From: Seonamhaeicola sediminis
Lineage (GTDB): Bacteria; Bacteroidota; Bacteroidia; Flavobacteriales; Flavobacteriaceae
NCBI RefSeq assembly: GCF_004358095.2
Contig: NZ_SMZJ02000004.1
Coordinates: 314 to 64,313, forward strand
Direction: 5' to 3'
DNA: 64,000 nucleotides
Of this stretch, positions 1 through 64,000 are shown in pieces. A program made the position numbers and the translations under genes. Numbering within the stretch: position 1 is the stretch's first letter; every line of letters starts with the position of its first letter. A model generated the notes under the pieces. The model did not search any database. It was not told the DNA's origin and saw only the letters and a list, made by a program, of their open reading frames with translations.

Positions 1-340
1 TGTTTCAGCAGGAAGGTCTGCAATACATTGGATGGAAATAGGTCCGGGTGCAGCAGCAATTACAGGGGCTGTAGTATCATCTACAGTAATAATTTGAGTT
101 CTGGTGGTCGCAGGGTTTCCACAAGCATCAGATATGTTCCAAGTTCTTGTATATGTTCCACCACAGGCACTGCCTACTAAAGGACCAGTCACACTAGTTA
201 CAGTTCCACCAGCGTCACAGTTATCAGTCCAAGCTAGGTCTGTTTCAGCAGGAAGGTCTGCAATACATTGAATGGAAATAGGTCCGGGTGCAGCAGCAAT
301 TACAGGGGCTGTAGTATCATCTACAGTAATAATTTGAGTT
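1..340. repeat. Tandem 240-bp direct repeat inside the surface-protein gene
   Basis: Positions 1-100 and 241-340 match except for one base (g at 31, a at 271), giving a period of 240 bp or 80 residues. Similarity falls off after the shared block. A third, more diverged module lies at about 341-570. The near identity points to recent duplication or gene conversion between modules. The array continues past the left edge. Confidence 0.85.
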
Positions 341-783
341 TCTGTGGCAGTTCCAGCATCACATGAGCTATTGTAAGTCCAAGTCCTGGTAATGGTTCCG
401 CCACAAGTACCGCCAATCAGAGGTCCATCAACACCAGCTATATTACCATTTGAGCCATCACAACTGTCATTCCAATTTAAAGAAATCATAGCAGGTACAT
501 CGGCTAGACATTCCACTGTAACATCTGCGGGAGCAGGGTCAAGTGTAACAACAAAAGCAACTGAATTGGCTTTTTCAATATTATCAATGGGGGATATTTC
601 AAAACTAAGATTACCACCAAAAACCTTAGCATAATCAGAAATTAAGCCATAATATGGTATATAGCTATTATTATTTAAAGGTGCAGAGATTCTTTTTAAG
701 TAATAATTATTTGCTAGTAATGAACTACAAAATAATAGGGTACTTAAAATATAAAGAAACTTAAATAAGTATTTTCTCTTCAT
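1..783 (-). CDS. Repeat-rich secreted surface protein, 5' part only (261 codons)
   Basis: The frame opens with ATG at 783 and runs without a stop to the window edge, so only the N-terminal 261 codons are present. Residues 1-25 form a signal peptide (basic start, hydrophobic run, then LLANN). From about residue 85 there are modules of about 80 residues with a conserved Cys pattern, a TRTW motif and the linker DDTTAPVIAAAPGPISIQC. These resemble the HYR/Ig-like beta-sandwich repeats of large flavobacterial adhesins, which are usually exported by the type IX system. The two most similar copies are nearly identical in DNA (positions 1-100 and 241-340). The C-terminal anchor or sorting domain would lie outside the window. 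Surface location is inferred; ligand unknown. Confidence 0.75.
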   Translation of the reverse strand, partial: MKRKYLFKFLYILSTLLFCSSLLANNYYLKRISAPLNNNSYIPYYGLISDYAKVFGGNLSFEISPIDNIEKANSVAFVVTLDPAPADVTVECLADVPAMISLNWNDSCDGSNGNIAGVDGPLIGGTCGGTITRTWTYNSSCDAGTATETQIITVDDTTAPVIAAAPGPISIQCIADLPAETDLAWTDNCDAGGTVTSVTGPLVGSACGGTYTRTWNISDACGNPATTRTQIITVDDTTAPVIAAAPGPISIQCIADLPAET

Positions 784-1224
784 AAACAGTTAATATTTAG
801 GGCGTCGCACTAATAATGTGTCTTTTAAGAATATTTTTTCTTAAGAGACATCAATTATTTTAGGTTTATGTGCTATTAACCAATTTTTATGAGGGACTGT
901 AAAATTATTACTACGACCTATGAATAACAAAAATACTCGTTGAAATACCTTTTTATTCTTTAGTGCGTACGCAAATATTTTGCAGTGGATTAATTGCTTA
1001 TAAAACAGTTAATTACGAAAATAACCTACCATATAACTAGACTATTTTGTTATAAACTTATTTTATGTGGACGAATATAAGTTAAAATTTTCAAAAATTA
1101 TCTATGAAACGCAAAAAAAATCGACAAAATACATTAAATTATTTTTTAAAAATATGATAACTTTCACTAAAACAGTTGTTTAAGGTGTTTTGAAAGGGGA
1201 ACTATAAAAAGAGCTTTTAAATCT
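784..1224. other. AT-rich intergenic stretch, no gene seen
   Basis: This 441-bp gap separates two minus-strand genes. I see no sustained reading frame, RNA gene or good terminator. A CAAAAATA at 928-935 reads TATTTTTG on the minus strand and could be a -7 element for the surface-protein gene, but it has no matching -33 TTG. Confidence 0.5.
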
Positions 1225-2064
1225 TTAGTTTTTAATTACTTTTCTGGTAGTTTTTCCTTTTTCAGTATTTATTTCTAAAAGATATACACCTGAATTAAGT
1301 TGAGATAAATCAATACTATTAGACTTGACACTTCTATATATTAAACGTCCTGTAATATTATATAAGTTCATATGATTAATGGTGTTTGAATTGTCTAAAT
1401 TAATGTTAATAATATCCTTTGTTGGGTTAGGTGTAATAGACAGCTTGAATGCTTTAAAATCATCAATCCCTAAAACTTCATCACCTAAAACATTCATAAC
1501 GTATTGGTCACTAACTATTGTAGGGTCTGTCCACCCAGCACATTCTGAAAAACTAATATAACTATCGTCATTTTGTCCTGCAGAATTCGTTCCTATAAAG
1601 AAAAGTTCACCTGTATTTGTTCCACTATCTGGTGCGAAAACTTCAAATACAATAGTAGAATTAGAAGGTATTGATACAGATAGGGGCACGCTAACTACTT
1701 GAAGATTATTACTGGCATTACAAATATGAGTTGTACTAGCTTGTTCTGTTAAAACAGCATTAGTTAAATCATCGGTGTTGGCTGTATGAATTTTTAATGT
1801 TATCTCTTTGCCCGTATCAGCAGATCCTTGTCCAAACTGAACTGAAGTGATTTGAAAACTTCCTGTTATCGAAAAATCTGAAAGATTATATGCTCTATAA
1901 AACGAATTATCATTATAAGTGTTTGGGTTAAGTCCTCCTGGATTCCAGCAAGCATTTCCTGAATCATCAACCAAATTTGGATTTTCAGACTGCGTTAAGG
2001 TTGTTTGAGCATTTAAATTTGCGCCTAGAAACAATAGTGCAATAAAAAAGTAATTTTTAATCAT
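1225..2064 (-). CDS. Secreted protein with T9SS type A sorting domain
   Basis: The 279-residue product begins with a clear signal peptide (residues 1-20, ending NLNAQ). Its middle part, about residues 25-200, is beta-rich with aromatic and Gly/Ser/Thr-rich stretches and no enzyme motif that I recognise. The last 75 residues form a por-secretion-system sorting domain: an ITPNPTKD motif, a YNITGRLIY strand, a LSQLNSGVYLLEI segment and a basic C-terminal TRKVIKN. Such domains direct cargo through the type IX secretion system and are then removed. The gene stands alone with more than 400 bp on each side. Function of the passenger is unknown. Confidence 0.85.
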   Translation of the reverse strand: MIKNYFFIALLFLGANLNAQTTLTQSENPNLVDDSGNACWNPGGLNPNTYNDNSFYRAYNLSDFSITGSFQITSVQFGQGSADTGKEITLKIHTANTDDLTNAVLTEQASTTHICNASNNLQVVSVPLSVSIPSNSTIVFEVFAPDSGTNTGELFFIGTNSAGQNDDSYISFSECAGWTDPTIVSDQYVMNVLGDEVLGIDDFKAFKLSITPNPTKDIININLDNSNTINHMNLYNITGRLIYRSVKSNSIDLSQLNSGVYLLEINTEKGKTTRKVIKN

Positions 2065-2477
2065 AACTAAATAGGTTTAAGTTTATTAATGCAAATATAA
2101 GGTATAATTATCAAGATTGTTATCAGTTTATAGGATTGAACCTGCAGTTAATCTAAAAAATTTTGATGCTTAAGCTAAAGAATAGATTGTTGACTTAACT
2201 GAAAGGATTCAAAAACGTATGCAGTTTTAACCTTTATGTTAACGAAAACATTTTATGTAATCTAATAAGTGTTTTGAAAAATTTTTAAGCGATTGATTAT
2301 TTAACTTTCTAATTTAGAAATCAAAAAAAGGTTGAATAAAATAAAGTAATGATTTTAACCCTGTGTTTACTGCAATTAATTGATATTCAGGTTCTTGATT
2401 ATTTGTTTGAGTTTTTTAAAAACCTAAAATAAGGAGGTTATGATTGATTGAGAAGCTATCAAGTATTTAAGGTGTGG
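2065..2477. other. AT-rich intergenic stretch, no gene seen
   Basis: These 413 bp lie between the T9SS cargo gene and the end of the rhamnosidase gene, both on the minus strand. A CAAATATA at 2092-2099 reads TATATTTG on the minus strand and may be the -7 element of the T9SS cargo gene; the -33 half is not convincing. No coding frame or clear terminator was found. Confidence 0.45.
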
Positions 2478-4901
2478 TTAGCGTAATTTTTTCACAACCA
2501 TAATTTTGTAATGCCCTTCATTTAAGAAGAATTTCCCAGTTTGAAGCTTATCAATATTATTAGATTGATCGAGAGTTTTTCCATTAATAATCTTCATTGT
2601 TTCATTTTTTGAAATTGGAAGTGTAACATAGGCTTTAGTATTAGCTGGAACAGTAAATTGATACGTATAACCATCTGTTGTTTTTTTCCAATTGGAAACA
2701 ATTGCCCCAAAAGGTGATTGATAGGAGCAATTAACAGAGTTAAGTCCTTCTGGAGTTTTAGGAGATATAAAGAATTCTTTGAATCCTGGATGGTCAGGAT
2801 TAGGGCGTATACCTGCTAACCAACGATAAAACCATTCGGACACCGTTCCAAACATTGGGTGGTTATTAGAGTAGGTATTATCGCTTTCTTGCCATGTTTC
2901 CCATATAGTGGTAGCGCCTCGATCTACCATAAAGCCCCAACCCGGATATGCTCTACTATTCACAATATCAAAAACAACGCTAGAATTGCCATATTTAGAG
3001 AGCACTTCTAATATGTACTTGGTGCCAAAAATTCCAGTAATAAAATGTCCTGAGGGTCCATTGCTAACAGCTTTTAATAAGGAATCTTTAGCAGCAGGAA
3101 TCTGATTTTCGGGGATAATTTTATGATAAAGTAATGTTGAAAAAAGTGTTTGCCTGTTAATTTTTCTCAAGTAGGGTTTACCCCAAAATTTAGCTCTTAA
3201 CTGTTTTTTTAAATTGTTAGCCAAATCGTCATACTTTTTTTCATCACCTTCTTCACCCATCACGTTGGCAAATGTTTTCATAATGTTGGCACATTGTAAA
3301 TAATGGCTAGTACCTGTAAGTTCTACAGGAACGGGTTCTAAAGACTCATGATCACTAAGTCCCTTGTTAACCATTCCATTAGGATGAATACGTGCAACTT
3401 TATCCATCCATTTAGTATTAAAAACGTATAACTCTTTGATAATATCAATATCATTATAATAAAGGTATAGGTAGTATTGTGTGGTTAAGTATGCAGACTC
3501 CCAACTTATCCCACAATATTTTATACCTGTGTAGGGTGCAGTATCAACAAATGTTGAATCGTTCATGGCATCTACCCAATCATATATGGTTTTTCGATAA
3601 AACGATTGCATATCGAAATTATAAATGAAGGATTCATTTGTAGCATTTAAATCGCCTCCATACCCAAATCGTTCCCTTGCAGGACAATCTGACTGAACGC
3701 TAACCAAATTTGATAAAAAGGTTTGCTTGGAAACTTCTTGAATTGAGTTTAACAATTCTGAAGAGCTAGAAAAACTATTGTCATTGGTAACGTTTGAGTG
3801 CATGAAAAGTCCGCGAATATCCTCTTTTTTAGGCTTTTCTTTTAAACCTTTAATCTCTATATACCTATAGGTGTGATATGTAAAATCAGGACTAAACCAT
3901 TGTCCATTTTTGTTACCCAAAATATAGCTATCGGTTTGCCAAGCTATGTCTGGTGCACCAGGACCGCCAATCCCCCTTTTTTTAATTTGTCCAGCTACGG
4001 TTGTCATGGGGTTTAGGTTGCCATCTTTGTACACACGTTCTCCAAACCTAAAAACTATGGTATCATTGGGCTTACCTCTGAGTTTTATTTTATAAGTGCC
4101 TGTGAAATTTACACCCATATCCACCACCCAAATTCCCTTTCCAGGAGAATAAATAGCAACTGGATTTAATTCTTTAGTTATTGTAACAGGAGGGAAGAAT
4201 GCCTTTTCTAGTTTTCCTCCTGGAGGCTTTCCTATTTTTATAGGTTGCCATTGGGTGTCATCAAAATTAGGTGTATCCCAGTTGTCTAGTTCAAAATTAG
4301 CGTTATATAGAGTTCCTAAATACACGCTATTCTTTCTTATGGGACCTAAAGCAAACTTCCATGAATTATCTGTTACTATATCTTCTGAATCACCATTTTT
4401 ATATTTTATATTAAGTTTTGCTATACATACAGGCTTACCAACGGTAAGATCTTTCCTTGGGTTTCTTCTTCCCCATTTTCGTAATGGTAAAGGATTGTAA
4501 AATCCATTGCCTAATATTATACCTAAGCAATTCTTGCCTTTTTGTATTAAAGGTGTCACTTCATATTCTGTAAAATAGATACGTTTACTAAAGTCTGTCC
4601 ATGCGGGGTCTAATACGTTTTCTTTAATGTGCTGTCCATTTATGGAAACTTTGTAGTAACCAGCAGCTGTAATACTTAAAGTAGCAGACTGGATAGTTTT
4701 GTTGGTTTGAAATTCTTTTCTAAAAAGTGGCGCAGGATATTCTAAATAGAAAAGCGAATCACTTTTAGGAAGTGCAATACCGTCTTCAATCCAAAATGTG
4801 CGATTATTTACACTAAACCTTGATTCTGTTGTAATGGTGTCATTTTTGCAAGAAAAAATCAAGAATATATAGAAAACAATTGATAATTTAAATAATTTCA
4901 T
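2478..4901 (-). CDS. Alpha-L-rhamnosidase, glycoside hydrolase family 78, lipoprotein
   Basis: This 807-residue enzyme should remove terminal alpha-L-rhamnose from glycans. Residues 1-18 are a lipoprotein signal with Cys18 (LIFSC). An N-terminal beta-sandwich region, about 55-390, resembles the rhamnosidase N and carbohydrate-binding domains (SINGQHIKENVLDPAWTDFS at 86-105). The catalytic (alpha/alpha)6 barrel begins near 375 and carries the GH78 signature DCPARERFGYGGDLN at 405-419, including the acidic residues expected for the general acid. TIWETWQESD lies further on, and a C-terminal beta domain follows. It is the last gene of a three-gene minus-strand operon, 23 bp after the sulfatase. 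Family is secure; the natural substrate is inferred to be a sulfated rhamnose-containing polysaccharide. Confidence 0.92.
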   Translation of the reverse strand: MKLFKLSIVFYIFLIFSCKNDTITTESRFSVNNRTFWIEDGIALPKSDSLFYLEYPAPLFRKEFQTNKTIQSATLSITAAGYYKVSINGQHIKENVLDPAWTDFSKRIYFTEYEVTPLIQKGKNCLGIILGNGFYNPLPLRKWGRRNPRKDLTVGKPVCIAKLNIKYKNGDSEDIVTDNSWKFALGPIRKNSVYLGTLYNANFELDNWDTPNFDDTQWQPIKIGKPPGGKLEKAFFPPVTITKELNPVAIYSPGKGIWVVDMGVNFTGTYKIKLRGKPNDTIVFRFGERVYKDGNLNPMTTVAGQIKKRGIGGPGAPDIAWQTDSYILGNKNGQWFSPDFTYHTYRYIEIKGLKEKPKKEDIRGLFMHSNVTNDNSFSSSSELLNSIQEVSKQTFLSNLVSVQSDCPARERFGYGGDLNATNESFIYNFDMQSFYRKTIYDWVDAMNDSTFVDTAPYTGIKYCGISWESAYLTTQYYLYLYYNDIDIIKELYVFNTKWMDKVARIHPNGMVNKGLSDHESLEPVPVELTGTSHYLQCANIMKTFANVMGEEGDEKKYDDLANNLKKQLRAKFWGKPYLRKINRQTLFSTLLYHKIIPENQIPAAKDSLLKAVSNGPSGHFITGIFGTKYILEVLSKYGNSSVVFDIVNSRAYPGWGFMVDRGATTIWETWQESDNTYSNNHPMFGTVSEWFYRWLAGIRPNPDHPGFKEFFISPKTPEGLNSVNCSYQSPFGAIVSNWKKTTDGYTYQFTVPANTKAYVTLPISKNETMKIINGKTLDQSNNIDKLQTGKFFLNEGHYKIMVVKKLR

Positions 4902-4924
4902 TCTATGTTTTATAGGCTTAACTC

Positions 4925-6565
4925 TTATGGTCTGTTTTTGTTATGTAATTCTATAAAATGCCTATCCAATGCTGGTGAATCCTTGTATTTAAGTCTTAAA
5001 GTGTCTAACTTTTTATGCAAATTGGCCACAATATCTTTATAAGCAGCATTATTGTAAACATTGTTCATTTCTTGAGGGTCTTTCTCACGATCGTACAATT
5101 CCCATTCGTCAACATCGTGATAAAAATGAACCAATTTATACTCCTTTGTTACAATACCATAGTGCCTTTTAACCATGTGTACTGCGGGGTATTCATAGTA
5201 ATGATAATACACAGATTCACGATTCCATTGGGAGGTGTTACCTTTTAAAAGAGGCATTAAACTTTCGCCTTGCATATCGTTTGGAGCTTTAATGTGTGCA
5301 GCCTCTAGAAAGGTTTGTGCAAAATCAAGGTTCTGAACCATTTCATCGTTTGTGGTGCCAGGTTTAATTTGATTGGGCCAACGAATTAGCAATGGTGTTT
5401 TAAGAGATTCGTTGTAAATAAACCGCTTATCAAACCAACCATGTTCCCCAAGATAAAAACCTTGATCTGAAGTATAAACAACCATAGTGTTTTTTGCTAA
5501 TCCACTTTTGTCAAGGTAATCTAGGACTCTTCCAACATTATCATCTACAGAAGAAATGCATGCTAAATAATCCTGTATATAACGTTGATATTGCCAGCGC
5601 ATTTTATCCATTTCGTTCATGTGGGGCCAGTTTTGTTTAAAGTCTTGAGCAATGGAATCCAAAATAGGTTGATATAATGATTTTTGCCTTGCATTAAGTC
5701 TGGAATATTCAGCTCTTTCAAAAAATTTTATATTCCTAGGGTTATCGCCTGCCAAACCTAAATCTTGGATAGCATGGGGTAATACTTTATTGTCATAACT
5801 TAGCATTTGATCCCTGATATTCATTTCAGCTGTTTTGGCAGATTCACCGCGATTAACGTAATTATCAAATAAGGTTTCTGGCTCTGGAAATTTTTTTTGT
5901 CTGAATTCTTCAAACTTTTCCGGATTTGGCCACCATGCTCTATGAGGTGCTTTGTGTAAATACATCATCATAAAAGGCTTTTTCTTGTCCCTTTTTTTAT
6001 CAAGCCAATTAATGGTTAAATTGGTAATAATGTCTGTTACATATCCTGTAATGGTGGTATCCCCTTTTTTTGTGATAAATTTGGGATTAATATAATGCCC
6101 CTGTCCCGGTAAAATCATAAAATCATCTACCCCTTTGGGGGTATTGCCAAAATGCAACTTACCAAACATAGCCGTTGTATAACCTGCCTTTTGAAACAAT
6201 TGAGGAAAGGTAACCTGTGTGCTATCAAAAGGCATGATATTATCAATCTTACCATTTATATGTGTGTGCTTTCCTGTTAGAATAGTTGCTCTAGAAGGGG
6301 CACAAATAGAATTAGTTACACATGCATTTGTAAATAACATACCTTCATTGGCAATCCTATCTATGTTTGGAGTTTTAATGAGTTTATCGGAATAAGCACT
6401 AATGGCCTGATAAGCATGGTCATCAGACATAATGAATAAAATGTTAGGTTTTGAATGTGTCTCAATTTTTTGATGAACTTCTTGGTAGGCTTTTTTACAT
6501 GAAAATAAGGATATAGTAATGATACCAAGAACTTTTATTTTTTTTATGTTGACTTTTTTTAACAT
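4925..6565 (-). CDS. S1-family sulfatase, formylglycine-dependent, lipoprotein
   Basis: The 546-residue product hydrolyses sulfate esters, probably on a carbohydrate. Residues 1-23 form a lipoprotein signal ending LFSC. The metal-binding start is PNILFIMSDDHAYQ with Asp48-Asp49. The activation motif CAPSRATILTGKH puts the Cys that becomes formylglycine at residue 88 (C-x-P-S-R type), so an anaerobic or FGE-type maturase encoded elsewhere is needed. A later TSDQGFYLGEHGWFDK block contributes the second half of the metal site. The gene sits 4 bp after the oxidoreductase and 23 bp before the rhamnosidase. Subfamily and target position cannot be fixed by eye; a rhamnose sulfate is a reasonable guess from the neighbour. 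Confidence 0.93.
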   Translation of the reverse strand: MLKKVNIKKIKVLGIITISLFSCKKAYQEVHQKIETHSKPNILFIMSDDHAYQAISAYSDKLIKTPNIDRIANEGMLFTNACVTNSICAPSRATILTGKHTHINGKIDNIMPFDSTQVTFPQLFQKAGYTTAMFGKLHFGNTPKGVDDFMILPGQGHYINPKFITKKGDTTITGYVTDIITNLTINWLDKKRDKKKPFMMMYLHKAPHRAWWPNPEKFEEFRQKKFPEPETLFDNYVNRGESAKTAEMNIRDQMLSYDNKVLPHAIQDLGLAGDNPRNIKFFERAEYSRLNARQKSLYQPILDSIAQDFKQNWPHMNEMDKMRWQYQRYIQDYLACISSVDDNVGRVLDYLDKSGLAKNTMVVYTSDQGFYLGEHGWFDKRFIYNESLKTPLLIRWPNQIKPGTTNDEMVQNLDFAQTFLEAAHIKAPNDMQGESLMPLLKGNTSQWNRESVYYHYYEYPAVHMVKRHYGIVTKEYKLVHFYHDVDEWELYDREKDPQEMNNVYNNAAYKDIVANLHKKLDTLRLKYKDSPALDRHFIELHNKNRP

Positions 6566-6569
6566 TTTG

Positions 6570-7976
6570 CTATTTCAAATCGATGGAAACAATTTGTTTT
6601 GTTTTTCTGCTTTTTTCAGCCATAAAACCCATAATATGACTTTCAACCGAGGCATCAATAGTTGATGTTAATAAATTAGCGTCCTGTTGTTTAACGGCTT
6701 GAATCCAATCAAACACTAAAGCCCAATCACCACCTCCGTGTCCACTATTCTTATAATCACCTACATCTTCAATATTTATGTTCCATTTGGTTGTTTTTTT
6801 TGTTAGGAAATCGGTATGAATAAACTGATCCATATCACCAACAATATCGCCCATTGAGCCCATTATTCTTGTTCTTCGCCCATGATAGGAAGTAAAAGCT
6901 TCCATTGAAAAATTGGCAGTAACATCATCTTCAAATTCCATAGAGGTAATGTAGTGATCGGGTTGGTCGTTTTCCATTTTATACACACATCTCCCATAAT
7001 TGGTTGTTTTTAATTGTTGAATGATAAAGTCGCTGTGTGTAGATTTATCTTCTGGAAAATCGAATACATAAGTACGTTGACGCTCTCTGTGGTAAATTTT
7101 TAATGCGGAATAAGGACAGGACAATTCAACAGCACAACCATCGGTACAGCGATTGGTACTTCCTTCTGGGGCATTTGATGCTTTAAACCATTTTAGGCTA
7201 CCATAAGCAGATATACTTTTGCAGGGTTTACCAATTAACCATCTAAGAATATCTAAGTCATGACACGATTTAGCTAGTATTATAGGAGTAGTTTCTTTTG
7301 AATTATGCCAGTTTCCTCTAACATAGGAATGAGACATATGGATATGCTCAATAGGCTCCATGTGTTGAATACTAATAAGCTCACCTATAGCACCAGAATC
7401 AATCATTTGTTTGAGCTTTATGAAATAAGGAGCATATCTTAACACATGGCAAACCGCTACAATTCTACCCGTTTTTTTTGCTAAGTTTAGTATGTCTCTG
7501 CACTCGTTTTCGCTAGGAGCTATGGGTTTTTCTAGTAAAATGTCATAGCCCATTTCCAAAGCTTTCATACATGGGGCATAATGAAGGTCGTCTGGTGTAC
7601 TTATGATAACAGCATCAGCAAATTTTGGTTGTTCAAATACATGCTCCCAAGTTTTGAATCTATTTTTATCGGGTATATTGTGTTTTTTGGAATAGCGCTC
7701 ATTTCTGATGGCTATGGGTTCAGCAACCCCAATGATGTCCAATTGATTTGGAAATTTAATACCGTAATTACCATATGTATTTCCTCTAGATCCGGCACCA
7801 AGGGTAATTACGGTTATTGGTTTATCTATGTTAGGGTTATCAAACTTCCCTGCAGTAATAGTTTTTGAACCATCATATAATATATCTGAACCGGTTAAGG
7901 AATTTGAAATTAACGGAATACACCCAAGTCCTAAACCCAGATTTTTGATGGCTTTTCTACGGTCAATTTTTTTCAT
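6570..7976 (-). CDS. Gfo/Idh/MocA family oxidoreductase with Tat-like leader
   Basis: This 468-residue protein belongs to the NAD(P)-dependent glucose-fructose oxidoreductase / inositol dehydrogenase family. A twin-Arg leader (IDRRKAIKNLGLGLG) suggests Tat export to the periplasm with bound cofactor. The Rossmann motif is TLGAGSRG (residues 58-65), and the family EKP signature is at 149-151. A Cys-rich insert (CTDGCAVELSCPYS) is seen in many Bacteroidota homologues. It is the first gene of the operon with the sulfatase and rhamnosidase. In such loci this family can oxidise sugars or cleave glycosides through an oxidised intermediate; which applies here is not known. Confidence 0.88.
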   Translation of the reverse strand: MKKIDRRKAIKNLGLGLGCIPLISNSLTGSDILYDGSKTITAGKFDNPNIDKPITVITLGAGSRGNTYGNYGIKFPNQLDIIGVAEPIAIRNERYSKKHNIPDKNRFKTWEHVFEQPKFADAVIISTPDDLHYAPCMKALEMGYDILLEKPIAPSENECRDILNLAKKTGRIVAVCHVLRYAPYFIKLKQMIDSGAIGELISIQHMEPIEHIHMSHSYVRGNWHNSKETTPIILAKSCHDLDILRWLIGKPCKSISAYGSLKWFKASNAPEGSTNRCTDGCAVELSCPYSALKIYHRERQRTYVFDFPEDKSTHSDFIIQQLKTTNYGRCVYKMENDQPDHYITSMEFEDDVTANFSMEAFTSYHGRRTRIMGSMGDIVGDMDQFIHTDFLTKKTTKWNINIEDVGDYKNSGHGGGDWALVFDWIQAVKQQDANLLTSTIDASVESHIMGFMAEKSRKTKQIVSIDLK

Positions 7977-8227
7977 AACAAAGCTAATTACATAAATATC
8001 TAAGATATGAATTAAAATTTATTAATCTGTCCCGTTGTTTAGTTCATAAGGAGCTTGTTAAAACTAAATTCTAAATTGAATAATTATTTGTGATAAAAAA
8101 ATAAGTAAAGTGTATTTATTAATGTTTTCAGTGTAAATTTTAAATCTGAAATTTATTTGTGCCAATCGTGTTCTAAATCGTGTTCACTTGTTTTTTAAAA
8201 TATAAGAAACCACTTTAAATTAAGCAT
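7977..8227. other. Intergenic stretch upstream of the oxidoreductase operon
   Basis: AT-rich and without a coding frame. CAAAGCTA at 7979-7986 reads TAGCTTTG on the minus strand and fits the -7 consensus, but it sits only 2 bases from the start codon and lacks a -33 partner, so I do not claim it as the operon promoter. Confidence 0.35.
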
Positions 8228-8258
8228 AAAAAAACGGATCAGCGTAACCAATCCGTTT
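8228..8258 (-). terminator. Intrinsic terminator of the tRNA-Met transcript
   Basis: AAACGGAT (8232-8239) pairs with ATCCGTTT (8251-8258) around an 11-base loop. The A-run at 8228-8234 gives a U-tract on the minus strand. It lies about 20 bases past the tRNA 3' end. Confidence 0.85.
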
Positions 8259-8280
8259 GTTTATTTAACTTTATGCTTTG

Positions 8281-8354
8281 TAGCGAGATCGAGATTTGAA
8301 CTCGAGACCTCCGGGTTATGAATCCGACGCTCTAACCAACTGAGCTACCTCGCC
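8281..8354 (-). tRNA. tRNA-Met (CAU anticodon), probably elongator
   Basis: A 74-nt cloverleaf can be drawn on the minus strand. The acceptor stem GGCGAGG pairs with TCTCGCT, with G-U at both ends. The D arm is GCTC/GAGC with AGTTGGTTA in its loop, the anticodon loop is TTCATAA, and the T arm is TCGAG/CTCGA around TTCAAAT. CCA is not encoded. Initiator features (the 1-72 mismatch and the GGG/CCC anticodon-stem run) are missing, so elongator tRNA-Met is favoured. tRNA-Ile with a modified CAU cannot be fully excluded. The 31-39 pair is A-C. Confidence 0.93.
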
Positions 8355-8366
8355 ATTTTGTGGCTG

Positions 8367-8397
8367 CAAATATAAAAACAATTCTAATGTCAGCAAA
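8367..8397 (-). promoter_or_regulatory. Promoter of tRNA-Met
   Basis: On the minus strand TTTG (8397-8394), 19 bases, then TATATTTG (8374-8367) match the Bacteroidota sigma-A consensus TTTG-N19-TANNTTTG exactly. The tRNA starts 13 bases downstream. Confidence 0.85.
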
Positions 8398-8486
8398 TAT
8401 TAGTTGATCAAAATATTATTAAAATTTATTGCAATACTTATCAATTAATGTATATATTGGGCAACATTAAATTTTCAAAAGTAGTT

Positions 8487-8879
8487 ATGGACGACAAAGT
8501 TAGATTTGATCTTGAATTTCCTATTCATGCGTCACCTCAATTATTATATCAATATATTTCCACACCTTCTGGTTTGTCTGAATGGTTTTCAGATAATGTA
8601 AACTCTCGAGGAGAACTGTTTACTTTTATTTGGGATGATAGTGAAGAGCAAGCTAAATTATTGAGTAAAAAAAGTGGTGAACGTGTTAAGTATAGATGGT
8701 TGGCTGATGAGGAGGATGGTCTGTCATGTTACTTTGAAATTAGAATTCAAGTTGATGAAATCACTAAAGATGTTTCTCTTATGATAACTGATTTTGCAGA
8801 GGAAGATGAAATAGATGAAGCTAAAATGCTTTGGGAAAATCAAATATCAGATTTAAAGCATGTACTAGGATCTGTTTAA
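8487..8879 (+). CDS. START-like (SRPBCC/AHSA1-type) domain protein
   Basis: I take the ATG at 8487 (MDDKVRFDLEFPIHASPQ) rather than the in-frame ATG at 8448, because the first 13 residues are not typical and the family is usually close to 130 residues. The sequence shows the helix-grip pattern: an N-terminal strand, LLYQYISTPSGLSEWFSDNV, beta strands rich in aromatic residues, and a C-terminal helix (MLWENQISDLKHVLGSV). It is a small cytosolic protein with a hydrophobic ligand-binding fold. Role unknown. A terminator follows 30 bases downstream. Confidence 0.8.
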   Translation: MDDKVRFDLEFPIHASPQLLYQYISTPSGLSEWFSDNVNSRGELFTFIWDDSEEQAKLLSKKSGERVKYRWLADEEDGLSCYFEIRIQVDEITKDVSLMITDFAEEDEIDEAKMLWENQISDLKHVLGSV

Positions 8880-8901
8880 ATTTTAAATGATATAATTAAA
8901 T

Positions 8902-8909
8902 TATATTTG
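8902..8909 (+). promoter_or_regulatory. Putative -7 element nested at the terminator before the class IV aminotransferase
   Basis: TATATTTG matches TANNTTTG. Transcription would start near 8913-8916, inside the 5' arm of the adjoining hairpin, about 30 bases before the ATG. The -33 element is weak (TTTA at 8875-8878, spacing 23). Confidence 0.45.
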
Positions 8910-8944
8910 CCCGTCCAGATTAAGAATTTGGGCGGGATTTTTTT
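8909..8944 (+). terminator. Intrinsic terminator after the START-domain gene
   Basis: CCCGTCC (8910-8916) pairs with GGGCGGG (8930-8936), with one G-U pair. A run of seven Ts (8938-8944) follows and ends exactly where the next ATG begins. Confidence 0.8.
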
Positions 8945-9787
8945 ATGATAAATTTTAATGGAAATATTTTAGAGAGTAACAAAAAACTTTCACTAGAAAA
9001 TAGAGGGTTTGCCTACGGAGATGCACTTTTTGAAACTATAAAAGTAAGCCACAGTAAAGTGTTGTTTTTAGAAGATCATTATTTTAGATTAATGGCCTCA
9101 ATGCGTATTATGCGTATGGAAATTCCAATGAATTTCACTATGGAATACATGGAGGAGCAAATACTCATGACTATTGAAGCTAATGGATTTTCTAAATCTG
9201 CTGCCAGAGCAAAACTTACCGTGTTTAGAGATTCTGATGGGTTATATACACCAAATTCAAATGATATTGGATTTATTATTTCTGTAAAGCAAATTAATGA
9301 CGAATTTTACGTGTTAAATGATAGTTTTTATGAAGTTGATTTGTTTAAAGATTATTATGTGTCACCAAGTTTATTATCAACATTAAAAACTAATAACAAA
9401 GCTTTAAATGTTGTTGGAAGTATTTTTGCTAAAGAAAATAAGTTAGATAATTGTCTGATTTTAAATACTAACAAGCATGTTATTGAAGCTCTAAATAGTA
9501 ACGTTTTTGTTGTAAAAGGAAATATTATTAAAACCCCACCAATTACTGATGGATGCTTAAAAGGCGTTATGCGTAAACAAATTATTGATATTCTTAAAAA
9601 AACAGAAGGTTATGAAATTATTGAAGCATCTGTTTCTCCTTTTGAACTTCAAAAAGCTGATGAGATTTTCATTACCAATGTTATCACAGGTATTCAGCCA
9701 ATATCAAAATATAGGAAAAAACTATTTAGTAGTGATGTCTCTAAAAAATTAATAGGTAAACTAAACGTAACAATTAGACTAAACTAG
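8945..9787 (+). CDS. Class IV PLP-dependent aminotransferase (IlvE/PabC family)
   Basis: This 280-residue fold-type IV enzyme is either a branched-chain or D-amino acid transaminase or an aminodeoxychorismate lyase. It shows RGFAYGDALFETIKV near residue 20, a LKTNNKALNVVGSIFAKEN block around 145 that should hold the PLP lysine, EALNSNVFVVKGN, and the PPITDGCLKGVMRK loop typical of the family. The start codon directly follows the T-run of a terminator, so there is no Shine-Dalgarno sequence. Reading by eye cannot separate the IlvE and PabC functions; many flavobacterial genomes carry several such paralogues. The 3' end overlaps the end of the convergent yqgE-like gene by 4 bases. Confidence 0.85.
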   Translation: MINFNGNILESNKKLSLENRGFAYGDALFETIKVSHSKVLFLEDHYFRLMASMRIMRMEIPMNFTMEYMEEQILMTIEANGFSKSAARAKLTVFRDSDGLYTPNSNDIGFIISVKQINDEFYVLNDSFYEVDLFKDYYVSPSLLSTLKTNNKALNVVGSIFAKENKLDNCLILNTNKHVIEALNSNVFVVKGNIIKTPPITDGCLKGVMRKQIIDILKKTEGYEIIEASVSPFELQKADEIFITNVITGIQPISKYRKKLFSSDVSKKLIGKLNVTIRLN

Positions 9788-10344
9788 TTATAGTTTGGAT
9801 TTTCTGGAGCATTAGACCAAATGCTATATTCACCACCAAATTCCAACATTTTTTCTTTCCAAAAAGATTTGTAGTCTTTTTCAATGATGTTCTGTTTGTA
9901 AACATTCTCAGCAATTACCCAAGAATTTGCTTTAAGTTCATTCTCTAGCTGAGAGGCATCCCATCCAGAATAGCCTAAAAAGAATTTTAAATCGGTTTCC
10001 TTAATATTGCCTGCTTCTATGAGTTCAACCACCCTTTTAAAATCGCCACCCCAGTAAATCCCAAGAGAAATTTCAATACTATCTGGTATTAGATCTGGAA
10101 TTTTATGGATAAAATATAAGTTATCCTGTTCAACAGGTCCGCCATTATAAACTTTAAAGTTGGCTTCAATTTCAGGAACCAATTCATTAATAGAATAATC
10201 TAGAGGTTTGTTGAGAATAAAACCAATAGAACCTTCTTCTGAATGGTCTGCAATGAGAACAATAGATCTATTAAAAGACACGTCTCCAATTATGGAAGGT
10301 TCTGCTATTAATAAATCTCCTTTTTTAGGTGTTGTTGTTGTCAT
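9784..10344 (-). CDS. YqgE/AlgH family protein (UPF0301)
   Basis: The 186-residue product matches the YqgE/AlgH family from end to end: KGDLLIAEPSIIGDVSFNRS at the N-terminus, GSIGFILNKPL, the YNGGPVEQDNLYFIHK signature, and GYSGWDASQLENELKANSW near the C-terminus. The protein is cytosolic and small. The biochemical role of the family is not established, although links to transcription regulation have been proposed in Pseudomonas. The gene stands alone on the minus strand, downstream of the HU gene and its terminator. Confidence 0.92.
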   Translation of the reverse strand: MTTTTPKKGDLLIAEPSIIGDVSFNRSIVLIADHSEEGSIGFILNKPLDYSINELVPEIEANFKVYNGGPVEQDNLYFIHKIPDLIPDSIEISLGIYWGGDFKRVVELIEAGNIKETDLKFFLGYSGWDASQLENELKANSWVIAENVYKQNIIEKDYKSFWKEKMLEFGGEYSIWSNAPENPNYN

Positions 10345-10412
10345 GCTTTGAGGAATTAATAACTAAATCTAATATTTATTTATTAAAAAAGCAACTTTTA
10401 ACATAGGAGCAC

Positions 10413-10446
10413 AAAAAAAGCCTTCAAAATTTTTGAAGGCTTTTTA
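10413..10446 (-). terminator. Terminator of the HU gene
   Basis: GCCTTCA at 10420-10426 pairs with TGAAGGC at 10434-10440, extended by A-T pairs, with a U-tract on the minus strand. The T-run on the plus side could also make it work in that direction. Confidence 0.88.
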
Positions 10447-10465
10447 AAGTATATTGAGTAACTAA

Positions 10466-10738
10466 TTAGTTAACTGCACTTGATAAATCTGCACCAGCTT
10501 TAAACTTAACAACGTTTTTAGCTTTGATTTTGATTGTCTCACCAGTTTGAGGATTTCTTCCTTCTCTAGCAGCTCTTTTAGAAACTGACCAAGAACCAAA
10601 TCCTACTAAAGAAACGCGGTTACCTTTTTGTAAAGCGCCTTCAATTTCAATAATTGCACACTCTAAAGCTTTTTTAGCAGCTGCTTTAGTGATTCCTGCA
10701 TGTTCTGCCATTGCATCGATTAAATCTGTTTTGTTCAT
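10466..10738 (-). CDS. HU family DNA-binding protein
   Basis: The 90-residue nucleoid protein has the standard length and motifs. MNKTDLIDAMAEHAGITKAA forms the helical N-terminus, VSLVGFGSWSV the core strand, and the DNA-binding arm includes REGRNPQTGETIKI with the minor-groove-intercalating Pro. KNVVKFKAGADLSSAVN closes the fold. It bends and compacts DNA as a homo- or heterodimer. It has its own consensus promoter and terminator, fitting an abundant monocistronic transcript. Confidence 0.97.
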   Translation of the reverse strand: MNKTDLIDAMAEHAGITKAAAKKALECAIIEIEGALQKGNRVSLVGFGSWSVSKRAAREGRNPQTGETIKIKAKNVVKFKAGADLSSAVN

Positions 10739-10793
10739 AATATAAAATTTAATTATTAATAAATTGGTTAAACATTTTTTGTTAAATCCTCTA

Positions 10794-10823
10794 CAAATTT
10801 ATACGGATTATGCAATCACGCAA
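10794..10823 (-). promoter_or_regulatory. Promoter of the HU gene
   Basis: On the minus strand TTG (10823-10821), a 19-base spacer and TAAATTTG (10801-10794) match the Bacteroidota consensus. The leader would be about 50 bases. Confidence 0.75.
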
Positions 10824-10927
10824 GTAATAGCAAGGGAAATGCACGTATTTGTTGATAACTTAAGTCTTTTGTTAATAAAGGATATGTATTTCATCGAAGT
10901 TTTTGAAATAACAGTAGAATCAAGGGT

Positions 10928-11875
10928 TCAGCGCATTTTAGCATTTGGTTTAAACGTATAGCCATTTAATAGCGATTTTATATCCATGGTACGCTTACCA
11001 GGAAGTTTCATTTCTTTTATGTTAATATACCCATTTGAGACACAAACTTTTAATTCTTTTTTGTTTGAAATTATAGAGCCTATTGTTTCAGAATGTGATA
11101 AAATTTCTTTTTCAGCTTCATAAATTTTAACATCTAATTCTTCCTCACCGTTTAATAAAGAGCACCAAGCTGCTGGATAAGGACTCAAGCCTCTTATTAA
11201 ATTATAAATGTTATCAATGGAGTCATTCCAATCTATTTTACAATTATCTCTATTTAGTTTATAAGCCGTTTTAATACCATCTGTATCAACTTGTGGTTTC
11301 GTTTTTACATGGCCATTTTTAATTAAAGCAACGGTTTTTAAAATAAGTTTACTTCCTATTGTCATTAATTTATCATGTAAACTTCCAGCATTTTCTTCAG
11401 GATGTATATCAACTTCCTCTTGAAGAATCATTTCACCAGTATCAATTTTTTCATCAATAAAGAAGGTAGATACTCCTGTTTTGGTTTCACCATTAATTAT
11501 GGCCCAATTAATAGGAGCTGCACCACGGTAATTAGGTAAAAGGGAGGCATGGAGATTGAAAGTGCCATATTGTGGCATTTGCCATACCACCTTTGGCAAC
11601 ATTCTAAAAGCTACCACAATTTGTAGATTAACGTTAAGACTTTTTAATTCTTCTAAAAATTCTTCACTTTTAAGGTTTGTTGGCTGTAGAATATTAAGGT
11701 TATTTTCTTTAGAATACTTTTTTACGGCACTTTCATTTAGCTTTCTGCCTCTTCCTGCAGGTTTATCAGGTGCTGTAATAACACCAACAACGTTATATTG
11801 ATTATCTACTAATGCTTTTAGAGAGGCCACTGCAAAATCTGGTGTGCCCATAAAAACAATCCTTAAGTCCTTCAT
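10928..11875 (-). CDS. fmt: Methionyl-tRNA formyltransferase
   Basis: This 315-residue enzyme formylates initiator Met-tRNA using 10-formyl-tetrahydrofolate. The N-terminal Rossmann-like domain starts RIVFMGTPDFAVASLKAL. The folate-binding signature NLHASLLPNYRGAAPINWAI (near 107-126) carries the catalytic Asn-His pair, and FIDEKIDTGEMI follows. The C-terminal domain from about 205 contains LNRDNCKIDW and IRGLSPYPAAWC. It is 2 bp downstream of recQ on the minus strand and probably cotranscribed with it. Confidence 0.97.
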   Translation of the reverse strand: MKDLRIVFMGTPDFAVASLKALVDNQYNVVGVITAPDKPAGRGRKLNESAVKKYSKENNLNILQPTNLKSEEFLEELKSLNVNLQIVVAFRMLPKVVWQMPQYGTFNLHASLLPNYRGAAPINWAIINGETKTGVSTFFIDEKIDTGEMILQEEVDIHPEENAGSLHDKLMTIGSKLILKTVALIKNGHVKTKPQVDTDGIKTAYKLNRDNCKIDWNDSIDNIYNLIRGLSPYPAAWCSLLNGEEELDVKIYEAEKEILSHSETIGSIISNKKELKVCVSNGYINIKEMKLPGKRTMDIKSLLNGYTFKPNAKMR

Positions 11876-11877
11876 TA

Positions 11878-13776
11878 TTAATTTAATTTATAAGTGTTTG
11901 TAGGTGTAATACCTATAATATTATGCTCTAGTAAAAGTTTTAAAACAGTTTTTAAGTCTTTTTCAGAACAGTTTAAACTAGCAACGAGTGCACGTGATGA
12001 TAAATCGTTTGTTTTTAAGAGTTCAATAATACGGTTTTTCAAAGTTGAAATGTCAACTTTTGAAGTCTTTTTTTGAGATGATATACACACCGAACAAATT
12101 CCACAAGTTTCTAAATCTTTTTCACCAAAATAGGAGAGTAGCTGCATACTTTTACAAAGGCTATCATTTTCAACGTAATTAAGCATAGCTTTAACTTGAT
12201 GCTGTTTTATTTTATTTTGTTGTTCAATTATTGCAGCAATTCTATTGATGGTTTTGTCATCTTCTCTTGGTTCAATAAAAGTTATTTGTGCATCGGTTTT
12301 AGCTAAGTTTAAAGTAATGACTTGGTCTTTTTCTAGTCTTTTTAAAGCGTTAATTAACGATACTTCTGTTACTGATGCTTTTTCAGATATTTTTAAGGTG
12401 TTTATTTTGGTTTCGTAATCAAATATACCGCCATACATTCTCAACATAGATTTTACAATTAAGTTTAAATCTGTATGATTATCTAAATAATCAAAAATAG
12501 CTGTGTTTGGCATAATAAATTGAGCGGTTACTTTATTTTTAAACTGCTTAGAAAGGTTGATAACGCTATTGCGGTCTAATAGTTGTAAAGCGTTGTAGCA
12601 TAAAATAGTACCAAACTGGTAAGTTTTACAAAACGCATTAAAGTTGAAATCGTGGGTGGTGTAGGCACCTTCACCATAAGATATTTGAAAGTAGTTACAC
12701 AATTTTCTGTACACTTGTTTTACAAAATCTACAGTGGGTAGTACTTTTAAAAATTGGTTTTTCACCAATTGAGCATCAGTATTGTTTTTTAAAATAACCG
12801 CAAAGGCTTTTTCACCATTTCTTCCTACTCTTCCGGCCTCTTGAAAGTAACTTTCAATACTTTCAGGTAAATTTATGTGTATTACAGTTTTTACATCGGG
12901 TTTATCAATGCCCATTCCAAAGGCATTGGTAGCTACCATGACCTGTTTTTGATTGTTTAACCAAGCAGACATATTAGATTCTTTTTCTTCGTTAGAAAGT
13001 CCACCATGGTAATACGTAGCAGTAATATTTTTCAATTCTAAAAACTGACTAACTTCCAAAGTCATTTTCCTATTTCTTACATATATGATAGAAGACTGCG
13101 TGTATTTTTTTAAAATGGTTTCTAACCTGTAATACTTATCATTTTCATGATACACCATGTACCCAATATTGGGTCTTAAAAAAGATTGCCTAAATATTTT
13201 GGGTTGAATAAAATCTAGTTCCTTAATAATATCCTCAACTACTTCTGTTTTTGCAGAAGCCGTTAAGGCAACTATATTTACAGATGGTTGAAGTCTACGT
13301 AACAAACTAATATTCTTATATGCAGGTCTAAAATCATTGCCCCATTGAGAGATACAGTGTGCTTCATCAACAGCAATTAAATTCACGTGCATTTGCCTTA
13401 TTCTATCTTGAACTAATTCTTGCTGTAAACGTTCTGGAGACAAGTATAAAAATTTATAATTTCCGTAAATACAATTGTCTAAAAGCGTATCTAAATCATT
13501 AAAGGAAATACCACTTGTAATAGCCAAGGCTTTAATACCCTTGTTGTTTAAATTTTGAACTTGGTCTTTCATTAAAGCGATAAGAGGCGAAATAACAATA
13601 CAAATACCTTCTTTAACTAGAGCAGGTATTTGATAACACAATGATTTTCCGCCACCCGTTGGTAAAAGCACAAAAGTGTCCTCACCTTCAATAACCGCAT
13701 TGATAATAGCTTCTTGATTGTTTTTAAACGAAGTGAATTTCCAATAGCGCTCTAATATGTTAATAGGTTGAACCAT
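11878..13776 (-). CDS. recQ: ATP-dependent DNA helicase, RecQ family
   Basis: The 632-residue superfamily 2 helicase unwinds DNA in the 3'-5' direction during recombination and fork repair. Walker A is LLPTGGGKSLCYQIPAL (near residue 37), the Walker B box is DEAHCISQWG, and motifs V and VI are MGIDKPDVKTVIH and QEAGRVGRNG. A Cys cluster near 555 (LCKSM, then CGICSVC) fits the RecQ zinc domain although it is spaced unlike E. coli RecQ. The C-terminal 70 residues look like a small winged-helix region, and I see no HRDC domain. It may therefore be the shorter of two RecQ paralogues. It lies in a tight run with fmt (2 bp) and an NTPase gene (8 bp). Confidence 0.93.
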   Translation of the reverse strand: MVQPINILERYWKFTSFKNNQEAIINAVIEGEDTFVLLPTGGGKSLCYQIPALVKEGICIVISPLIALMKDQVQNLNNKGIKALAITSGISFNDLDTLLDNCIYGNYKFLYLSPERLQQELVQDRIRQMHVNLIAVDEAHCISQWGNDFRPAYKNISLLRRLQPSVNIVALTASAKTEVVEDIIKELDFIQPKIFRQSFLRPNIGYMVYHENDKYYRLETILKKYTQSSIIYVRNRKMTLEVSQFLELKNITATYYHGGLSNEEKESNMSAWLNNQKQVMVATNAFGMGIDKPDVKTVIHINLPESIESYFQEAGRVGRNGEKAFAVILKNNTDAQLVKNQFLKVLPTVDFVKQVYRKLCNYFQISYGEGAYTTHDFNFNAFCKTYQFGTILCYNALQLLDRNSVINLSKQFKNKVTAQFIMPNTAIFDYLDNHTDLNLIVKSMLRMYGGIFDYETKINTLKISEKASVTEVSLINALKRLEKDQVITLNLAKTDAQITFIEPREDDKTINRIAAIIEQQNKIKQHQVKAMLNYVENDSLCKSMQLLSYFGEKDLETCGICSVCISSQKKTSKVDISTLKNRIIELLKTNDLSSRALVASLNCSEKDLKTVLKLLLEHNIIGITPTNTYKLN

Positions 13777-13784
13777 GTAGTTTC

Positions 13785-14381
13785 TTATAACGCATTTATA
13801 ATAAAATCAGTACGTTCTTTAACCGTTCCAAAAGGTACATCAATTAAATTGTAGTTATAAGATTGATAAGTGTGTAAAAGGTGATTGTGAATTTTAAGCA
13901 CTTGTTCAAAGTTTTCGTAGCGTTCATTGTCACTTTTGTAAATAGCCTCCCAAGGGCTTAAAATAAAAGCAGCGTCATAAACACTAGTATTACAAACATC
14001 TATAAAACTTTTGGGGTAGCTATCACCAATATAATCCATGTAGGCTAATACATCATGAACACCTCGGTCTAAAAACACAATGTTAGATTCAGATGTTGAA
14101 GCTTTAATATATTGTTTGTGTCTACCATTTAAAAGACGCTCGCTAAACAATAATGGGTTTTTTAGAAAAAGTTGGTCAATGCCTTTCTTTTGAGCCTCAA
14201 GAGTTACCTGTCTAGAAATTTCTTCAAAGCAAATAAAACCTTGTTTTTTAAGTTCACTAATAAGTGTAGATTTTCCGGTTCCAGGTCCTCCGGTTATAAC
14301 AACTTTTTTTGCTCCCAACAGTAAAATTTTAGTGTAAAAATCGGAATTTAGAATCGATAAAAAAAATGGAATTATAATCAA
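13785..14381 (-). CDS. AAA-type small NTPase (NadR kinase-like)
   Basis: This protein has a P-loop VVITGGPGTGKSTL, a FEEISRQV block and a FLDRGVHDVLAYMDYIG Walker-B-like segment, as in small AAA_28 or nicotinamide-riboside-kinase-like ATPases. The ATG at 14381 adds a hydrophobic stretch of about 21 residues before the conserved part. A TTG at 14318-14316 (giving MGAKKVVITGG) would place the P-loop where homologues have it, and I suspect it is the true start. The gene precedes recQ and fmt in one transcript. The substrate is unknown. Confidence 0.75.
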   Translation of the reverse strand: MIIIPFFLSILNSDFYTKILLLGAKKVVITGGPGTGKSTLISELKKQGFICFEEISRQVTLEAQKKGIDQLFLKNPLLFSERLLNGRHKQYIKASTSESNIVFLDRGVHDVLAYMDYIGDSYPKSFIDVCNTSVYDAAFILSPWEAIYKSDNERYENFEQVLKIHNHLLHTYQSYNYNLIDVPFGTVKERTDFIINAL

Positions 14382-14608
14382 TAAAATTAAAATTATGGTT
14401 CAAATCTGTTGAGAAAATGGTTTTGATTGTTAAAGGTTACATGAAACATTACAAAAAGAATACAATGAATTTATAAAAGTGAATGTTTCTTACATAGAAA
14501 CTAAATTTTAAAAAAAACAAAAATATAGTCTTGCTGCAGTAACCACTTTCGTTAGTAAATGATTTTTTTTATTGGTTTTATATAAGTTTCTCAATAAAAA
14601 AAATCATG

Positions 14609-14616
14609 TACTTTTG
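14609..14616 (+). promoter_or_regulatory. Putative -7 element for the DUF493 gene
   Basis: TACTTTTG fits TANNTTTG. TTTC at 14587-14590 with an 18-base spacer is an imperfect -33. The leader would be about 14 bases. Confidence 0.5.
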
Positions 14617-14633
14617 CAGCATATAAAATTGCT

Positions 14634-14927
14634 ATGGGTTCATCACCAAAATCAGAAGAGTTTTACAATAAACTAAGAAACCAACTTTATGAAACCTCTA
14701 GTTGGCCAGCAGAATACTTGTATAAGTTTATTGTGAAGTCAGATAGTGAAAAATTAGCTAAATTAGAGGCTATATTTGATAATATGGGAGCTGTAATTAA
14801 TACCGTTGAGTCTAAAAATGGCAACTATACAAGTGTTTCAGTAAACTTATTGATGAGAGATCCCAATGCCGTTATTGAAAAATATCAAGAAGTAGCAGAA
14901 AAAATTGAAGGTGTAATAAGTCTTTAG
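14634..14927 (+). CDS. DUF493 family protein (YbeD-like)
   Basis: The 97-residue ferredoxin-like ACT-type fold protein shows SWPAEYLYKFIVKSD, the hallmark start of DUF493, then VESKNGNYTSVSVNLLMRD and a terminal helix. E. coli YbeD is the family reference, and no reaction is known. It is the first gene of a plus-strand series with DUF4290 and murA, 66 bp before the DUF4290 gene. Confidence 0.85.
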   Translation: MGSSPKSEEFYNKLRNQLYETSSWPAEYLYKFIVKSDSEKLAKLEAIFDNMGAVINTVESKNGNYTSVSVNLLMRDPNAVIEKYQEVAEKIEGVISL

Positions 14928-14993
14928 AATTTTTTTGTATTTTGCACAAGCATAAATAACTACGTGCATAATTTTTAATTCCACACATTTATT

Positions 14994-15629
14994 TTGACAA
15001 ATACTTTAGAATACAATACAGAGCGTGAGCATTTAATTATACCAGAATATGGTCGCCACATGCAGAAAATGATTAATCAAGCTAAAGCTGTTAACAACAG
15101 AGATGAGCGAAACAAAATAGCTAAAGCCATTATTTCGGTAATGGGTAATATGCAGCCACATTTAAGAGACGTACCAGATTTTCAGCATAAACTTTGGGAT
15201 CAGCTATTCATCATGTCTAATTTTGAACTAGACGTAGATTCCCCTTTTGAAAAACCTACCAAGGAGTTGCTGTCTGAACGCCCTGAGCCTTTAAAATATC
15301 CTCAAAATCACCCAAAATATCGTTTCTACGGGAACAATATTAAAACAATGATAGACGTTGCCAATACATGGGAAGATGGTGAATTAAAGGAAGCTTTAAT
15401 ATACACCATTGCCAACCACATGAAAAAGTGTTTTTTAAATTGGAATAAAGACACTGTTGAGGATATAGTTATCTACGATCACTTGTTTGAATTGTCTGGT
15501 GGAAAAATTAATCTTAGAAATTCAGAAGAAAACTTATCAGAATCTTCAAGTTTAATGCGTGCTAAGAGTAAATACTCAGGAAAAAAAGGACATCATAAAA
15601 AACAAAGCAGACAGAGAAAACGTTATTAA
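14994..15629 (+). CDS. DUF4290 family protein, TTG start
   Basis: The frame opens with TTG at 14994 (read MTNTLEYNTEREHLIIPEYG), which fits the N-terminus typical of DUF4290. No ATG lies upstream in frame. The 211-residue protein is mostly helical, with YGRHMQKMINQA and an RYPxNHPKYRFYGNN-like stretch (KYPQNHPKYRFYGN). The tail is basic and Ser/Lys-rich (SKYSGKKGHHKKQSRQRKRY), which could bind RNA or ribosomes. The family is confined to Bacteroidota and has no assigned role. Its steady position before murA is known from related genomes. Confidence 0.82.
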   Translation: MTNTLEYNTEREHLIIPEYGRHMQKMINQAKAVNNRDERNKIAKAIISVMGNMQPHLRDVPDFQHKLWDQLFIMSNFELDVDSPFEKPTKELLSERPEPLKYPQNHPKYRFYGNNIKTMIDVANTWEDGELKEALIYTIANHMKKCFLNWNKDTVEDIVIYDHLFELSGGKINLRNSEENLSESSSLMRAKSKYSGKKGHHKKQSRQRKRY

Positions 15630-15730
15630 GTAAGACAATCTTTGTACAAGTTAACAAGACATTTAATAGGAAACTAATTTTGATTTTGGGGGTAGACCTC
15701 GAATGTTTAAACCTCGAAATTGAGTAGAGT

Positions 15731-17044
15731 ATGGGAGTATTTAAAATTGAAGGTGGTCATCAGCTAAAAGGAAGTATAAAACCACAGGGTGCTAAAAACG
15801 AGGCGTTACAAATATTATGTGCAGTTTTACTAACCCCCGAAAAAATTACCATAAATAACATACCCGATATTGTTGATGTTAATAAGCTAATAAGTTTATT
15901 AAAAAAACTAGGGGTAAAGGTAGTGCGCCTTTCTCAGGGTACTTATTCCTTTCAAGCAGACAACCTAAATTTAGAATACTTAGAATCGGACGAATTTAAA
16001 GTAGACGGAAGAGGATTACGTGGCTCTATAATGATAGTTGGTCCGTTACTAGCGCGTTTTGGTAGAGGTTATATTCCTAAGCCCGGAGGTGATAAGATTG
16101 GGCGCCGAAGATTAGATACACATTTTGAAGGATTCATTAAACTAGGAGCTAAATTTGGTTATAGTAAAGAAGATCAATTTTATGGTGTTGAAGCCAACAA
16201 ACTCAAAGGCGCATATATGCTTTTGGAAGAAGCCTCTGTTACAGGAACAGCCAATATAGTCATGGCAGCTGTTTTAGCAGAAGGCCAAACAACCATATAC
16301 AATGCGGCTTGTGAACCATATTTGCAGCAACTTTGTAAAATGCTAAACAGAATGGGAGCCATAATTAGTGGCGTGGGGTCTAATATGCTAATAATTGATG
16401 GTGTTGATAGCTTGGGAGGTACAGAGCATACCATGTTACCTGATATGATAGAAATTGGTAGTTGGATTGGTTTAGCAGCTATGACTAAGAGTGAATTGAC
16501 TATTAAGGATGTATCTTGGGATGATTTAGGTCTAATTCCTAATGTGTTTAGAAAATTGGGTATCACTGTCGAAAAACAAGGAGACGATATTCATATTCCT
16601 GCTCATACCAATGGATACGAAATTCAAAATTTTATTGATGGTTCTATTTTAACCATTTCAGATGCACCATGGCCTGGGTTTACACCAGATTTATTGAGTA
16701 TTATATTGGTAGTAGCTACTCAAGCGAGAGGTAGTGTTTTAATTCATCAAAAAATGTTTGAAAGCCGTTTGTTCTTCGTAGATAAACTTATTGACATGGG
16801 AGCAAAAATTATTTTATGTGATCCGCACAGAGCTACTGTTATTGGTCATGATTTTAAATCTACTTTGAAAGCTACAACAATGACATCGCCCGATATTCGT
16901 GCTGGGGTATCATTACTTATAGCAGCATTATCGGCTAAGGGAACATCAACCATAATGAATATTGAGCAAATTGACCGTGGTTACGAAAATATTGATGAAC
17001 GTTTACGAGCCATAGGAGCTCATATTGAGCGGATTGATGTGTAA
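15731..17044 (+). CDS. murA: UDP-N-acetylglucosamine 1-carboxyvinyltransferase (Asp-type)
   Basis: This 437-residue enzyme transfers enolpyruvyl from PEP to UDP-GlcNAc, the first committed step of peptidoglycan synthesis. KPQGAKNEALQILCA near the N-terminus contains the Lys-Asn pair that binds substrate. The catalytic loop is PKPGGDKIGRRRLD. The residue aligned with Cys115 of E. coli is Asp121, which predicts insensitivity to fosfomycin. RGLRGSIMIVGPLLARFG and GYENIDERLRAIGA are further conserved blocks. It follows DUF493 and DUF4290 after a 101-bp gap and precedes pyrG. Confidence 0.96.
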   Translation: MGVFKIEGGHQLKGSIKPQGAKNEALQILCAVLLTPEKITINNIPDIVDVNKLISLLKKLGVKVVRLSQGTYSFQADNLNLEYLESDEFKVDGRGLRGSIMIVGPLLARFGRGYIPKPGGDKIGRRRLDTHFEGFIKLGAKFGYSKEDQFYGVEANKLKGAYMLLEEASVTGTANIVMAAVLAEGQTTIYNAACEPYLQQLCKMLNRMGAIISGVGSNMLIIDGVDSLGGTEHTMLPDMIEIGSWIGLAAMTKSELTIKDVSWDDLGLIPNVFRKLGITVEKQGDDIHIPAHTNGYEIQNFIDGSILTISDAPWPGFTPDLLSIILVVATQARGSVLIHQKMFESRLFFVDKLIDMGAKIILCDPHRATVIGHDFKSTLKATTMTSPDIRAGVSLLIAALSAKGTSTIMNIEQIDRGYENIDERLRAIGAHIERIDV

Positions 17045-17121
17045 GTTCTATTTGTTTGGTGTTTGTTGAAAACTACCCTAAAATACTAAAAACTTATTCG
17101 GTAATAACTATTTTAATTTTG

Positions 17122-17129
17122 TAAATTTG
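17122..17129 (+). promoter_or_regulatory. Putative -7 element for pyrG
   Basis: TAAATTTG matches TANNTTTG and lies 20 bases before the ATG. The -33 region (TTCG at 17097-17100, spacing 21) is imperfect. The leader would be about 16 bases. Confidence 0.5.
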
Positions 17130-17140
17130 CCTGCGTTTAA

Positions 17141-18787
<1,647 letters not shown>

Positions 18788-18877
18788 AATTGGACAGTTT
18801 TTTGATTAATAATAAAACTTTGTAACAAATAAGATTTGTCATATTGAGTTTACGCTAAGAATGACACCAACTGAAAT

Positions 18878-20779
18878 ATGGAAGAAAAAAAGTTAGATAT
18901 TAATTCGATAATAGGCTTCGTGCTTATTTTCGGAATTTTGGCTTATATGCTTTGGCAAAATCAGCCAACACCTGAAGAGTTAGAAGCACAGGAAAAGGAA
19001 AAACAAGAGCAGATAGCTTCAGAACAAAATGCTAAAGAGCAAGAACAAACCAAAATCACTTCGGCTACAGATTATAGTATTGGAACTAATGTTGATTCAC
19101 TGCAACATATTGCTTTACAAAACAAACTAGGGGCATTTGCTTATTCTGCATTAAAAGGATCTGATGAAGAAACCCTTGTTGAAAGCAACCTTTTAGCACT
19201 TAAGTTTAACAATAAAGGCGGGTATCTTTCAGAAGTAAGGTTGAAGGAATTTGTAGATTATAAAGAAGAGCCTATTTATTTAATAAAAGATAACAACGCT
19301 TCATTTAATATTAATTTTGGAACAACCGATAGTAGAATTTTAAATACTCAGGATTTATATTTTGAGCCTACTATCACTAAAAATAACGGTAGTACAATAG
19401 TATCTATGAAGCTAAAGGTTTCAGAGAGTAAATATTTAGAATACCGATATGATTTGAAAGATGGTGATTATATGATGGATTTCACCATTCGTTCACAAGG
19501 CTTAGGAGATGTGTTCAATAGTTCACAGCAAATTAATTTAGATTGGAATCTTAAAGGATACCGTCATGCAAAGAGTATTTCTTATGAAAATAGATATACC
19601 GATATTCATTACGAATATGAAGGCGGAAAAGATGATTATACAGGAATGCGTGATGCAGATGAAACTCTATCCGATGTAACTTGGATAGGGTATAAGCAAC
19701 ATTTTTTCTCCTCTATATTATTAACAGATACGGCTTTTAAAACGTCTCGAATTGCTTCTAAAAATTTGGTTGAAGATGAAGCCATAGATACTGTATATAC
19801 CAAACTATTTAGCTCAAAAATACCTTTAGAGTTAAAAGGAGGAGAACTTAATTATAACATGAATTGGTATTACGGACCAAGTGAGTTTAGAACTCTAAAT
19901 GCCTATAATCGTAATCTAGATGAAATGGTACCGTTGGGTTGGGGTATTTTTGGTTGGATAAACCGATATCTTTTTATGCCTTTGTTTAGCTTTCTAGGAG
20001 GTTTAATGCCTTATGGTATTGCTATTGTAGTTATGACTATTTTGGTAAAAATATGTTTGTCATTTGTACAATACAAACAATTCTTGTCTCAGGCTAAAAT
20101 GAAAATTCTAAAACCAGAGTTAGATGCTATACGTGAGAAGTACAAAGACAATAAAATGAAGGCGCAACAAGAAACTATGGCGTTACAAACTAAAGCAGGA
20201 GCAAGTCCTTTGTCTGGTTGTTTGCCCGCATTAATTCAGTTGCCAGTATTTTATGCCTTATTCCAATTTTTTCCGTCGGCGTTTGATTTAAGACAAAAAA
20301 GTTTCTTGTGGGCGGAAGATTTATCATCTTATGATTCAATATATCACTTCCCAAGTGGTTGGAGTATTCCTTTTTATGGTAATCATGTTAGCTTATTCCC
20401 AATTTTGGCATCCATCGCTATTTTCTTTTATATGCGATTGACAACCGGACAAAACATGCAAACAGCGCCCCAACAAGAAGGAATGCCAGATATGGGTAAA
20501 ATGATGAAATACATGATGTATTTCTCACCCATAATGATGTTGTTTTTCTTTAATAATTATGCGTCTGGTTTGAGTTTGTATTATTTTATTTCAAACTTAA
20601 TTAGTATTGGGATTATTTTGGTAATTAAAAATTATATTCTTGATGAAGATAAGATTCATGCTCAAATTCAGGAAAGTAAAAAGAAACCAAGAAAACAAAG
20701 TAAATTTCAAGCCAGAATGAAAGAAATGATGGAACAAGCTGAAAAGCAAAAACAATCACAACAAAAAAGAAAAAGATAG
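18878..20779 (+). CDS. yidC: Membrane protein insertase YidC
   Basis: The 633-residue inner-membrane insertase places proteins in the membrane with or without SecYEG. TM1 is residues 7-22, followed by a Glu/Gln-rich stretch and the large periplasmic beta domain (about 80-340). The conserved five-helix core begins near 365 (LMPYGIAIVVMTILVKICL) and includes QETMALQTKAGASPLSGCLP and LPVFYALFQFFPSAFDLR. The C-terminal tail is strongly basic (KKPRKQSKFQARMKEMMEQ and onward), as in Bacteroidota YidC proteins that contact the ribosome. A hairpin terminator follows. Confidence 0.97.
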   Translation: MEEKKLDINSIIGFVLIFGILAYMLWQNQPTPEELEAQEKEKQEQIASEQNAKEQEQTKITSATDYSIGTNVDSLQHIALQNKLGAFAYSALKGSDEETLVESNLLALKFNNKGGYLSEVRLKEFVDYKEEPIYLIKDNNASFNINFGTTDSRILNTQDLYFEPTITKNNGSTIVSMKLKVSESKYLEYRYDLKDGDYMMDFTIRSQGLGDVFNSSQQINLDWNLKGYRHAKSISYENRYTDIHYEYEGGKDDYTGMRDADETLSDVTWIGYKQHFFSSILLTDTAFKTSRIASKNLVEDEAIDTVYTKLFSSKIPLELKGGELNYNMNWYYGPSEFRTLNAYNRNLDEMVPLGWGIFGWINRYLFMPLFSFLGGLMPYGIAIVVMTILVKICLSFVQYKQFLSQAKMKILKPELDAIREKYKDNKMKAQQETMALQTKAGASPLSGCLPALIQLPVFYALFQFFPSAFDLRQKSFLWAEDLSSYDSIYHFPSGWSIPFYGNHVSLFPILASIAIFFYMRLTTGQNMQTAPQQEGMPDMGKMMKYMMYFSPIMMLFFFNNYASGLSLYYFISNLISIGIILVIKNYILDEDKIHAQIQESKKKPRKQSKFQARMKEMMEQAEKQKQSQQKRKR

Positions 20780-20841
20780 TTTGTAACCTGTCTCGATTGA
20801 TGATGGGATTGGTTTTTGTTCTCACTTCTTAAAATGTAAAG

Positions 20842-20888
20842 CTGCCAACTGTGAGCGTTAACTGTTCACTTAACTTGGCAGTTTTTTT
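20842..20888 (+). terminator. Terminator after yidC
   Basis: CTGCCAA (20842-20848) pairs with TTGGCAG (20875-20881). An inner GTGA/TCAC stem also forms, and seven Ts follow. Confidence 0.8.
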
Positions 20889-20968
20889 GTTACGCATAAT
20901 TTAACCTATTATTTTTTCGTTTGTAATTAGTCAAATAGAAACTTAATATTAATCCTTTAAATATAATT

Positions 20969-21655
20969 ATGAAACCATTACATATAATTGCAATGTTATT
21001 GATGTCGCTTTCAATAGGTGCGCAAACTATAAATCAGTTTGATGCAAATGGAAAGCGCCATGGTATTTGGAAAAAGAATTTTGAGGGAACTAAAGTCTTA
21101 CGTTATCAAGGACAATTTCACCATGGTAAAGAAGTTGGAATTTTTAAATTTTATAAAAATATAAAAGGGAAAGCGGTATTAACAGCATCGAAGGTTTTTA
21201 ATGAAAATGATAATACAGCAAAGGTTACTTTTTTTAGTTCAAAAGGAAAGATTATTAGTGAGGGCAAAATGAATGGAAAGAAGTTTATTGGCAAATGGGA
21301 ATACTATCACGATGATTCAGATAAATTAATGACCGTTGAACATTATGATGTGAATGGGAATTTACACGGAAAACGATTTGTTTTTTATGACAATGGGCAA
21401 ATAGCAGAGTCCTCTAATTATCAATTTGGTAAACTTGAAGGTGAAGCTAAATGGTATTCTCTTAAAAATGTTATTCTAAAACATTTCATTTATGAAAATG
21501 GAGAATTACATGGTGTTTCTAAATACTATAGTCCTAAAGGAGAGTTGATTGCTGAAGGGCGCTACAAGCATGGCAAAAAACACGGTATTTGGAAGTATTA
21601 TGAAAATGGTGTAACAGAAGAAAAAGACTTTAGTCATAAAAAGAAAGCTCCCTAA
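20969..21655 (+). CDS. Exported MORN-repeat protein (YwqK-like)
   Basis: The 228-residue product has a signal peptide (residues 1-18, ending SIGAQ) and at least six MORN-like repeats of about 23 residues, each built on G-x-Y/W-x-x-x-x-G. Examples are GKRHGIWKKNFEG, NLHGKRFVFYDNGQIAES and GKKHGIWKYYENG. Such proteins are often named YwqK-type antitoxins in automatic annotation, but no toxin gene is adjacent. A role in envelope protein contacts is more plausible. Function unknown. Confidence 0.8.
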   Translation: MKPLHIIAMLLMSLSIGAQTINQFDANGKRHGIWKKNFEGTKVLRYQGQFHHGKEVGIFKFYKNIKGKAVLTASKVFNENDNTAKVTFFSSKGKIISEGKMNGKKFIGKWEYYHDDSDKLMTVEHYDVNGNLHGKRFVFYDNGQIAESSNYQFGKLEGEAKWYSLKNVILKHFIYENGELHGVSKYYSPKGELIAEGRYKHGKKHGIWKYYENGVTEEKDFSHKKKAP

Positions 21656-21676
21656 TTAAAGGGAGCCCACTTTTTC
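21647..21676 (+). terminator. Probable terminator overlapping the MORN-gene stop
   Basis: GCTCCCT (21647-21653) pairs with AGGGAGC (21660-21666), followed after CCAC by five Ts. Confidence 0.6.
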
Positions 21677-21754
21677 ATAGACAATTCTAATTTGAGAGAG
21701 ATAGATTGCTATTAACAATTTATTGTCTACGAAGTAACCAACCAACAAATCAAA

Positions 21755-21950
21755 CTAACAAATCAATTTTTTTATAGGTAGAGGTGGTAAAACAACCTTA
21801 TTGATTGCGTGTGTAACACCATTCTAAGCTTGAACATCAACAGCAATTATGTTGCTTACTCTGTTGTTAGCATCAATTAAGGTTGTACCACCCATGATAT
21901 TTGCTGTTGTATCTCTACCTTTAATTATTTTACTGTTTTTATTTTTAATA
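21755..21950 (-). pseudogene. Decayed 3' fragment of a second fasciclin-domain gene
   Basis: On the minus strand this stretch translates as the end of a FAS1 domain: a GRDTTANIMGGTTLIDANN segment, IIAVDVQA, a TAG stop at 21826-21824, then NGVTHAINKVVLPP and a final stop at 21757-21755. Intact FAS1 domains read SNGVIHVIDKVLLP at this place, so the TAG replaces a conserved Ser. No start or upstream FAS1 half is present. It sits just downstream of the intact three-domain gene, so it is most likely what remains of a tandem paralogue or of a lost fourth domain. Confidence 0.8.
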
Positions 21951-21959
21951 TTATTGTTT

Positions 21960-23345
21960 TTAAGAAGATGGTAGTAATACTTTATCTAAAACATGTACTA
22001 CACCATTGGTTGCATGTATGTTTAATGAGCCAGCATTTAAGCCTGCACTATTGCCAGAGGCATCAATGACAGCTAAATTTGCCAAATCTATTGTTGTGTT
22101 TTGATTATTTAACATAGGAACAACAGCATCTTGTGTTAAATCAGTTGAGAAGACATAAACATTGGGTTCCACAACATGATGTGTTAGAATGGCAGCAAGT
22201 GTTTCAACAGGTGCAGCATTAATTGCATCAACATCTGCAAAACCTGCGTCTATGAAGGCTGCATCTGTAGGAGCAAATACTGTGTATGGACCATCTGTGG
22301 CTTCATCAAAAGCGCCTACTAAATTAGCTTTTAATAAAGCTGCTGTTAATAATGTAAAATTAGATGAGCTTGAAACAATCTCTGCAATAGTTTGTGTAGG
22401 AGGAATTAACGTTCTATCAATAACGTGTACAACACCATTAGAGCCTATTATATCTGTGGCTACAACAGTTGTTGTACCGTTTAAAGATACAGAGCCTCCT
22501 GCATTTGTAAGGTATACATTACCACCTAGAGTTCCAACTTCAAAAGCATTGATACCTGAAGTAGGTAACATATCTTTCATAATTGTTCCATCAATAACAT
22601 GGTAAGCTAGAACATCTTCAACAATATCTACTACGGTCGCTAAATCTGTAATACCTGCAGCTGTAAAAGCATCGTTAGTTGGAGCAAACAGTGTTAAGCC
22701 GCCATCATTAGTACCATTACTCAAAAGAAGATCTAATATACTTGGGTCTGCAGCTTGTACAGCAGCTATTAAAGTTGTGAAATCTTTGTTGAAATAAGCC
22801 GGAGCAACTATAGTCCCTACTATAGGCATTATAGATGGTGGTACCATAACATCACTTACAACGTGTATAACTCCATTAGTGGCTAACGCGTCAACTTCAA
22901 TGATTTGTGCACCTGCTATAAACAATCCGTTGGTTTCCGAAGTAATTGTTGCAGTTTCTCCATTTGCCATCTGTATATCACCTGGACTAACTAGGTTTGA
23001 TGTCACTGTTCCAGAAGCAAAAACATGGTATTCCAGTACGTTTCTTAACACATCTTCTGGTATGTCATCAATGCTGTCTTGCCCTAATGCTGCTAATAAT
23101 GCATCAAAGGCTTGGTTTGTAGGAGCAAAAACTGTAAAAGTTCCATTTCCACTTAGAGTATTCACTAAGTCTGGGTATTTCGATAGTGCAGTAAATAAGT
23201 CTGTTAATTGAGAAGACTGAACAATTTCAACAATACTGTTTACTGGTACGAATGGGGCAGGAGCATCATCGTCACTGCACGATAATACAAAAAAAGATGC
23301 TATAAATAGCATTATCAATTTTTTTGTGGCTGTTAATGTTTTCAT
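21960..23345 (-). CDS. Fasciclin (FAS1) domain lipoprotein, three domains
   Basis: The 461-residue protein has a lipoprotein signal with Cys23 (FFVLSCSDDD). Three FAS1 domains follow, at about residues 38-170, 178-313 and 318-461. Each contains the H1 motif (TVFAPTNQAFDALL, TLFAPTNDAFTAAG, TVFAPTDAAFIDAG), a YHV or HHV segment, and the ending NGVIHVVSDV or NGVVHVLDKVLLP. FAS1 proteins mediate adhesion at the cell surface. A consensus promoter precedes it. The remnant directly downstream suggests that the locus once had more FAS1 units. Confidence 0.95.
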   Translation of the reverse strand: MKTLTATKKLIMLFIASFFVLSCSDDDAPAPFVPVNSIVEIVQSSQLTDLFTALSKYPDLVNTLSGNGTFTVFAPTNQAFDALLAALGQDSIDDIPEDVLRNVLEYHVFASGTVTSNLVSPGDIQMANGETATITSETNGLFIAGAQIIEVDALATNGVIHVVSDVMVPPSIMPIVGTIVAPAYFNKDFTTLIAAVQAADPSILDLLLSNGTNDGGLTLFAPTNDAFTAAGITDLATVVDIVEDVLAYHVIDGTIMKDMLPTSGINAFEVGTLGGNVYLTNAGGSVSLNGTTTVVATDIIGSNGVVHVIDRTLIPPTQTIAEIVSSSSNFTLLTAALLKANLVGAFDEATDGPYTVFAPTDAAFIDAGFADVDAINAAPVETLAAILTHHVVEPNVYVFSTDLTQDAVVPMLNNQNTTIDLANLAVIDASGNSAGLNAGSLNIHATNGVVHVLDKVLLPSS

Positions 23346-23375
23346 AATAATTTTATTTTAATAATTTTTGTTTAG

Positions 23376-23408
23376 CAAATATATTAAAAAGTTAAACAAA
23401 TAAACAAA
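23376..23408 (-). promoter_or_regulatory. Promoter of the fasciclin gene
   Basis: On the minus strand TTTG (23408-23405), 21 bases, TATATTTG (23383-23376). This is a full match to the Bacteroidota consensus, with about 30 bases of leader. Confidence 0.7.
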
Positions 23409-23502
23409 TTTTGTTCAAAAAAAATTTAAAAAAGTTAAACAATATGTTTTTTGTCGATTTGTACATTGCATTCTTATTACTATTTATGCTGTAAATAATA
23501 TG

Positions 23503-23510
23503 TATCTTTG
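23503..23510 (+). promoter_or_regulatory. Putative -7 element for mnmA
   Basis: TATCTTTG matches TANNTTTG and lies 18 bases before the chosen ATG at 23529. The position supports that start over the in-frame ATG at 23508, which would fall inside the element. No clear -33. Confidence 0.55.
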
Positions 23511-23528
23511 CACTCTAATTTTAGAAAG

Positions 23529-24716
23529 ATGAAACGCGTTATTGTTGGACTTTCAGGTGGTGTAGACTCTAGTGTTGCGGCTTATTTGTTAAAAAAGCAA
23601 GGCTATGATGTTATTGGCTTGTTTATGAAAAACTGGCATGATGATTCCGTCACTATTTCCAATGAATGTCCTTGGTTAGATGATAGTAATGATGCTATGT
23701 TGGTTGCTGAAAAATTAGGAATTCCTTTTCAAACGGTAGATTTGAGTAAACAATACAAAGAGCGTATTGTAGACTATATGTTTAATGAATATGAAAAAGG
23801 AAGAACTCCCAACCCAGACGTTTTATGTAACAGAGAGATTAAATTTGATGTCTTTTTGAAAATTGCTTTAGAGCTAGGAGCAGATTATGTAGCAACGGGG
23901 CATTATTGCAGAAAAGGTATCATTGAAAACAGTGGAAAAGTAACATATCAACTTTTGGCAGGAGTTGATAACAATAAAGACCAATCTTATTTTTTATGTC
24001 AGTTATCTCAAGAGCAACTCTCAAAAGCCTTATTTCCAATAGGAGAATTAACGAAACCTGAAGTTAGGGATATTGCCAATGATATAGGTTTGGTTACTGC
24101 TGATAAAAAAGATTCTCAAGGACTTTGTTTTATTGGTAAGGTAAGGTTGCCAGAATTCTTACAACAACAATTAAAACCCAAAGAGGGTCTTATCGTTGAA
24201 ATTCCAAACGATTTAAAGATATTTAATCAGAAACAACCAAAGTTCACTTCAGAAATAGATAAATTAAAGTTTTTATCACGAAAAGTTAATTACAAAATAG
24301 ATGATGGTAAAGTGGTTGGTAAACATCAAGGAGCTCATTTTTTTACAAAAGGCCAACGAAAAGGACTTGCTGTAGGTGGAACCCCAGAGCCATTGTTTGT
24401 TATTGATACTGATGTAGAAGAAAATGTAATTTACACAGGGCAAGGCAAAGAGCATCCTGGATTATTAAAAAAAGCCTTATTTGTTGGCAATGATGAATTA
24501 CATTGGATTCGAGAGGATTTAGTTTTAGATGTTGATGTGACAATGCAAGTTGAGGCCAGAATTAGATATAGGCAACCTCTACAAAAAGCAACCTTACACA
24601 AGATAGATTCTGGATTATATGTAGAATTTGAAGCATGCCAATCTGCTATTACAGAAGGTCAGTTTGTAGCTTGGTATAAAAATGATGAGCTTTTAGGTTC
24701 GGGAGTTATTTCTTAA
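23529..24716 (+). CDS. mnmA: tRNA-specific 2-thiouridylase MnmA
   Basis: This enzyme thiolates uridine 34 of tRNA-Lys, -Glu and -Gln. I start at 23529 ([20 protein letters not shown], 395 residues), because the upstream ATG overlaps the promoter element and adds unconserved residues. The PP-loop SGGVDSS is at 9-15. The nucleophilic Cys100 lies in [16 protein letters not shown], and the second catalytic Cys in SQGLCFIGK. The C-terminal part has the beta-barrel domain ([15 protein letters not shown]). An 8-bp gap leads to the next gene, so cotranscription is likely. Confidence 0.96.
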
Positions 24717-24724
24717 CTTTCGGT

Positions 24725-25666
24725 ATGCCAAATAAAATCACAAATCTTTTTAATATTCAATATCCAATCGTTCAAGCGGGAATGGTTTGGAACAGTGGTT
24801 GGCGATTAGCATCCGCAGCCAGTAATTCAGGAATTTTAGGGCTAATAGGAGCAGGTTCCATGTACCCCGAGGTACTGCGGGAGCATATTCAAAAGTGCAA
24901 GCAGGCAACAATTAAACCTTTTGGGGTAAACGTTCCTATGTTATATCCTAATATTCAAGAAGTCATGGATATCATAGTAGAAGAAGATGTGAAAATTGTA
25001 TTTACATCTGCGGGAAACCCAAAAACTTGGACTGCTTGGTTGCAGAAAAGAAATATTACTGTAGTTCACGTAGTTAGTAGTGTTAAATTTGCTTTAAAAG
25101 CTCAAGAAGCAGGCGCAGATGCTATTGTGGTTGAGGGTTTTGAAGCCGGTGGGCATAATGGGCGTGATGAAACTACAACATTGAGTTTAATACCTATGGT
25201 AAGAGAACAAATCAAAATTCCTTTAATTGCTGCTGGCGGTATAGCAACAGGTAGAGGCATGTTAGCAGTAATGGTTTTAGGAGCAGATGGAGTTCAAATA
25301 GGAAGCAGGTTTGTGGCCAGTGAAGAAAGTTCGGCACACCAAGCGTTTAAACAAGCAGTTGTTGATGCTAAAGAGGGTGATACTCAGTTAACCTTGAAAG
25401 AGTTGGCACCCGTTCGTTTAATTAAAAATAAGTTTTATAAAGAAGTTCAAGAACTATATAAAAAGGGACCAACGCTTGAGGAGTTAAAAGCATTATTGGG
25501 AAGAGCACGAGCGAAAAAGGGTATGTTTGAAGGCGATTTAGATAATGGCGAACTTGAAATAGGTCAAATTTCAGGACTTATTCATAGTATCAAACCAGTA
25601 AGTCAAATAGTAAAAGATTTAATTCATGAATTTGAAATTGCCAAAAAGGAAGTTTCAAATTTGTAA
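24725..25666 (+). CDS. Nitronate monooxygenase-like FMN enzyme (NMO/FabK family)
   Basis: The 313-residue TIM-barrel flavoprotein has the family start FNIQYPIVQAGMVWNSGWRL, VEGFEAGGHNGRDE with the conserved His, and the FMN-phosphate loops PLIAAGGIATGRGMLAVMVLGADGVQIGSRF. Members oxidise nitronates, or act as enoyl-ACP reductases (FabK) in fatty-acid synthesis. The sequence alone does not choose between them. It is cytosolic and follows mnmA by 8 bp, then a terminator. Confidence 0.87.
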   Translation: MPNKITNLFNIQYPIVQAGMVWNSGWRLASAASNSGILGLIGAGSMYPEVLREHIQKCKQATIKPFGVNVPMLYPNIQEVMDIIVEEDVKIVFTSAGNPKTWTAWLQKRNITVVHVVSSVKFALKAQEAGADAIVVEGFEAGGHNGRDETTTLSLIPMVREQIKIPLIAAGGIATGRGMLAVMVLGADGVQIGSRFVASEESSAHQAFKQAVVDAKEGDTQLTLKELAPVRLIKNKFYKEVQELYKKGPTLEELKALLGRARAKKGMFEGDLDNGELEIGQISGLIHSIKPVSQIVKDLIHEFEIAKKEVSNL

Positions 25667-25693
25667 ATTCAAAAATTCAATCATAAAAAAGAA

Positions 25694-25722
25694 AAAAGAA
25701 GGATAATAATTGTCCTTCTTTT
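25694..25722 (+). terminator. Terminator after the NMO-like gene
   Basis: AAAAGAAGGA (25694-25703) pairs with TCCTTCTTTT (25713-25722), with Ts continuing after the stem. Confidence 0.75.
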
Positions 25723-25921
25723 TAATATCGAAACGTTTAAGCCGAAATTTTTAATCCCTATAAAATAAAAGCTAAATGTTTCTATAGATCGTATTAACTA
25801 CGATTTTTTTCAAATTTAAATAGCTCTTAAAAGTATAAAAAATAACTGCTTATAAACCTGAATATTATATCAAGTTATTAACATTGGTTAATAATATACA
25901 ATCAAACTAATTTTTCTAAAA

Positions 25922-25952
25922 TTGTTAAAGCAAAAGCGAAAGTTTAATTTTG
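25922..25952 (+). promoter_or_regulatory. Promoter of the MATE gene, apparently leaderless
   Basis: TTG (25922-25924), 20 bases, TAATTTTG (25945-25952). The ATG begins only 4 bases after the element, so the transcript should start at or next to the start codon. Confidence 0.65.
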
Positions 25953-25956
25953 AAAC

Positions 25957-27333
25957 ATGTATTTAAAACACTACACCAAAGAGTTTAAATATAACTGGCA
26001 ATTGGCGGCGCCAGTAATGTTGGGAATGCTAGGGCATACTTTTGTGAGTTTTGTAGATAATATCATGGTGGGCCAATTGGGAACAGCAGAATTAGCAGCA
26101 GTATCGTTAGGTAATAGTTTTATGTTTATTGCTATGTCTCTTGGTATTGGTTTTTCTACAGCCATAACCCCCTTAATTGCAGAGGCAGATGCTGAGGATG
26201 ATTTTGTTAAAGGAAAGTCATCTTTTAAGCATGGCCTTTTTTTATGCACTGTTTTAGGTGTTTTACTTTTTATATTGGTATTTTTTGCAAAGCCTTTAAT
26301 GTTTTTTATGAAACAACCACCAGAAGTGGTTGAATTAGCTATACCATATCTAGATTTAGTAGCATTTTCATTAATTCCATTGGTTGTTTTTCAGGGGTTT
26401 AAGCAATTTAGCGATGGCTTGTCTATGACTAAATATCCTATGTACGCTACATTATTAGCAAACGTTATCAATATCATTTTAAACTATGTTTTAATCTTTG
26501 GAAAACTTGGTTTTCCTGTATTAGGGATAGTAGGTGCTGCTTATGGCACTCTCTTGTCAAGGTTTGTTATGGTTGGTTATTTGTGGTATTTGTTAAGAAA
26601 GAATAAAAAATCTAAAAATTATATTATAGATATTAAGTATTTTAAATTGGAAAAATTGATGCTTAAAAAAATCTTGAATTTAGGTACCCCTAGTGCTATG
26701 CAAATGCTTTTTGAAGTGGCTATATTTACGGCAGCTATATGGTTAAGTGGTTTGCTTGGTAAAAATCCGCAAGCGGCAAACCAAATAGCTCTAAACTTAT
26801 CGTCAATGACCTTTATGGTAGCTATGGGATTAAGTGTGGCATCCATGATAAGGATAGGTAATCAAAAAGGATTGCAAAATTATTTTGAGCTGCGTAGGAT
26901 AGCTTTCTCTCTATTTTTAATGGGGATATTATTTGCCATTGGGTTTGCACTAATATTCTACACATTCCATAATTACCTACCTAAACTATACGTTGATTTT
27001 GATGATGCTAAAAACTTTGTAGATAATACTGAAGTATTGGTTATAGCTTCAAAATTATTATTAGTAGCTGCTGTTTTTCAAATAAGTGATAGTATTCAAG
27101 TTATAGTTTTAGGAGCATTGAGGGGGTTGCAAGACGTTAAAATTCCAACATTAATCACATTTATATCTTATTGGTTGGTAGGTTTCCCAATAAGTTGGTT
27201 TTTAGGAAAAGCTCATGTTTATGGTAGTTTGGGTATTTGGCTAGGTTTATTAGCAGGTTTATCTACAGCCGCAATTTTATTGTATATTCGATTTAATTAT
27301 TTAACGAAAAAGTTAATTTTGACTAAACAATAA
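25957..27333 (+). CDS. MATE family efflux transporter (NorM-like)
   Basis: The 458-residue inner-membrane protein has about 12 hydrophobic helices in two pseudo-symmetric halves. Conserved N-half features are LAAPVMLGMLGHTFVSFVDN, VGQLGTAELAAVSLGNS and FSTAITPLIAEADAE. A matching GTPSAMQMLFEV begins the C half. MATE pumps export cationic drugs or metabolites in exchange for Na+ or H+. The gene has its own promoter and is followed after 6 bp by a small conserved gene. Confidence 0.94.
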   Translation: MYLKHYTKEFKYNWQLAAPVMLGMLGHTFVSFVDNIMVGQLGTAELAAVSLGNSFMFIAMSLGIGFSTAITPLIAEADAEDDFVKGKSSFKHGLFLCTVLGVLLFILVFFAKPLMFFMKQPPEVVELAIPYLDLVAFSLIPLVVFQGFKQFSDGLSMTKYPMYATLLANVINIILNYVLIFGKLGFPVLGIVGAAYGTLLSRFVMVGYLWYLLRKNKKSKNYIIDIKYFKLEKLMLKKILNLGTPSAMQMLFEVAIFTAAIWLSGLLGKNPQAANQIALNLSSMTFMVAMGLSVASMIRIGNQKGLQNYFELRRIAFSLFLMGILFAIGFALIFYTFHNYLPKLYVDFDDAKNFVDNTEVLVIASKLLLVAAVFQISDSIQVIVLGALRGLQDVKIPTLITFISYWLVGFPISWFLGKAHVYGSLGIWLGLLAGLSTAAILLYIRFNYLTKKLILTKQ

Positions 27334-27339
27334 AGAAAT

Positions 27340-27567
27340 ATGTCCTTGCCAAAATTTATATTAGGAGATAACACAGACTATCCTAATGCTATTTATGTAA
27401 TACATACAGAGTTTCCAAGATTTATTATTAATCTTGAAAATGATGAAGTTGAATGGTTTGAAGAGTTTAACGCCGAAGATCAAAAAGAACTTGAAACTGA
27501 GACGGAAAATGCTATTAGGCTTGCCACCGCATTTTATGATGCCGAAATTGAAAAGTATGACGATTAG
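27340..27567 (+). CDS. Small acidic conserved protein, function unknown
   Basis: The 75-residue product starts MSLPKFILGDNTDYPNAIYV, has a central strand pair (HTEFPRFIINLENDEVEWFE) and a helical acidic end. I recognise the overall pattern as a short conserved flavobacterial protein but no named domain. It is probably cotranscribed with the MATE gene (6 bp) and the PAP2 gene (18 bp). Coding status is supported by spacing, an ATG start and sensible composition. Confidence 0.72.
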   Translation: MSLPKFILGDNTDYPNAIYVIHTEFPRFIINLENDEVEWFEEFNAEDQKELETETENAIRLATAFYDAEIEKYDD

Positions 27568-27585
27568 TATTTTGACTTTTTATAT

Positions 27586-28179
27586 ATGATAGAAAAGATT
27601 CTAAAATATGACACTGAGCTGTTTTTATATTTAAATAATCTAGGAAATAATACTTGGGATTGGTTATGGTTGCTCATAACAGACAAGCTAACGTTTATTC
27701 CGCTTTACGCTTTGTTGTTGTTTTTATTATACAAAAAGTATGGATGGAAAGCTTTGATAGTTTTTATAATTGTAGTGGCCTTAATGATTACGTTTACAGA
27801 CCAAATAACAAACGTTTTCAAACGTGGGTTTGAAAGACCTAGACCTTGTAGAGAAGCAAATTTAATTGAGCAAATGCGTTTTATTGCAGTACGTTGTGGT
27901 AAGTATGGCTTTTTTTCAGGGCATTCATCAAACTCTATGGCAGCAGCTATTTTTGCGGGTTTATTACTTAAACCATTCTATAAAAATGCTGTTTTCATTC
28001 TATTATTATGGAGTGCTATAGTAGCCTATAGTAGGATTTATGTAGGTGTTCATTACCCCACCGATATTGTTTGTGGATTAACGTTTGGAGCTATTTCAGG
28101 ATTTATGTTTTATAAATTATCTAAAGTGCTTTTGAAAAAATTTAATATTACCTTAAATGAAATGTCACTTAATACTTGA
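27586..28179 (+). CDS. PAP2-family membrane phosphatase
   Basis: The 197-residue integral membrane protein carries all three PAP2 motifs: KRGFERPRP (C1), FFSGHSSNSMAA (C2) and SRIYVGVHYPTD (C3 with catalytic His). There are five or six hydrophobic helices, with the active site on the periplasmic side. Likely substrates are undecaprenyl pyrophosphate or phosphatidate-type lipids. It is the last gene of the plus-strand run from the MATE gene and is convergent with meaB. Confidence 0.92.
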   Translation: MIEKILKYDTELFLYLNNLGNNTWDWLWLLITDKLTFIPLYALLLFLLYKKYGWKALIVFIIVVALMITFTDQITNVFKRGFERPRPCREANLIEQMRFIAVRCGKYGFFSGHSSNSMAAAIFAGLLLKPFYKNAVFILLLWSAIVAYSRIYVGVHYPTDIVCGLTFGAISGFMFYKLSKVLLKKFNITLNEMSLNT

Positions 28180-28220
28180 AACCATAGTGTTTAATAATAC
28201 CTAAGCTACATTAATTCTGT

Positions 28221-29291
28221 TTACAAGTTCAATAAATAATCAGCAGCAGCAAAAGGTGTTGTTTTATTATTCTCAATAAGTTGTAACTGATTTTTTAATT
28301 CCTTTTTTATTTTTGGCTGATTAAAGAAATAAAATTTTAATTGTGTTTCAATGGTTTGTAAAAGCCAGTATTTATTTTGTTCATTTCGCTTCTTTATAAA
28401 ATAGGCATTTTTAGTTGTAATCTCAACATAATCTAAAACCATGCTCCATATTTTGTCTATACCCGTATTTTCTGTAGCACTACAAACAGTTACTTTTGGA
28501 TTCCAATTAGATGATTTTTTTGGGTAGAGGTGAAGCGCTCTAGTGAATTCGGTTTTAGCAAGTTTGGCAGCTTTTAAGTTATCACCATCGGCTTTATTAA
28601 TAGCTATCAAATCAGCCATTTCAATAATACCACGTTTAATACCTTGAAGTTCATCACCAGCACCAGCAAGTTTTAATAACAAAAAGAAATCTACCATACT
28701 GTGCACTGTAGTTTCACTTTGACCAACACCAACCGTTTCAATAATAATAATATTAAAGCCAGCAGCCTCACAAAGGGTTATGGTCTCTCTCGTTTTTCTG
28801 GCTACACCACCCAAAGAGTCGCCAGAAGCAGAAGGACGGATATAAGCATTATCATTTTTCACTAAATCTTCCATTCGGGTTTTATCTCCCAAAATACTTC
28901 CTCTGGAGACAGAACTACTAGGGTCTATAGCCAATACAGCCACACGTTTTCCTAGCTTGGTTAAATGGTTTCCAAAGGTTTCAATAAAGGAGCTTTTTCC
29001 AACTCCAGGAATGCCTGTTATTCCAATTCTGACCGATTTATTAGCATGTGGTAAACAACCCTTTAATATGGTGTTAGCCGCTTTTAAATGCTTTGGATTT
29101 TTGCTTTCAATTAAAGTAATAGCCCTACTTAGAGCAGTAATATCTTTGTTTAGAATGGAATCAACCAATTCATTGGGGTCCATTTCACTTTTACGTTTGT
29201 TCTTTAAATTTTCAATAGAATTTTTATTAGTAATTTCAGAAATAGAAACCCCATCTTTTTGAATTAGAGCTGATTTTTTTGGTTTATCCAA
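28221..29291 (-). CDS. meaB: Methylmalonyl-CoA mutase-associated GTPase MeaB
   Basis: The 356-residue G3E-type P-loop GTPase loads and protects adenosylcobalamin-dependent methylmalonyl-CoA mutase. It has GITGIPGVGKSSFIE (Walker A), VLAIDPSSSVSRGSILGDKT, IIIETVGVGQSE (switch II) and AINKADGDN (the NKAD specificity motif). The N-terminal 50 residues are less conserved. The mutase genes are not in the window. It may be cotranscribed with the DUF2911 gene 38 bp upstream. Confidence 0.93.
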   Translation of the reverse strand: MDKPKKSALIQKDGVSISEITNKNSIENLKNKRKSEMDPNELVDSILNKDITALSRAITLIESKNPKHLKAANTILKGCLPHANKSVRIGITGIPGVGKSSFIETFGNHLTKLGKRVAVLAIDPSSSVSRGSILGDKTRMEDLVKNDNAYIRPSASGDSLGGVARKTRETITLCEAAGFNIIIIETVGVGQSETTVHSMVDFFLLLKLAGAGDELQGIKRGIIEMADLIAINKADGDNLKAAKLAKTEFTRALHLYPKKSSNWNPKVTVCSATENTGIDKIWSMVLDYVEITTKNAYFIKKRNEQNKYWLLQTIETQLKFYFFNQPKIKKELKNQLQLIENNKTTPFAAADYLLNL

Positions 29292-29329
29292 TGCTAAAAG
29301 GTTTATACTAAGATACGCAATAAAAAAAC

Positions 29330-29887
29330 CTAATTTTTAAGAGGAACCGCAACTTTGGTGTCATCCCAAGCCATGGTTAAAAACAACTTATCTGTAGAGT
29401 TGTCAAAAGCAATGGTGAATTGCTCAACCGTAGTTTGTAATTTTTCAACCGGAACTTCAACATTTATTACGTCATAATTAGGATCCCACAAAGGATTCAT
29501 TTCAGAGTCTACACCCCACTCGTATTGTTTAGAGTTAAACATTACTGTCCAAGTAGAATCTTTTGGAACCGTCCATAGCGTATATTTTCCAACAGGTAAA
29601 ATCATACCATTAATATCTAATTTTTGATTGGTTTGAAAGGTGGTGGCTTCATTTGCACCAGTACGCCACACTTTATTAAATGGTACTAAGGCTCCAAAGA
29701 TTTCCCGTTCTTTTTTATAGGGTCTGTTATAGAATACTTTTAGCCTTAAATCATTCAATTCAAATTTTACTGTATCTTTAGGACTTAAGCGTTTTTCAAA
29801 AATATTTTCAACAAAAACAGAATATAAAAGTAGCCCTAAAGCAACAATTGAAAGTAGGATTAATAAACGTTTTAAGAAGGTGTTCAT
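29330..29887 (-). CDS. DUF2911 family protein, membrane-anchored
   Basis: The 185-residue protein has one N-terminal hydrophobic segment (LLILLSIVALGLLLYSVFV) and then the DUF2911 core: VFYNRPYKKEREIFGALVPF, VWRTGANEATTFQTN, GKYTLWTVP and FTIAFDN. Flavobacteria often carry several copies with no assigned role. A second copy, with a cleavable signal instead, lies at 50351-50896. It is followed by meaB on the same strand. Confidence 0.88.
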   Translation of the reverse strand: MNTFLKRLLILLSIVALGLLLYSVFVENIFEKRLSPKDTVKFELNDLRLKVFYNRPYKKEREIFGALVPFNKVWRTGANEATTFQTNQKLDINGMILPVGKYTLWTVPKDSTWTVMFNSKQYEWGVDSEMNPLWDPNYDVINVEVPVEKLQTTVEQFTIAFDNSTDKLFLTMAWDDTKVAVPLKN

Positions 29888-30057
29888 ATTGAGCGATTTT
29901 TTCGATATAAAGATACTTTAAAAACTAACATTTTCTAATTTGCAAACGCATAATTGCTTGATTTTGTTATTTCTTTAAAAAAAATATTTTTTTTGCCACA
30001 CTTCAATTTTTTCATCGTCTTTTAAATGAACTAACTTAGACCAAAAGTAGATTTAGT

Positions 30058-30609
30058 ATGTTTCAGGTTGACATTATTGAACAATGTAAACAAAACAACA
30101 GAAAGGCACAATTGCAGTTATACAACCAGTACTGCGATGGTATGTATATTGTTGCTAAACGTTTTTTGAGAGATGCTAATGACGCCGAAGATGTAGTGCA
30201 AGAATCTTTTATTAAGGCGTTTTCAAAACTACATCAGTATAAGGCTGAAGTTACTTTTGGAGCTTGGTTAAAACGTATTGTTGTAAATAAGAGTATTGAT
30301 TTTTTAAAGTCTAAAAAGCAACAGCTTGTAGAGTTAGATGAAGTGCACTTAAAAGTTGTTGATACTCCAAAAGACGACAAATGGTTAGTAGATGATGCTA
30401 TAACATTGAATGATGTTAAAATTGCTATTGAAAAGTTACCCGATAAATACCAGTACGTAGTGATGCTGTATTTGATAGAAGGGTATGACCATCAGGAAAT
30501 ATCGGAAATTTTAAATATTTCGGAAGTAGCATCAAGAACACAATTATCAAGGGGTAAAGTAAAATTACAAGAATTGTTAACACTTAAAAGTCATGGCACA
30601 AGATATTAG
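30058..30609 (+). CDS. RNA polymerase ECF-type sigma factor
   Basis: The 183-residue sigma-70 family protein contains region 2 (YCDGMYIVAKRFLRDANDAEDVVQESFIKAF) and region 4 (LPDKYQYVVMLYLIEGYDHQEISEILNIS then a helix-turn-helix end). It is close to RpoE-like group IV factors. Its last 17 bases overlap the start of the next gene, which encodes a single-pass membrane protein likely to be its regulator. The three genes 30058-32686 therefore form a signalling unit. Confidence 0.94.
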   Translation: MFQVDIIEQCKQNNRKAQLQLYNQYCDGMYIVAKRFLRDANDAEDVVQESFIKAFSKLHQYKAEVTFGAWLKRIVVNKSIDFLKSKKQQLVELDEVHLKVVDTPKDDKWLVDDAITLNDVKIAIEKLPDKYQYVVMLYLIEGYDHQEISEILNISEVASRTQLSRGKVKLQELLTLKSHGTRY

Positions 30610-31177
30610 AGACTTTTTTAAAGATGATAAAGTATCACCTGAAAAGATGCCTGCAAATCACGAGCAACGCTTTATAAAAAAATTAGATAAAGCGTTTCCA
30701 GAGAAATCATCAAAATCTAATTTTGGTTGGATTCAAATAGCTGCTACTATTACATTATTAATTGGTTTAAGCTTTGGTGGTTATAAATTGTTTTCTCCAG
30801 ATGTTAAAACAGATAGTCCAACCAATATTGTTGTTAATGACCCTGTAGAAACAAAATCTTTAGGTGATATATCTCCAGGTTTAAAAAAGGTTGAGGGTTA
30901 CTATTTAGCAAGTATTAATTTAGAGCTATCTAAAATTAAGTATACACCAGAAACAAAAGACCTTTTTGATGGCTACATAGAGCAATTAGGAGAACTGGAT
31001 AAGGAGTATAAAAGATTGTCTTTAGAGTTAACTAAATCAGGACCAAGTGAGTTAACTGTTAATGCCTTAATTGATAATTTAAAGTTGCGCTTAAACTTGT
31101 TATACAGGTTAAAATCACAACTAAAAGAATTAACCCCTTCCGAGGCGGGAACTGAAGCCGTGGAACAATCAATTTAA
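30593..31177 (+). CDS. Single-pass membrane protein, probable anti-sigma factor
   Basis: The 194-residue product has a cytosolic N-terminus (DIRDFFKDDKVSPEKMPANH with EQRFIKKLDKAFPE), one transmembrane helix at about 45-65 (IQIAATITLLIGLSFGGYKLF) and a periplasmic helical domain ending in Leu-rich heptads. It shares 17 bases with the sigma gene, which implies translational coupling. The topology and order fit an anti-sigma factor, although I do not see a zinc HxxxCxxC motif. The assignment is inferred from context. Confidence 0.7.
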   Translation: MAQDIRDFFKDDKVSPEKMPANHEQRFIKKLDKAFPEKSSKSNFGWIQIAATITLLIGLSFGGYKLFSPDVKTDSPTNIVVNDPVETKSLGDISPGLKKVEGYYLASINLELSKIKYTPETKDLFDGYIEQLGELDKEYKRLSLELTKSGPSELTVNALIDNLKLRLNLLYRLKSQLKELTPSEAGTEAVEQSI

Positions 31178-31189
31178 AAAAATCAAAAA

Positions 31190-32686
31190 ATGAACAGATT
31201 ATCAATAAAATTAAAATTATTAGTAATTACCTTTTTTATAGCAGGTAATTTAGCAGCTCAAAAACAAACTAAAGTATCACAATCTATAAAGGTTGATAAA
31301 GATGTAACTATAGACTTAAATACAAGCTATTGCAATATTATATTTGATACTTGGAATAAAGATGTAGTTGAAGTTGAAGCTTATATTGAAGGTGAGGAAT
31401 TAAGTGAGGAGGAACTTAATCAAGCATTAAAAAATTGGCTTTTAGATATTGATGCCACTAGTAGCCAAGTAACTATAAGCACAAGAAGCAGTGCTCACAC
31501 CCCAAAAGTGTGGGCATATTCAACCTCGACCGATGACGACGCTGTTAATGCTGTATTAAGAGAGTTAAAATATGAATTAGCAGAAATACCTGAAATGGAT
31601 TTTAGTTTTCAGTTAGATATTCCTGAACTTCCTGAAATGCCAGAATTACCTCCGTTACCAGAATTACCGCCATTACCAGAAAACACAAAGAGTTTTCACT
31701 TTGATTATGAAGCCTATAAAAAAGATGGGGAAAAGTATTTAAATGAGTATACCAAACAATTTGAATCTACTTATGGCGATGATTATGCCAAAAGAATGGA
31801 AGCATGGGGAGAAAAATTTGGAAAAGAGTGGAGTGAGAAGTTTGGTAAACAAATGGAAGCATGGGCAGAAAAATTTGAAGAGAATTTTGATAGCGAAGCA
31901 TTTGAAGAGAAAATGGAAGCATGGGGAGAGCGTTTTTCTAAAAAAATAGAACAACAAGCTTTGAATCAAGAAGAGCGCCAAAAAGCTAGAGAAAAAGCAC
32001 TGAAGGAACGAGAAAAAGCTATAGAAAAAAGGAAAGTAGCACAAGAAAAATTGACAAAAGAAAGAAAGGTTTTAATTGAAAGATTGGTAACTAAAGAGAC
32101 TAATTTTAAAGTTAATAAGACCATTAAAATAAAAATGCCCAAAAAAGCTAAGCTAAAAGTTAATGTTAAGCATGGTGAGGTTGAGTTAGCCTCAAATGTT
32201 GATGATTTAAAGGCAAATTTGGCTTATTCTAAATTAACAGCAAATAGCATTAATGGAGGATCTACCTCCATTAATGCTTCTTACTCTCCTGTTTATGTAA
32301 CTAATTGGAATTTAGGTGAATTAAATTTGAAATATGTTAAGCAAGTAGAACTAAATAATGTGAAGCATATAGTTTTAAACTCTAATTCTTCAAATATTTT
32401 AATAGACAATTTTCTAGGAAATGCCGTTATTGATAGTAAGATTGGCGATATTAAAATTTTAAAAATAGATGAGGCCTTTACTAACCTAAATGTTATACTT
32501 CAAAATTGTGATGCTGTCATTGCCCAACCTAAAGTGAACTATAATTTACAGTACAAGGGAAATCGCTCTAGATTTAGTCATCCAAAAAAGGAATCTGATA
32601 ATGTAAATACGTTTTCAACAGGAGATTTAAGTAGTGGAAAAAGTATTGTGGTGAATGCAAAATACAGTAGTGTTGTTATAGAATAA
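31190..32686 (+). CDS. Exported protein with DUF4097-like beta repeats and Trp-rich helical repeats
   Basis: The 498-residue product has a signal peptide (1-23, ending GNLAAQ). It then has a beta region about 30-130, a Pro-Glu-Leu tract at 143-164 (PELPEMPELPPLP), and three 20-residue units starting MEAWGEKFGK, MEAWAEKFEE and MEAWGERFSK at 203, 222 and 242. A charged coiled coil (250-305) and a C-terminal beta-helix-like section of the DUF4097 type (310-498) complete it. It is encoded 12 bp after the putative anti-sigma gene. It could be the envelope sensor or output of that system; this is inference. Confidence 0.72.
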   Translation: MNRLSIKLKLLVITFFIAGNLAAQKQTKVSQSIKVDKDVTIDLNTSYCNIIFDTWNKDVVEVEAYIEGEELSEEELNQALKNWLLDIDATSSQVTISTRSSAHTPKVWAYSTSTDDDAVNAVLRELKYELAEIPEMDFSFQLDIPELPEMPELPPLPELPPLPENTKSFHFDYEAYKKDGEKYLNEYTKQFESTYGDDYAKRMEAWGEKFGKEWSEKFGKQMEAWAEKFEENFDSEAFEEKMEAWGERFSKKIEQQALNQEERQKAREKALKEREKAIEKRKVAQEKLTKERKVLIERLVTKETNFKVNKTIKIKMPKKAKLKVNVKHGEVELASNVDDLKANLAYSKLTANSINGGSTSINASYSPVYVTNWNLGELNLKYVKQVELNNVKHIVLNSNSSNILIDNFLGNAVIDSKIGDIKILKIDEAFTNLNVILQNCDAVIAQPKVNYNLQYKGNRSRFSHPKKESDNVNTFSTGDLSSGKSIVVNAKYSSVVIE

Positions 32687-32702
32687 ATTTACTATCTCAA
32701 AT

Positions 32703-34328
32703 CTATATTTTAACCACTTTATGAATCTCTTTTTTAGAGCCAGTTACTACTTCAAAAAAGTACACCCCACTACTAAAATGAGATACATTAGTAGACGCTA
32801 CTCCGTCTTTTACTTCACGTGTTACATCAATTAAAGGAATTCCAGATGCATTGTAAATTCTAAAGTTTACAGATTCAACTAGATTAATGCTAGACATGTT
32901 TATAATGTCTTTAACTGGATTGGGGTATAACAACCAGTTTTTATTATCAGAATCAGGTTCACCGATACTAGATTGACAGTTTTTGGAAATATCATACTCT
33001 GCTCTTAAAATATCTTCAATTTTTAAATTTGTGAAGCTATCGTTTAACGAATGGTTGAAGAAGGTATTATCAATGATAGCATTATCTGCACCAAGGAAAT
33101 CTTGTAGTAATGTAGCGAAAGTCTGTCTGTAATCGTATTGAACCGTTTTAATTTGCCAATTGTTATCTTCAACAGCTTCGGATAAATTAGGATTACTACC
33201 TGTCATGCCTCCAGAAACAGGTTTTCCAAATATAAACATTGGTGCAATTTCACCATGGTCGGTTCCTAGGTTTCCATTTTCTGCTGCTTTTCTTCCAAAT
33301 TCAGAGAACGTAACACCAACAACATCTTCAGATAGATTTTGGCTTTCCAAATCAGCAGTGAAAGCTTCTATACTTTCAGAGAGTTCAGATAATAAGGCAT
33401 GGTGTCTTCCTAAAATGTCTCCAGATGCTTGTACCTGAGCATTGTGCGTGTCGAAGCCACTAATTCTTACCATGTAAATTTTTGACCCTAAATCACCGCT
33501 AATTAGGCGAGCAACGGTTTTCAATTGATCTGCCAAATCCGTGTCGGGGTAAGTAATATCATTTTTACCTTTATTAAAGGCGTTAGATATTGATGCTGCA
33601 TACGTATTTGTTAGACTATCAGTATTATTAATAAATTCTAATTGTTTACCGTAATCAGAATCTGGAATGTTTGTTGGAGCCTCACCACCTAAACCGTTTA
33701 TAACATTATAAAAACCAGATGGGTCTTGACCTGTAATATTAAGTGATAACCCATGAGCTTCTTCGGCATGAAAACCTAAAGAGGTTTGGTTGGAACCAAT
33801 TTCGATTGCCAACGGGAATTGCTCCACTATTAGATCAGAATAATATTGTTCCATAAATCTTCCTATCCAACCAGTATCAACACCGTTTAGCATGCTGTTT
33901 CCGTCATTTCCGGTAAAATATAAATCGGTTGATTTAAAATGACTTTTATTCTGTGACGGGTACCCTACGCCTTGTACGATTCTCAAAATACCCTTATCAT
34001 AAAGTGGTTTAAAGCTAGCTAATGCAGGGTTCAAACCAACTTGTTGGTTTTCTGGTAGTGTGCTATCTAGAGTAATGTATTTATTATATCCACTTTCGGG
34101 TACTTTAATGGTTGGTCTTAAATTGCTATAAATATCGTATTGATTTAAAGGAACTATACTGTTTAAGCCATCGTTTGCTCCAGCAAGATTCACTAAAACC
34201 AGTTTTCTTCCAGATATGTCTGGGCAATTAAATGGAAAAAACGTTTTTAAAGCAGCTTGAATTTGAAATGGTGTAAGCCCAATAACTGAAGCGGTTGCTG
34301 ATAGTTTTATGAAGTTTCTTCTTTTCAT
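32703..34328 (-). CDS. DUF1501 family protein with Tat leader and T9SS sorting domain
   Basis: The 541-residue protein starts with a twin-arginine leader (MKRRNFIKLSATASVIGL). The DUF1501 body resembles sulfatase/phosphatase folds: VLVNLAGANDGLNSIVPL, VRISGFDTHNAQ, VTFSEFGRKAAENG and TDHGEIAPMFIFG. The last 75 residues are a type IX sorting domain (LLYPNPVKDI, YNASGIPLIDV, FSSGVYFFEVV, KVVKI). Tat and T9SS signals together imply folding before transport over the outer membrane. It is 13 bp downstream of the DUF1800 gene; this pair is conserved in many bacteria but its job is unknown. Confidence 0.92.
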   Translation of the reverse strand: MKRRNFIKLSATASVIGLTPFQIQAALKTFFPFNCPDISGRKLVLVNLAGANDGLNSIVPLNQYDIYSNLRPTIKVPESGYNKYITLDSTLPENQQVGLNPALASFKPLYDKGILRIVQGVGYPSQNKSHFKSTDLYFTGNDGNSMLNGVDTGWIGRFMEQYYSDLIVEQFPLAIEIGSNQTSLGFHAEEAHGLSLNITGQDPSGFYNVINGLGGEAPTNIPDSDYGKQLEFINNTDSLTNTYAASISNAFNKGKNDITYPDTDLADQLKTVARLISGDLGSKIYMVRISGFDTHNAQVQASGDILGRHHALLSELSESIEAFTADLESQNLSEDVVGVTFSEFGRKAAENGNLGTDHGEIAPMFIFGKPVSGGMTGSNPNLSEAVEDNNWQIKTVQYDYRQTFATLLQDFLGADNAIIDNTFFNHSLNDSFTNLKIEDILRAEYDISKNCQSSIGEPDSDNKNWLLYPNPVKDIINMSSINLVESVNFRIYNASGIPLIDVTREVKDGVASTNVSHFSSGVYFFEVVTGSKKEIHKVVKI

Positions 34329-34341
34329 GATTGGTAGACTT

Positions 34342-35979
34342 TTACATTAATTGAAATTCTGCTGCATTGACCATAGTTGTAATAAGCGAATCTAGCCTAG
34401 TTTTCACAACATTCTTGTCGCTTTCATTATGTGTGTTAATGTATTGCAACCAAGCGCCAGTCCAGTAATAATCATTAAAATCACCTATTAGGAATGTTTT
34501 GAAATAGTTGATTCTATCCGAGTCAATACTTTCGGGATACATTAAATTCGCCAGTGCAAACACTAAAGTATTAGGGTCTTTAGTCTCTTCTGGGCTTATT
34601 TTGTTTTCAACAAATGAAACAGTGTCTAAATTTGTGTATAAATTATTTCGGGTAAGTAAATCTCTCATGAGTTCATATCTAGCAATGAGTGTGTTTGAGG
34701 AAAACCAGTTTCTATCAAAGCCTGGTTCCTGATAATATGCTGGATATCCTGCTACAGAATCTGGGTTGAAAAATTCCATGCCAGAACCTTTGAAATATAT
34801 AATGTGTATATATCTAAGAAAAAAGTTTCGGTAGAACCGTAATTGTTCTGTTTCTGGATCTGGGTATTCTACTTCAAACAAAGAAATTACTTCAGATAGT
34901 AATTGTAAAGGACTTTTAATAATGGCTCCTATAGTATTATTGGTATTATCGTCATCATCCATGTCATAAAAATGTTCGCTAGCTAAGAGGGTAGTCACAA
35001 CTGGTAAAATTTCATAGTTGTTATTAACTAGAATTTGAGCAAGTGGTGTTATGATATCGGTTTCAGCGGTAGCAGAAATATCACTTTTTACAAAATACCG
35101 ATATAGCTTTCTACAATATGCTTTTGCCGTTGCTTCTTGTGCAAAAACCATTTCAACAAAATCGTCTAGCTCTTCTATAATGGTTTCTTTAGTATTTCTA
35201 CCCAATATTGTTTGGTTATTAAATGCACTAGAAAAGGTTTTGTCATTTGGGTCATGTCTATTTGCATTTATATAGCCTATAGGTAGGTTTGTGTCCGTAT
35301 CTATATCTCCGTTTCTATCGCCTTTCTTTTTAAAACCAGAAAATACCTTTGCGGCCTGCTGTATATCTAATTCTGTGTAATTAGTGTAGTTGCCTTCTCC
35401 AATTTGTTCTCCTTTTAAAATAGTAAAGAGTTCTAAATACTCCCTGGCATAATTTTCATTAGGGTTATTTTTGTTATTTTGGGTATTATCCAAATAATCT
35501 AACATGCCATTGTCTAAAGTGATTTTTTTAGCCAAAGTTTTGATGTTACCTAAGGCATAAAAATCAAGAAGACGAAGATGATCAAAGAAAAAAGATGCAG
35601 CCCCAACACCTGAGTCTTTACCCACGGTAAAACAGGTATGTAGAAAAAATGATAATTTATATTTTATGGTAATCTGATTTATGGCATTGTGCCACCACCA
35701 AGCTGTAACGTGTGCTCGTTTTCTACTCTGACCATCAAAAGAATTGGGATGTTCATTTGAAGATGTCCAATAACCATCTGGATTACTTGCAGGCATGGGG
35801 TCATAAGGCTCTGTTAATACATATGCCACATTGGCTGTTAAGCTATTCACTGCATCTGTGGCTGACATGCCTACAAAAGTATCTAATTGTTCCTTGGAGT
35901 AATTATAAGTAGCTCTTCTAAGTAAGTGTTTAGCTTTCCTTAGGTCTAGGTTGGAACTTAGAGGATTTAATGAGGCCAT
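34342..35979 (-). CDS. DUF1800 family protein
   Basis: The 545-residue protein has the DUF1800 start (KAKHLLRRATYNYSKEQLD), the AWWWHNAINQ and LSFFLHTCFTVGKDS segments, ENYARELLELFT-like NENYAREYLELFTI, and DIQQAAKVFSGF. It shows no classical signal peptide at the ATG used (MASLNPLSSNLDLRK), and no better start lies upstream in frame. It always travels with DUF1501 proteins and is likely to work with its neighbour. Reaction unknown. Confidence 0.9.
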   Translation of the reverse strand: MASLNPLSSNLDLRKAKHLLRRATYNYSKEQLDTFVGMSATDAVNSLTANVAYVLTEPYDPMPASNPDGYWTSSNEHPNSFDGQSRKRAHVTAWWWHNAINQITIKYKLSFFLHTCFTVGKDSGVGAASFFFDHLRLLDFYALGNIKTLAKKITLDNGMLDYLDNTQNNKNNPNENYAREYLELFTILKGEQIGEGNYTNYTELDIQQAAKVFSGFKKKGDRNGDIDTDTNLPIGYINANRHDPNDKTFSSAFNNQTILGRNTKETIIEELDDFVEMVFAQEATAKAYCRKLYRYFVKSDISATAETDIITPLAQILVNNNYEILPVVTTLLASEHFYDMDDDDNTNNTIGAIIKSPLQLLSEVISLFEVEYPDPETEQLRFYRNFFLRYIHIIYFKGSGMEFFNPDSVAGYPAYYQEPGFDRNWFSSNTLIARYELMRDLLTRNNLYTNLDTVSFVENKISPEETKDPNTLVFALANLMYPESIDSDRINYFKTFLIGDFNDYYWTGAWLQYINTHNESDKNVVKTRLDSLITTMVNAAEFQLM

Positions 35980-36071
35980 ACTATATTTTTTTCAATGTAA
36001 TTAATATTTTAATTGCCAATACAAATCAAGATGAATATTCGATAAAAAGCACTGTATAAGTTAGTTATTAT

Positions 36072-38417
36072 CTAAAAATGAACTCTAAAACTTACATTTG
36101 GGGTGATGCCTAAAGATTCATTTCTAATAGGTTCAATACTGTCTTCTATTAGAGTATAGTATTCATTAATAATGTTTTTTCTATTTAAAACGTTCCATAC
36201 CGAAGCTCCAATAGTAGCTTTTGATGTTCTTGAAATATCAAATGAATAAGTTGCAGAACAATCTGCCCTTAAGTAATCATCTAAATTTTCTGCATTGGGG
36301 CTTTGATAATTAATAATGACATTACTTTGATTATTCTGGCCTGCAGGGTATGTTGTGGGCTTACCAGAATTCCAGTTTACGCCTAAAGCTAATTTAAAAT
36401 TGTTTTGAGTGTATGTGCCAGCAAAAGTAATAGCGTGCCTAATATCATTGTTATTAGGGAATTCATTACCGTTATTTAAATCTGGGAATAGATAGTTGTT
36501 TTTACTAAAGGAATATGAAATCCAAGTGCTTGCTACATTATTAAATTGTTTATTTAGTAATACATCTATACCTGTAATTTTGTAGCTACCTATACTATGA
36601 ACAAACTGATACTGGTTTTGAAATCCCTGACTTCTGGTTGTAATACCATCTACTTTTTTAATGTAGGTTTCGGCACTGATTAATAGCTTGTTTTTATTAA
36701 AATGAATACCTGCCGAAATTTGTTTACTTTTTAATACGGGAACAGGGTAAATAGTTTGGTTCCCCTCTTCAATAACTTCAGTGTTATTGTTAGATAGTAC
36801 CCAACGGCGTTTTTCAATACCCAAAAAATCGTTTTGTAAATCTATGACTTGCGAGGTAAATTGACTTTTATATTCTCCTAAAACCTCAAATCTAAAATCA
36901 TTTAAAAAGCGTTGGCTAAAGCTTAATCTTGGCTCTACAAAAAGCAGATTAAACTTGTCTAGATAGTTTAAACGCGCTCCTAAATTTAGTTTGGTTTGAG
37001 CACTATATGATAAAAGAGATGTTTCAGCATAAACAGCATGGCTTTTCACAACATTTTTTATAAAACTTTTAAAGTTTGGGTTGTTTACGTCTTCTAAATT
37101 GCTGATGCCAACTTCGTTTAATTGATAGCCGCTGTTAAACTTTAATTGATAGTTATGTTCATAATTTATATCTATTTTAAGGGCGCGGTCATTTACTCTA
37201 TTTTCCTGAATTAACCTTTGGTTATTAATAACATCATTGTTAGTGGCATCTAAATCATAATTTGAGGCATAAGCTTGTAGTGTGGTTGATAATTGATTTG
37301 TCCAATCTCTAGTGTAAGAAAGACCTAGCGATAAATTTTGCTGTGATAAATTACTGTTTAAGGTCTCGGTTCTGTCATTAATTGTAGATTGTTCATCATA
37401 ATTAAACGTATTATTAATGTTTAAAAAGTTAAATCTGAGTTTGTCTTTTTTAGAGATATTGTAAAGAAATTTAGTAGTGATGTCGTAGAAGTAAAACGAT
37501 TCGTTTTGTGAAATGCTATTTCTATTGTTGTTAAAGTCAGAATCTTCAAAAATACGTTTGAAATACTGGTTGTAAGTGGCTGTTTGTATCAGATCAGTAA
37601 CGGAGCGGCGTGATGAAATTTGTAATTCTGTTTTATCTGAAAGTGGAATTTTGGCAAAACCATCGGCATTAATAAAGTTTAGCCCAACGCCGGCTTTAGA
37701 TTCATTATCAATTGCATCGGGCAATTGCATATCAATAATGCTTGAAATTCCATCACCATATTTCACTCTACTTCCATTTTTATAAACACTAATTTTTTTA
37801 GTGATATATGGGTTGAAAGCTGAAATAAGACCGAAAAAATGACCAGATTGATACATTTTAATGCCATCCCAAAGTAGAAGATTTTGGTCATGAGTTCCTC
37901 CTCTTACATTGATATTTGAAACGGTTTCATCTGTGCTTAAAACTCCTGGCAAGGCTTGGATAGTTTGTAGAACATCAGGTTCTATCAAACCAGGAAGAAT
38001 ACCAAAACTTTCAGGCTTTATAGTAACAGAACCATCATTTAGTTTTGTTAAACCAGTAGTAAGGAAGTTGGTAATAAACACTTCTTCAAGACTTTGTATA
38101 CTAAAACTACTAGGCTTCTTTTTTTTAGCAGGTTTTATAGCCACAAATCTATCATCTAACAAGTCAAAATCAAGCTTTGTTTCTTTTCTAAGAAATTCCA
38201 ATGCTTCTTTTAACGACAAATTTTTTTGGGGCAAAATGATTTTTTTGTCTTTAATAGTTTTATCGGCATAAGAAAAGCTAATACTATATCGGGTTTCTAA
38301 GGTGCTTAAAATAGTAGAAAGTAGTTGCTTTTCTTTTTGAACTTTTTGAGCGCTAAGCGGCGCAACCTTCAAAAAAAACAATAAGACAAAAAGCAAATAA
38401 AAGTCTTTCCTATTCAC
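36072..38417 (-). CDS. TonB-dependent outer-membrane receptor with STN domain
   Basis: The 781-residue protein has a signal peptide (1-24, ending PLSAQ), a secretin/TonB short N-terminal (STN) domain at about 28-95 (LETRYSISFSYADKTIKDK then LSLKEALEFLRKET), a plug domain (NINVRGGTHDQNLLLWDGIK and the ISSIIDMQL strand), and a 22-strand barrel ending in the aromatic SFRVHF. STN domains signal to FecR-type anti-sigma factors. The gene overlaps the fecR-like gene by 8 bases, after a FecI-like sigma gene. The imported ligand is not evident. Confidence 0.93.
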   Translation of the reverse strand: MNRKDFYLLFVLLFFLKVAPLSAQKVQKEKQLLSTILSTLETRYSISFSYADKTIKDKKIILPQKNLSLKEALEFLRKETKLDFDLLDDRFVAIKPAKKKKPSSFSIQSLEEVFITNFLTTGLTKLNDGSVTIKPESFGILPGLIEPDVLQTIQALPGVLSTDETVSNINVRGGTHDQNLLLWDGIKMYQSGHFFGLISAFNPYITKKISVYKNGSRVKYGDGISSIIDMQLPDAIDNESKAGVGLNFINADGFAKIPLSDKTELQISSRRSVTDLIQTATYNQYFKRIFEDSDFNNNRNSISQNESFYFYDITTKFLYNISKKDKLRFNFLNINNTFNYDEQSTINDRTETLNSNLSQQNLSLGLSYTRDWTNQLSTTLQAYASNYDLDATNNDVINNQRLIQENRVNDRALKIDINYEHNYQLKFNSGYQLNEVGISNLEDVNNPNFKSFIKNVVKSHAVYAETSLLSYSAQTKLNLGARLNYLDKFNLLFVEPRLSFSQRFLNDFRFEVLGEYKSQFTSQVIDLQNDFLGIEKRRWVLSNNNTEVIEEGNQTIYPVPVLKSKQISAGIHFNKNKLLISAETYIKKVDGITTRSQGFQNQYQFVHSIGSYKITGIDVLLNKQFNNVASTWISYSFSKNNYLFPDLNNGNEFPNNNDIRHAITFAGTYTQNNFKLALGVNWNSGKPTTYPAGQNNQSNVIINYQSPNAENLDDYLRADCSATYSFDISRTSKATIGASVWNVLNRKNIINEYYTLIEDSIEPIRNESLGITPNVSFRVHF

Positions 38418-39321
38418 GCTTTAAAATGATAGAATCGTTTGATTGACTATAAGTTAAATGTAACGGTAAGGTAATAGATTTTAACGCAACTTCAATACTA
38501 TCATGTGTAAAATTACCAGTGAATAGTTCATCAGAATTCACGCCAATTAGAGTAATATCTACGTTGAACTGTCTTTCAAACTCTTCAATAACTTGTTTAT
38601 AAGGTATACTTTTAAACTGACTTTCGTTATTTAACCACGAAGGTGTTAAGCTGTTTTCTTTTTCTTTAGCAATTAATTTCCTATCCAAAATTAAAAAACT
38701 GTCACCAGGTTTTAATTTTGTTTCTTGAGAATTAAAAGTAACGCCTACTAAACCTTCGTAGCAAATAACCTCAAAATAATTGTCCCGTTGTTTTACATTA
38801 AATTGAGTTCCATAAACCGTAACGGTTCCTGTTTTTGTTATAACATTGAAAGAAGAACCTTTGGCAACTTTAAAGAATGCTTCGCCTTGTAGTTCTACTT
38901 CTCTGTTGTTTTTCCATGAATTTTTATTAAATACCAGCACCGATTTTGCATTTAAAGACACATTTGAAGCATCTGGTAGCTCAATGGTAGTTTTTTGTGC
39001 CATGTCTGTGGTAATGGTAGTATTAATAGTAGTGGTGTAATAATAAAGACTAAAACAAATAGCAAGAATTGCAGCAACACGCATAAAAGGTTTTACCCAA
39101 TGCGTTTTTTGTTTTTTACTGCTTTTAATAGTGGATAATACGCTTTCAAGCTCTTTAGAAGTCTTGTATTCTGGAGCTTTAAAAGCTTGCAGGTTACTGT
39201 CTAACTTCACTAAATCATCATAGTCTTCAAGTTTTTTCAAGGCTTGAAGTTCCTGATCATTTAGATCGTTATTTAACCATTTTAATATTAAAGTTTCTTT
39301 GTCCATTATTCCTTTATTCAA
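38410..39321 (-). CDS. FecR family anti-sigma factor
   Basis: The 303-residue single-pass inner-membrane protein has a cytosolic N-terminal part (LILKWLNNDLNDQELQALKK), a transmembrane helix near 80-97 (RVAAILAICFSLYYYTT), a periplasmic FecR domain (IELPDASNVSLNAKSVLVF, VELQGEAFFKVAKGSSF) and a C-terminal DUF4974 domain (SIPYKQVIEEFERQFNVDI). It should hold the ECF sigma factor encoded upstream until the TonB-dependent receptor signals. The gene overlaps the receptor gene by 8 bases. Confidence 0.94.
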   Translation of the reverse strand: MNKGIMDKETLILKWLNNDLNDQELQALKKLEDYDDLVKLDSNLQAFKAPEYKTSKELESVLSTIKSSKKQKTHWVKPFMRVAAILAICFSLYYYTTTINTTITTDMAQKTTIELPDASNVSLNAKSVLVFNKNSWKNNREVELQGEAFFKVAKGSSFNVITKTGTVTVYGTQFNVKQRDNYFEVICYEGLVGVTFNSQETKLKPGDSFLILDRKLIAKEKENSLTPSWLNNESQFKSIPYKQVIEEFERQFNVDITLIGVNSDELFTGNFTHDSIEVALKSITLPLHLTYSQSNDSIILKRE

Positions 39322-39416
39322 CTATATAACAATTAACTTTTATTTTTTCCTACCCTCTCTATTCAATTTTTTCAAAGACTTAAATTTCAGTGTTCAGTTC
39401 TTCTTTAATCAACTGA

Positions 39417-39935
39417 TTACAACTCCTTAATATCCTTCCTTAGCTTTTCCAACGCACCATAAATACGTTTTTCAACCGCTTTGGTTGAGATTTCTAAAAT
39501 ATCAGCAATTTCTTTAAATCGTTTTCCTTCAATACGGTTCATCATAAAAGCAACGCGTTGTGACTCCGTTAAGTTAGCCAATGCCTTTTGTAACTTATCG
39601 TTATATTCCTTTTCACGCATTAAAAACTCAGGACTCTCATTGGTGCTCAATTTTGGTTTGGTAATTTTTTGATGTTTCAAAACAACCTTTTGGTGAGCTA
39701 CCTCATTTAACATTAAATTATTGGCGGTGGTAAATAAAAAGCTTTTGGCTTTGTCTGGAGATATTTTAGAACAATTTTCCCAAAGTTTAACAAAAGCTTC
39801 TTGGGCTTTATCTTTGGGGTTTAGTAAATCACCAAACTTGTAGTATAAAAAATTGTGTAGGTCTTTGGCGTGTTTATTAAATATAGATGAAAAAATATGC
39901 TCTGCGCAAATATTGTCATGTAATTGCTTGCTCAT
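39417..39935 (-). CDS. FecI-like ECF sigma factor
   Basis: The 172-residue sigma-70 family protein has region 2 (FLYYKFGDLLNPKDKAQEAFVKLW) and region 4 (NLTESQRVAFMMNRIEGKRFKEIADILEIS). It matches the Bacteroidota FecI-type family. The fecR-like gene starts 95 bp downstream. It is divergent from the repeat lipoprotein gene at 40071, with 135 bp between, which could be one of its targets. Confidence 0.94.
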   Translation of the reverse strand: MSKQLHDNICAEHIFSSIFNKHAKDLHNFLYYKFGDLLNPKDKAQEAFVKLWENCSKISPDKAKSFLFTTANNLMLNEVAHQKVVLKHQKITKPKLSTNESPEFLMREKEYNDKLQKALANLTESQRVAFMMNRIEGKRFKEIADILEISTKAVEKRIYGALEKLRKDIKEL

Positions 39936-40070
39936 GTTTATTGGTAGTTGGAGCCACTAAAATAAAGCTTTTTAATAAAAATTTAATTTTTTTTGAGTTA
40001 GAGGGTAGGAATTTTTAAAGTTTAATTGTTTTATCTCCAAAAAGCTATGTTTAACCCAAAATCAAATATC

Positions 40071-41831
40071 ATGAAAACTAATTGGAGAATTTTATTATTA
40101 CTACCTTTTTTTGCCCTTTTAATGTTTACCTCTTGTCAAGAAGAAGTAGTTGACATTACAGAACCTACTGAAGCCGAAGCTTTAGTAGCAGAATCAGAAT
40201 TGACAGCCCTTGTAAGTGCTGCATCTAAAATGGACGGTTCTAAAGACAATATTATAGACCGTGCCAGTTGTATTTCTGTTAAGTTACCTCTTACTGTTGT
40301 AGCTAACGGATTGGAAATTATTATTGATTCGGAAGAAGATTTCGAAGTTATTGAAGCTATTTTTGACGAATTTGATAATGATGACGATAATCTTGAAATG
40401 ATCTTTCCTATTACCATTATTAATGCAGATCACGATGAAATTGTTATTAATAACGCTGATCAGTTAGAGGCTTACGCTGAAGCGTGCAGTGGAGAAAATG
40501 AAGAAGACGATGACATAGAGTGTATTGATTTTAAATACCCAATTTCATTCTCAATTTTTAATGCCGATTTCTTAATTATTGATACCATTGAAATTGAAAA
40601 CGATAGACAATTACATCGTTTTATAAGGAGAGTAAAAGAAAATGAAGTTATAGCCAGTATTAATTACCCCGTTACTATGGTATTAGCAGATGGTTCTGAA
40701 ATTATTGTGAATAGCAACCAAGAATTACACAGAACAATAAAAGAGGCAAAGGATGCTTGTGATGAAGATGATGATAACGATTATAACGATGACGATTTTA
40801 CCAAAGAGCGTTTAGATAACTATCTGGTTAAATGTCCATGGTTAGTACACGAATTCAATAGAGATGCCAATGCTTTAACAGATAAGTATTTTGATTATGC
40901 AATCAACTTTAAAGAAAACGGAGTGGTTGTAATGAGAGCTAGAAATGGTGATATGCTTACAGGTACTTGGGAAACAAGAGTTGTACAGGGTAGAGGTGCT
41001 AAACTAAAAATGGAATTTGAAAACTTAGCAGACTTTACATTAGAGTGGTACATCTATGAGATAGAAGAAGGAAGAGTTAAAGTATACCAAGAAGATGCTG
41101 GTAGAATTATTATGAAACGTAACTGTGATGTAGTCATAGATCATACTAAAGAACGTGTTAAAAACTACTTACAAGAATGTTTATGGAGAATAGCAAGAAT
41201 AAATGTTGGTGGAGCAGAGAATGAAAAAGAATATATAGGAACACCTTTAAGATTCTTTGAAAATAATGTAGTTAAGATTAGAATAGAAGGTGAATTGGTA
41301 GAAGGTACCTATGAAGTATTTGTTTTAAACTCTGGACGTATTGGGTTAAGCATTGAATTAGAAGGTAGACCGAATCTTAAATTACAATGGTTAGTATCAT
41401 TCCTTGGTCCAAACTTAATAAAGTTAGAGAATAGTCAAAACAGAATGGTACTTGAAAGACACTGTCCAAATACTGATAATGATTTGAATTACATTGAGGA
41501 TATATTAGTGTCTAGCCAATGGGAAGTAGCATCTTATATGGATAATGATGCAGATTTAACTGAAAACTTTTTCATGTACACATTAAGCTTCTTAGAGACT
41601 GGAAGAATAAAGATTACAGATCCTAATGAGGGTGTAACAAGAGGTTCTTGGTTGGCATACAGACATGAGGGATTATTCTTAGGAATGAGATTTGGAAGAG
41701 ATAATGAGCCTTTCAATCAGTTAACTCATAGATGGAGAATTAAAGAGATTACTCCAAATAGAATTGAGTTAAAAGATTACTCTGCTAATGGAATTGTAGA
41801 ACGTGTATTAGTTCTTGAAAGAAAAGAATAA
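40071..41831 (+). CDS. Acidic repeat lipoprotein, function unknown
   Basis: I use the ATG at 40071, which gives a clean lipoprotein signal (MKTNWRILLLLPFFALLMFTSC up to Cys22); the in-frame ATG at 40026 adds 15 residues before it. The 586-residue protein has four related units of about 45 residues at 67-230 (SVKLPLTVVANGLEIIIDS, MIFPITIINADHDEIVINN, FKYPISFSIFNADFLIIDT, INYPVTMVLADGSEIIVNS). An Asp-rich linker at 231-243 follows. Then come three lipocalin-like modules of about 110 residues, each beginning with a helix and a W (KCPWLVHEF, ECLWRIARI, SSQWEVASY). Strongly acidic. Probably on the cell surface. Confidence 0.78.
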   Translation: MKTNWRILLLLPFFALLMFTSCQEEVVDITEPTEAEALVAESELTALVSAASKMDGSKDNIIDRASCISVKLPLTVVANGLEIIIDSEEDFEVIEAIFDEFDNDDDNLEMIFPITIINADHDEIVINNADQLEAYAEACSGENEEDDDIECIDFKYPISFSIFNADFLIIDTIEIENDRQLHRFIRRVKENEVIASINYPVTMVLADGSEIIVNSNQELHRTIKEAKDACDEDDDNDYNDDDFTKERLDNYLVKCPWLVHEFNRDANALTDKYFDYAINFKENGVVVMRARNGDMLTGTWETRVVQGRGAKLKMEFENLADFTLEWYIYEIEEGRVKVYQEDAGRIIMKRNCDVVIDHTKERVKNYLQECLWRIARINVGGAENEKEYIGTPLRFFENNVVKIRIEGELVEGTYEVFVLNSGRIGLSIELEGRPNLKLQWLVSFLGPNLIKLENSQNRMVLERHCPNTDNDLNYIEDILVSSQWEVASYMDNDADLTENFFMYTLSFLETGRIKITDPNEGVTRGSWLAYRHEGLFLGMRFGRDNEPFNQLTHRWRIKEITPNRIELKDYSANGIVERVLVLERKE

Positions 41832-41906
41832 TTATGTTATTGGTTAATAAAAAGGAGAAACTTGGATTTTCGGTTTGTTAGGTTAGTTAGCTAAGTTTCC
41901 TTTATA

Positions 41907-41942
41907 AGAGCTATTAATTACAAAATTAATAGCTCTTTTTTT
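41907..41942 (+). terminator. Strong terminator after the acidic lipoprotein gene
   Basis: A perfect 12-bp stem AGAGCTATTAAT (41907-41918) / ATTAATAGCTCT (41925-41936) with a 6-base loop and a T-run to 41942. Confidence 0.9.
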
Positions 41943-41987
41943 ATGCCCTTTTTTAAACAATATTACCCATTAATAGCTTCAATTCCT

Positions 41988-42158
41988 TAAATTTGCAATT
42001 CTTAAAATTTCAAGAAACGAGCATTAATAAATTTTAAACAGATTTTATCAAAGAGAATGTTTAAAATTTTTAATGTGAGAGCGTAGCGGTTGTACACGTT
42101 CTCAATTTTATAATTATAATAAAGACATTAATTATTAAAATTTAAATGTGTCAAAATT
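41988..42158 (+). promoter_or_regulatory. Putative promoter and long structured leader of ffh
   Basis: TAAATTTG at 41988-41995 fits the -7 consensus, giving a leader of about 155 bases. At 42076-42104 a 9-bp stem forms (TGAGAGCGT with ACGTTCTCA, one G-U) around an 11-base loop. The stem is not followed by a U-run, so it is not a plain terminator. The rest of this 327-bp gap holds only the terminator of the preceding gene. Confidence 0.4.
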
Positions 42159-43487
42159 ATGTTTAATAATTTAAGTGATAAGTTAGATAAAGCCTTACAC
42201 GTTTTAAAGGGACATGGCAGTATTACCGAGGTTAATGTTGCTGAGACTTTAAAAGAAGTAAGACGTGCTTTACTGGATGCCGATGTCAACTTTAAAATTG
42301 CTAAAGATTTTACCAATAGAGTTAAAGAAAAAGCCTTAGGTCAAAACGTATTAACTACGTTGCAACCTGGGCAACTAATGGTTAAAATTGTTAAAGATGA
42401 ATTAACAGAACTTATGGGTGGTGATGCCGAAGGGATTAATTTATCTGGTACACCAAGTGTTATTTTAATGTCTGGTCTACAGGGTTCTGGTAAAACAACG
42501 TTTTCTGGTAAGCTTGCAAATTATCTTAAAAATAAAAAAACTAAAAAACCTTTATTGGTTGCTTGTGATGTGTATCGTCCTGCGGCAATAGACCAATTAC
42601 ATGTGGTTGGAGATCAAATAGGCGTTGAGGTTTTTAGTGATAGAGGCAATAATGATCCAGTTGCTATTTCTCAGGCAGCTATTGAGCATGCAAGAGCTAA
42701 CGGTTATAATGTAGTTATTATAGACACCGCAGGTCGTTTAGCTGTTGATGAAGCGATGATGACTGAAATATCCAACATCCATAAAGCAGTTCAGCCTCAA
42801 GAAACATTGTTTGTTGTAGATTCTATGACAGGTCAGGATGCTGTAAATACAGCAAAAGCTTTTAATGACGTCTTAAATTTTGAAGGCGTTATCCTAACCA
42901 AACTAGATGGTGATACCCGCGGTGGAGCTGCTATATCTATTAAATCTGTTGTAAACAAGCCAATCAAATTTATTGGTACTGGTGAGAAAATGGAGGCTAT
43001 TGATGTATTCCATCCATCACGTATGGCCGATCGTATTCTTGGTATGGGAGATGTTGTCTCTCTTGTTGAACGTGCGCAAGAACAGTTTGATGAAGAGGAG
43101 GCTAGGAAACTTCAAAAGAAAATTGCAAAAAACAAATTTGGTTTTGATGATTTCTTAAAGCAGATCCAGCAGATAAAGAAAATGGGAAATATGAAAGACC
43201 TTGTGGGTATGATTCCTGGAGCTGGAAAAATGATGAAAGACGTTGATATTGATGATGACGCTTTTAAAAGTATTGAGGCAATAATTCATTCTATGACGCC
43301 CAAAGAAAGATCCAATCCATCTATTATAAACGCTAGCAGAAAGAAGCGTATAGGGAAAGGATCTGGTACTTCAGTACAAGAAGTAAATCAGCTTTTAAAG
43401 CAGTTTAATCAGATGAGTAAAATGATGAAGATGATGCAAGGAGGTGGAGGCAGAAAGATGATGCAGATGATGCAGAATATGCGTTAA
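42159..43487 (+). CDS. ffh: Signal recognition particle protein Ffh
   Basis: The 442-residue GTPase binds 4.5S RNA and signal sequences and brings ribosomes to FtsY. It has the N domain, the G domain with GLQGSGKTTFSGKLA, DVYRPAAIDQL, DTAGRLAVDE and TKLDGDTRGGAA, and a Met-rich M domain from about 300 (VGMIPGAGKMMKDV, then KMMKMMQGGGGRKMMQMMQ). Length is normal. The 4.5S RNA gene was not found nearby. Confidence 0.98.
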   Translation: MFNNLSDKLDKALHVLKGHGSITEVNVAETLKEVRRALLDADVNFKIAKDFTNRVKEKALGQNVLTTLQPGQLMVKIVKDELTELMGGDAEGINLSGTPSVILMSGLQGSGKTTFSGKLANYLKNKKTKKPLLVACDVYRPAAIDQLHVVGDQIGVEVFSDRGNNDPVAISQAAIEHARANGYNVVIIDTAGRLAVDEAMMTEISNIHKAVQPQETLFVVDSMTGQDAVNTAKAFNDVLNFEGVILTKLDGDTRGGAAISIKSVVNKPIKFIGTGEKMEAIDVFHPSRMADRILGMGDVVSLVERAQEQFDEEEARKLQKKIAKNKFGFDDFLKQIQQIKKMGNMKDLVGMIPGAGKMMKDVDIDDDAFKSIEAIIHSMTPKERSNPSIINASRKKRIGKGSGTSVQEVNQLLKQFNQMSKMMKMMQGGGGRKMMQMMQNMR

Positions 43488-43494
43488 TTTTGTA

Positions 43495-43550
43495 AGAAGT
43501 TAGAAGTTAGAAGTTAGAAGTGTCATGCTGAGCGCAGTCAAAGCATCTCA
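43495..43550. repeat. 7-bp tandem repeat next to a dispersed TCATGCTGAGCGCAG-type element
   Basis: GAAGTTA repeats about 3.5 times (43495-43520). TGTCATGCTGAGCGCAGTC follows, a sequence type scattered through intergenic DNA of this family of bacteria. A related copy lies near 63790-63850. It sits between ffh and folD and breaks what could otherwise be an operon. Confidence 0.55.
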
Positions 43551-43574
43551 AAAATATAATTAGTTAAGTAAACA

Positions 43575-44450
43575 ATGACCATTTTAGACGGTAAAAAAGT
43601 AAGTAACGATATTAAAGAAGAAATTGCTGAACACGTAAAAGCAATGGTTTCTAAAGGTGAAAAAGTACCTCATTTGGCAGCTATTTTAGTTGGGAGTGAT
43701 GGTGCAAGCATGACCTATGTAAATGCCAAAGTAAAGGCTTGTGAGAAAATAGGTTTTGAATCCACTTTAATTGAATTACCAGAATATACATCTGAAGAAG
43801 AGTTATTAGATAAAATTCACGAATTGAATACTAATGATGATATTGATGGATTTATTGTTCAGCTTCCTTTGCCAGGTCAAATTGATGAACAAAAGGTATT
43901 AATGGCTGTAGACCCAGACAAAGATGTTGATGGATTTCATCCTACCAATGTTGGTAAAATGGCTTTAGATTTACCTACATTTTTACCGGCTACACCGTTC
44001 GGTATTATGGAATTATTGGAGAGATATCAAATTGAAACTTCTGGTAAAAATGTGGTAGTTATGGGTAGGAGTCATATTGTAGGTCGACCCATGAGTATTT
44101 TAATGAGTCAGAAACGTCCAGCAGGTGATGCTACGGTTACGGTGGTTCACAGCCGCTCTAAAAACCTAAAAGAAATTACTAAAGAAGCTGATATTATAGT
44201 GGCTGCCATTGGAATATCTGAGTTTTTAACAGGAGATATGGTAAAAGAAGATGTTGTGGTTATAGATGTTGGTATTACACGTGTTCCAGACCAAACCAAA
44301 AAAAATGGATATAGGCTTGCTGGTGATGTTCATTTTGAAAGTGTAAGCAAGAAAGCTAGTTATATTACACCTGTTCCTGGTGGCGTTGGCCCTATGACCA
44401 TTGCTATGCTACTTAAAAATACGCTATTAGCCAGAGAAAGAAGGGCTTAA
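43575..44450 (+). CDS. folD: Bifunctional methylene-THF dehydrogenase / methenyl-THF cyclohydrolase
   Basis: The 291-residue enzyme interconverts 5,10-methylene- and 10-formyl-tetrahydrofolate, feeding purine synthesis and Fmt. It shows [16 protein letters not shown] with the catalytic Lys, [28 protein letters not shown], the NADP-site [14 protein letters not shown] and [16 protein letters not shown]. Length is typical. It converges with rluF, 4 bp apart. Confidence 0.98.
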
Positions 44451-44454
44451 TCTA

Positions 44455-45210
44455 TCACTTTCTTTTTACAGTTTTAGGTTTAAATTCTTTAGTTGAATCA
44501 CTAATAAGTTTGCTTAACTCCTTATATTCTTCTTTTGAAAGTTCTCGGTATTTTCCAACGGAGAGGTCTAGTTTTATATTCATTATTCTAATGCGTTTTA
44601 GTGTTAGCACCTCATAGTTTAAATGAGAACACATTCTTCTAATTTGCCTATTCAAACCTTGAGTTAGTATGATTTTAAATTTATTGGAGTTCAGTTTTTT
44701 CACAATACAAGGCTTTGTGGTTTGTTTTAATTCTTCTAAATAAATGCCTTTAGACATACGCTCCACAAAAGTCTGTGAGATAGGTTTATCTACTGTTACT
44801 ATATATTCCTTTTCATGGTTGTTACTAGCTCTAAGAATTTTATTCACAATATCGCCATCGTCGGTAAGTAGAATTAAACCTTCACTGGGTTTGTCTAATC
44901 TTCCAATAGGGAAAATACGCTTATGGTAATTAATATAATCAATAATGTTGTCCTTTTCAATACGTGTGTCTGTTGTGCAAACAATACCAACAGGTTTATT
45001 AAAAGCTAGATATGTAAATTTATTTTTGGTGTTTTTCACTAATGTACCATCAACATAAACTTTGTCATCTGAAGACAGCTTTGTGCCCTTTTCAGGAATA
45101 TTTCCATTTACAGTTACTCTACCAGCCTCAATGAGTTTGTCTGCTTCTCTACGAGAGCAATAACCAACTTCACTTAAATATTTATTGATTCTTTTTAAAG
45201 GTTCGTCCAT
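44455..45210 (-). CDS. rluF: 23S rRNA pseudouridine synthase, RluF type
   Basis: The 251-residue RsuA-family enzyme has an N-terminal S4 domain (RINKYLSEVGYCSRREADKL) and a catalytic domain with GRLDKPSEGLILLTDDG, where Asp106 is the nucleophile. ILRASNNHEKEYIVTVDKPI and QGLNRQIRRMCSHLNYEV closely follow E. coli RluF, which modifies U2604 of 23S rRNA. Assignment to RluF rather than RluB or RluE rests on these blocks. It ends a minus-strand run of genes. Confidence 0.9.
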   Translation of the reverse strand: MDEPLKRINKYLSEVGYCSRREADKLIEAGRVTVNGNIPEKGTKLSSDDKVYVDGTLVKNTKNKFTYLAFNKPVGIVCTTDTRIEKDNIIDYINYHKRIFPIGRLDKPSEGLILLTDDGDIVNKILRASNNHEKEYIVTVDKPISQTFVERMSKGIYLEELKQTTKPCIVKKLNSNKFKIILTQGLNRQIRRMCSHLNYEVLTLKRIRIMNIKLDLSVGKYRELSKEEYKELSKLISDSTKEFKPKTVKRK

Positions 45211-45228
45211 GTTACAAAAGTAAGCATC

Positions 45229-46059
45229 TTAATCTTCTAAAAATTCTAAAATATTCTCTGTTACCGAAGTATTGTTTAAAGAGTGACCAAGCCCTTTAGT
45301 GGTTATGAGTTTACTATTGCGTAGACTTTTGTTAATTAGTTTAGCATCTGTGTATGGAATAATGGTGTCTTTAACATCATGAATTATAAGACCTTCGGTT
45401 TCAATATCTTTGGAGTATTTAGAAGTTGAAAAATCACTAGGTATTGCTCCAAACTTTTTAAGAATAATTTTATTAAGACTGTGTTCAATTTTTTTGTTAT
45501 AACCCAAAAGCTTGATGTAACTTTTTAAGATGCCTTTAAACTCAGAGGGCGCACCAAGCAATATCATTTTTTTTACAGATTCTAATTGATATTTCTGTTG
45601 AAAGAATACAGAAGCCATACCTCCTACAGAGTGTCCTATAATCACTTCTGGTTGGTGTTTTTTTGAGACTATATGAATAAACTCTGAGTATAAAAGGGCA
45701 TTGAATAATTTACCTCCAGACGCGCCGTGAGCTGGAGCATCTAAAGCTATAATATTAAATCCCTGGTTTATGAATCGTTCAATTTTGTTTTTCCAACGGG
45801 CAGAGTTACTTTCCCATCCATGAACCAAAAGTATGGTTGTTTTATTACCCTTCCAGCGGTAAGTGGCAATATCCAGCCCCTCAAAGGTTAGTATTTCTTT
45901 TTTTGCAGAGTTTAAAAAACGTTTTTGAGTCTCATTGAGTTTTCCTTTTCTAGGAATTGAGAATAAATGCAGTGCTTTATTTGCTGCATAATCTACAGAG
46001 ACATAACTTAATACATTTAAATAAGACCCAACAAGTTTAATAATGAATTTTTGCATCAA
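45229..46059 (-). CDS. Alpha/beta hydrolase
   Basis: The 276-residue serine hydrolase has the oxyanion strand TTILLVHGWESNSARW, the nucleophile elbow IIGHSVGGMAS with Ser144, a likely Asp in VKDTIIPYTDA, and His in KGLGHSLNN. No signal peptide is convincing, although residues 1-20 are hydrophobic. The start abuts the end of the cupin gene. Substrate unknown. Confidence 0.88.
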   Translation of the reverse strand: MMQKFIIKLVGSYLNVLSYVSVDYAANKALHLFSIPRKGKLNETQKRFLNSAKKEILTFEGLDIATYRWKGNKTTILLVHGWESNSARWKNKIERFINQGFNIIALDAPAHGASGGKLFNALLYSEFIHIVSKKHQPEVIIGHSVGGMASVFFQQKYQLESVKKMILLGAPSEFKGILKSYIKLLGYNKKIEHSLNKIILKKFGAIPSDFSTSKYSKDIETEGLIIHDVKDTIIPYTDAKLINKSLRNSKLITTKGLGHSLNNTSVTENILEFLED

Positions 46060-46425
46060 CTATTCAGCTTCTCTATTAACTAAATCCATTGAAAATGCTG
46101 GTGTACAAATAGCAATGTATTCACAGGGCTCTGTAAACGGATTTGAGTATTGAACTCTGGTGTTTTTATTTATTTTTATGGACTGGCCAGCCTCTAAAAC
46201 TACCGTTTCACCTTCTATAATAAATTGTTTTTTTCCTTTAATGATAAAAGTGAACTCATCAAACTCTGGAGTCTGAAAAGGTTCTTTCCAACCAGCAGGT
46301 GCTTTCATATGTGCAATACTCATTTTAGAATTACCATCAGTAGCTAATCCAAAATGTTCTTTTATGGACTTCCCATCTTTAGTTGGCACTATAAACGGAC
46401 TGTTTTGAATGGTGTAGTTTTTCAT
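46060..46425 (-). CDS. Cupin-domain protein
   Basis: The 121-residue single-domain cupin has a beta-barrel core with PEFDEFTFIIKGKKQFIIEG and VLEAGQSIKINKNTRVQYSNP. The metal-binding His positions of classic cupins are mostly replaced, so it may be a binding protein rather than an enzyme. It is packed between the hydrolase and the YitT gene with gaps of 0-1 base, so all three are expected on one transcript. Confidence 0.83.
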   Translation of the reverse strand: MKNYTIQNSPFIVPTKDGKSIKEHFGLATDGNSKMSIAHMKAPAGWKEPFQTPEFDEFTFIIKGKKQFIIEGETVVLEAGQSIKINKNTRVQYSNPFTEPCEYIAICTPAFSMDLVNREAE

Positions 46426-46426
46426 T

Positions 46427-47401
46427 TTAATCTTTAAAGGGTTTGCGCTTTATCATACCTCCTTTAATGTCTTTAACAATACCCATTATTAAGAAAGCTT
46501 TTCGGTCTATTTTATCAATTTCGGTTTTAATTCTAGGTAACTCCAAACGTGTAACAACGCTGTAGATTATTTCCTTTTCAGAACTTTCTCCTTGCTTTCC
46601 GTAACCGCCTTTACCACTATAAACTGTACAAGCTCTTCCCAATTTATTGGTGAGCATCCATTTAATATCATCGTGTTTTTCTGAAATAATTGTTAATCCT
46701 ACGTATTCTTCAACGCCATCAACAACAAAATCAACAGTTCTAGCGGCTGCCAAATAAGTTAAAATAGCATATAACGCTGTTTCTACAGAAAGCACGTAAG
46801 CTCCAAAAGAAAATATAATAATGTTTATTATTAGCAGGACATCACCTACGGTTAAAGATAGCTTTCTACTTAAAAAAATAGCTAGAACCTCTGTGCCATC
46901 AATTACACTACGCCCGCGCATAGACATACCTATACCTAAACCTAGAAAGAAACCACCAAAAATAGCTATAAGGAGTTTGTCTTCGGTTATTTTAGGATAA
47001 TCAACAAAATGGACTACAATTGCTAAAAGTGCTATGGCTACAATACTACGAATAGCAAATTTTAGACTAACTGTTTTAGAGGCTAATATAATAAATGGAA
47101 TATTGACTAAAATTAAAAGGAAACCAAGTTCAATAGATGTGACATTTTCTAGTAATAATGAAATACCTGTTGCACCACCATCAATAAATTGATTAGGTAG
47201 TAAAAAGCCCTTTAAGCCAAAGCCTGCAGAAAAAATACCAATGATTATACAAATATATTCCCCAATGGTGTGGGTTAATTCTACTTGAAGTTGTCTAACA
47301 AGTGGGACTATTTTTTTCTTGGTAACCGTTTTTTTAGGTTGGCTCTTTTCTAGTCTTTTTTTAGCTAAATCAAATATTATTTTAGTTAAAAATGGATTCA
47401 T
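46427..47401 (-). CDS. YitT family membrane protein (DUF161/DUF2179)
   Basis: The 324-residue protein has five or six hydrophobic helices from about residue 45 (EYICIIIGIFSAGFGLKGFL, with LLPNQFIDGGATGISLLLE between helices) and a C-terminal cytosolic DUF2179 domain (VYSGKGGYGKQGESSEKEII). The N-terminal 35 residues are Lys-rich. The family is widespread and its transport role is unproven. Confidence 0.9.
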   Translation of the reverse strand: MNPFLTKIIFDLAKKRLEKSQPKKTVTKKKIVPLVRQLQVELTHTIGEYICIIIGIFSAGFGLKGFLLPNQFIDGGATGISLLLENVTSIELGFLLILVNIPFIILASKTVSLKFAIRSIVAIALLAIVVHFVDYPKITEDKLLIAIFGGFFLGLGIGMSMRGRSVIDGTEVLAIFLSRKLSLTVGDVLLIINIIIFSFGAYVLSVETALYAILTYLAAARTVDFVVDGVEEYVGLTIISEKHDDIKWMLTNKLGRACTVYSGKGGYGKQGESSEKEIIYSVVTRLELPRIKTEIDKIDRKAFLIMGIVKDIKGGMIKRKPFKD

Positions 47402-47411
47402 TCATTAATTA

Positions 47412-47969
47412 TTAGTTATTCCAAATTAGGAAAAAATATTTGATTTTGGCATCATCAGGAATATGGGTTGCCTCAAATTTCAGGTTAAGATCAAACCTTA
47501 AATTGGCAGGTAATTCTTTTTTATCTATCACAAAACTAGCATTTAATTCTTTAACAGAAAGCACTACAGAGTTTATGCCATTATCAATCTTAGAAATACG
47601 ATAGGCACTATTAATATCTTTGAATGTACTTAAAACAGAAATACCTTTAGGCGTTTTGTATAGTGGGTCTAGAATTTGGATGCTTTCAATAACTGAGGTA
47701 GAATCTGAAACTGTTTTTGGGGTTAGTATTAAGCGCTTTTCTCCACTTTTACTTAATATTATAATGTTATTAGTATTGCCTGCAAATTCTTTACCAACTT
47801 CAAATTTTGAAATAGAGTCGTTAATAAAAATAGCTTTTAAGTCTTTAACTTGAGTAGAATCTGTTAACAACCCAATATGTTGTTTAGAAATCTCAAGAGG
47901 GTCTTGTTCATTTTTACAGCTTGTAAATATTAAGCAAAGTATAATGAGGCTTAAAAAAGTTTTATTCAT
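47412..47969 (-). CDS. Lipoprotein, function unknown
   Basis: The 185-residue product has a lipoprotein signal (LIILCLIFTSC, Cys18). The rest is mainly beta strands (KRLILTPKTV, SIQILDPLYKTPKGISVLS, ANLRFDLNLKFEATHIP). I do not recognise a named domain. It is 10 bp upstream of the YitT gene on the same strand and may be the first or second gene of that transcript. Confidence 0.78.
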   Translation of the reverse strand: MNKTFLSLIILCLIFTSCKNEQDPLEISKQHIGLLTDSTQVKDLKAIFINDSISKFEVGKEFAGNTNNIIILSKSGEKRLILTPKTVSDSTSVIESIQILDPLYKTPKGISVLSTFKDINSAYRISKIDNGINSVVLSVKELNASFVIDKKELPANLRFDLNLKFEATHIPDDAKIKYFFLIWNN

Positions 47970-48015
47970 TATTGAAATTAGTTTTTTGTAACTTGATTAG
48001 TTTGAATTTGAGGTC

Positions 48016-49563
48016 TTATTTTTTTATAACCTTGTTTAGTATACCAAACACACTTCTAATAAATGTAGCACTAGTTAAAACTTTAACAACAGGATTCATT
48101 CTGGTGCTTCTTCGGTTTGTTGAAGCACTTCTGCTTTTTTGTTTAGCTTCTTCTTTTTTTAGGGCTTCTTGCTCTTTTTTGGCTTTTTCTTTTGATTCTT
48201 TGGCTTCAGCCTTTTCTATTTTTTCATTTAATAACTCGTAAGCACTCTCCCTGTCAACTTCCTTATTGTATTTTTTTGAAAGTTTAGATCCTGATAGTAA
48301 GTTGCTTAGTTCAGTGTCTGTTAAAACATCCATTCTACTCATAGGAGCGCGCATCATAGTTGCTGCCAATGGCGTTGGGCGCCCCTTTTCGTTTAATGCA
48401 GAAATTAAGGCTTCACCAATACCTAAAGAGGTTAACACTTCTGTAGTGTCATAATATTCAGAATCAGGATAATTTTCGGCCGTTAGCTTTATAGCTTTTC
48501 GGTCTTTAGCGGTAAAAGCTCTTAAAGCATGTTGTATTTTTAAACCTAACTGACCTAAAACTTCCTCTGGAACATCGGTTGGATTTTGAGTAACAAAATA
48601 CAAACCAACCCCTTTACTCCTAATAAGTTTTACAATACTTTCTATCTGATTTAATAAGGGTTTTGAAGCTTCGTTAAAAATTAAATGTGCTTCATCTATA
48701 AACATGATTAGCTCAGGGCGGTCACTATCTCCTTGCTCTGGAAACGTAGCGTATATTTCAGCTAGTAAACTCAGCATAAAAGTTGAAAATAACTTAGGTC
48801 TATCCTGAATATCGGTTAGTCTTATAATATTAATATAACCTCTTCCGTTTTCATCAATTCTTAATAAATCATCAACTTCAAACGAGGTTTCACCAAAAAA
48901 TAAATCGGCTCCCTGTTGCTCTAATTCTATAATTTTTCTAAGAATAGCACCTGTTGAAGCGGTAGAAATTCTACCATAAGATTCGGTGAACTCTTCTTTG
49001 CCTTCGTTGGTAGCATAATGCAATACCTTTTTTAGATCTTTTAAATCTAGTATAGGTAGTTTGTTATCATCACAATACTGGAAAAGTACTGCCATAACAC
49101 CTGATTGGGCCTGCGTTAAATCTAAAATTCTTGATAATAAGGTAGGCCCAAATTCACTAACGGTAGCTCTTAAGCGCACACCATCTTGTTCTGAAAGCGT
49201 TAATATTTCTACTGGAAAGGATTTAGCTTCAAAAGGTAATCCTATTTTTTCATGCCGCTCATCAATTTTAGGGTGTCCCGGGCTTGGTTGTGCTAATCCA
49301 CTCAAATCCCCTTTAATATCCATCAACAAAACTGGAATGCCTTTATCACTTAAATTTTCGGCTAAAACTTGTAATGATTTTGTTTTTCCAGTACCTGTAG
49401 CGCCAGCAATTAAGCCATGACGATTCATGGTTTTTAAAGGTATTTTTACGTGGGCACCAGTCACTGTTTCACCATTTAACATAGCGGCACCAACAGGTAT
49501 AAAATCACCTTTAGTTGTGTTGCCATCAATTATGTACTTGAAAAAATCTTCTGTTTTTGCCAT
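48016..49563 (-). CDS. HerA/FtsK-like ATPase, DUF853 family
   Basis: The 515-residue ATPase has Walker A GATGTGKTKSLQ (residues 54-61), LLMDIKGDLSGLAQPSPGHP, Walker B ELIMFIDEAHLIFNE and an Arg-finger-like tail (GVGLYFVTQNPTDVPEEVLG). DUF853 proteins resemble HerA helicases and were proposed to act in DNA handling, but none has a settled role. The C-terminus is a charged coiled coil (about 430-475) followed by a basic segment. It is divergent from queE across 102 bp. Confidence 0.87.
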   Translation of the reverse strand: MAKTEDFFKYIIDGNTTKGDFIPVGAAMLNGETVTGAHVKIPLKTMNRHGLIAGATGTGKTKSLQVLAENLSDKGIPVLLMDIKGDLSGLAQPSPGHPKIDERHEKIGLPFEAKSFPVEILTLSEQDGVRLRATVSEFGPTLLSRILDLTQAQSGVMAVLFQYCDDNKLPILDLKDLKKVLHYATNEGKEEFTESYGRISTASTGAILRKIIELEQQGADLFFGETSFEVDDLLRIDENGRGYINIIRLTDIQDRPKLFSTFMLSLLAEIYATFPEQGDSDRPELIMFIDEAHLIFNEASKPLLNQIESIVKLIRSKGVGLYFVTQNPTDVPEEVLGQLGLKIQHALRAFTAKDRKAIKLTAENYPDSEYYDTTEVLTSLGIGEALISALNEKGRPTPLAATMMRAPMSRMDVLTDTELSNLLSGSKLSKKYNKEVDRESAYELLNEKIEKAEAKESKEKAKKEQEALKKEEAKQKSRSASTNRRSTRMNPVVKVLTSATFIRSVFGILNKVIKK

Positions 49564-49625
49564 TCTTTAAATTTTCATAAAAATAACTAATCTGTATTAA
49601 TTGAAACAAACTACATGGTCAAAAC

Positions 49626-49658
49626 TTTGAACAATTAAGTAACAAAGAGTTATCTTTG
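49626..49658 (+). promoter_or_regulatory. Promoter of queE, apparently leaderless
   Basis: TTTG (49626-49629), 21 bases, TATCTTTG (49651-49658), then ATG at 49666. Only about 4 leader bases remain, so there is no room for a preQ1 riboswitch or a Shine-Dalgarno sequence. Confidence 0.75.
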
Positions 49659-49665
49659 CTGCCTT

Positions 49666-50295
49666 ATGATAAAGGAGATTCAAGAATTGGTTGATAAAGG
49701 TGAGATGTTACCCTTAATGGAAGAATTTTATACCATTCAAGGAGAAGGATATCACAAAGGTACTGCAGCGTATTTTATTCGCATTGGAGGTTGTGATGTA
49801 GGTTGTCATTGGTGTGATGTAAAAGAAAGCTGGAATGCCAATTTACACCCTCCAACAGCTACTTCTAAAATTGTTGAGAATGCTAAAAGATACAGTGATA
49901 CCATTGTTGTTACTGGAGGAGAACCCTTAACTTGGGATATGACCATTTTAACTACCAAACTAAAAGCGCTTGGATTGAAAACTCACATTGAAACCTCTGG
50001 GGCCTATAAGCTAACAGGGGAGTGGGATTGGATTTGTTTATCTCCAAAAAAAATGAAATTACCAACTGATGAAGTTTATGAAAAAGCTCATGAATTAAAA
50101 GTAATCGTTTACAATAAAGACGATTTAAGATTTGCAGAAGAGCAAGCATCTAGGGTAAATGAAAACTGTATTTTGTATTTGCAACCTGAGTGGAGTAAGC
50201 GTGATAAAGTAATTCCATTGATTGTGGATTATGTGATGCAATATCCTAAATGGAAAGTGTCACTTCAAACACATAAATATTTGAATATACCTTAG
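49666..50295 (+). CDS. queE: 7-carboxy-7-deazaguanine synthase
   Basis: The 209-residue radical SAM enzyme turns 6-carboxytetrahydropterin into 7-carboxy-7-deazaguanine on the way to queuosine. The N-terminus has FYTIQGEGYHKGTAAYFIRI, then GGCDVGCHWCDVKESW with the cluster Cys at 43, 47 and 50 (CxxxCxxC). VVTGGEPLTWD and HIETSGAYKL follow. It is monocistronic, ending at a terminator shared with the convergent DUF2911 gene. Confidence 0.95.
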   Translation: MIKEIQELVDKGEMLPLMEEFYTIQGEGYHKGTAAYFIRIGGCDVGCHWCDVKESWNANLHPPTATSKIVENAKRYSDTIVVTGGEPLTWDMTILTTKLKALGLKTHIETSGAYKLTGEWDWICLSPKKMKLPTDEVYEKAHELKVIVYNKDDLRFAEEQASRVNENCILYLQPEWSKRDKVIPLIVDYVMQYPKWKVSLQTHKYLNIP

Positions 50296-50301
50296 GCACA
50301 A

Positions 50302-50330
50302 AAAAAGCCTTGACTTTTCAAAGCTTTTTG
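50302..50330 (+). terminator. Terminator between queE and the DUF2911 gene
   Basis: AAAAGC-C-TTGA pairs with TCAA-A-GCTTTT with a single mismatch. A-runs on one side and T-runs on the other suggest bidirectional use. Confidence 0.65.
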
Positions 50331-50350
50331 TGATGTATGTCAGTCAGAAG

Positions 50351-50896
50351 TTATTTTGTAAAAGGTACAGTTACTCTAATGGTTCCCCAACCCAAATGCA
50401 TGTTAATTGCATTGTTTCCTTCGTCAAAAACTATTGAAAAAGCTTCAAGAGACTCTTTACTTGAGGAAACTGGAACAGAAAGTCTTGCAACATCGTTAGC
50501 TTCGTTATAAGTATAAGCCCCCCAAGCATTAATATCTTTACTAATAATGGCTATCCATTCTTTATCTCCGGGAATAACATAAAAAGTATAAGTGCCAGCT
50601 TCAATTAGAGTGTTTCCCAAGTTCATATCTTCATATAGAGTTAATTCTGGAGCTTCATTTGCACCTGTTCTCCAAACTTTACCGTTAGGAGCAAGTGTAC
50701 TTAAATCTCTACCTTTTAGTTGAGGTCTACTGTAGATAATTTTAATTGCTTTATTGGCTTCTTTATAACTTGTTGGATACGCAGCTGCATCCATGGGGCT
50801 TTTATCTAAGCCTTTGAATTTTTGAGCGCTTAGGTTAGATGAAATTAACATAATAATAGCCAAAGCAAGTAAGGGAAGAATTGATGATTTTTTCAT
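50351..50896 (-). CDS. DUF2911 family exported protein
   Basis: The 181-residue protein has a cleavable signal (residues 1-24, ending NLSAQ) and the DUF2911 core: KIIYSRPQLKGRDLSTLAP, VWRTGANEAPELTLYED, AGTYTFYVIPGDKEW and IISKDINAWGAYTYN. It is a paralogue of the gene at 29330-29887, with different membrane targeting. Function unknown. Confidence 0.9.
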   Translation of the reverse strand: MKKSSILPLLALAIIMLISSNLSAQKFKGLDKSPMDAAAYPTSYKEANKAIKIIYSRPQLKGRDLSTLAPNGKVWRTGANEAPELTLYEDMNLGNTLIEAGTYTFYVIPGDKEWIAIISKDINAWGAYTYNEANDVARLSVPVSSSKESLEAFSIVFDEGNNAINMHLGWGTIRVTVPFTK

Positions 50897-50979
50897 AATT
50901 ATAGTTTTTATTTTGAATTGAGTATTGTGGTCATTAAGTTAATATAAAACTGACTATAGGGTATGTTAAATTTTATATA

Positions 50980-51010
50980 AAAAAAGCTTCAGTTTTCCTG
51001 AAGCATTTTT
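50980..51010 (-). terminator. Terminator of the gat operon
   Basis: GCTTCAG (50986-50992) pairs with CTGAAGC (50998-51004), with an A-run at 50980-50985 that gives a U-tract on the minus strand. Confidence 0.88.
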
Positions 51011-51031
51011 AACTTAAACTTTTAGATGTCG

Positions 51032-54000
51032 TTATTTCTTTATCACTCTAACATTCATTTCTTCTATCTTTTTGTCTGATAGTGGAGATGGTGCTCCAAA
51101 CAATAAATCTTCACTGGTTCCTGTTTTCGGGAATGCCATAACTTCTCTAATGGAGGCTTTCTTTTCAAGAATCATCATTAAACGGTCTACACCCCAAGCA
51201 ATACCTCCATGTGGTGGTGCTCCATAATGGAAAGCTTTGTACATAGTTCCTACACTCTTCATCATATCTTCTTTGTTGTATCCCATATTTTTGTAAGTGG
51301 CTTCCAGAATTTCAGGCTTGTGCGCACGCACAGAGCCGCCTCCAATTTCGTAACCATTCAATATTAAGTCATATTGTTGTGCAATAATAGCACCAATATC
51401 ACCCTCTTTACCATTTAGGTGTTTTTCAATGTCATAGGTAGCTGGCATTGAGAATGGGTTGTGAGTGAATGTCCAATTACCTTCATCGGTTTTTTCAAAC
51501 ATAGGAAAATCAATAACCCAGGCAGGTCTTAATTCTTTAGGGTTTATCAACCTTAGCATCTTGCCCATTTCTTGCCTTACAGCATCCAAGGCTTTATTAG
51601 CGGTAGTATAATCAGCAGCAGAAAAGAACACAATGTCACCAACTTGGGCATGGGTTGCTTTAATAATGTTAACAGCTATGTCTTCTCCCAAGAATTTAAT
51701 GATGGGCGATTGTAAATCATTTTCGTTAACAATAATGTAAGCTAATCCACCCAAGCCATGCTCTTGAGCAATAGCGGTTAACTTTTCTATTTGTCCTTTA
51801 GACATACGTTGCTTGCCTTGTTCTTTTGCAGAAACTTTAATACATTTTACGATACCTCCTTCGTTAATAGGTTTGCTGAATACTTGAAATGTAGTATCTT
51901 TTACAATCTTAGTGATGTCTTGCATTTCTAAACCAAAACGAAGGTCTGGTCTGTCACAGCCGTATTTATCCATGGCCTCTTTATAGGTTAAAACCTCAAA
52001 AGGTTTTAAAATCCATTTTTTATCATATACTTTTTCAACTATTTCATTGAACATGTTTGTGTTCAAGTCCATAATTTGTTGCATACTAACATAAGCCATT
52101 TCAATATCTAACTGGGTAAATTCTGGTTGGCGATCACCTCTAGAGTCCTCGTCTCTAAAACAACGGGCTATCTGAAAATATTTTTCATAGCCACTTACCA
52201 TCAGCATCTGTTTAAACTGTTGGGGTGCCTGTGGCAAGGTGTAAAATGAACCAGCCTCTTTTCTTGTAGGAACAATAAATTCACGAGCACCTTCATCGGT
52301 TCCTGCACTCAAAATAGGTGTTTCTATTTCAAGGAAATTTTGTTGGTCTAATATGTCGCGCATTAGTTTAATAACCTTATGTCTATTTCTAATTACGCGA
52401 TGTACATCGGCATTTCTATGGTCTAAAAACTTATATTGAAAACGGGTTGTTTCGTTAGTTTTAGTGGCACGTTTTATTTCAAAAGGCAAAGTTCTGGAAA
52501 GGTTCAGAATTTCTAATTCCGAGGTTTCCATCTCAATGGTTCCTGTTCTTAAACTTGGGTTGAAATCATCTTCATGACGTCTCACAATATCACCAGTTAC
52601 CATGATGACAGATTCAGGTTTCAATTTTACCAATTCATCCAAGTTAGGGAATGATTCTCTACTTAGGCGTACTTGGAAAATCTCATTACTAGAATCTCGT
52701 AAATCAATAAATATCAATTCACCATGATCACGCACACTGGAAACCCAACCTGCTAAGGTCACCTTTTCAGAAATAGAGGCTTCAGAGAGGTCTGTAGCTA
52801 CGTGTGTTCTATATTCATCTTTTATAACCATGGGTATTTCTGGCAATACCTCTTCTTGTTGTTTAGCTATTGGTTGTTCGTTATTGGTTGTTGCTACTTT
52901 TTTATTGCGGTTTTCGGTCTCTGGTTTGCTGTCATTTTTAGCTGATAAAGCATTTAAAATACCTTCGCGAATCACTTTTCCAGAAGCTCCTTTGCCTATT
53001 ATGCCAATAACTTTTCCAACTAAAATACCAGCTTTACCTTGGTTTCCAGTTTTAATATCGTTAGCAATAGCCTCATTGTCATTAATGACTTTGGCAATGG
53101 CATTGTCTATTTTTTCTTTTGAAATGGTATTATTTTCAAAGTACTTGTTGTAGTCAAAAGTTCTATCTTTTAGATAAGAAGTAATAGCATTTTGAACTAA
53201 AACTGAGGTTATTTTTTCCTCTTTAAATAATTTGAAAATTTCAATAAGATGTTCTATTCTATATATATCAGTGTAGTCATCAGCGCCAATATTGTTTACA
53301 AGTGTTTTAGCAACAAACGAGGGGTCGTTAAGCTCTTTATTTATTGTCATAAACGTTTTAGAACGCAGCGCATCGGCAGTAAAAAATTTAGCATCTTGAG
53401 GTAACACACCACCTCTTATTAAAATACGCTCTACCGCATAAGGTAATGAGCTAATATCAACATCAATAGATTCTACAACGTTTTTGATGTTTACAAACGG
53501 TAAATCAGGTTCAGAGATGAAACGGTAATCGGCTTCAAACTCCTTTTTTCGCATGGTTTTGGTTTGCTTTAAGTCAGCATCAAAAAGCACTGTGGTTTGA
53601 TCTGGTCTAAACTCTTTATGCTCTATATAGTAGTTTAGTTGTTTTTCAACTTCTTCCTTTAGGGCTTCGGTCATAAACTTAAACGAGTTAAGGTTTTTAA
53701 TCTCAGTTCTTGGGTTTAAGTTATAGCTACGTTTTTTTCGAAGCGACACCGATACATCCGATTTAAACTCACCTTTTTCAAGGTTGGCTTCTGATATTTT
53801 TAAGTTCTGTACAATGCGTTGTAAGTATTGGGCATAGGTTGAAGCATCTTCGATATGATGGATACAAGGCTCTGTAACAATTTCAATAAGTGGCACACCT
53901 GCTTTATTGAAATCTACCAACGAAACTGTTTTTTCGTGCATTAATTTAGCAGCATCTTCTTCAATATGAACCTGAGTTAAATTTACAGTAAACTCAGAGC

Positions 54001-54373
54001 CATCATTTCTAAAGCAAGAAACTTGCCCATCTGGAATAATTGGATTATGAAACTGTGTTATCTGTATATTTTTTGGGTTGTCTGGGTACTCATAATGTTT
54101 TCTGTCCCATGAAATCACGTCATTACTAAAGGTTGATTTCACCGCTTTTCCAAAATAAATGGCTTTGGTGATAGCTTCTTTATTAACAGCAGGTAAAACC
54201 CCCATTTGCCCGGTACAAACAGAGCAAATGTTCTCATTTGGGGTTTCAATCTCTTGGTTAGGACAAGAACAGAATAACTTAGTTTTTGTGTTCAATCGGA
54301 TATGAGTTTCCAACCCAATAACCAATTCTAATTCGTAGGCTTTAAGCGTTTCGTTTAATTGCTCTAAATCCAT
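51032..54373 (-). CDS. gatB-aspS: Fused GatB amidotransferase subunit - aspartyl-tRNA synthetase
   Basis: One uninterrupted 1113-residue frame joins two whole enzymes. Residues 1-477 are GatB: LVIGLETHIRL, zinc Cys 35, 37, 50 and 53 (CSC and CSVC), HIEEDAAKLMHE, DFNKAGVPLIEIVTEP, and the YqeY-like tail ending GKASGKVIREGILNAL-like (KGASGKVIREGILNALSA). A Lys/Gln/Glu/Asn-rich linker covers 478-519. Residues 520-1113 are a bacterial AspRS with an OB anticodon domain (VTLAGWVSSVRDHGELIFI), motif 2 FRDEDSRGDRQPEF (739-752) and motif 3 GGIAWGVDRL (1056-1065). His550 matches the position where His marks non-discriminating AspRS of Pseudomonas. The gene overlaps gatA by TAATG. The predicted job is making Asn-tRNA-Asn via Asp-tRNA-Asn; separate expression of the halves is unlikely. 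Confidence 0.96.
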   Translation of the reverse strand: MDLEQLNETLKAYELELVIGLETHIRLNTKTKLFCSCPNQEIETPNENICSVCTGQMGVLPAVNKEAITKAIYFGKAVKSTFSNDVISWDRKHYEYPDNPKNIQITQFHNPIIPDGQVSCFRNDGSEFTVNLTQVHIEEDAAKLMHEKTVSLVDFNKAGVPLIEIVTEPCIHHIEDASTYAQYLQRIVQNLKISEANLEKGEFKSDVSVSLRKKRSYNLNPRTEIKNLNSFKFMTEALKEEVEKQLNYYIEHKEFRPDQTTVLFDADLKQTKTMRKKEFEADYRFISEPDLPFVNIKNVVESIDVDISSLPYAVERILIRGGVLPQDAKFFTADALRSKTFMTINKELNDPSFVAKTLVNNIGADDYTDIYRIEHLIEIFKLFKEEKITSVLVQNAITSYLKDRTFDYNKYFENNTISKEKIDNAIAKVINDNEAIANDIKTGNQGKAGILVGKVIGIIGKGASGKVIREGILNALSAKNDSKPETENRNKKVATTNNEQPIAKQQEEVLPEIPMVIKDEYRTHVATDLSEASISEKVTLAGWVSSVRDHGELIFIDLRDSSNEIFQVRLSRESFPNLDELVKLKPESVIMVTGDIVRRHEDDFNPSLRTGTIEMETSELEILNLSRTLPFEIKRATKTNETTRFQYKFLDHRNADVHRVIRNRHKVIKLMRDILDQQNFLEIETPILSAGTDEGAREFIVPTRKEAGSFYTLPQAPQQFKQMLMVSGYEKYFQIARCFRDEDSRGDRQPEFTQLDIEMAYVSMQQIMDLNTNMFNEIVEKVYDKKWILKPFEVLTYKEAMDKYGCDRPDLRFGLEMQDITKIVKDTTFQVFSKPINEGGIVKCIKVSAKEQGKQRMSKGQIEKLTAIAQEHGLGGLAYIIVNENDLQSPIIKFLGEDIAVNIIKATHAQVGDIVFFSAADYTTANKALDAVRQEMGKMLRLINPKELRPAWVIDFPMFEKTDEGNWTFTHNPFSMPATYDIEKHLNGKEGDIGAIIAQQYDLILNGYEIGGGSVRAHKPEILEATYKNMGYNKEDMMKSVGTMYKAFHYGAPPHGGIAWGVDRLMMILEKKASIREVMAFPKTGTSEDLLFGAPSPLSDKKIEEMNVRVIKK

Positions 54374-55776
54374 TATATCGTATCTTTTAAGAAGTTAGCA
54401 AACTTCAAAACAAGTTCGTCATTGTCTTTTGCGGCTGTTATCTGTAAGCCTGTTTCGGTGCCTTGAGGCACGGTTAAAGTTGGTAATTGTCCCAAACTAA
54501 ACCCAACAGTGTAAGCATCACTTAAATACATAGCCAATGGGTCTTTTAAACTATCGCCAATTTTTGGTGGCGTGCTTGGTGTTACTGGAGAAATAATCAC
54601 GTCAACTTCGTTAAAATCGTTTTCGAAATTCTGTGAAATTTGATCTCTTAGAGCAAGTCCTTTTAAGTAAATTTCATCACTAAATCCTTGCGATAATACT
54701 TGATTACCACCAACTATACGACGTTTTGTTTCTTCTGAAAAATTTTCAGAGCGTGTAATTGAATAACTGTCTTTTAAGTTTTCACCTTCTATTCTATTAC
54801 CATAGTTAGTACCATCTAAACGAGATAGGTTTGACGCGGTTTCGGCCATTGCCAAGGTATAGTAAGTTGAGACCAAAGTATCCGATTTAAAGAAATCTAA
54901 TTCTCTTACTTTGATGCCTTTAGCTTTAATTTTTACGACAGCAGAAAGGAAATCACTTTTTATCTTAGGGTCTATGGCTTCGCTTTCAACAAAATTTTTA
55001 AAATAACCAACAGACTTTATAGAATTATTTGGTGAGATTGATTCTTCAGTAATATTTTGTGAAGCATACGTGGTTTGGTCTTTTGTGTCCTTACCACTTA
55101 TAACATTCAATACAATTCTAATATCTTCAATAGATTTAGCAATAGGACCAACACAATCTGTTGATGACGCGTAGGCCATTAAGCCATATCTTGAAATACG
55201 CCCATAGGTGGGTTTCAAGCCATAAATACCATTATAACCTGCAGGTTGACGAATAGAACCTCCAGTATCTCCACCAATTGAAAATACCGTAAAGTCTTTG
55301 GCAACATTCACGGCAGACCCCCCACTAGAACCACCAGCAACTAATTCTGGGTTTTTGGCATTTTTTACAGCACCAAAAATGGTATTCTCACTAGAAGAAC
55401 CGTGTCCAAAACTATCACAGTTTTCTTTTACAATAGGAATAGCACCAGCATCTAAAAGTTTCTGAATAGCCGTTGCTGTGTAGGCCGATTTGTAATTTTT
55501 TAATAAATCTGAACTGGCTGTGGTATAGGTGCCCTCTACCATATAAACATCTTTGATACCAAAGGGGATACCCTCAAGTAAACCAATTGCTTCACCGTTT
55601 GTAATTTTTTCGTCAACTTTAGAAGCTAATGCTAAGGCATAGTCTTCTAAAAGACTATTAACAGTGTTATGAGTATTGGATTTTAATAAGTTTAGTTTTT
55701 CTTTTACTAGGGCTAAACAAGAAATTTCTTTGTTTACTAGTTTATGGTGTATCGATTTTATTTGAGATTCCATCAT
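54373..55776 (-). CDS. gatA: Asp/Glu-tRNA amidotransferase subunit A
   Basis: The 467-residue amidase subunit makes ammonia from glutamine for GatB. The amidase signature is intact: Lys75 in PFGIKDVYM, cis-Ser150 in AGGSSGGSAVNVA and nucleophile Ser174 in GGDTGGSIRQPAGYNG. GLKPTYGRISRYGLMAYASS and the C-terminal LTVPQGTETGLQI follow. The segment before the GGSSGG loop (KNAKNPELVAGGSS) is a few residues shorter than in Firmicutes GatA. TAATG overlaps at both ends (with gatC and gatB-aspS) imply translational coupling and fixed stoichiometry. Confidence 0.96.
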   Translation of the reverse strand: MMESQIKSIHHKLVNKEISCLALVKEKLNLLKSNTHNTVNSLLEDYALALASKVDEKITNGEAIGLLEGIPFGIKDVYMVEGTYTTASSDLLKNYKSAYTATAIQKLLDAGAIPIVKENCDSFGHGSSSENTIFGAVKNAKNPELVAGGSSGGSAVNVAKDFTVFSIGGDTGGSIRQPAGYNGIYGLKPTYGRISRYGLMAYASSTDCVGPIAKSIEDIRIVLNVISGKDTKDQTTYASQNITEESISPNNSIKSVGYFKNFVESEAIDPKIKSDFLSAVVKIKAKGIKVRELDFFKSDTLVSTYYTLAMAETASNLSRLDGTNYGNRIEGENLKDSYSITRSENFSEETKRRIVGGNQVLSQGFSDEIYLKGLALRDQISQNFENDFNEVDVIISPVTPSTPPKIGDSLKDPLAMYLSDAYTVGFSLGQLPTLTVPQGTETGLQITAAKDNDELVLKFANFLKDTI

Positions 55777-56045
55777 TATTCTTCAATCACTTTAGAAACA
55801 ACTAAGTACCCTTTTTTCTCTTTAGGGAAATTTTCTTTGATAATCTGCTTTTCGGTTGCCGAACTTTCAATAATAACATCCTCTCTTAAATCATCAATTG
55901 ATACCGCATTATTATGATTGCTGTTAAAAGTACCATCATTTGAAGTGTGTGCATTTTTAATCACATCAAATAGTTTGCTCACCGCTTCTGAGGGTTTTGC
56001 ACCTTTAATACTCGACAGGATGTCGACGGTCATAATTTTACTCAT
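55776..56045 (-). CDS. gatC: Asp/Glu-tRNA amidotransferase subunit C, divergent N-terminus
   Basis: The 89-residue product is recognisable as GatC from its C-terminal half: VSIDDLREDVIIESSATEKQ, then FPKEKKGYLVVSKVIEE, the belt that wraps GatA. The N-terminal half (MTVDILSSIKGAKPSEAVSK) lacks the usual LARLEL helix pattern, so the GatB contact may differ, perhaps in keeping with the AspRS fusion. It is the first structural gene of the operon, placed 19 bases after the attenuator hairpin. The ATG at 56045 is preceded by an A-rich stretch and no Shine-Dalgarno. A second in-frame ATG lies 4 codons in. Confidence 0.85.
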   Translation of the reverse strand: MSKIMTVDILSSIKGAKPSEAVSKLFDVIKNAHTSNDGTFNSNHNNAVSIDDLREDVIIESSATEKQIIKENFPKEKKGYLVVSKVIEE

Positions 56046-56063
56046 GTTTCAAATTTTTGAATT

Positions 56064-56094
56064 AAAAAAAGCCTTCCGTTTTTGGAAGGCTTTT
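56064..56094 (-). terminator. Attenuator terminator hairpin before gatC
   Basis: On the minus strand AAAAGCCTTCC (56094-56084) pairs with GGAAGGCTTTT (56077-56067) around a 6-base loop. A run of seven Us (56070-56064) follows. No complete gene ends upstream on this strand within 400 bp, so it is a leader terminator and not the end of another operon. Confidence 0.92.
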
Positions 56095-56122
56095 AATATT
56101 TTTGAACAATAACCTTCCTGTC

Positions 56123-56167
56123 CTAAAATATAGGATTATTGAAATTATTATTGTTGTTGTTTCTCAT
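56123..56167 (-). CDS. Asn-rich leader peptide of the gat operon (14 residues)
   Basis: ATG at 56167-56165 opens a 14-codon frame, MRNNNNNNFNNPIF, ending in TAG at 56125-56123. Eight of 14 residues are Asn, six of them consecutive (AAC x3, AAT x3). It lies 11 bases after a TATCTTTG element and is preceded by ACAAA, usual for starts in this phylum. The peptide itself is expected to be unimportant. Its translation rate senses charged tRNA-Asn, the very product of the downstream GatCAB-AspRS enzymes. Confidence 0.85.
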   Translation of the reverse strand: MRNNNNNNFNNPIF

Positions 56168-56177
56168 TTTGTCACGC

Positions 56178-56185
56178 CAAAGATA
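56178..56185 (-). promoter_or_regulatory. -7 element of the gat leader promoter
   Basis: TATCTTTG on the minus strand matches TANNTTTG and puts the transcript start near 56174, about 7 bases before the leader ATG. The -33 part is weak (TTTA at 56205-56202, spacing 16). Confidence 0.65.
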
Positions 56186-56518
56186 TACAGAATATATATA
56201 GTAAACTTAATTTTTTTTCCTCGCCATTTCATTATTATCATATTGATAAAATTTTGATTTTAATTTTAAGGTTTTTAAACTAATTCTGATAATTCTTCAT
56301 GTTTATAACTTAATTTTACATAATAAATTGTTATTGTTTCATCAATTTGAAGCATATTAACAATTTGTTAGTAGGCCATATCATAGTTATCGAATTAATA
56401 TTATTTTTATTGTAAACCTGTTTTATAAGCTATTTGCAGGTTAAAAAAAAGTTCCATTATGTATTCAATTTCATATCATTATTTTCTAACACTCAACAGG
56501 AAAAGGCATAAGCAGACT
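56186..56518. other. AT-rich gap between the gat leader and the outer-membrane barrel gene
   Basis: No frame of useful length, no RNA gene and no terminator for the barrel gene was seen in these 333 bp. Confidence 0.4.
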
Positions 56519-57787
56519 TTATTTTAATGATATTTGATATTGCATTACTGCCATTCCTTTATAATTTTTTTGTCGCAAATTATCGGCATCAAAAATTGGT
56601 CTGTGTTGATATCCCAAGCTTAATTTGTTGTCATGTGAGCCATTTACCAAAAAGTTTATCGTAAGGTCATAAACAGTCATTTTATCTGCTAGTTTATCCC
56701 AATCAGAATGCTGTATTGCAATGTTAGGTTGTATTACCACAGCGTAGTTGAAAATTTTAGTCTGCTTGAATGCATAACCAAACTGGCTGTACCATGTAGT
56801 GCCTGTTCCAATCATTGGGAACGCAACTCCAGAACCATTAAAATCAGTGCCACCGCCAGATGTAGGGTTGTTGGCACCAACATTTCTTATATAATCTTTA
56901 CCAAAATCATAATCATAATAGCCAAGATAAGCAGTAATTGCATCTCCATTTGAAAGCGGTAAATTTAAAAACGAGTCTGCCGCAAAATGAGATATATCGT
57001 ATAACGTAGTCGTTTCTAATCTTGCGTCACCATCACTCATAGCGTCTGATTGGAATTGAAAACCAGCACCTATATTAAATACTTTTTTGTTTTGTATATA
57101 GGTTCCGGTTTGGTAGGCAGATTTGTTAGATTCATTTTCAAAAATCTGATATTTTACATATGCCGAAGTTTTTACTCTAGGTTTGTTATTGGCAAAATTA
57201 ACTTCGCCGCTTGGTATTGCAGTTACAAAGAACGGGCGGTTAAAAGCTACCCGATAATCCCATTTTCCAGCTTGTCCCTTAATCCAAGCGCCAAATAACC
57301 GACCAATATCATCATTTTTTTCAACAGAGTTCAATGTAAAAAGAGGAGAGTCTAGGCCCATCAATGTCTTGCTGGATCTAATGTTCCATCTGTTTAATCC
57401 TTGCCAGCCAGATTTACCCACACCAACTTCAAAATATTTATTAAAGGTATATTCTGCGTAAAGATCAAGTATTTCGAGGGGGAGGTCTTTATTTTTAAAA
57501 TTAAAATTGTTACCGCCAAAAATGGCGTACATATAAATTTTTGGTGTAACTTGGCAACTCACAGGGATACGTAATCTTCGAATTGAAATATCAAAAAACT
57601 CTGATGTAGGTTCGCCTTGTATTGTAGACCCTTCATTTAAATCAGAATACCGAAGCCATATTTGAGAGGTTATATTCCAGTTTATTTTTGGTTTTTCTTC
57701 TTTATTATCTTGAGATAACAACAGAAAAGGAAACAATAGAGCCAAAGCAATAACAAACTTTCCTTTGACATTTCTAGTACATATCAT
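56519..57787 (-). CDS. Outer-membrane beta-barrel, porin O/P-like
   Basis: The 422-residue product has a signal peptide (about 1-25, LLFPFLLLSQ) and a long series of amphipathic strands with aromatic girdles: INWNITSQIWLRYSDLNEG, FDISIRRLRIPVSCQ, YAEYTFNKYFEVGVGKSGWQ, and YQHRPIFDADNLRQKN near the C-terminus. The pattern matches the phosphate-selective porin O/P group and similar alginate- or pyrophosphate-selective porins. The ligand cannot be told. A CAAAACTA at 57818-57825 could be its -7 element. No gene partner is adjacent. Confidence 0.75.
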   Translation of the reverse strand: MICTRNVKGKFVIALALLFPFLLLSQDNKEEKPKINWNITSQIWLRYSDLNEGSTIQGEPTSEFFDISIRRLRIPVSCQVTPKIYMYAIFGGNNFNFKNKDLPLEILDLYAEYTFNKYFEVGVGKSGWQGLNRWNIRSSKTLMGLDSPLFTLNSVEKNDDIGRLFGAWIKGQAGKWDYRVAFNRPFFVTAIPSGEVNFANNKPRVKTSAYVKYQIFENESNKSAYQTGTYIQNKKVFNIGAGFQFQSDAMSDGDARLETTTLYDISHFAADSFLNLPLSNGDAITAYLGYYDYDFGKDYIRNVGANNPTSGGGTDFNGSGVAFPMIGTGTTWYSQFGYAFKQTKIFNYAVVIQPNIAIQHSDWDKLADKMTVYDLTINFLVNGSHDNKLSLGYQHRPIFDADNLRQKNYKGMAVMQYQISLK

Positions 57788-58117
57788 TTTAAAACTACTT
57801 TTTATAATTTAAGAGGCAAAACTAAAAGTAATTAAGGTTATATAAAGTGATAAGAGTCATATTTTAGTAGCTTTATTTAAATAAAAAAATAAATCAATTT
57901 TTTTCTAGAGCTATTTTTATCAATCCAGCCATATTGTTTTCGTCAATCTTTTGGGTTAGGCTACTTTTGTTTAATATTCCTTAATGTAATAATTTTTCTA
58001 TTATTCAGAATAGCTTGGTAAAAAAAGCAATAAAACCATTATATGTAAGAAGATTTTATGTTATAGAAAATGTTTCAGGATGTATTACTGAATGATTTAG
58101 ATGAATAAGAAAGTTAA

Positions 58118-58297
58118 CCCGTTGTGCATTTTGAAACATTCAAACGAAATTAATGTCAGTTCGAGTGATTTTGAGGAACGAAAAATTGTACCGAGAGCTT
58201 TTTTCTTACAAAACCCTTAATTCTTGATACAAATTTCACTCATTTCAATCGTGAAATCCACTCGAATTGACAGAGTTTAATTAAAATGCACAACGGG
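58118..58297. repeat. 180-bp MITE-like element with nested inverted repeats
   Basis: The outer arms are a perfect 15-bp inverted repeat: CCCGTTGTGCATTTT at 58118-58132 and its complement at 58283-58297. Inner arms TGTCAGTTCGAGTG (58154-58167) and CACTCGAATTGACA (58259-58272) match at 13 of 14 positions. It has no coding capacity. The inner sequence is a type found repeatedly between genes in Flavobacteriaceae. Confidence 0.75.
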
Positions 58298-58518
58298 TGA
58301 AAGTTACTTTTTTTAGCCAATTATTAGTATTCTTATAATACCAAATAAGGCTTGTAAAGCATTTTTGATTAGTTAAGGTTTTACGTTTGTGAAAAAAATC
58401 GTTAAAATCAATTTTAAGGCGCTTTTAAAGCTTTTTAAGCGACTTTTAACTAGTTAACAATTGTTGATAATTTTTGTATAAACTCCATAAAAAGCTTTTT
58501 AAAGGCTTCTATATTTCG

Positions 58519-58562
58519 TATATTTGTTATTAGGAGAAATGATGCATACGCGTCATTTTTTT
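58519..58562 (+). promoter_or_regulatory. Putative gyrB promoter with terminator-like leader hairpin
   Basis: TATATTTG (58519-58526) fits the -7 consensus. Just after it AAATGATGC (58537-58545) pairs with GCGTCATTT (58550-58558) around a 4-base loop, and a T-run reaches 58562. The first half of the hairpin includes ATGATGCAT, opening a mini-frame MMHTRHFFV that stops at 58569. The hairpin could attenuate gyrB or end a transcript from upstream. Confidence 0.5.
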
Positions 58563-58615
58563 GTGTAAACTGGATTCTAAATTTTTGAAATAAAATTGAA
58601 AATTTTAGAACTTAA

Positions 58616-60616
<2,001 letters not shown>

Positions 60617-60640
60617 TTGAATATAAATATTTTATTCCTT

Positions 60641-60678
60641 AAACCCCTGTAATGTAAGAATCATTACAGGGGTTTTTT
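60641..60678 (+). terminator. Terminator of gyrB
   Basis: A 13-bp perfect stem AACCCCTGTAATG (60641-60653) / CATTACAGGGGTT (60662-60674) followed by Ts. Confidence 0.93.
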
Positions 60679-60866
60679 ATTGCTAAAAAAATCACTAAAC
60701 TACTGTGTAACAAGGATTATTTTTTAGTAATTGCTCTTTGCTTGTTAAGACAAGAAGGAATAAATTATTTAATGAGTCACAATCCTAATAGTTTCTGTAA
60801 ATAAATAAAAAAATCGATTAAAAGTATTTTTTTTCGATTAAATGTTATATTTAGCAAATATTTTCT

Positions 60867-60874
60867 TATGTTTG
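60867..60874 (+). promoter_or_regulatory. Putative -7 element for the DUF6588-like gene
   Basis: TATGTTTG matches TANNTTTG, 21 bases before the ATG at 60896. No clear -33. Confidence 0.45.
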
Positions 60875-60895
60875 TTCTACCCTAATTAAAAGAAG

Positions 60896-61933
60896 ATGAA
60901 AAAGTTTACCTTACTTATGTTATTGTGTTTCACGGCACTTACTTCAAAAGCTCAAAATGATATTGATGCCTTATTAGCTGCTGGAGTTGATAATGCTGAG
61001 CAATTTGCTAACGACTATTTAATGCCTGGAACCAACGGCCTTATGCATAGTATGAATTCAAATTGGTTTAATACAGCTGATGCTAAGCCCTTAGGTGGTT
61101 TTGAGATTTCAATTGTAGCAAATGCTGCAACTGTGAAAGATGAGAATAAAACATTTTTAATGAATCTAGTAGATTATAACAGTAATCCAGACCAAGATTT
61201 TGTAGTCTCATTTACAGATACATCAACCTCTAAATCTGTATCTACAGCACTAGGGGAAAACGATCCAGATATTGATATAGTTGTAACCTATGATGACCCT
61301 ATTTTAGGAGAGCAACAAGAGGTGATAACACTTCCAAGTGGTATTGGTTCAGAAACTGCTAATTTGCTGCCAACAGCATTTATACAAGGCGCATTAGGGT
61401 TAGGTAAGGGTATAGAAATTAAAGCTCGTTTTGTACCAAAAATAGATACCGAAGACGTTGATATTAGTATGTACGGTGCTGGTTTGCAGATGGAATTTAC
61501 TAAATGGTTGCCTGCAGATAAAATATTGCCAGTTGCTATTTCTGGTTTGGTAGCTTACACACATTTAGATGGATCTTATGATTTAACAGAGTCATCAGGG
61601 GTGAGTGGTAATGACCAGAGACTTGAAAATGATACTAACACTTGGTTGTTTCAACTAATAGCTTCAACAAAATTACCTGTTATTAACTTTTATGGTGGTT
61701 TAGGTTATATCAAGGGGAAATCAGAATCTGATTTATTAGGAACATATACCGTTTCTAGTGGTCCATTTTTTTCAGAAACAATCACAGACCCGTTTTCAGT
61801 ATCAAGTGAGGTATCATCGGTAAGAGGAACTATTGGTACTAAACTTAAATTGGGTTTTTTCAGATTGAATGCAGAGTATCATTTATCAGAGTTCAACGCA
61901 TTTTCGGTTGGAATCAATTTCGGATTTAGATAA
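60896..61933 (+). CDS. Exported beta-barrel-like protein (DUF6588-like)
   Basis: The 345-residue product has a signal peptide (1-19, ending TSKAQ), the start NDIDALLAAGVDNAEQFAND, and LMHSMNSNWFNTADAKPLGG. It ends in beta strands with outer-membrane character (TIGTKLKLGFFRLNAEYHLS, FSVGINFGFR with terminal aromatic-Arg). It resembles the DUF6588 group of Bacteroidota envelope proteins. No function is known. Single gene between gyrB and mdh, with its own promoter element and terminator. Confidence 0.72.
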   Translation: MKKFTLLMLLCFTALTSKAQNDIDALLAAGVDNAEQFANDYLMPGTNGLMHSMNSNWFNTADAKPLGGFEISIVANAATVKDENKTFLMNLVDYNSNPDQDFVVSFTDTSTSKSVSTALGENDPDIDIVVTYDDPILGEQQEVITLPSGIGSETANLLPTAFIQGALGLGKGIEIKARFVPKIDTEDVDISMYGAGLQMEFTKWLPADKILPVAISGLVAYTHLDGSYDLTESSGVSGNDQRLENDTNTWLFQLIASTKLPVINFYGGLGYIKGKSESDLLGTYTVSSGPFFSETITDPFSVSSEVSSVRGTIGTKLKLGFFRLNAEYHLSEFNAFSVGINFGFR

Positions 61934-62010
61934 AATAATAATAGAATCATTGAATAGTCTTCAAAATATATGTTTTAATTTTAGTTAGTTTATATTTAAT
62001 TTTATGTTTT

Positions 62011-62044
62011 AAAAAAGTACAGGATTTAATCTTGTACTTTTTTT
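62011..62044 (+). terminator. Terminator after the DUF6588-like gene
   Basis: AAAAAAGTACAGGAT pairs with ATCTTGTACTTTTTT with one G-U pair and a 3-base loop, then Ts. Confidence 0.85.
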
Positions 62045-62064
62045 ATTTAGAGCGTTTTAATTCT

Positions 62065-62072
62065 TAATTTTG
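62065..62072 (+). promoter_or_regulatory. Putative -7 element for mdh
   Basis: TAATTTTG fits TANNTTTG. It implies a leader of about 105 bases before the ATG at 62183. Confidence 0.4.
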
Positions 62073-62182
62073 CATGACTTTGGTCTTAAATGTATCTATA
62101 AAAAGACTAAATTTTATACCATAAAGTTTAGGGATATAAAACCGAAAACTATTCAAAATTTTAACAAACTAATATTAAGAAC

Positions 62183-63115
62183 ATGAAAGTAACAGTAGTA
62201 GGAGCAGGAGCAGTAGGTGCAAGTTGTGCTGAGTATATTGCTATAAAAGATTTTGCTTCAGAAGTAGTTTTACTAGACATTAAAGAGGGATATGCTGAAG
62301 GGAAAGCTATGGATTTAATGCAAACAGCATCATTAAATGGATTTGACACCAAAATAACCGGTGTTACAAACGATTATAGCAAAACAGCCGGCAGTAATAT
62401 TTGTGTGATTACTTCAGGTATTCCAAGAAAACCTGGTATGACGCGTGAGGAGTTAATTGGAATTAACGCTGGTATTGTTAAAACAGTGTCTTCAAACTTA
62501 ATAGCGTATTCACCAGATACAATCATTATTGTGGTTAGTAACCCAATGGATACTATGACGTACTTAGTACACCAATCTACAGATTTACCTAAAAACAAAA
62601 TTATTGGTATGGGTGGTGCTTTAGATTCTGCTCGTTTTAAATACAGATTAGCAGAAGCTTTGGGAGCACCAATTTCTGATGTAGACGGAATGGTAATTGG
62701 TGGTCATAGTGACACTGGTATGGTGCCTTTAACTAGTCATGCAACTAGAAATAGTGTAAAAGTTTCAGAGTTTTTAAGTACTGAAAGATTAGAACAAGTT
62801 GCAGCCGACACTAAAGTTGGTGGAGCTACTTTAACTAAACTGTTAGGAACTTCGGCGTGGTATGCTCCTGGAGCTGCAGTAAGCGCTTTAGTGCAAGCTA
62901 TAGCCTGTGATCAAAAGAAAATCTTCCCTTGTTCAACTTTATTAGAAGGTGAGTATGGATTGAATGATATTTGTATAGGTGTGCCTGTTGTTTTGGGTAA
63001 AGATGGTATTGAAAAGATTGTTGATATTCCATTAAGTGATGCCGAAAAAGCACACATGCAATCTAGTGCAGAAGGGGTTAGAAAAACCAACGGATTATTA
63101 AATGTAGAGGCTTAA
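62183..63115 (+). CDS. mdh: Malate dehydrogenase
   Basis: The 310-residue NAD-dependent LDH-like MDH oxidises malate to oxaloacetate in the TCA cycle. It has the Rossmann motif VVGAGAVGASCAEY, TSGIPRKPGMTREELIGIN with substrate Arg residues, VVSNPMDTMTYLVHQ, and the catalytic loop MVIGGHSDTGMVPL with the active His. Length is typical of the MDH type found in Bacteroidota and Chloroflexi. A terminator follows. Confidence 0.97.
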   Translation: MKVTVVGAGAVGASCAEYIAIKDFASEVVLLDIKEGYAEGKAMDLMQTASLNGFDTKITGVTNDYSKTAGSNICVITSGIPRKPGMTREELIGINAGIVKTVSSNLIAYSPDTIIIVVSNPMDTMTYLVHQSTDLPKNKIIGMGGALDSARFKYRLAEALGAPISDVDGMVIGGHSDTGMVPLTSHATRNSVKVSEFLSTERLEQVAADTKVGGATLTKLLGTSAWYAPGAAVSALVQAIACDQKKIFPCSTLLEGEYGLNDICIGVPVVLGKDGIEKIVDIPLSDAEKAHMQSSAEGVRKTNGLLNVEA

Positions 63116-63139
63116 TATTCACTTACATAATTTATCAAT

Positions 63140-63166
63140 AAAGACTGTAGCAATACAGTCTTTATT
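63140..63166 (+). terminator. Terminator of mdh
   Basis: AAAGACTGTA (63140-63149) pairs with TACAGTCTTT (63154-63163) around a 4-base loop, then an A and a T-run. Confidence 0.85.
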
Positions 63167-63182
63167 TTTATATATTTGGCGC

Positions 63183-63782
63183 ATGAACGCAAAATGGTAC
63201 TTTAGTACATTAATTATAGCATTAACACTTCTTGGTGTTTGCCAAAAGCAAGACCCTCTTCCTAATCAGGAAATTGTTATGGAGTTTGTTAATGCAGAGA
63301 CTACTAAGGATGATGTTCAGAACGTTATTGCAGATATTAAAAAACAACTGCAAGAAGTTGGTGCCACAAGCATAGAAGTTCAGGAGACTGAAAACAGTAC
63401 TTTAAAAATTACTTACCACAGTAAGGTAAAGGCTGTCAGCATAAAAGAAATGCTTTCAAAAGAAAAGCATTTGGTATTTGATTATGCTTCAAATAATAAA
63501 GATACTGGCGGTACTAACAAGCCTTCTAAATATAATCTTGATGTTTACGATATCAGAAAAGGTTCAGAATCATCAAATTTAGGCGGTAAGTATGTTCTAG
63601 AAATAAAATATGATTACGACAGATTTAGCAACCCTAATGTATATTTTTCATTAGGAAACCAACCTAGTGATAAGTCCGATCACTTAATAAGAATAGCTTA
63701 TAAAGTAAGCCAGAGTATTGCAATTGCAATTGATAATACTTCACATAAAGAACCAGAAGTTAGAGCGGGGCCTATTTGCTAA
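63183..63782 (+). CDS. Exported protein of unknown function
   Basis: The 199-residue product has an N-terminal signal (MNAKWYFSTLIIALTLLGVC). A Cys at 20 might be lipidated, but Val at -1 is unusual. Two alpha-beta halves follow: VMEFVNAETTKDDVQNVIAD and STLKITYHSKVKAVSIKEML. They recall the periplasmic head of SecD-type proteins, and no transmembrane helices follow. I do not recognise a named family. It is 67 bp after mdh beyond the terminator. Confidence 0.68.
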   Translation: MNAKWYFSTLIIALTLLGVCQKQDPLPNQEIVMEFVNAETTKDDVQNVIADIKKQLQEVGATSIEVQETENSTLKITYHSKVKAVSIKEMLSKEKHLVFDYASNNKDTGGTNKPSKYNLDVYDIRKGSESSNLGGKYVLEIKYDYDRFSNPNVYFSLGNQPSDKSDHLIRIAYKVSQSIAIAIDNTSHKEPEVRAGPIC

Positions 63783-64000
63783 AACTAAATTGTCTTTCTG
63801 AGCGTTTCACATTGAGCACAATCGAAGTGTAGCGAAGAATCTCAAGATTCTTTATTTTATTCAGAATAACATTAAAACCCCAATCAATCATAAAAAATTA
63901 AAAGCGTTTAAGCGCTTATATTTCAAATATAACATAAGAATAATTATCAGAGTTTTTAGGTGATTTATATAAAACCTATTTGAAAAATTTGATATAAATA
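63783..64000. repeat. Intergenic end of window with dispersed-repeat remnant
   Basis: At about 63790-63850 the sequence TTTCTGAGCG, ATTGAGCACAATCGAAG and AGCGAAGAATCTCAAG is related to the repeat at 43522. At 63902-63918 AAGCG/CGCTT forms a small palindrome. No gene start is seen before the right edge. Confidence 0.45.

Follow-up and report, generated by a model that had tools for sequence, protein, structure and literature searches.

How might a cell that makes an amino acid on its own tRNA sense whether it has made enough? This question is raised by the region directly upstream of gatC in Seonamhaeicola sediminis (Flavobacteriaceae), which lies within a stretch of 64,000 nucleotides that we analyse as a whole and refer to here as the window. 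In the attenuators of the trp, his, leu, ilv and phe operons, a short reading frame rich in codons for the product is combined with overlapping hairpins and a U-run terminator before the first gene. Upstream of gatC we find this combination with Asn codons in the frame, and the genes that follow encode a tRNA-dependent amidotransferase (GatCAB) with an aspartyl-tRNA synthetase (AspRS) fused to one of its subunits. Judged from sequence comparison and RNA folding, the leader is very probably a ribosome-mediated attenuator of the trp/his type that reads Asn codons.

Anatomy of the leader

The features of the leader and of the operon are collected in Table 1. An earlier reading of the window alone (the original prediction) had described a promoter box, a frame of 14 codons, eight of them for Asn, and a terminator with seven Us just before gatC, and all of these are found in the positions given there: the frame MRNNNNNNFNNPIF opens with ATG at 56167, contains eight Asn codons and closes with TAG at 56125-56123, while the terminator (GCCUUCC-AAAAAC-GGAAGGC-U7) spans 56090-56064, with its arms at 56090-56084 and 56077-56071 and seven T at 56070-56064. 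The gatC start, at 56045, is downstream of it. Segment 2, the stretch that can pair with either of two partners, was correctly placed at GGAAGG (56118-56113) and turns out to be longer than was thought (GGAAGGUUAUUGUU, 56118-56105); its second half (AACAAUAA) complements the Asn codons themselves.

Table 1. Positions of the leader elements and operon genes in the window
Feature	Position	Strand	Basis
Sigma-A type -7 box TATCTTTG (TAnnTTTG)	56178-56185	minus	Motif match; seen in 58/58 leader loci
Leader peptide frame MRNNNNNNFNNPIF and stop	56123-56167	minus	14 codons, open in 58/58 leader loci
Segment 1, complementary to segment 2: Asn codons AACAAUAAU with UUUC	56141-56155	minus	Folding, alignment
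Small hairpin UCCUA / UAGGA, including the Pro codon and leader stop codon	56121-56135	minus	99.7% of cells paired
Segment 2 GGAAGGUUAUUGUU, partner of segment 1 or segment 3	56105-56118	minus	Folding, alignment
Segment 3 AAAAGCCUUCC: 3' arm of the antiterminator or 5' arm of the terminator	56084-56094	minus	Alignment pairing
Segment 4 GGAAGGCUUUUUUU: terminator 3' arm and U run	56064-56077	minus	Alignment pairing
gatC, 89 aa, divergent, no NCBIfam match	55776-56045	minus	Named from operon position
gatA, 467 aa	54373-55776	minus	TIGR00132, 435.7 bits, below the cut-off of 481.1
gatB::aspS fusion, 1113 aa, GatB then bacterial-type AspRS	51032-54373	minus	Profile matches

The Asn run is not a matter of chance, since the 64 kb window has a single run of six consecutive Asn codons and 100 dinucleotide shuffles have none, and since the fold of the leader RNA (-29.5 kcal/mol, z = -4.72) is equalled in stability by none of 200 shuffles. 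A crude scan of the window for promoter, frame and terminator in succession, which accepted ATG frames with at least three equal residues in a run, returns this leader as its sole find.

Conservation across the family

We examine relatives in two samples. The first starts from a GatC scan of named genomes, in which the best 80 of 156 relatives were kept; together with five further distinct relatives and the window itself these give 86 distinct loci, a sample that leans to close relatives (L088, L089, L092, L093, L094, L097 and L098 were dropped as repeats of contigs already counted). The second is an even sample of 396 family genomes at least 95% complete, part of the larger family, of which 73 are GatB-positive. 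A leader with both alternative hairpins stands upstream of gatC in 58 of the 86 distinct loci, while 28 are without it; one of the 58, L080, was placed in the set by hand, its frame (FMNP) having missed the search expression. The even sample has the leader in 44 of its 73 genomes with GatB: in 37 of the 63 that are new and in 7 of the 10 shared with the 86-locus set. Wherever the hairpin is found among the leader loci the Asn frame is found with it, open and accompanied by both recognisable hairpins in 58 of 58, and this joint conservation supports the central proposal of the original prediction, a leader-peptide attenuator with Asn codons.

Over these 58 loci the frame is 14-17 codons long and always keeps its start codon (GTG in one), and TAnnTTTG is present in every case within 60 nt upstream, ending 10-23 nt before the start. 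In L069 a one-base insertion just 5' of the usual stop extends the frame to a later one. GGAAGG is exact in 51 loci and variant in 7, and the strict terminator pattern is found in 57, the exception being L077, where the U run is broken. Model R1 scores 107.3-129.5 bits in the 19 of 37 new leader loci that are non-identical to training rows, and 70.1-129.5 bits in all 42 leader-bearing sources when training rows are included. A strict leader pattern, run on 79 relatives, matches six genomes, once each and always at the gat operon; because it misses variants, absence was not counted from it. One weak R1 match elsewhere in the window (10413-10536) was set aside, since a terminator of ordinary appearance follows a reading frame there.

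Could the Asn run be conserved purely as RNA? The AAU repeats would then matter for their pairing with AUUAUUGUU, and the switch would answer to a protein or to the general speed of translation. The exact complementarity of AACAAUAA and UUAUUGUU is what such a reading expects, and so is the location of the conserved Phe and Pro codons in pairings. However, Asn is kept outside the long 1:2 helix as well, at codons F-6, F-5, F+1 and F+2, in 217 of 232 cells and with both AAT and AAC in use, and neither the permanently open frame nor the retained start codon and promoter box (allowing for the one GTG start and for L069, which runs on) would be called for by pairing alone. We judge it improbable that RNA structure by itself accounts for the run; a frame that is read as Asn codons is the preferred reading.

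The leaderless loci show that the attenuator is not essential, as 29 of the 73 fusion genomes do without it and use another upstream region. By eye, such loci often have a promoter-like box, CTTTCGTAATTTTG or similar, no more than about 60 nt from gatC; of 26 leaderless family loci in the even sample, 11 have the strict TAnnTTTG box within 190 nt. Model R1, run on 62 leaderless loci of which some share a genome, gives five matches up to E 1, the best at 32.5 bits and none directly upstream of gatC; the idea of a relic leader was therefore rejected for these 62 loci. The leaderless set includes all seven named Flavobacterium loci (L016, L021, L023, L024, L036, L046 and L075). Outside the family, no recognised leader is seen at eight gat loci of family f27, in three of which (L212, L217, L218) the gatC start is poorly placed. 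On a GatA tree of 84 loci, a quick tree with many weak branches, gains and losses of the attenuator add up to at least 13, and a single gain was discarded on that count. Mariniflexile sp. AS56 (L061), for instance, is without the attenuator while its tree sister L057 has it. The nearest GatA in the tree is that of S. aphaedonensis (92%).

Alternative pairings and folding of the proposed switch

In the 58-row alignment all three alternative pairings are conserved in register. The terminator is paired in 97.6% of cells, the antiterminator (2:3) in 98.0% and the 1:2 helix with the small hairpin in 96.6%, against at most 80.2%, 70.9% and 67.5%, respectively, when the arms are slid by 1-3 columns; the long 1:2 helix taken separately is paired in 95.5%. 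Compensating changes in these pairings, proposed at the outset as support for an attenuator, appear in some helices and are missing from others: there are five double changes in the terminator, all GC-to-AU and all at one pair, and three in the small hairpin, and there are none in the 2:3 helix or in the long 1:2 helix over the 58 rows. The 1:2 counts are barely above those of their shuffles. Covariation is weak because the leader sequences are so alike, and CCUUCC is invariant over the whole alignment, as expected for a segment 3 that must pair in two ways.

The small hairpin bears on another alternative, in which ribosome release or nascent-peptide arrest at the FNNP motif, instead of the level of charged tRNA-Asn, would set the switch. 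FNNP is indeed more conserved than the N-terminus of the leader peptide over the 58 loci, and a Pro near the stop could slow translation. Yet the F and P codons sit in RNA pairings that are able to explain their conservation, and the residues themselves are replaceable: S stands for F in 2 of 58 loci and for P in 3 of 58, and in the P-to-S loci the codon change is compensated 3' of the stop by a second change that restores the RNA pair. Arrest or release is, in our estimate, a very unlikely signal, and we continue with charged tRNA-Asn as the preferred one.

Folding of the leader with a ribosome in place distinguishes the states that an attenuator should have. The ribosome footprint, kept unpaired in these calculations, was set by us to end 14 nt beyond the first base of the codon chosen. 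While segment 4 is still to be transcribed, a ribosome on the Asn codons leaves segment 3 paired with upstream sequence in all 58 loci; in 56 of them the partner is the aligned segment-2 columns (L006 and L022 pair in a shifted position). With the ribosome at the stop codon, segment 3 is paired upstream, and with aligned segment 2, in 0 of 58. A ribosome-free transcript that reaches up to segment 3 has that segment paired upstream in 51 of the 58, so the energies do not show the 1:2 protector prevailing unaided. The expected contrast between stalled and stop states is thus borne out before segment 4 is made, and is lost in the full-length RNA: there the equilibrium fold is the terminator in 58, 56, 54 and 58 of 58 loci (no ribosome, two stall positions and stop, respectively). 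As a stalled ribosome hardly ever displaces the terminator as the equilibrium fold, antitermination must be kinetic. Textbook attenuators likewise switch kinetically.

This dominance of the terminator in nearly all states is also what a plain intrinsic terminator, or a constitutive attenuator that lowers gatCAB expression from an untranslated leader, would give, and the 29 of 73 fusion genomes with another upstream region fit that simpler picture. Under it, however, segment 2 and the Asn frame would both be superfluous, and the two are kept together in 58 loci; we give the plain terminator very little credence and retain the ribosome-mediated attenuator as the preferred reading.

The operon and its fused synthetase

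Downstream of the leader, gatC, gatA and gatB::aspS are joined by one-base overlaps. The order is conserved: among the best 80 of 156 relatives, gatA comes after gatC in 79 and gatB next in 78, and contig ends interrupt the remaining ones. The fusion protein of the window scores 392.6 bits with NF004012 (GatB, cut-off 338) and 717.9 bits with NF001750 (AspRS, cut-off 443), and GatB is fused to AspRS in all 73 GatB-positive family genomes, in open frames of 1112-1130 codons. The same fusion is found in all eight tested genomes of f27, another family of the class. In further families of the class (f26, f31 and f76; loci L141-L148) open frames of 649-692 codons match GatB_N at no more than 136-161 bits; by eye, the one that was read, L148, resembles archaeal-type GatE.

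Which tRNA does the fused AspRS charge? The His of the RD[H]G site matters for non-discriminating AspRS enzymes, and a Gly at residue 82 of Pseudomonas aeruginosa AspRS is a second marker of them. The anticodon-domain motif is RDHG in 10 of 10 fused AspRS and RDKG in 10 of 10 stand-alone AspRS, the former being shared with the Asp/Asn enzymes of P. aeruginosa (solved) and of mycobacteria (reference sequences). At the position of the second marker, alignments read by eye have Asp in the fused AspRS and Lys in the stand-alone one, and not Gly. The fused AspRS is predicted to be non-discriminating, charging Asp onto tRNA-Asn. The tRNA-Asn of the S. sediminis genome carries U1-A72, the pair that GatCAB recognises (PMC4206432).

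Exchange of the operon with AsnB

Across the even sample, the fused operon and canonical asparagine synthetase B (AsnB, called with a 554-residue query at E at most 1e-120) exclude each other. Canonical AsnB is present in 298 of the 396 genomes, divided as 0 of 73 GatB-positive against 298 of 323 others (Fisher p 1.7e-58, with kinship ignored). For fourteen of the 298 the match reaches no more than E 1e-147 to 1e-156, and these may represent a divergent type. A further 25 of the 396 have neither fused GatB nor canonical AsnB; G013, G029 and G039 among them have asnA. Five genera (g7, g70, g120, g139 and g169) contain genomes of both kinds, and the exclusion holds within them, so the exchange has happened more than once.

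Among 79 relatives, 13 are fusion genomes, and AsnRS is over its cut-off in all 13, the S. sediminis genome included, as is GlnRS. GatCAB is therefore not needed for Gln, and a role of the fused enzyme in making Gln-tRNA was rejected on this evidence. Outside the family, all 18 relatives with an unfused GatB are without a GlnRS over the cut-off, and the usual Gln role would apply there. As the S. sediminis genome also has a separate stand-alone AspRS next to its AsnRS and GlnRS, the suggestion that this organism depends on transamidation for its Asn-tRNA does not hold.

It may instead depend on the operon for asparagine itself, as canonical AsnB and asnA are both absent from its genome; one other AsnB-like gene remains. 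That gene scores 238.4 bits against an AsnB equivalog cut-off of 499 (the equivalog model was run on this gene alone). More widely, an AsnB-superfamily gene is over the TIGR01536 cut-off in 9 of the 13 fusion genomes, S. sediminis included, and asnA is found in one (G001). Four (G003, G023, G025 and G042) have neither an AsnB-family gene over the cut-off nor asnA, which leaves the gat operon as the only recognised Asn route in them. As a separate observation, the best match of the S. sediminis AsnB-superfamily gene (L101, 306-2135) is to the XrtA/PEP-CTERM amidotransferase family, at 357.4 bits with a cut-off of 816.9, and its product is possibly linked to polysaccharide rather than to Asn synthesis.

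Given the fusion in all 73 GatB-positive family genomes, the exclusion of canonical AsnB and the presence of AsnRS, GlnRS and a stand-alone AspRS, the operon reads best as one for asparagine biosynthesis and not as the sole route for charging tRNA-Asn.

A proposed mechanism

The leader and the operon of these marine flavobacteria can be joined in one scheme. Transcription would begin just 5' of the leader, and a ribosome would trail RNA polymerase into the frame with its eight Asn codons. With ample Asn-tRNA-Asn, the ribosome would reach the stop codon and cover GGAAGG; alternatively it would leave, and segment 2 would re-pair with the Asn codons. With segment 2 occupied in either way, segment 3 would fold with segment 4 and transcription would end before gatC. 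If Asn-tRNA-Asn is scarce, we infer that the ribosome stalls on the Asn codons and leaves segment 2 free to pair with segment 3 before segment 4 has been made, allowing readthrough into gatC-gatA-gatB::aspS. The fused AspRS would then load Asp on tRNA-Asn, GatCAB would amidate it, and Asn-tRNA-Asn, the product of these enzymes, would shut its own switch. Should channelling or EF-Tu withhold Asp-tRNA-Asn from the ribosome, completed amidation would be what the switch reads, and not just charging.

That transcription of a dedicated asparagine-biosynthesis operon is controlled here by a ribosome-mediated attenuator responding specifically to charged tRNA-Asn, we consider highly likely from the sequence comparisons. 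We also lean, with more modest confidence, towards the wider account in which the fused GatB-AspRS operon has been repeatedly exchanged with AsnB and bears, in more than half of its genomes, an Asn-codon attenuator of undescribed specificity that closes a loop on amidation. If the scheme is right, sensor and product are the same molecule, an amino acid made on its own tRNA. Across the family, AsnB and a fused GatCAB-AspRS have taken each other's place, and sister species of which one has the switch and the other lacks it offer a simple test bed.

Comparison with known systems

Leader-peptide attenuators are known for many amino acids, and this leader is like those of the trp/his/leu/ilv/phe type (Rfam Phe_leader, Thr_leader and His_leader) in general anatomy. 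The best Rfam match of the window region is Phe_leader (RF01859), at 36.6 bits, which is under the gathering score of 55 bits, and no Rfam family reaches gathering in the window region or in L002, L012, L057 and L099. Unlike Phe_leader-type attenuators, the present leader carries Asn codons, precedes tRNA-dependent amidation rather than a free-amino-acid pathway, and is hosted by Flavobacteriaceae. A T-box is the other familiar way of sensing a tRNA, and between 55900 and 56500 of the window there is none among 17 Rfam matches up to E 10. T-boxes bind the tRNA directly and test only whether its 3' end is free. Translation, if our scheme holds, could distinguish Asn-tRNA-Asn from Asp-tRNA-Asn, whereas a T-box would count the intermediate as charged.

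In the open-licence papers searched we found no description of an asparagine leader peptide, of a GatB-AspRS fusion or of its exchange with AsnB. The original prediction that no such attenuator had been described thus stands for the leader-peptide form and has to be given up for control of amidation by tRNA-Asn: a T-box controls tRNA-dependent amidation in Clostridium acetobutylicum (2012 work cited in PMC4206432). There, too, tRNA-dependent Asn synthesis is under tRNA control, with an additional GatCAB and extra AspRSs (PMC4206432); the sensor is a T-box, in contrast to the present locus, which has no T-box match and where the Asn-codon frame is the likely sensor. Within the family, clues to leader-peptide attenuation have been reported upstream of amino-acid operons of Flavobacterium psychrophilum, together with TAnnTTTG as the -7 box consensus (PMC9723704). 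Those proposals share both family and class of mechanism with this leader, and the main text of that paper contains neither 'asparagin' nor 'gatB' (PMC9723704).

Deinococcus radiodurans, Thermus thermophilus, Staphylococcus aureus and Bdellovibrio have dual Asn routes, and as here an AsnRS stands beside a GatCAB that is used, or proposed, for making Asn on tRNA (PMC4206432). The second AspRS of Deinococcus-Thermus is archaeal-type, whereas here it is bacterial-type and fused to GatB; the gain of an additional AspRS is called rare in the same source (PMC4206432). The AspRS-GatC fusion PRK12820 (NF009460) likewise joins AspRS to a GatCAB subunit, but to subunit C and not B, and the window protein scores 469.1 against the NF009460 cut-off of 1379. 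In holding AspRS and amidotransferase together the fusion is also like the transamidosome, where Asp-tRNA-Asn is handed on directly (PMC7373986); the transamidosome is a complex of separate proteins, whereas here GatB and AspRS form one chain, for which channelling is hypothetical.

Finally, a 2010 survey of attenuators, whose main text has no gatC, gatA, asparagin or Bacteroidetes, notes that a leader peptide on a given gene may give way to a T-box, and the reverse (PMC2965389). By analogy, an Asn leader on gatCAB would be another such exchange, and the leader described here is, on the comparisons above, a well-supported candidate for a new specificity of the classic mechanism, placed on an unusual operon.
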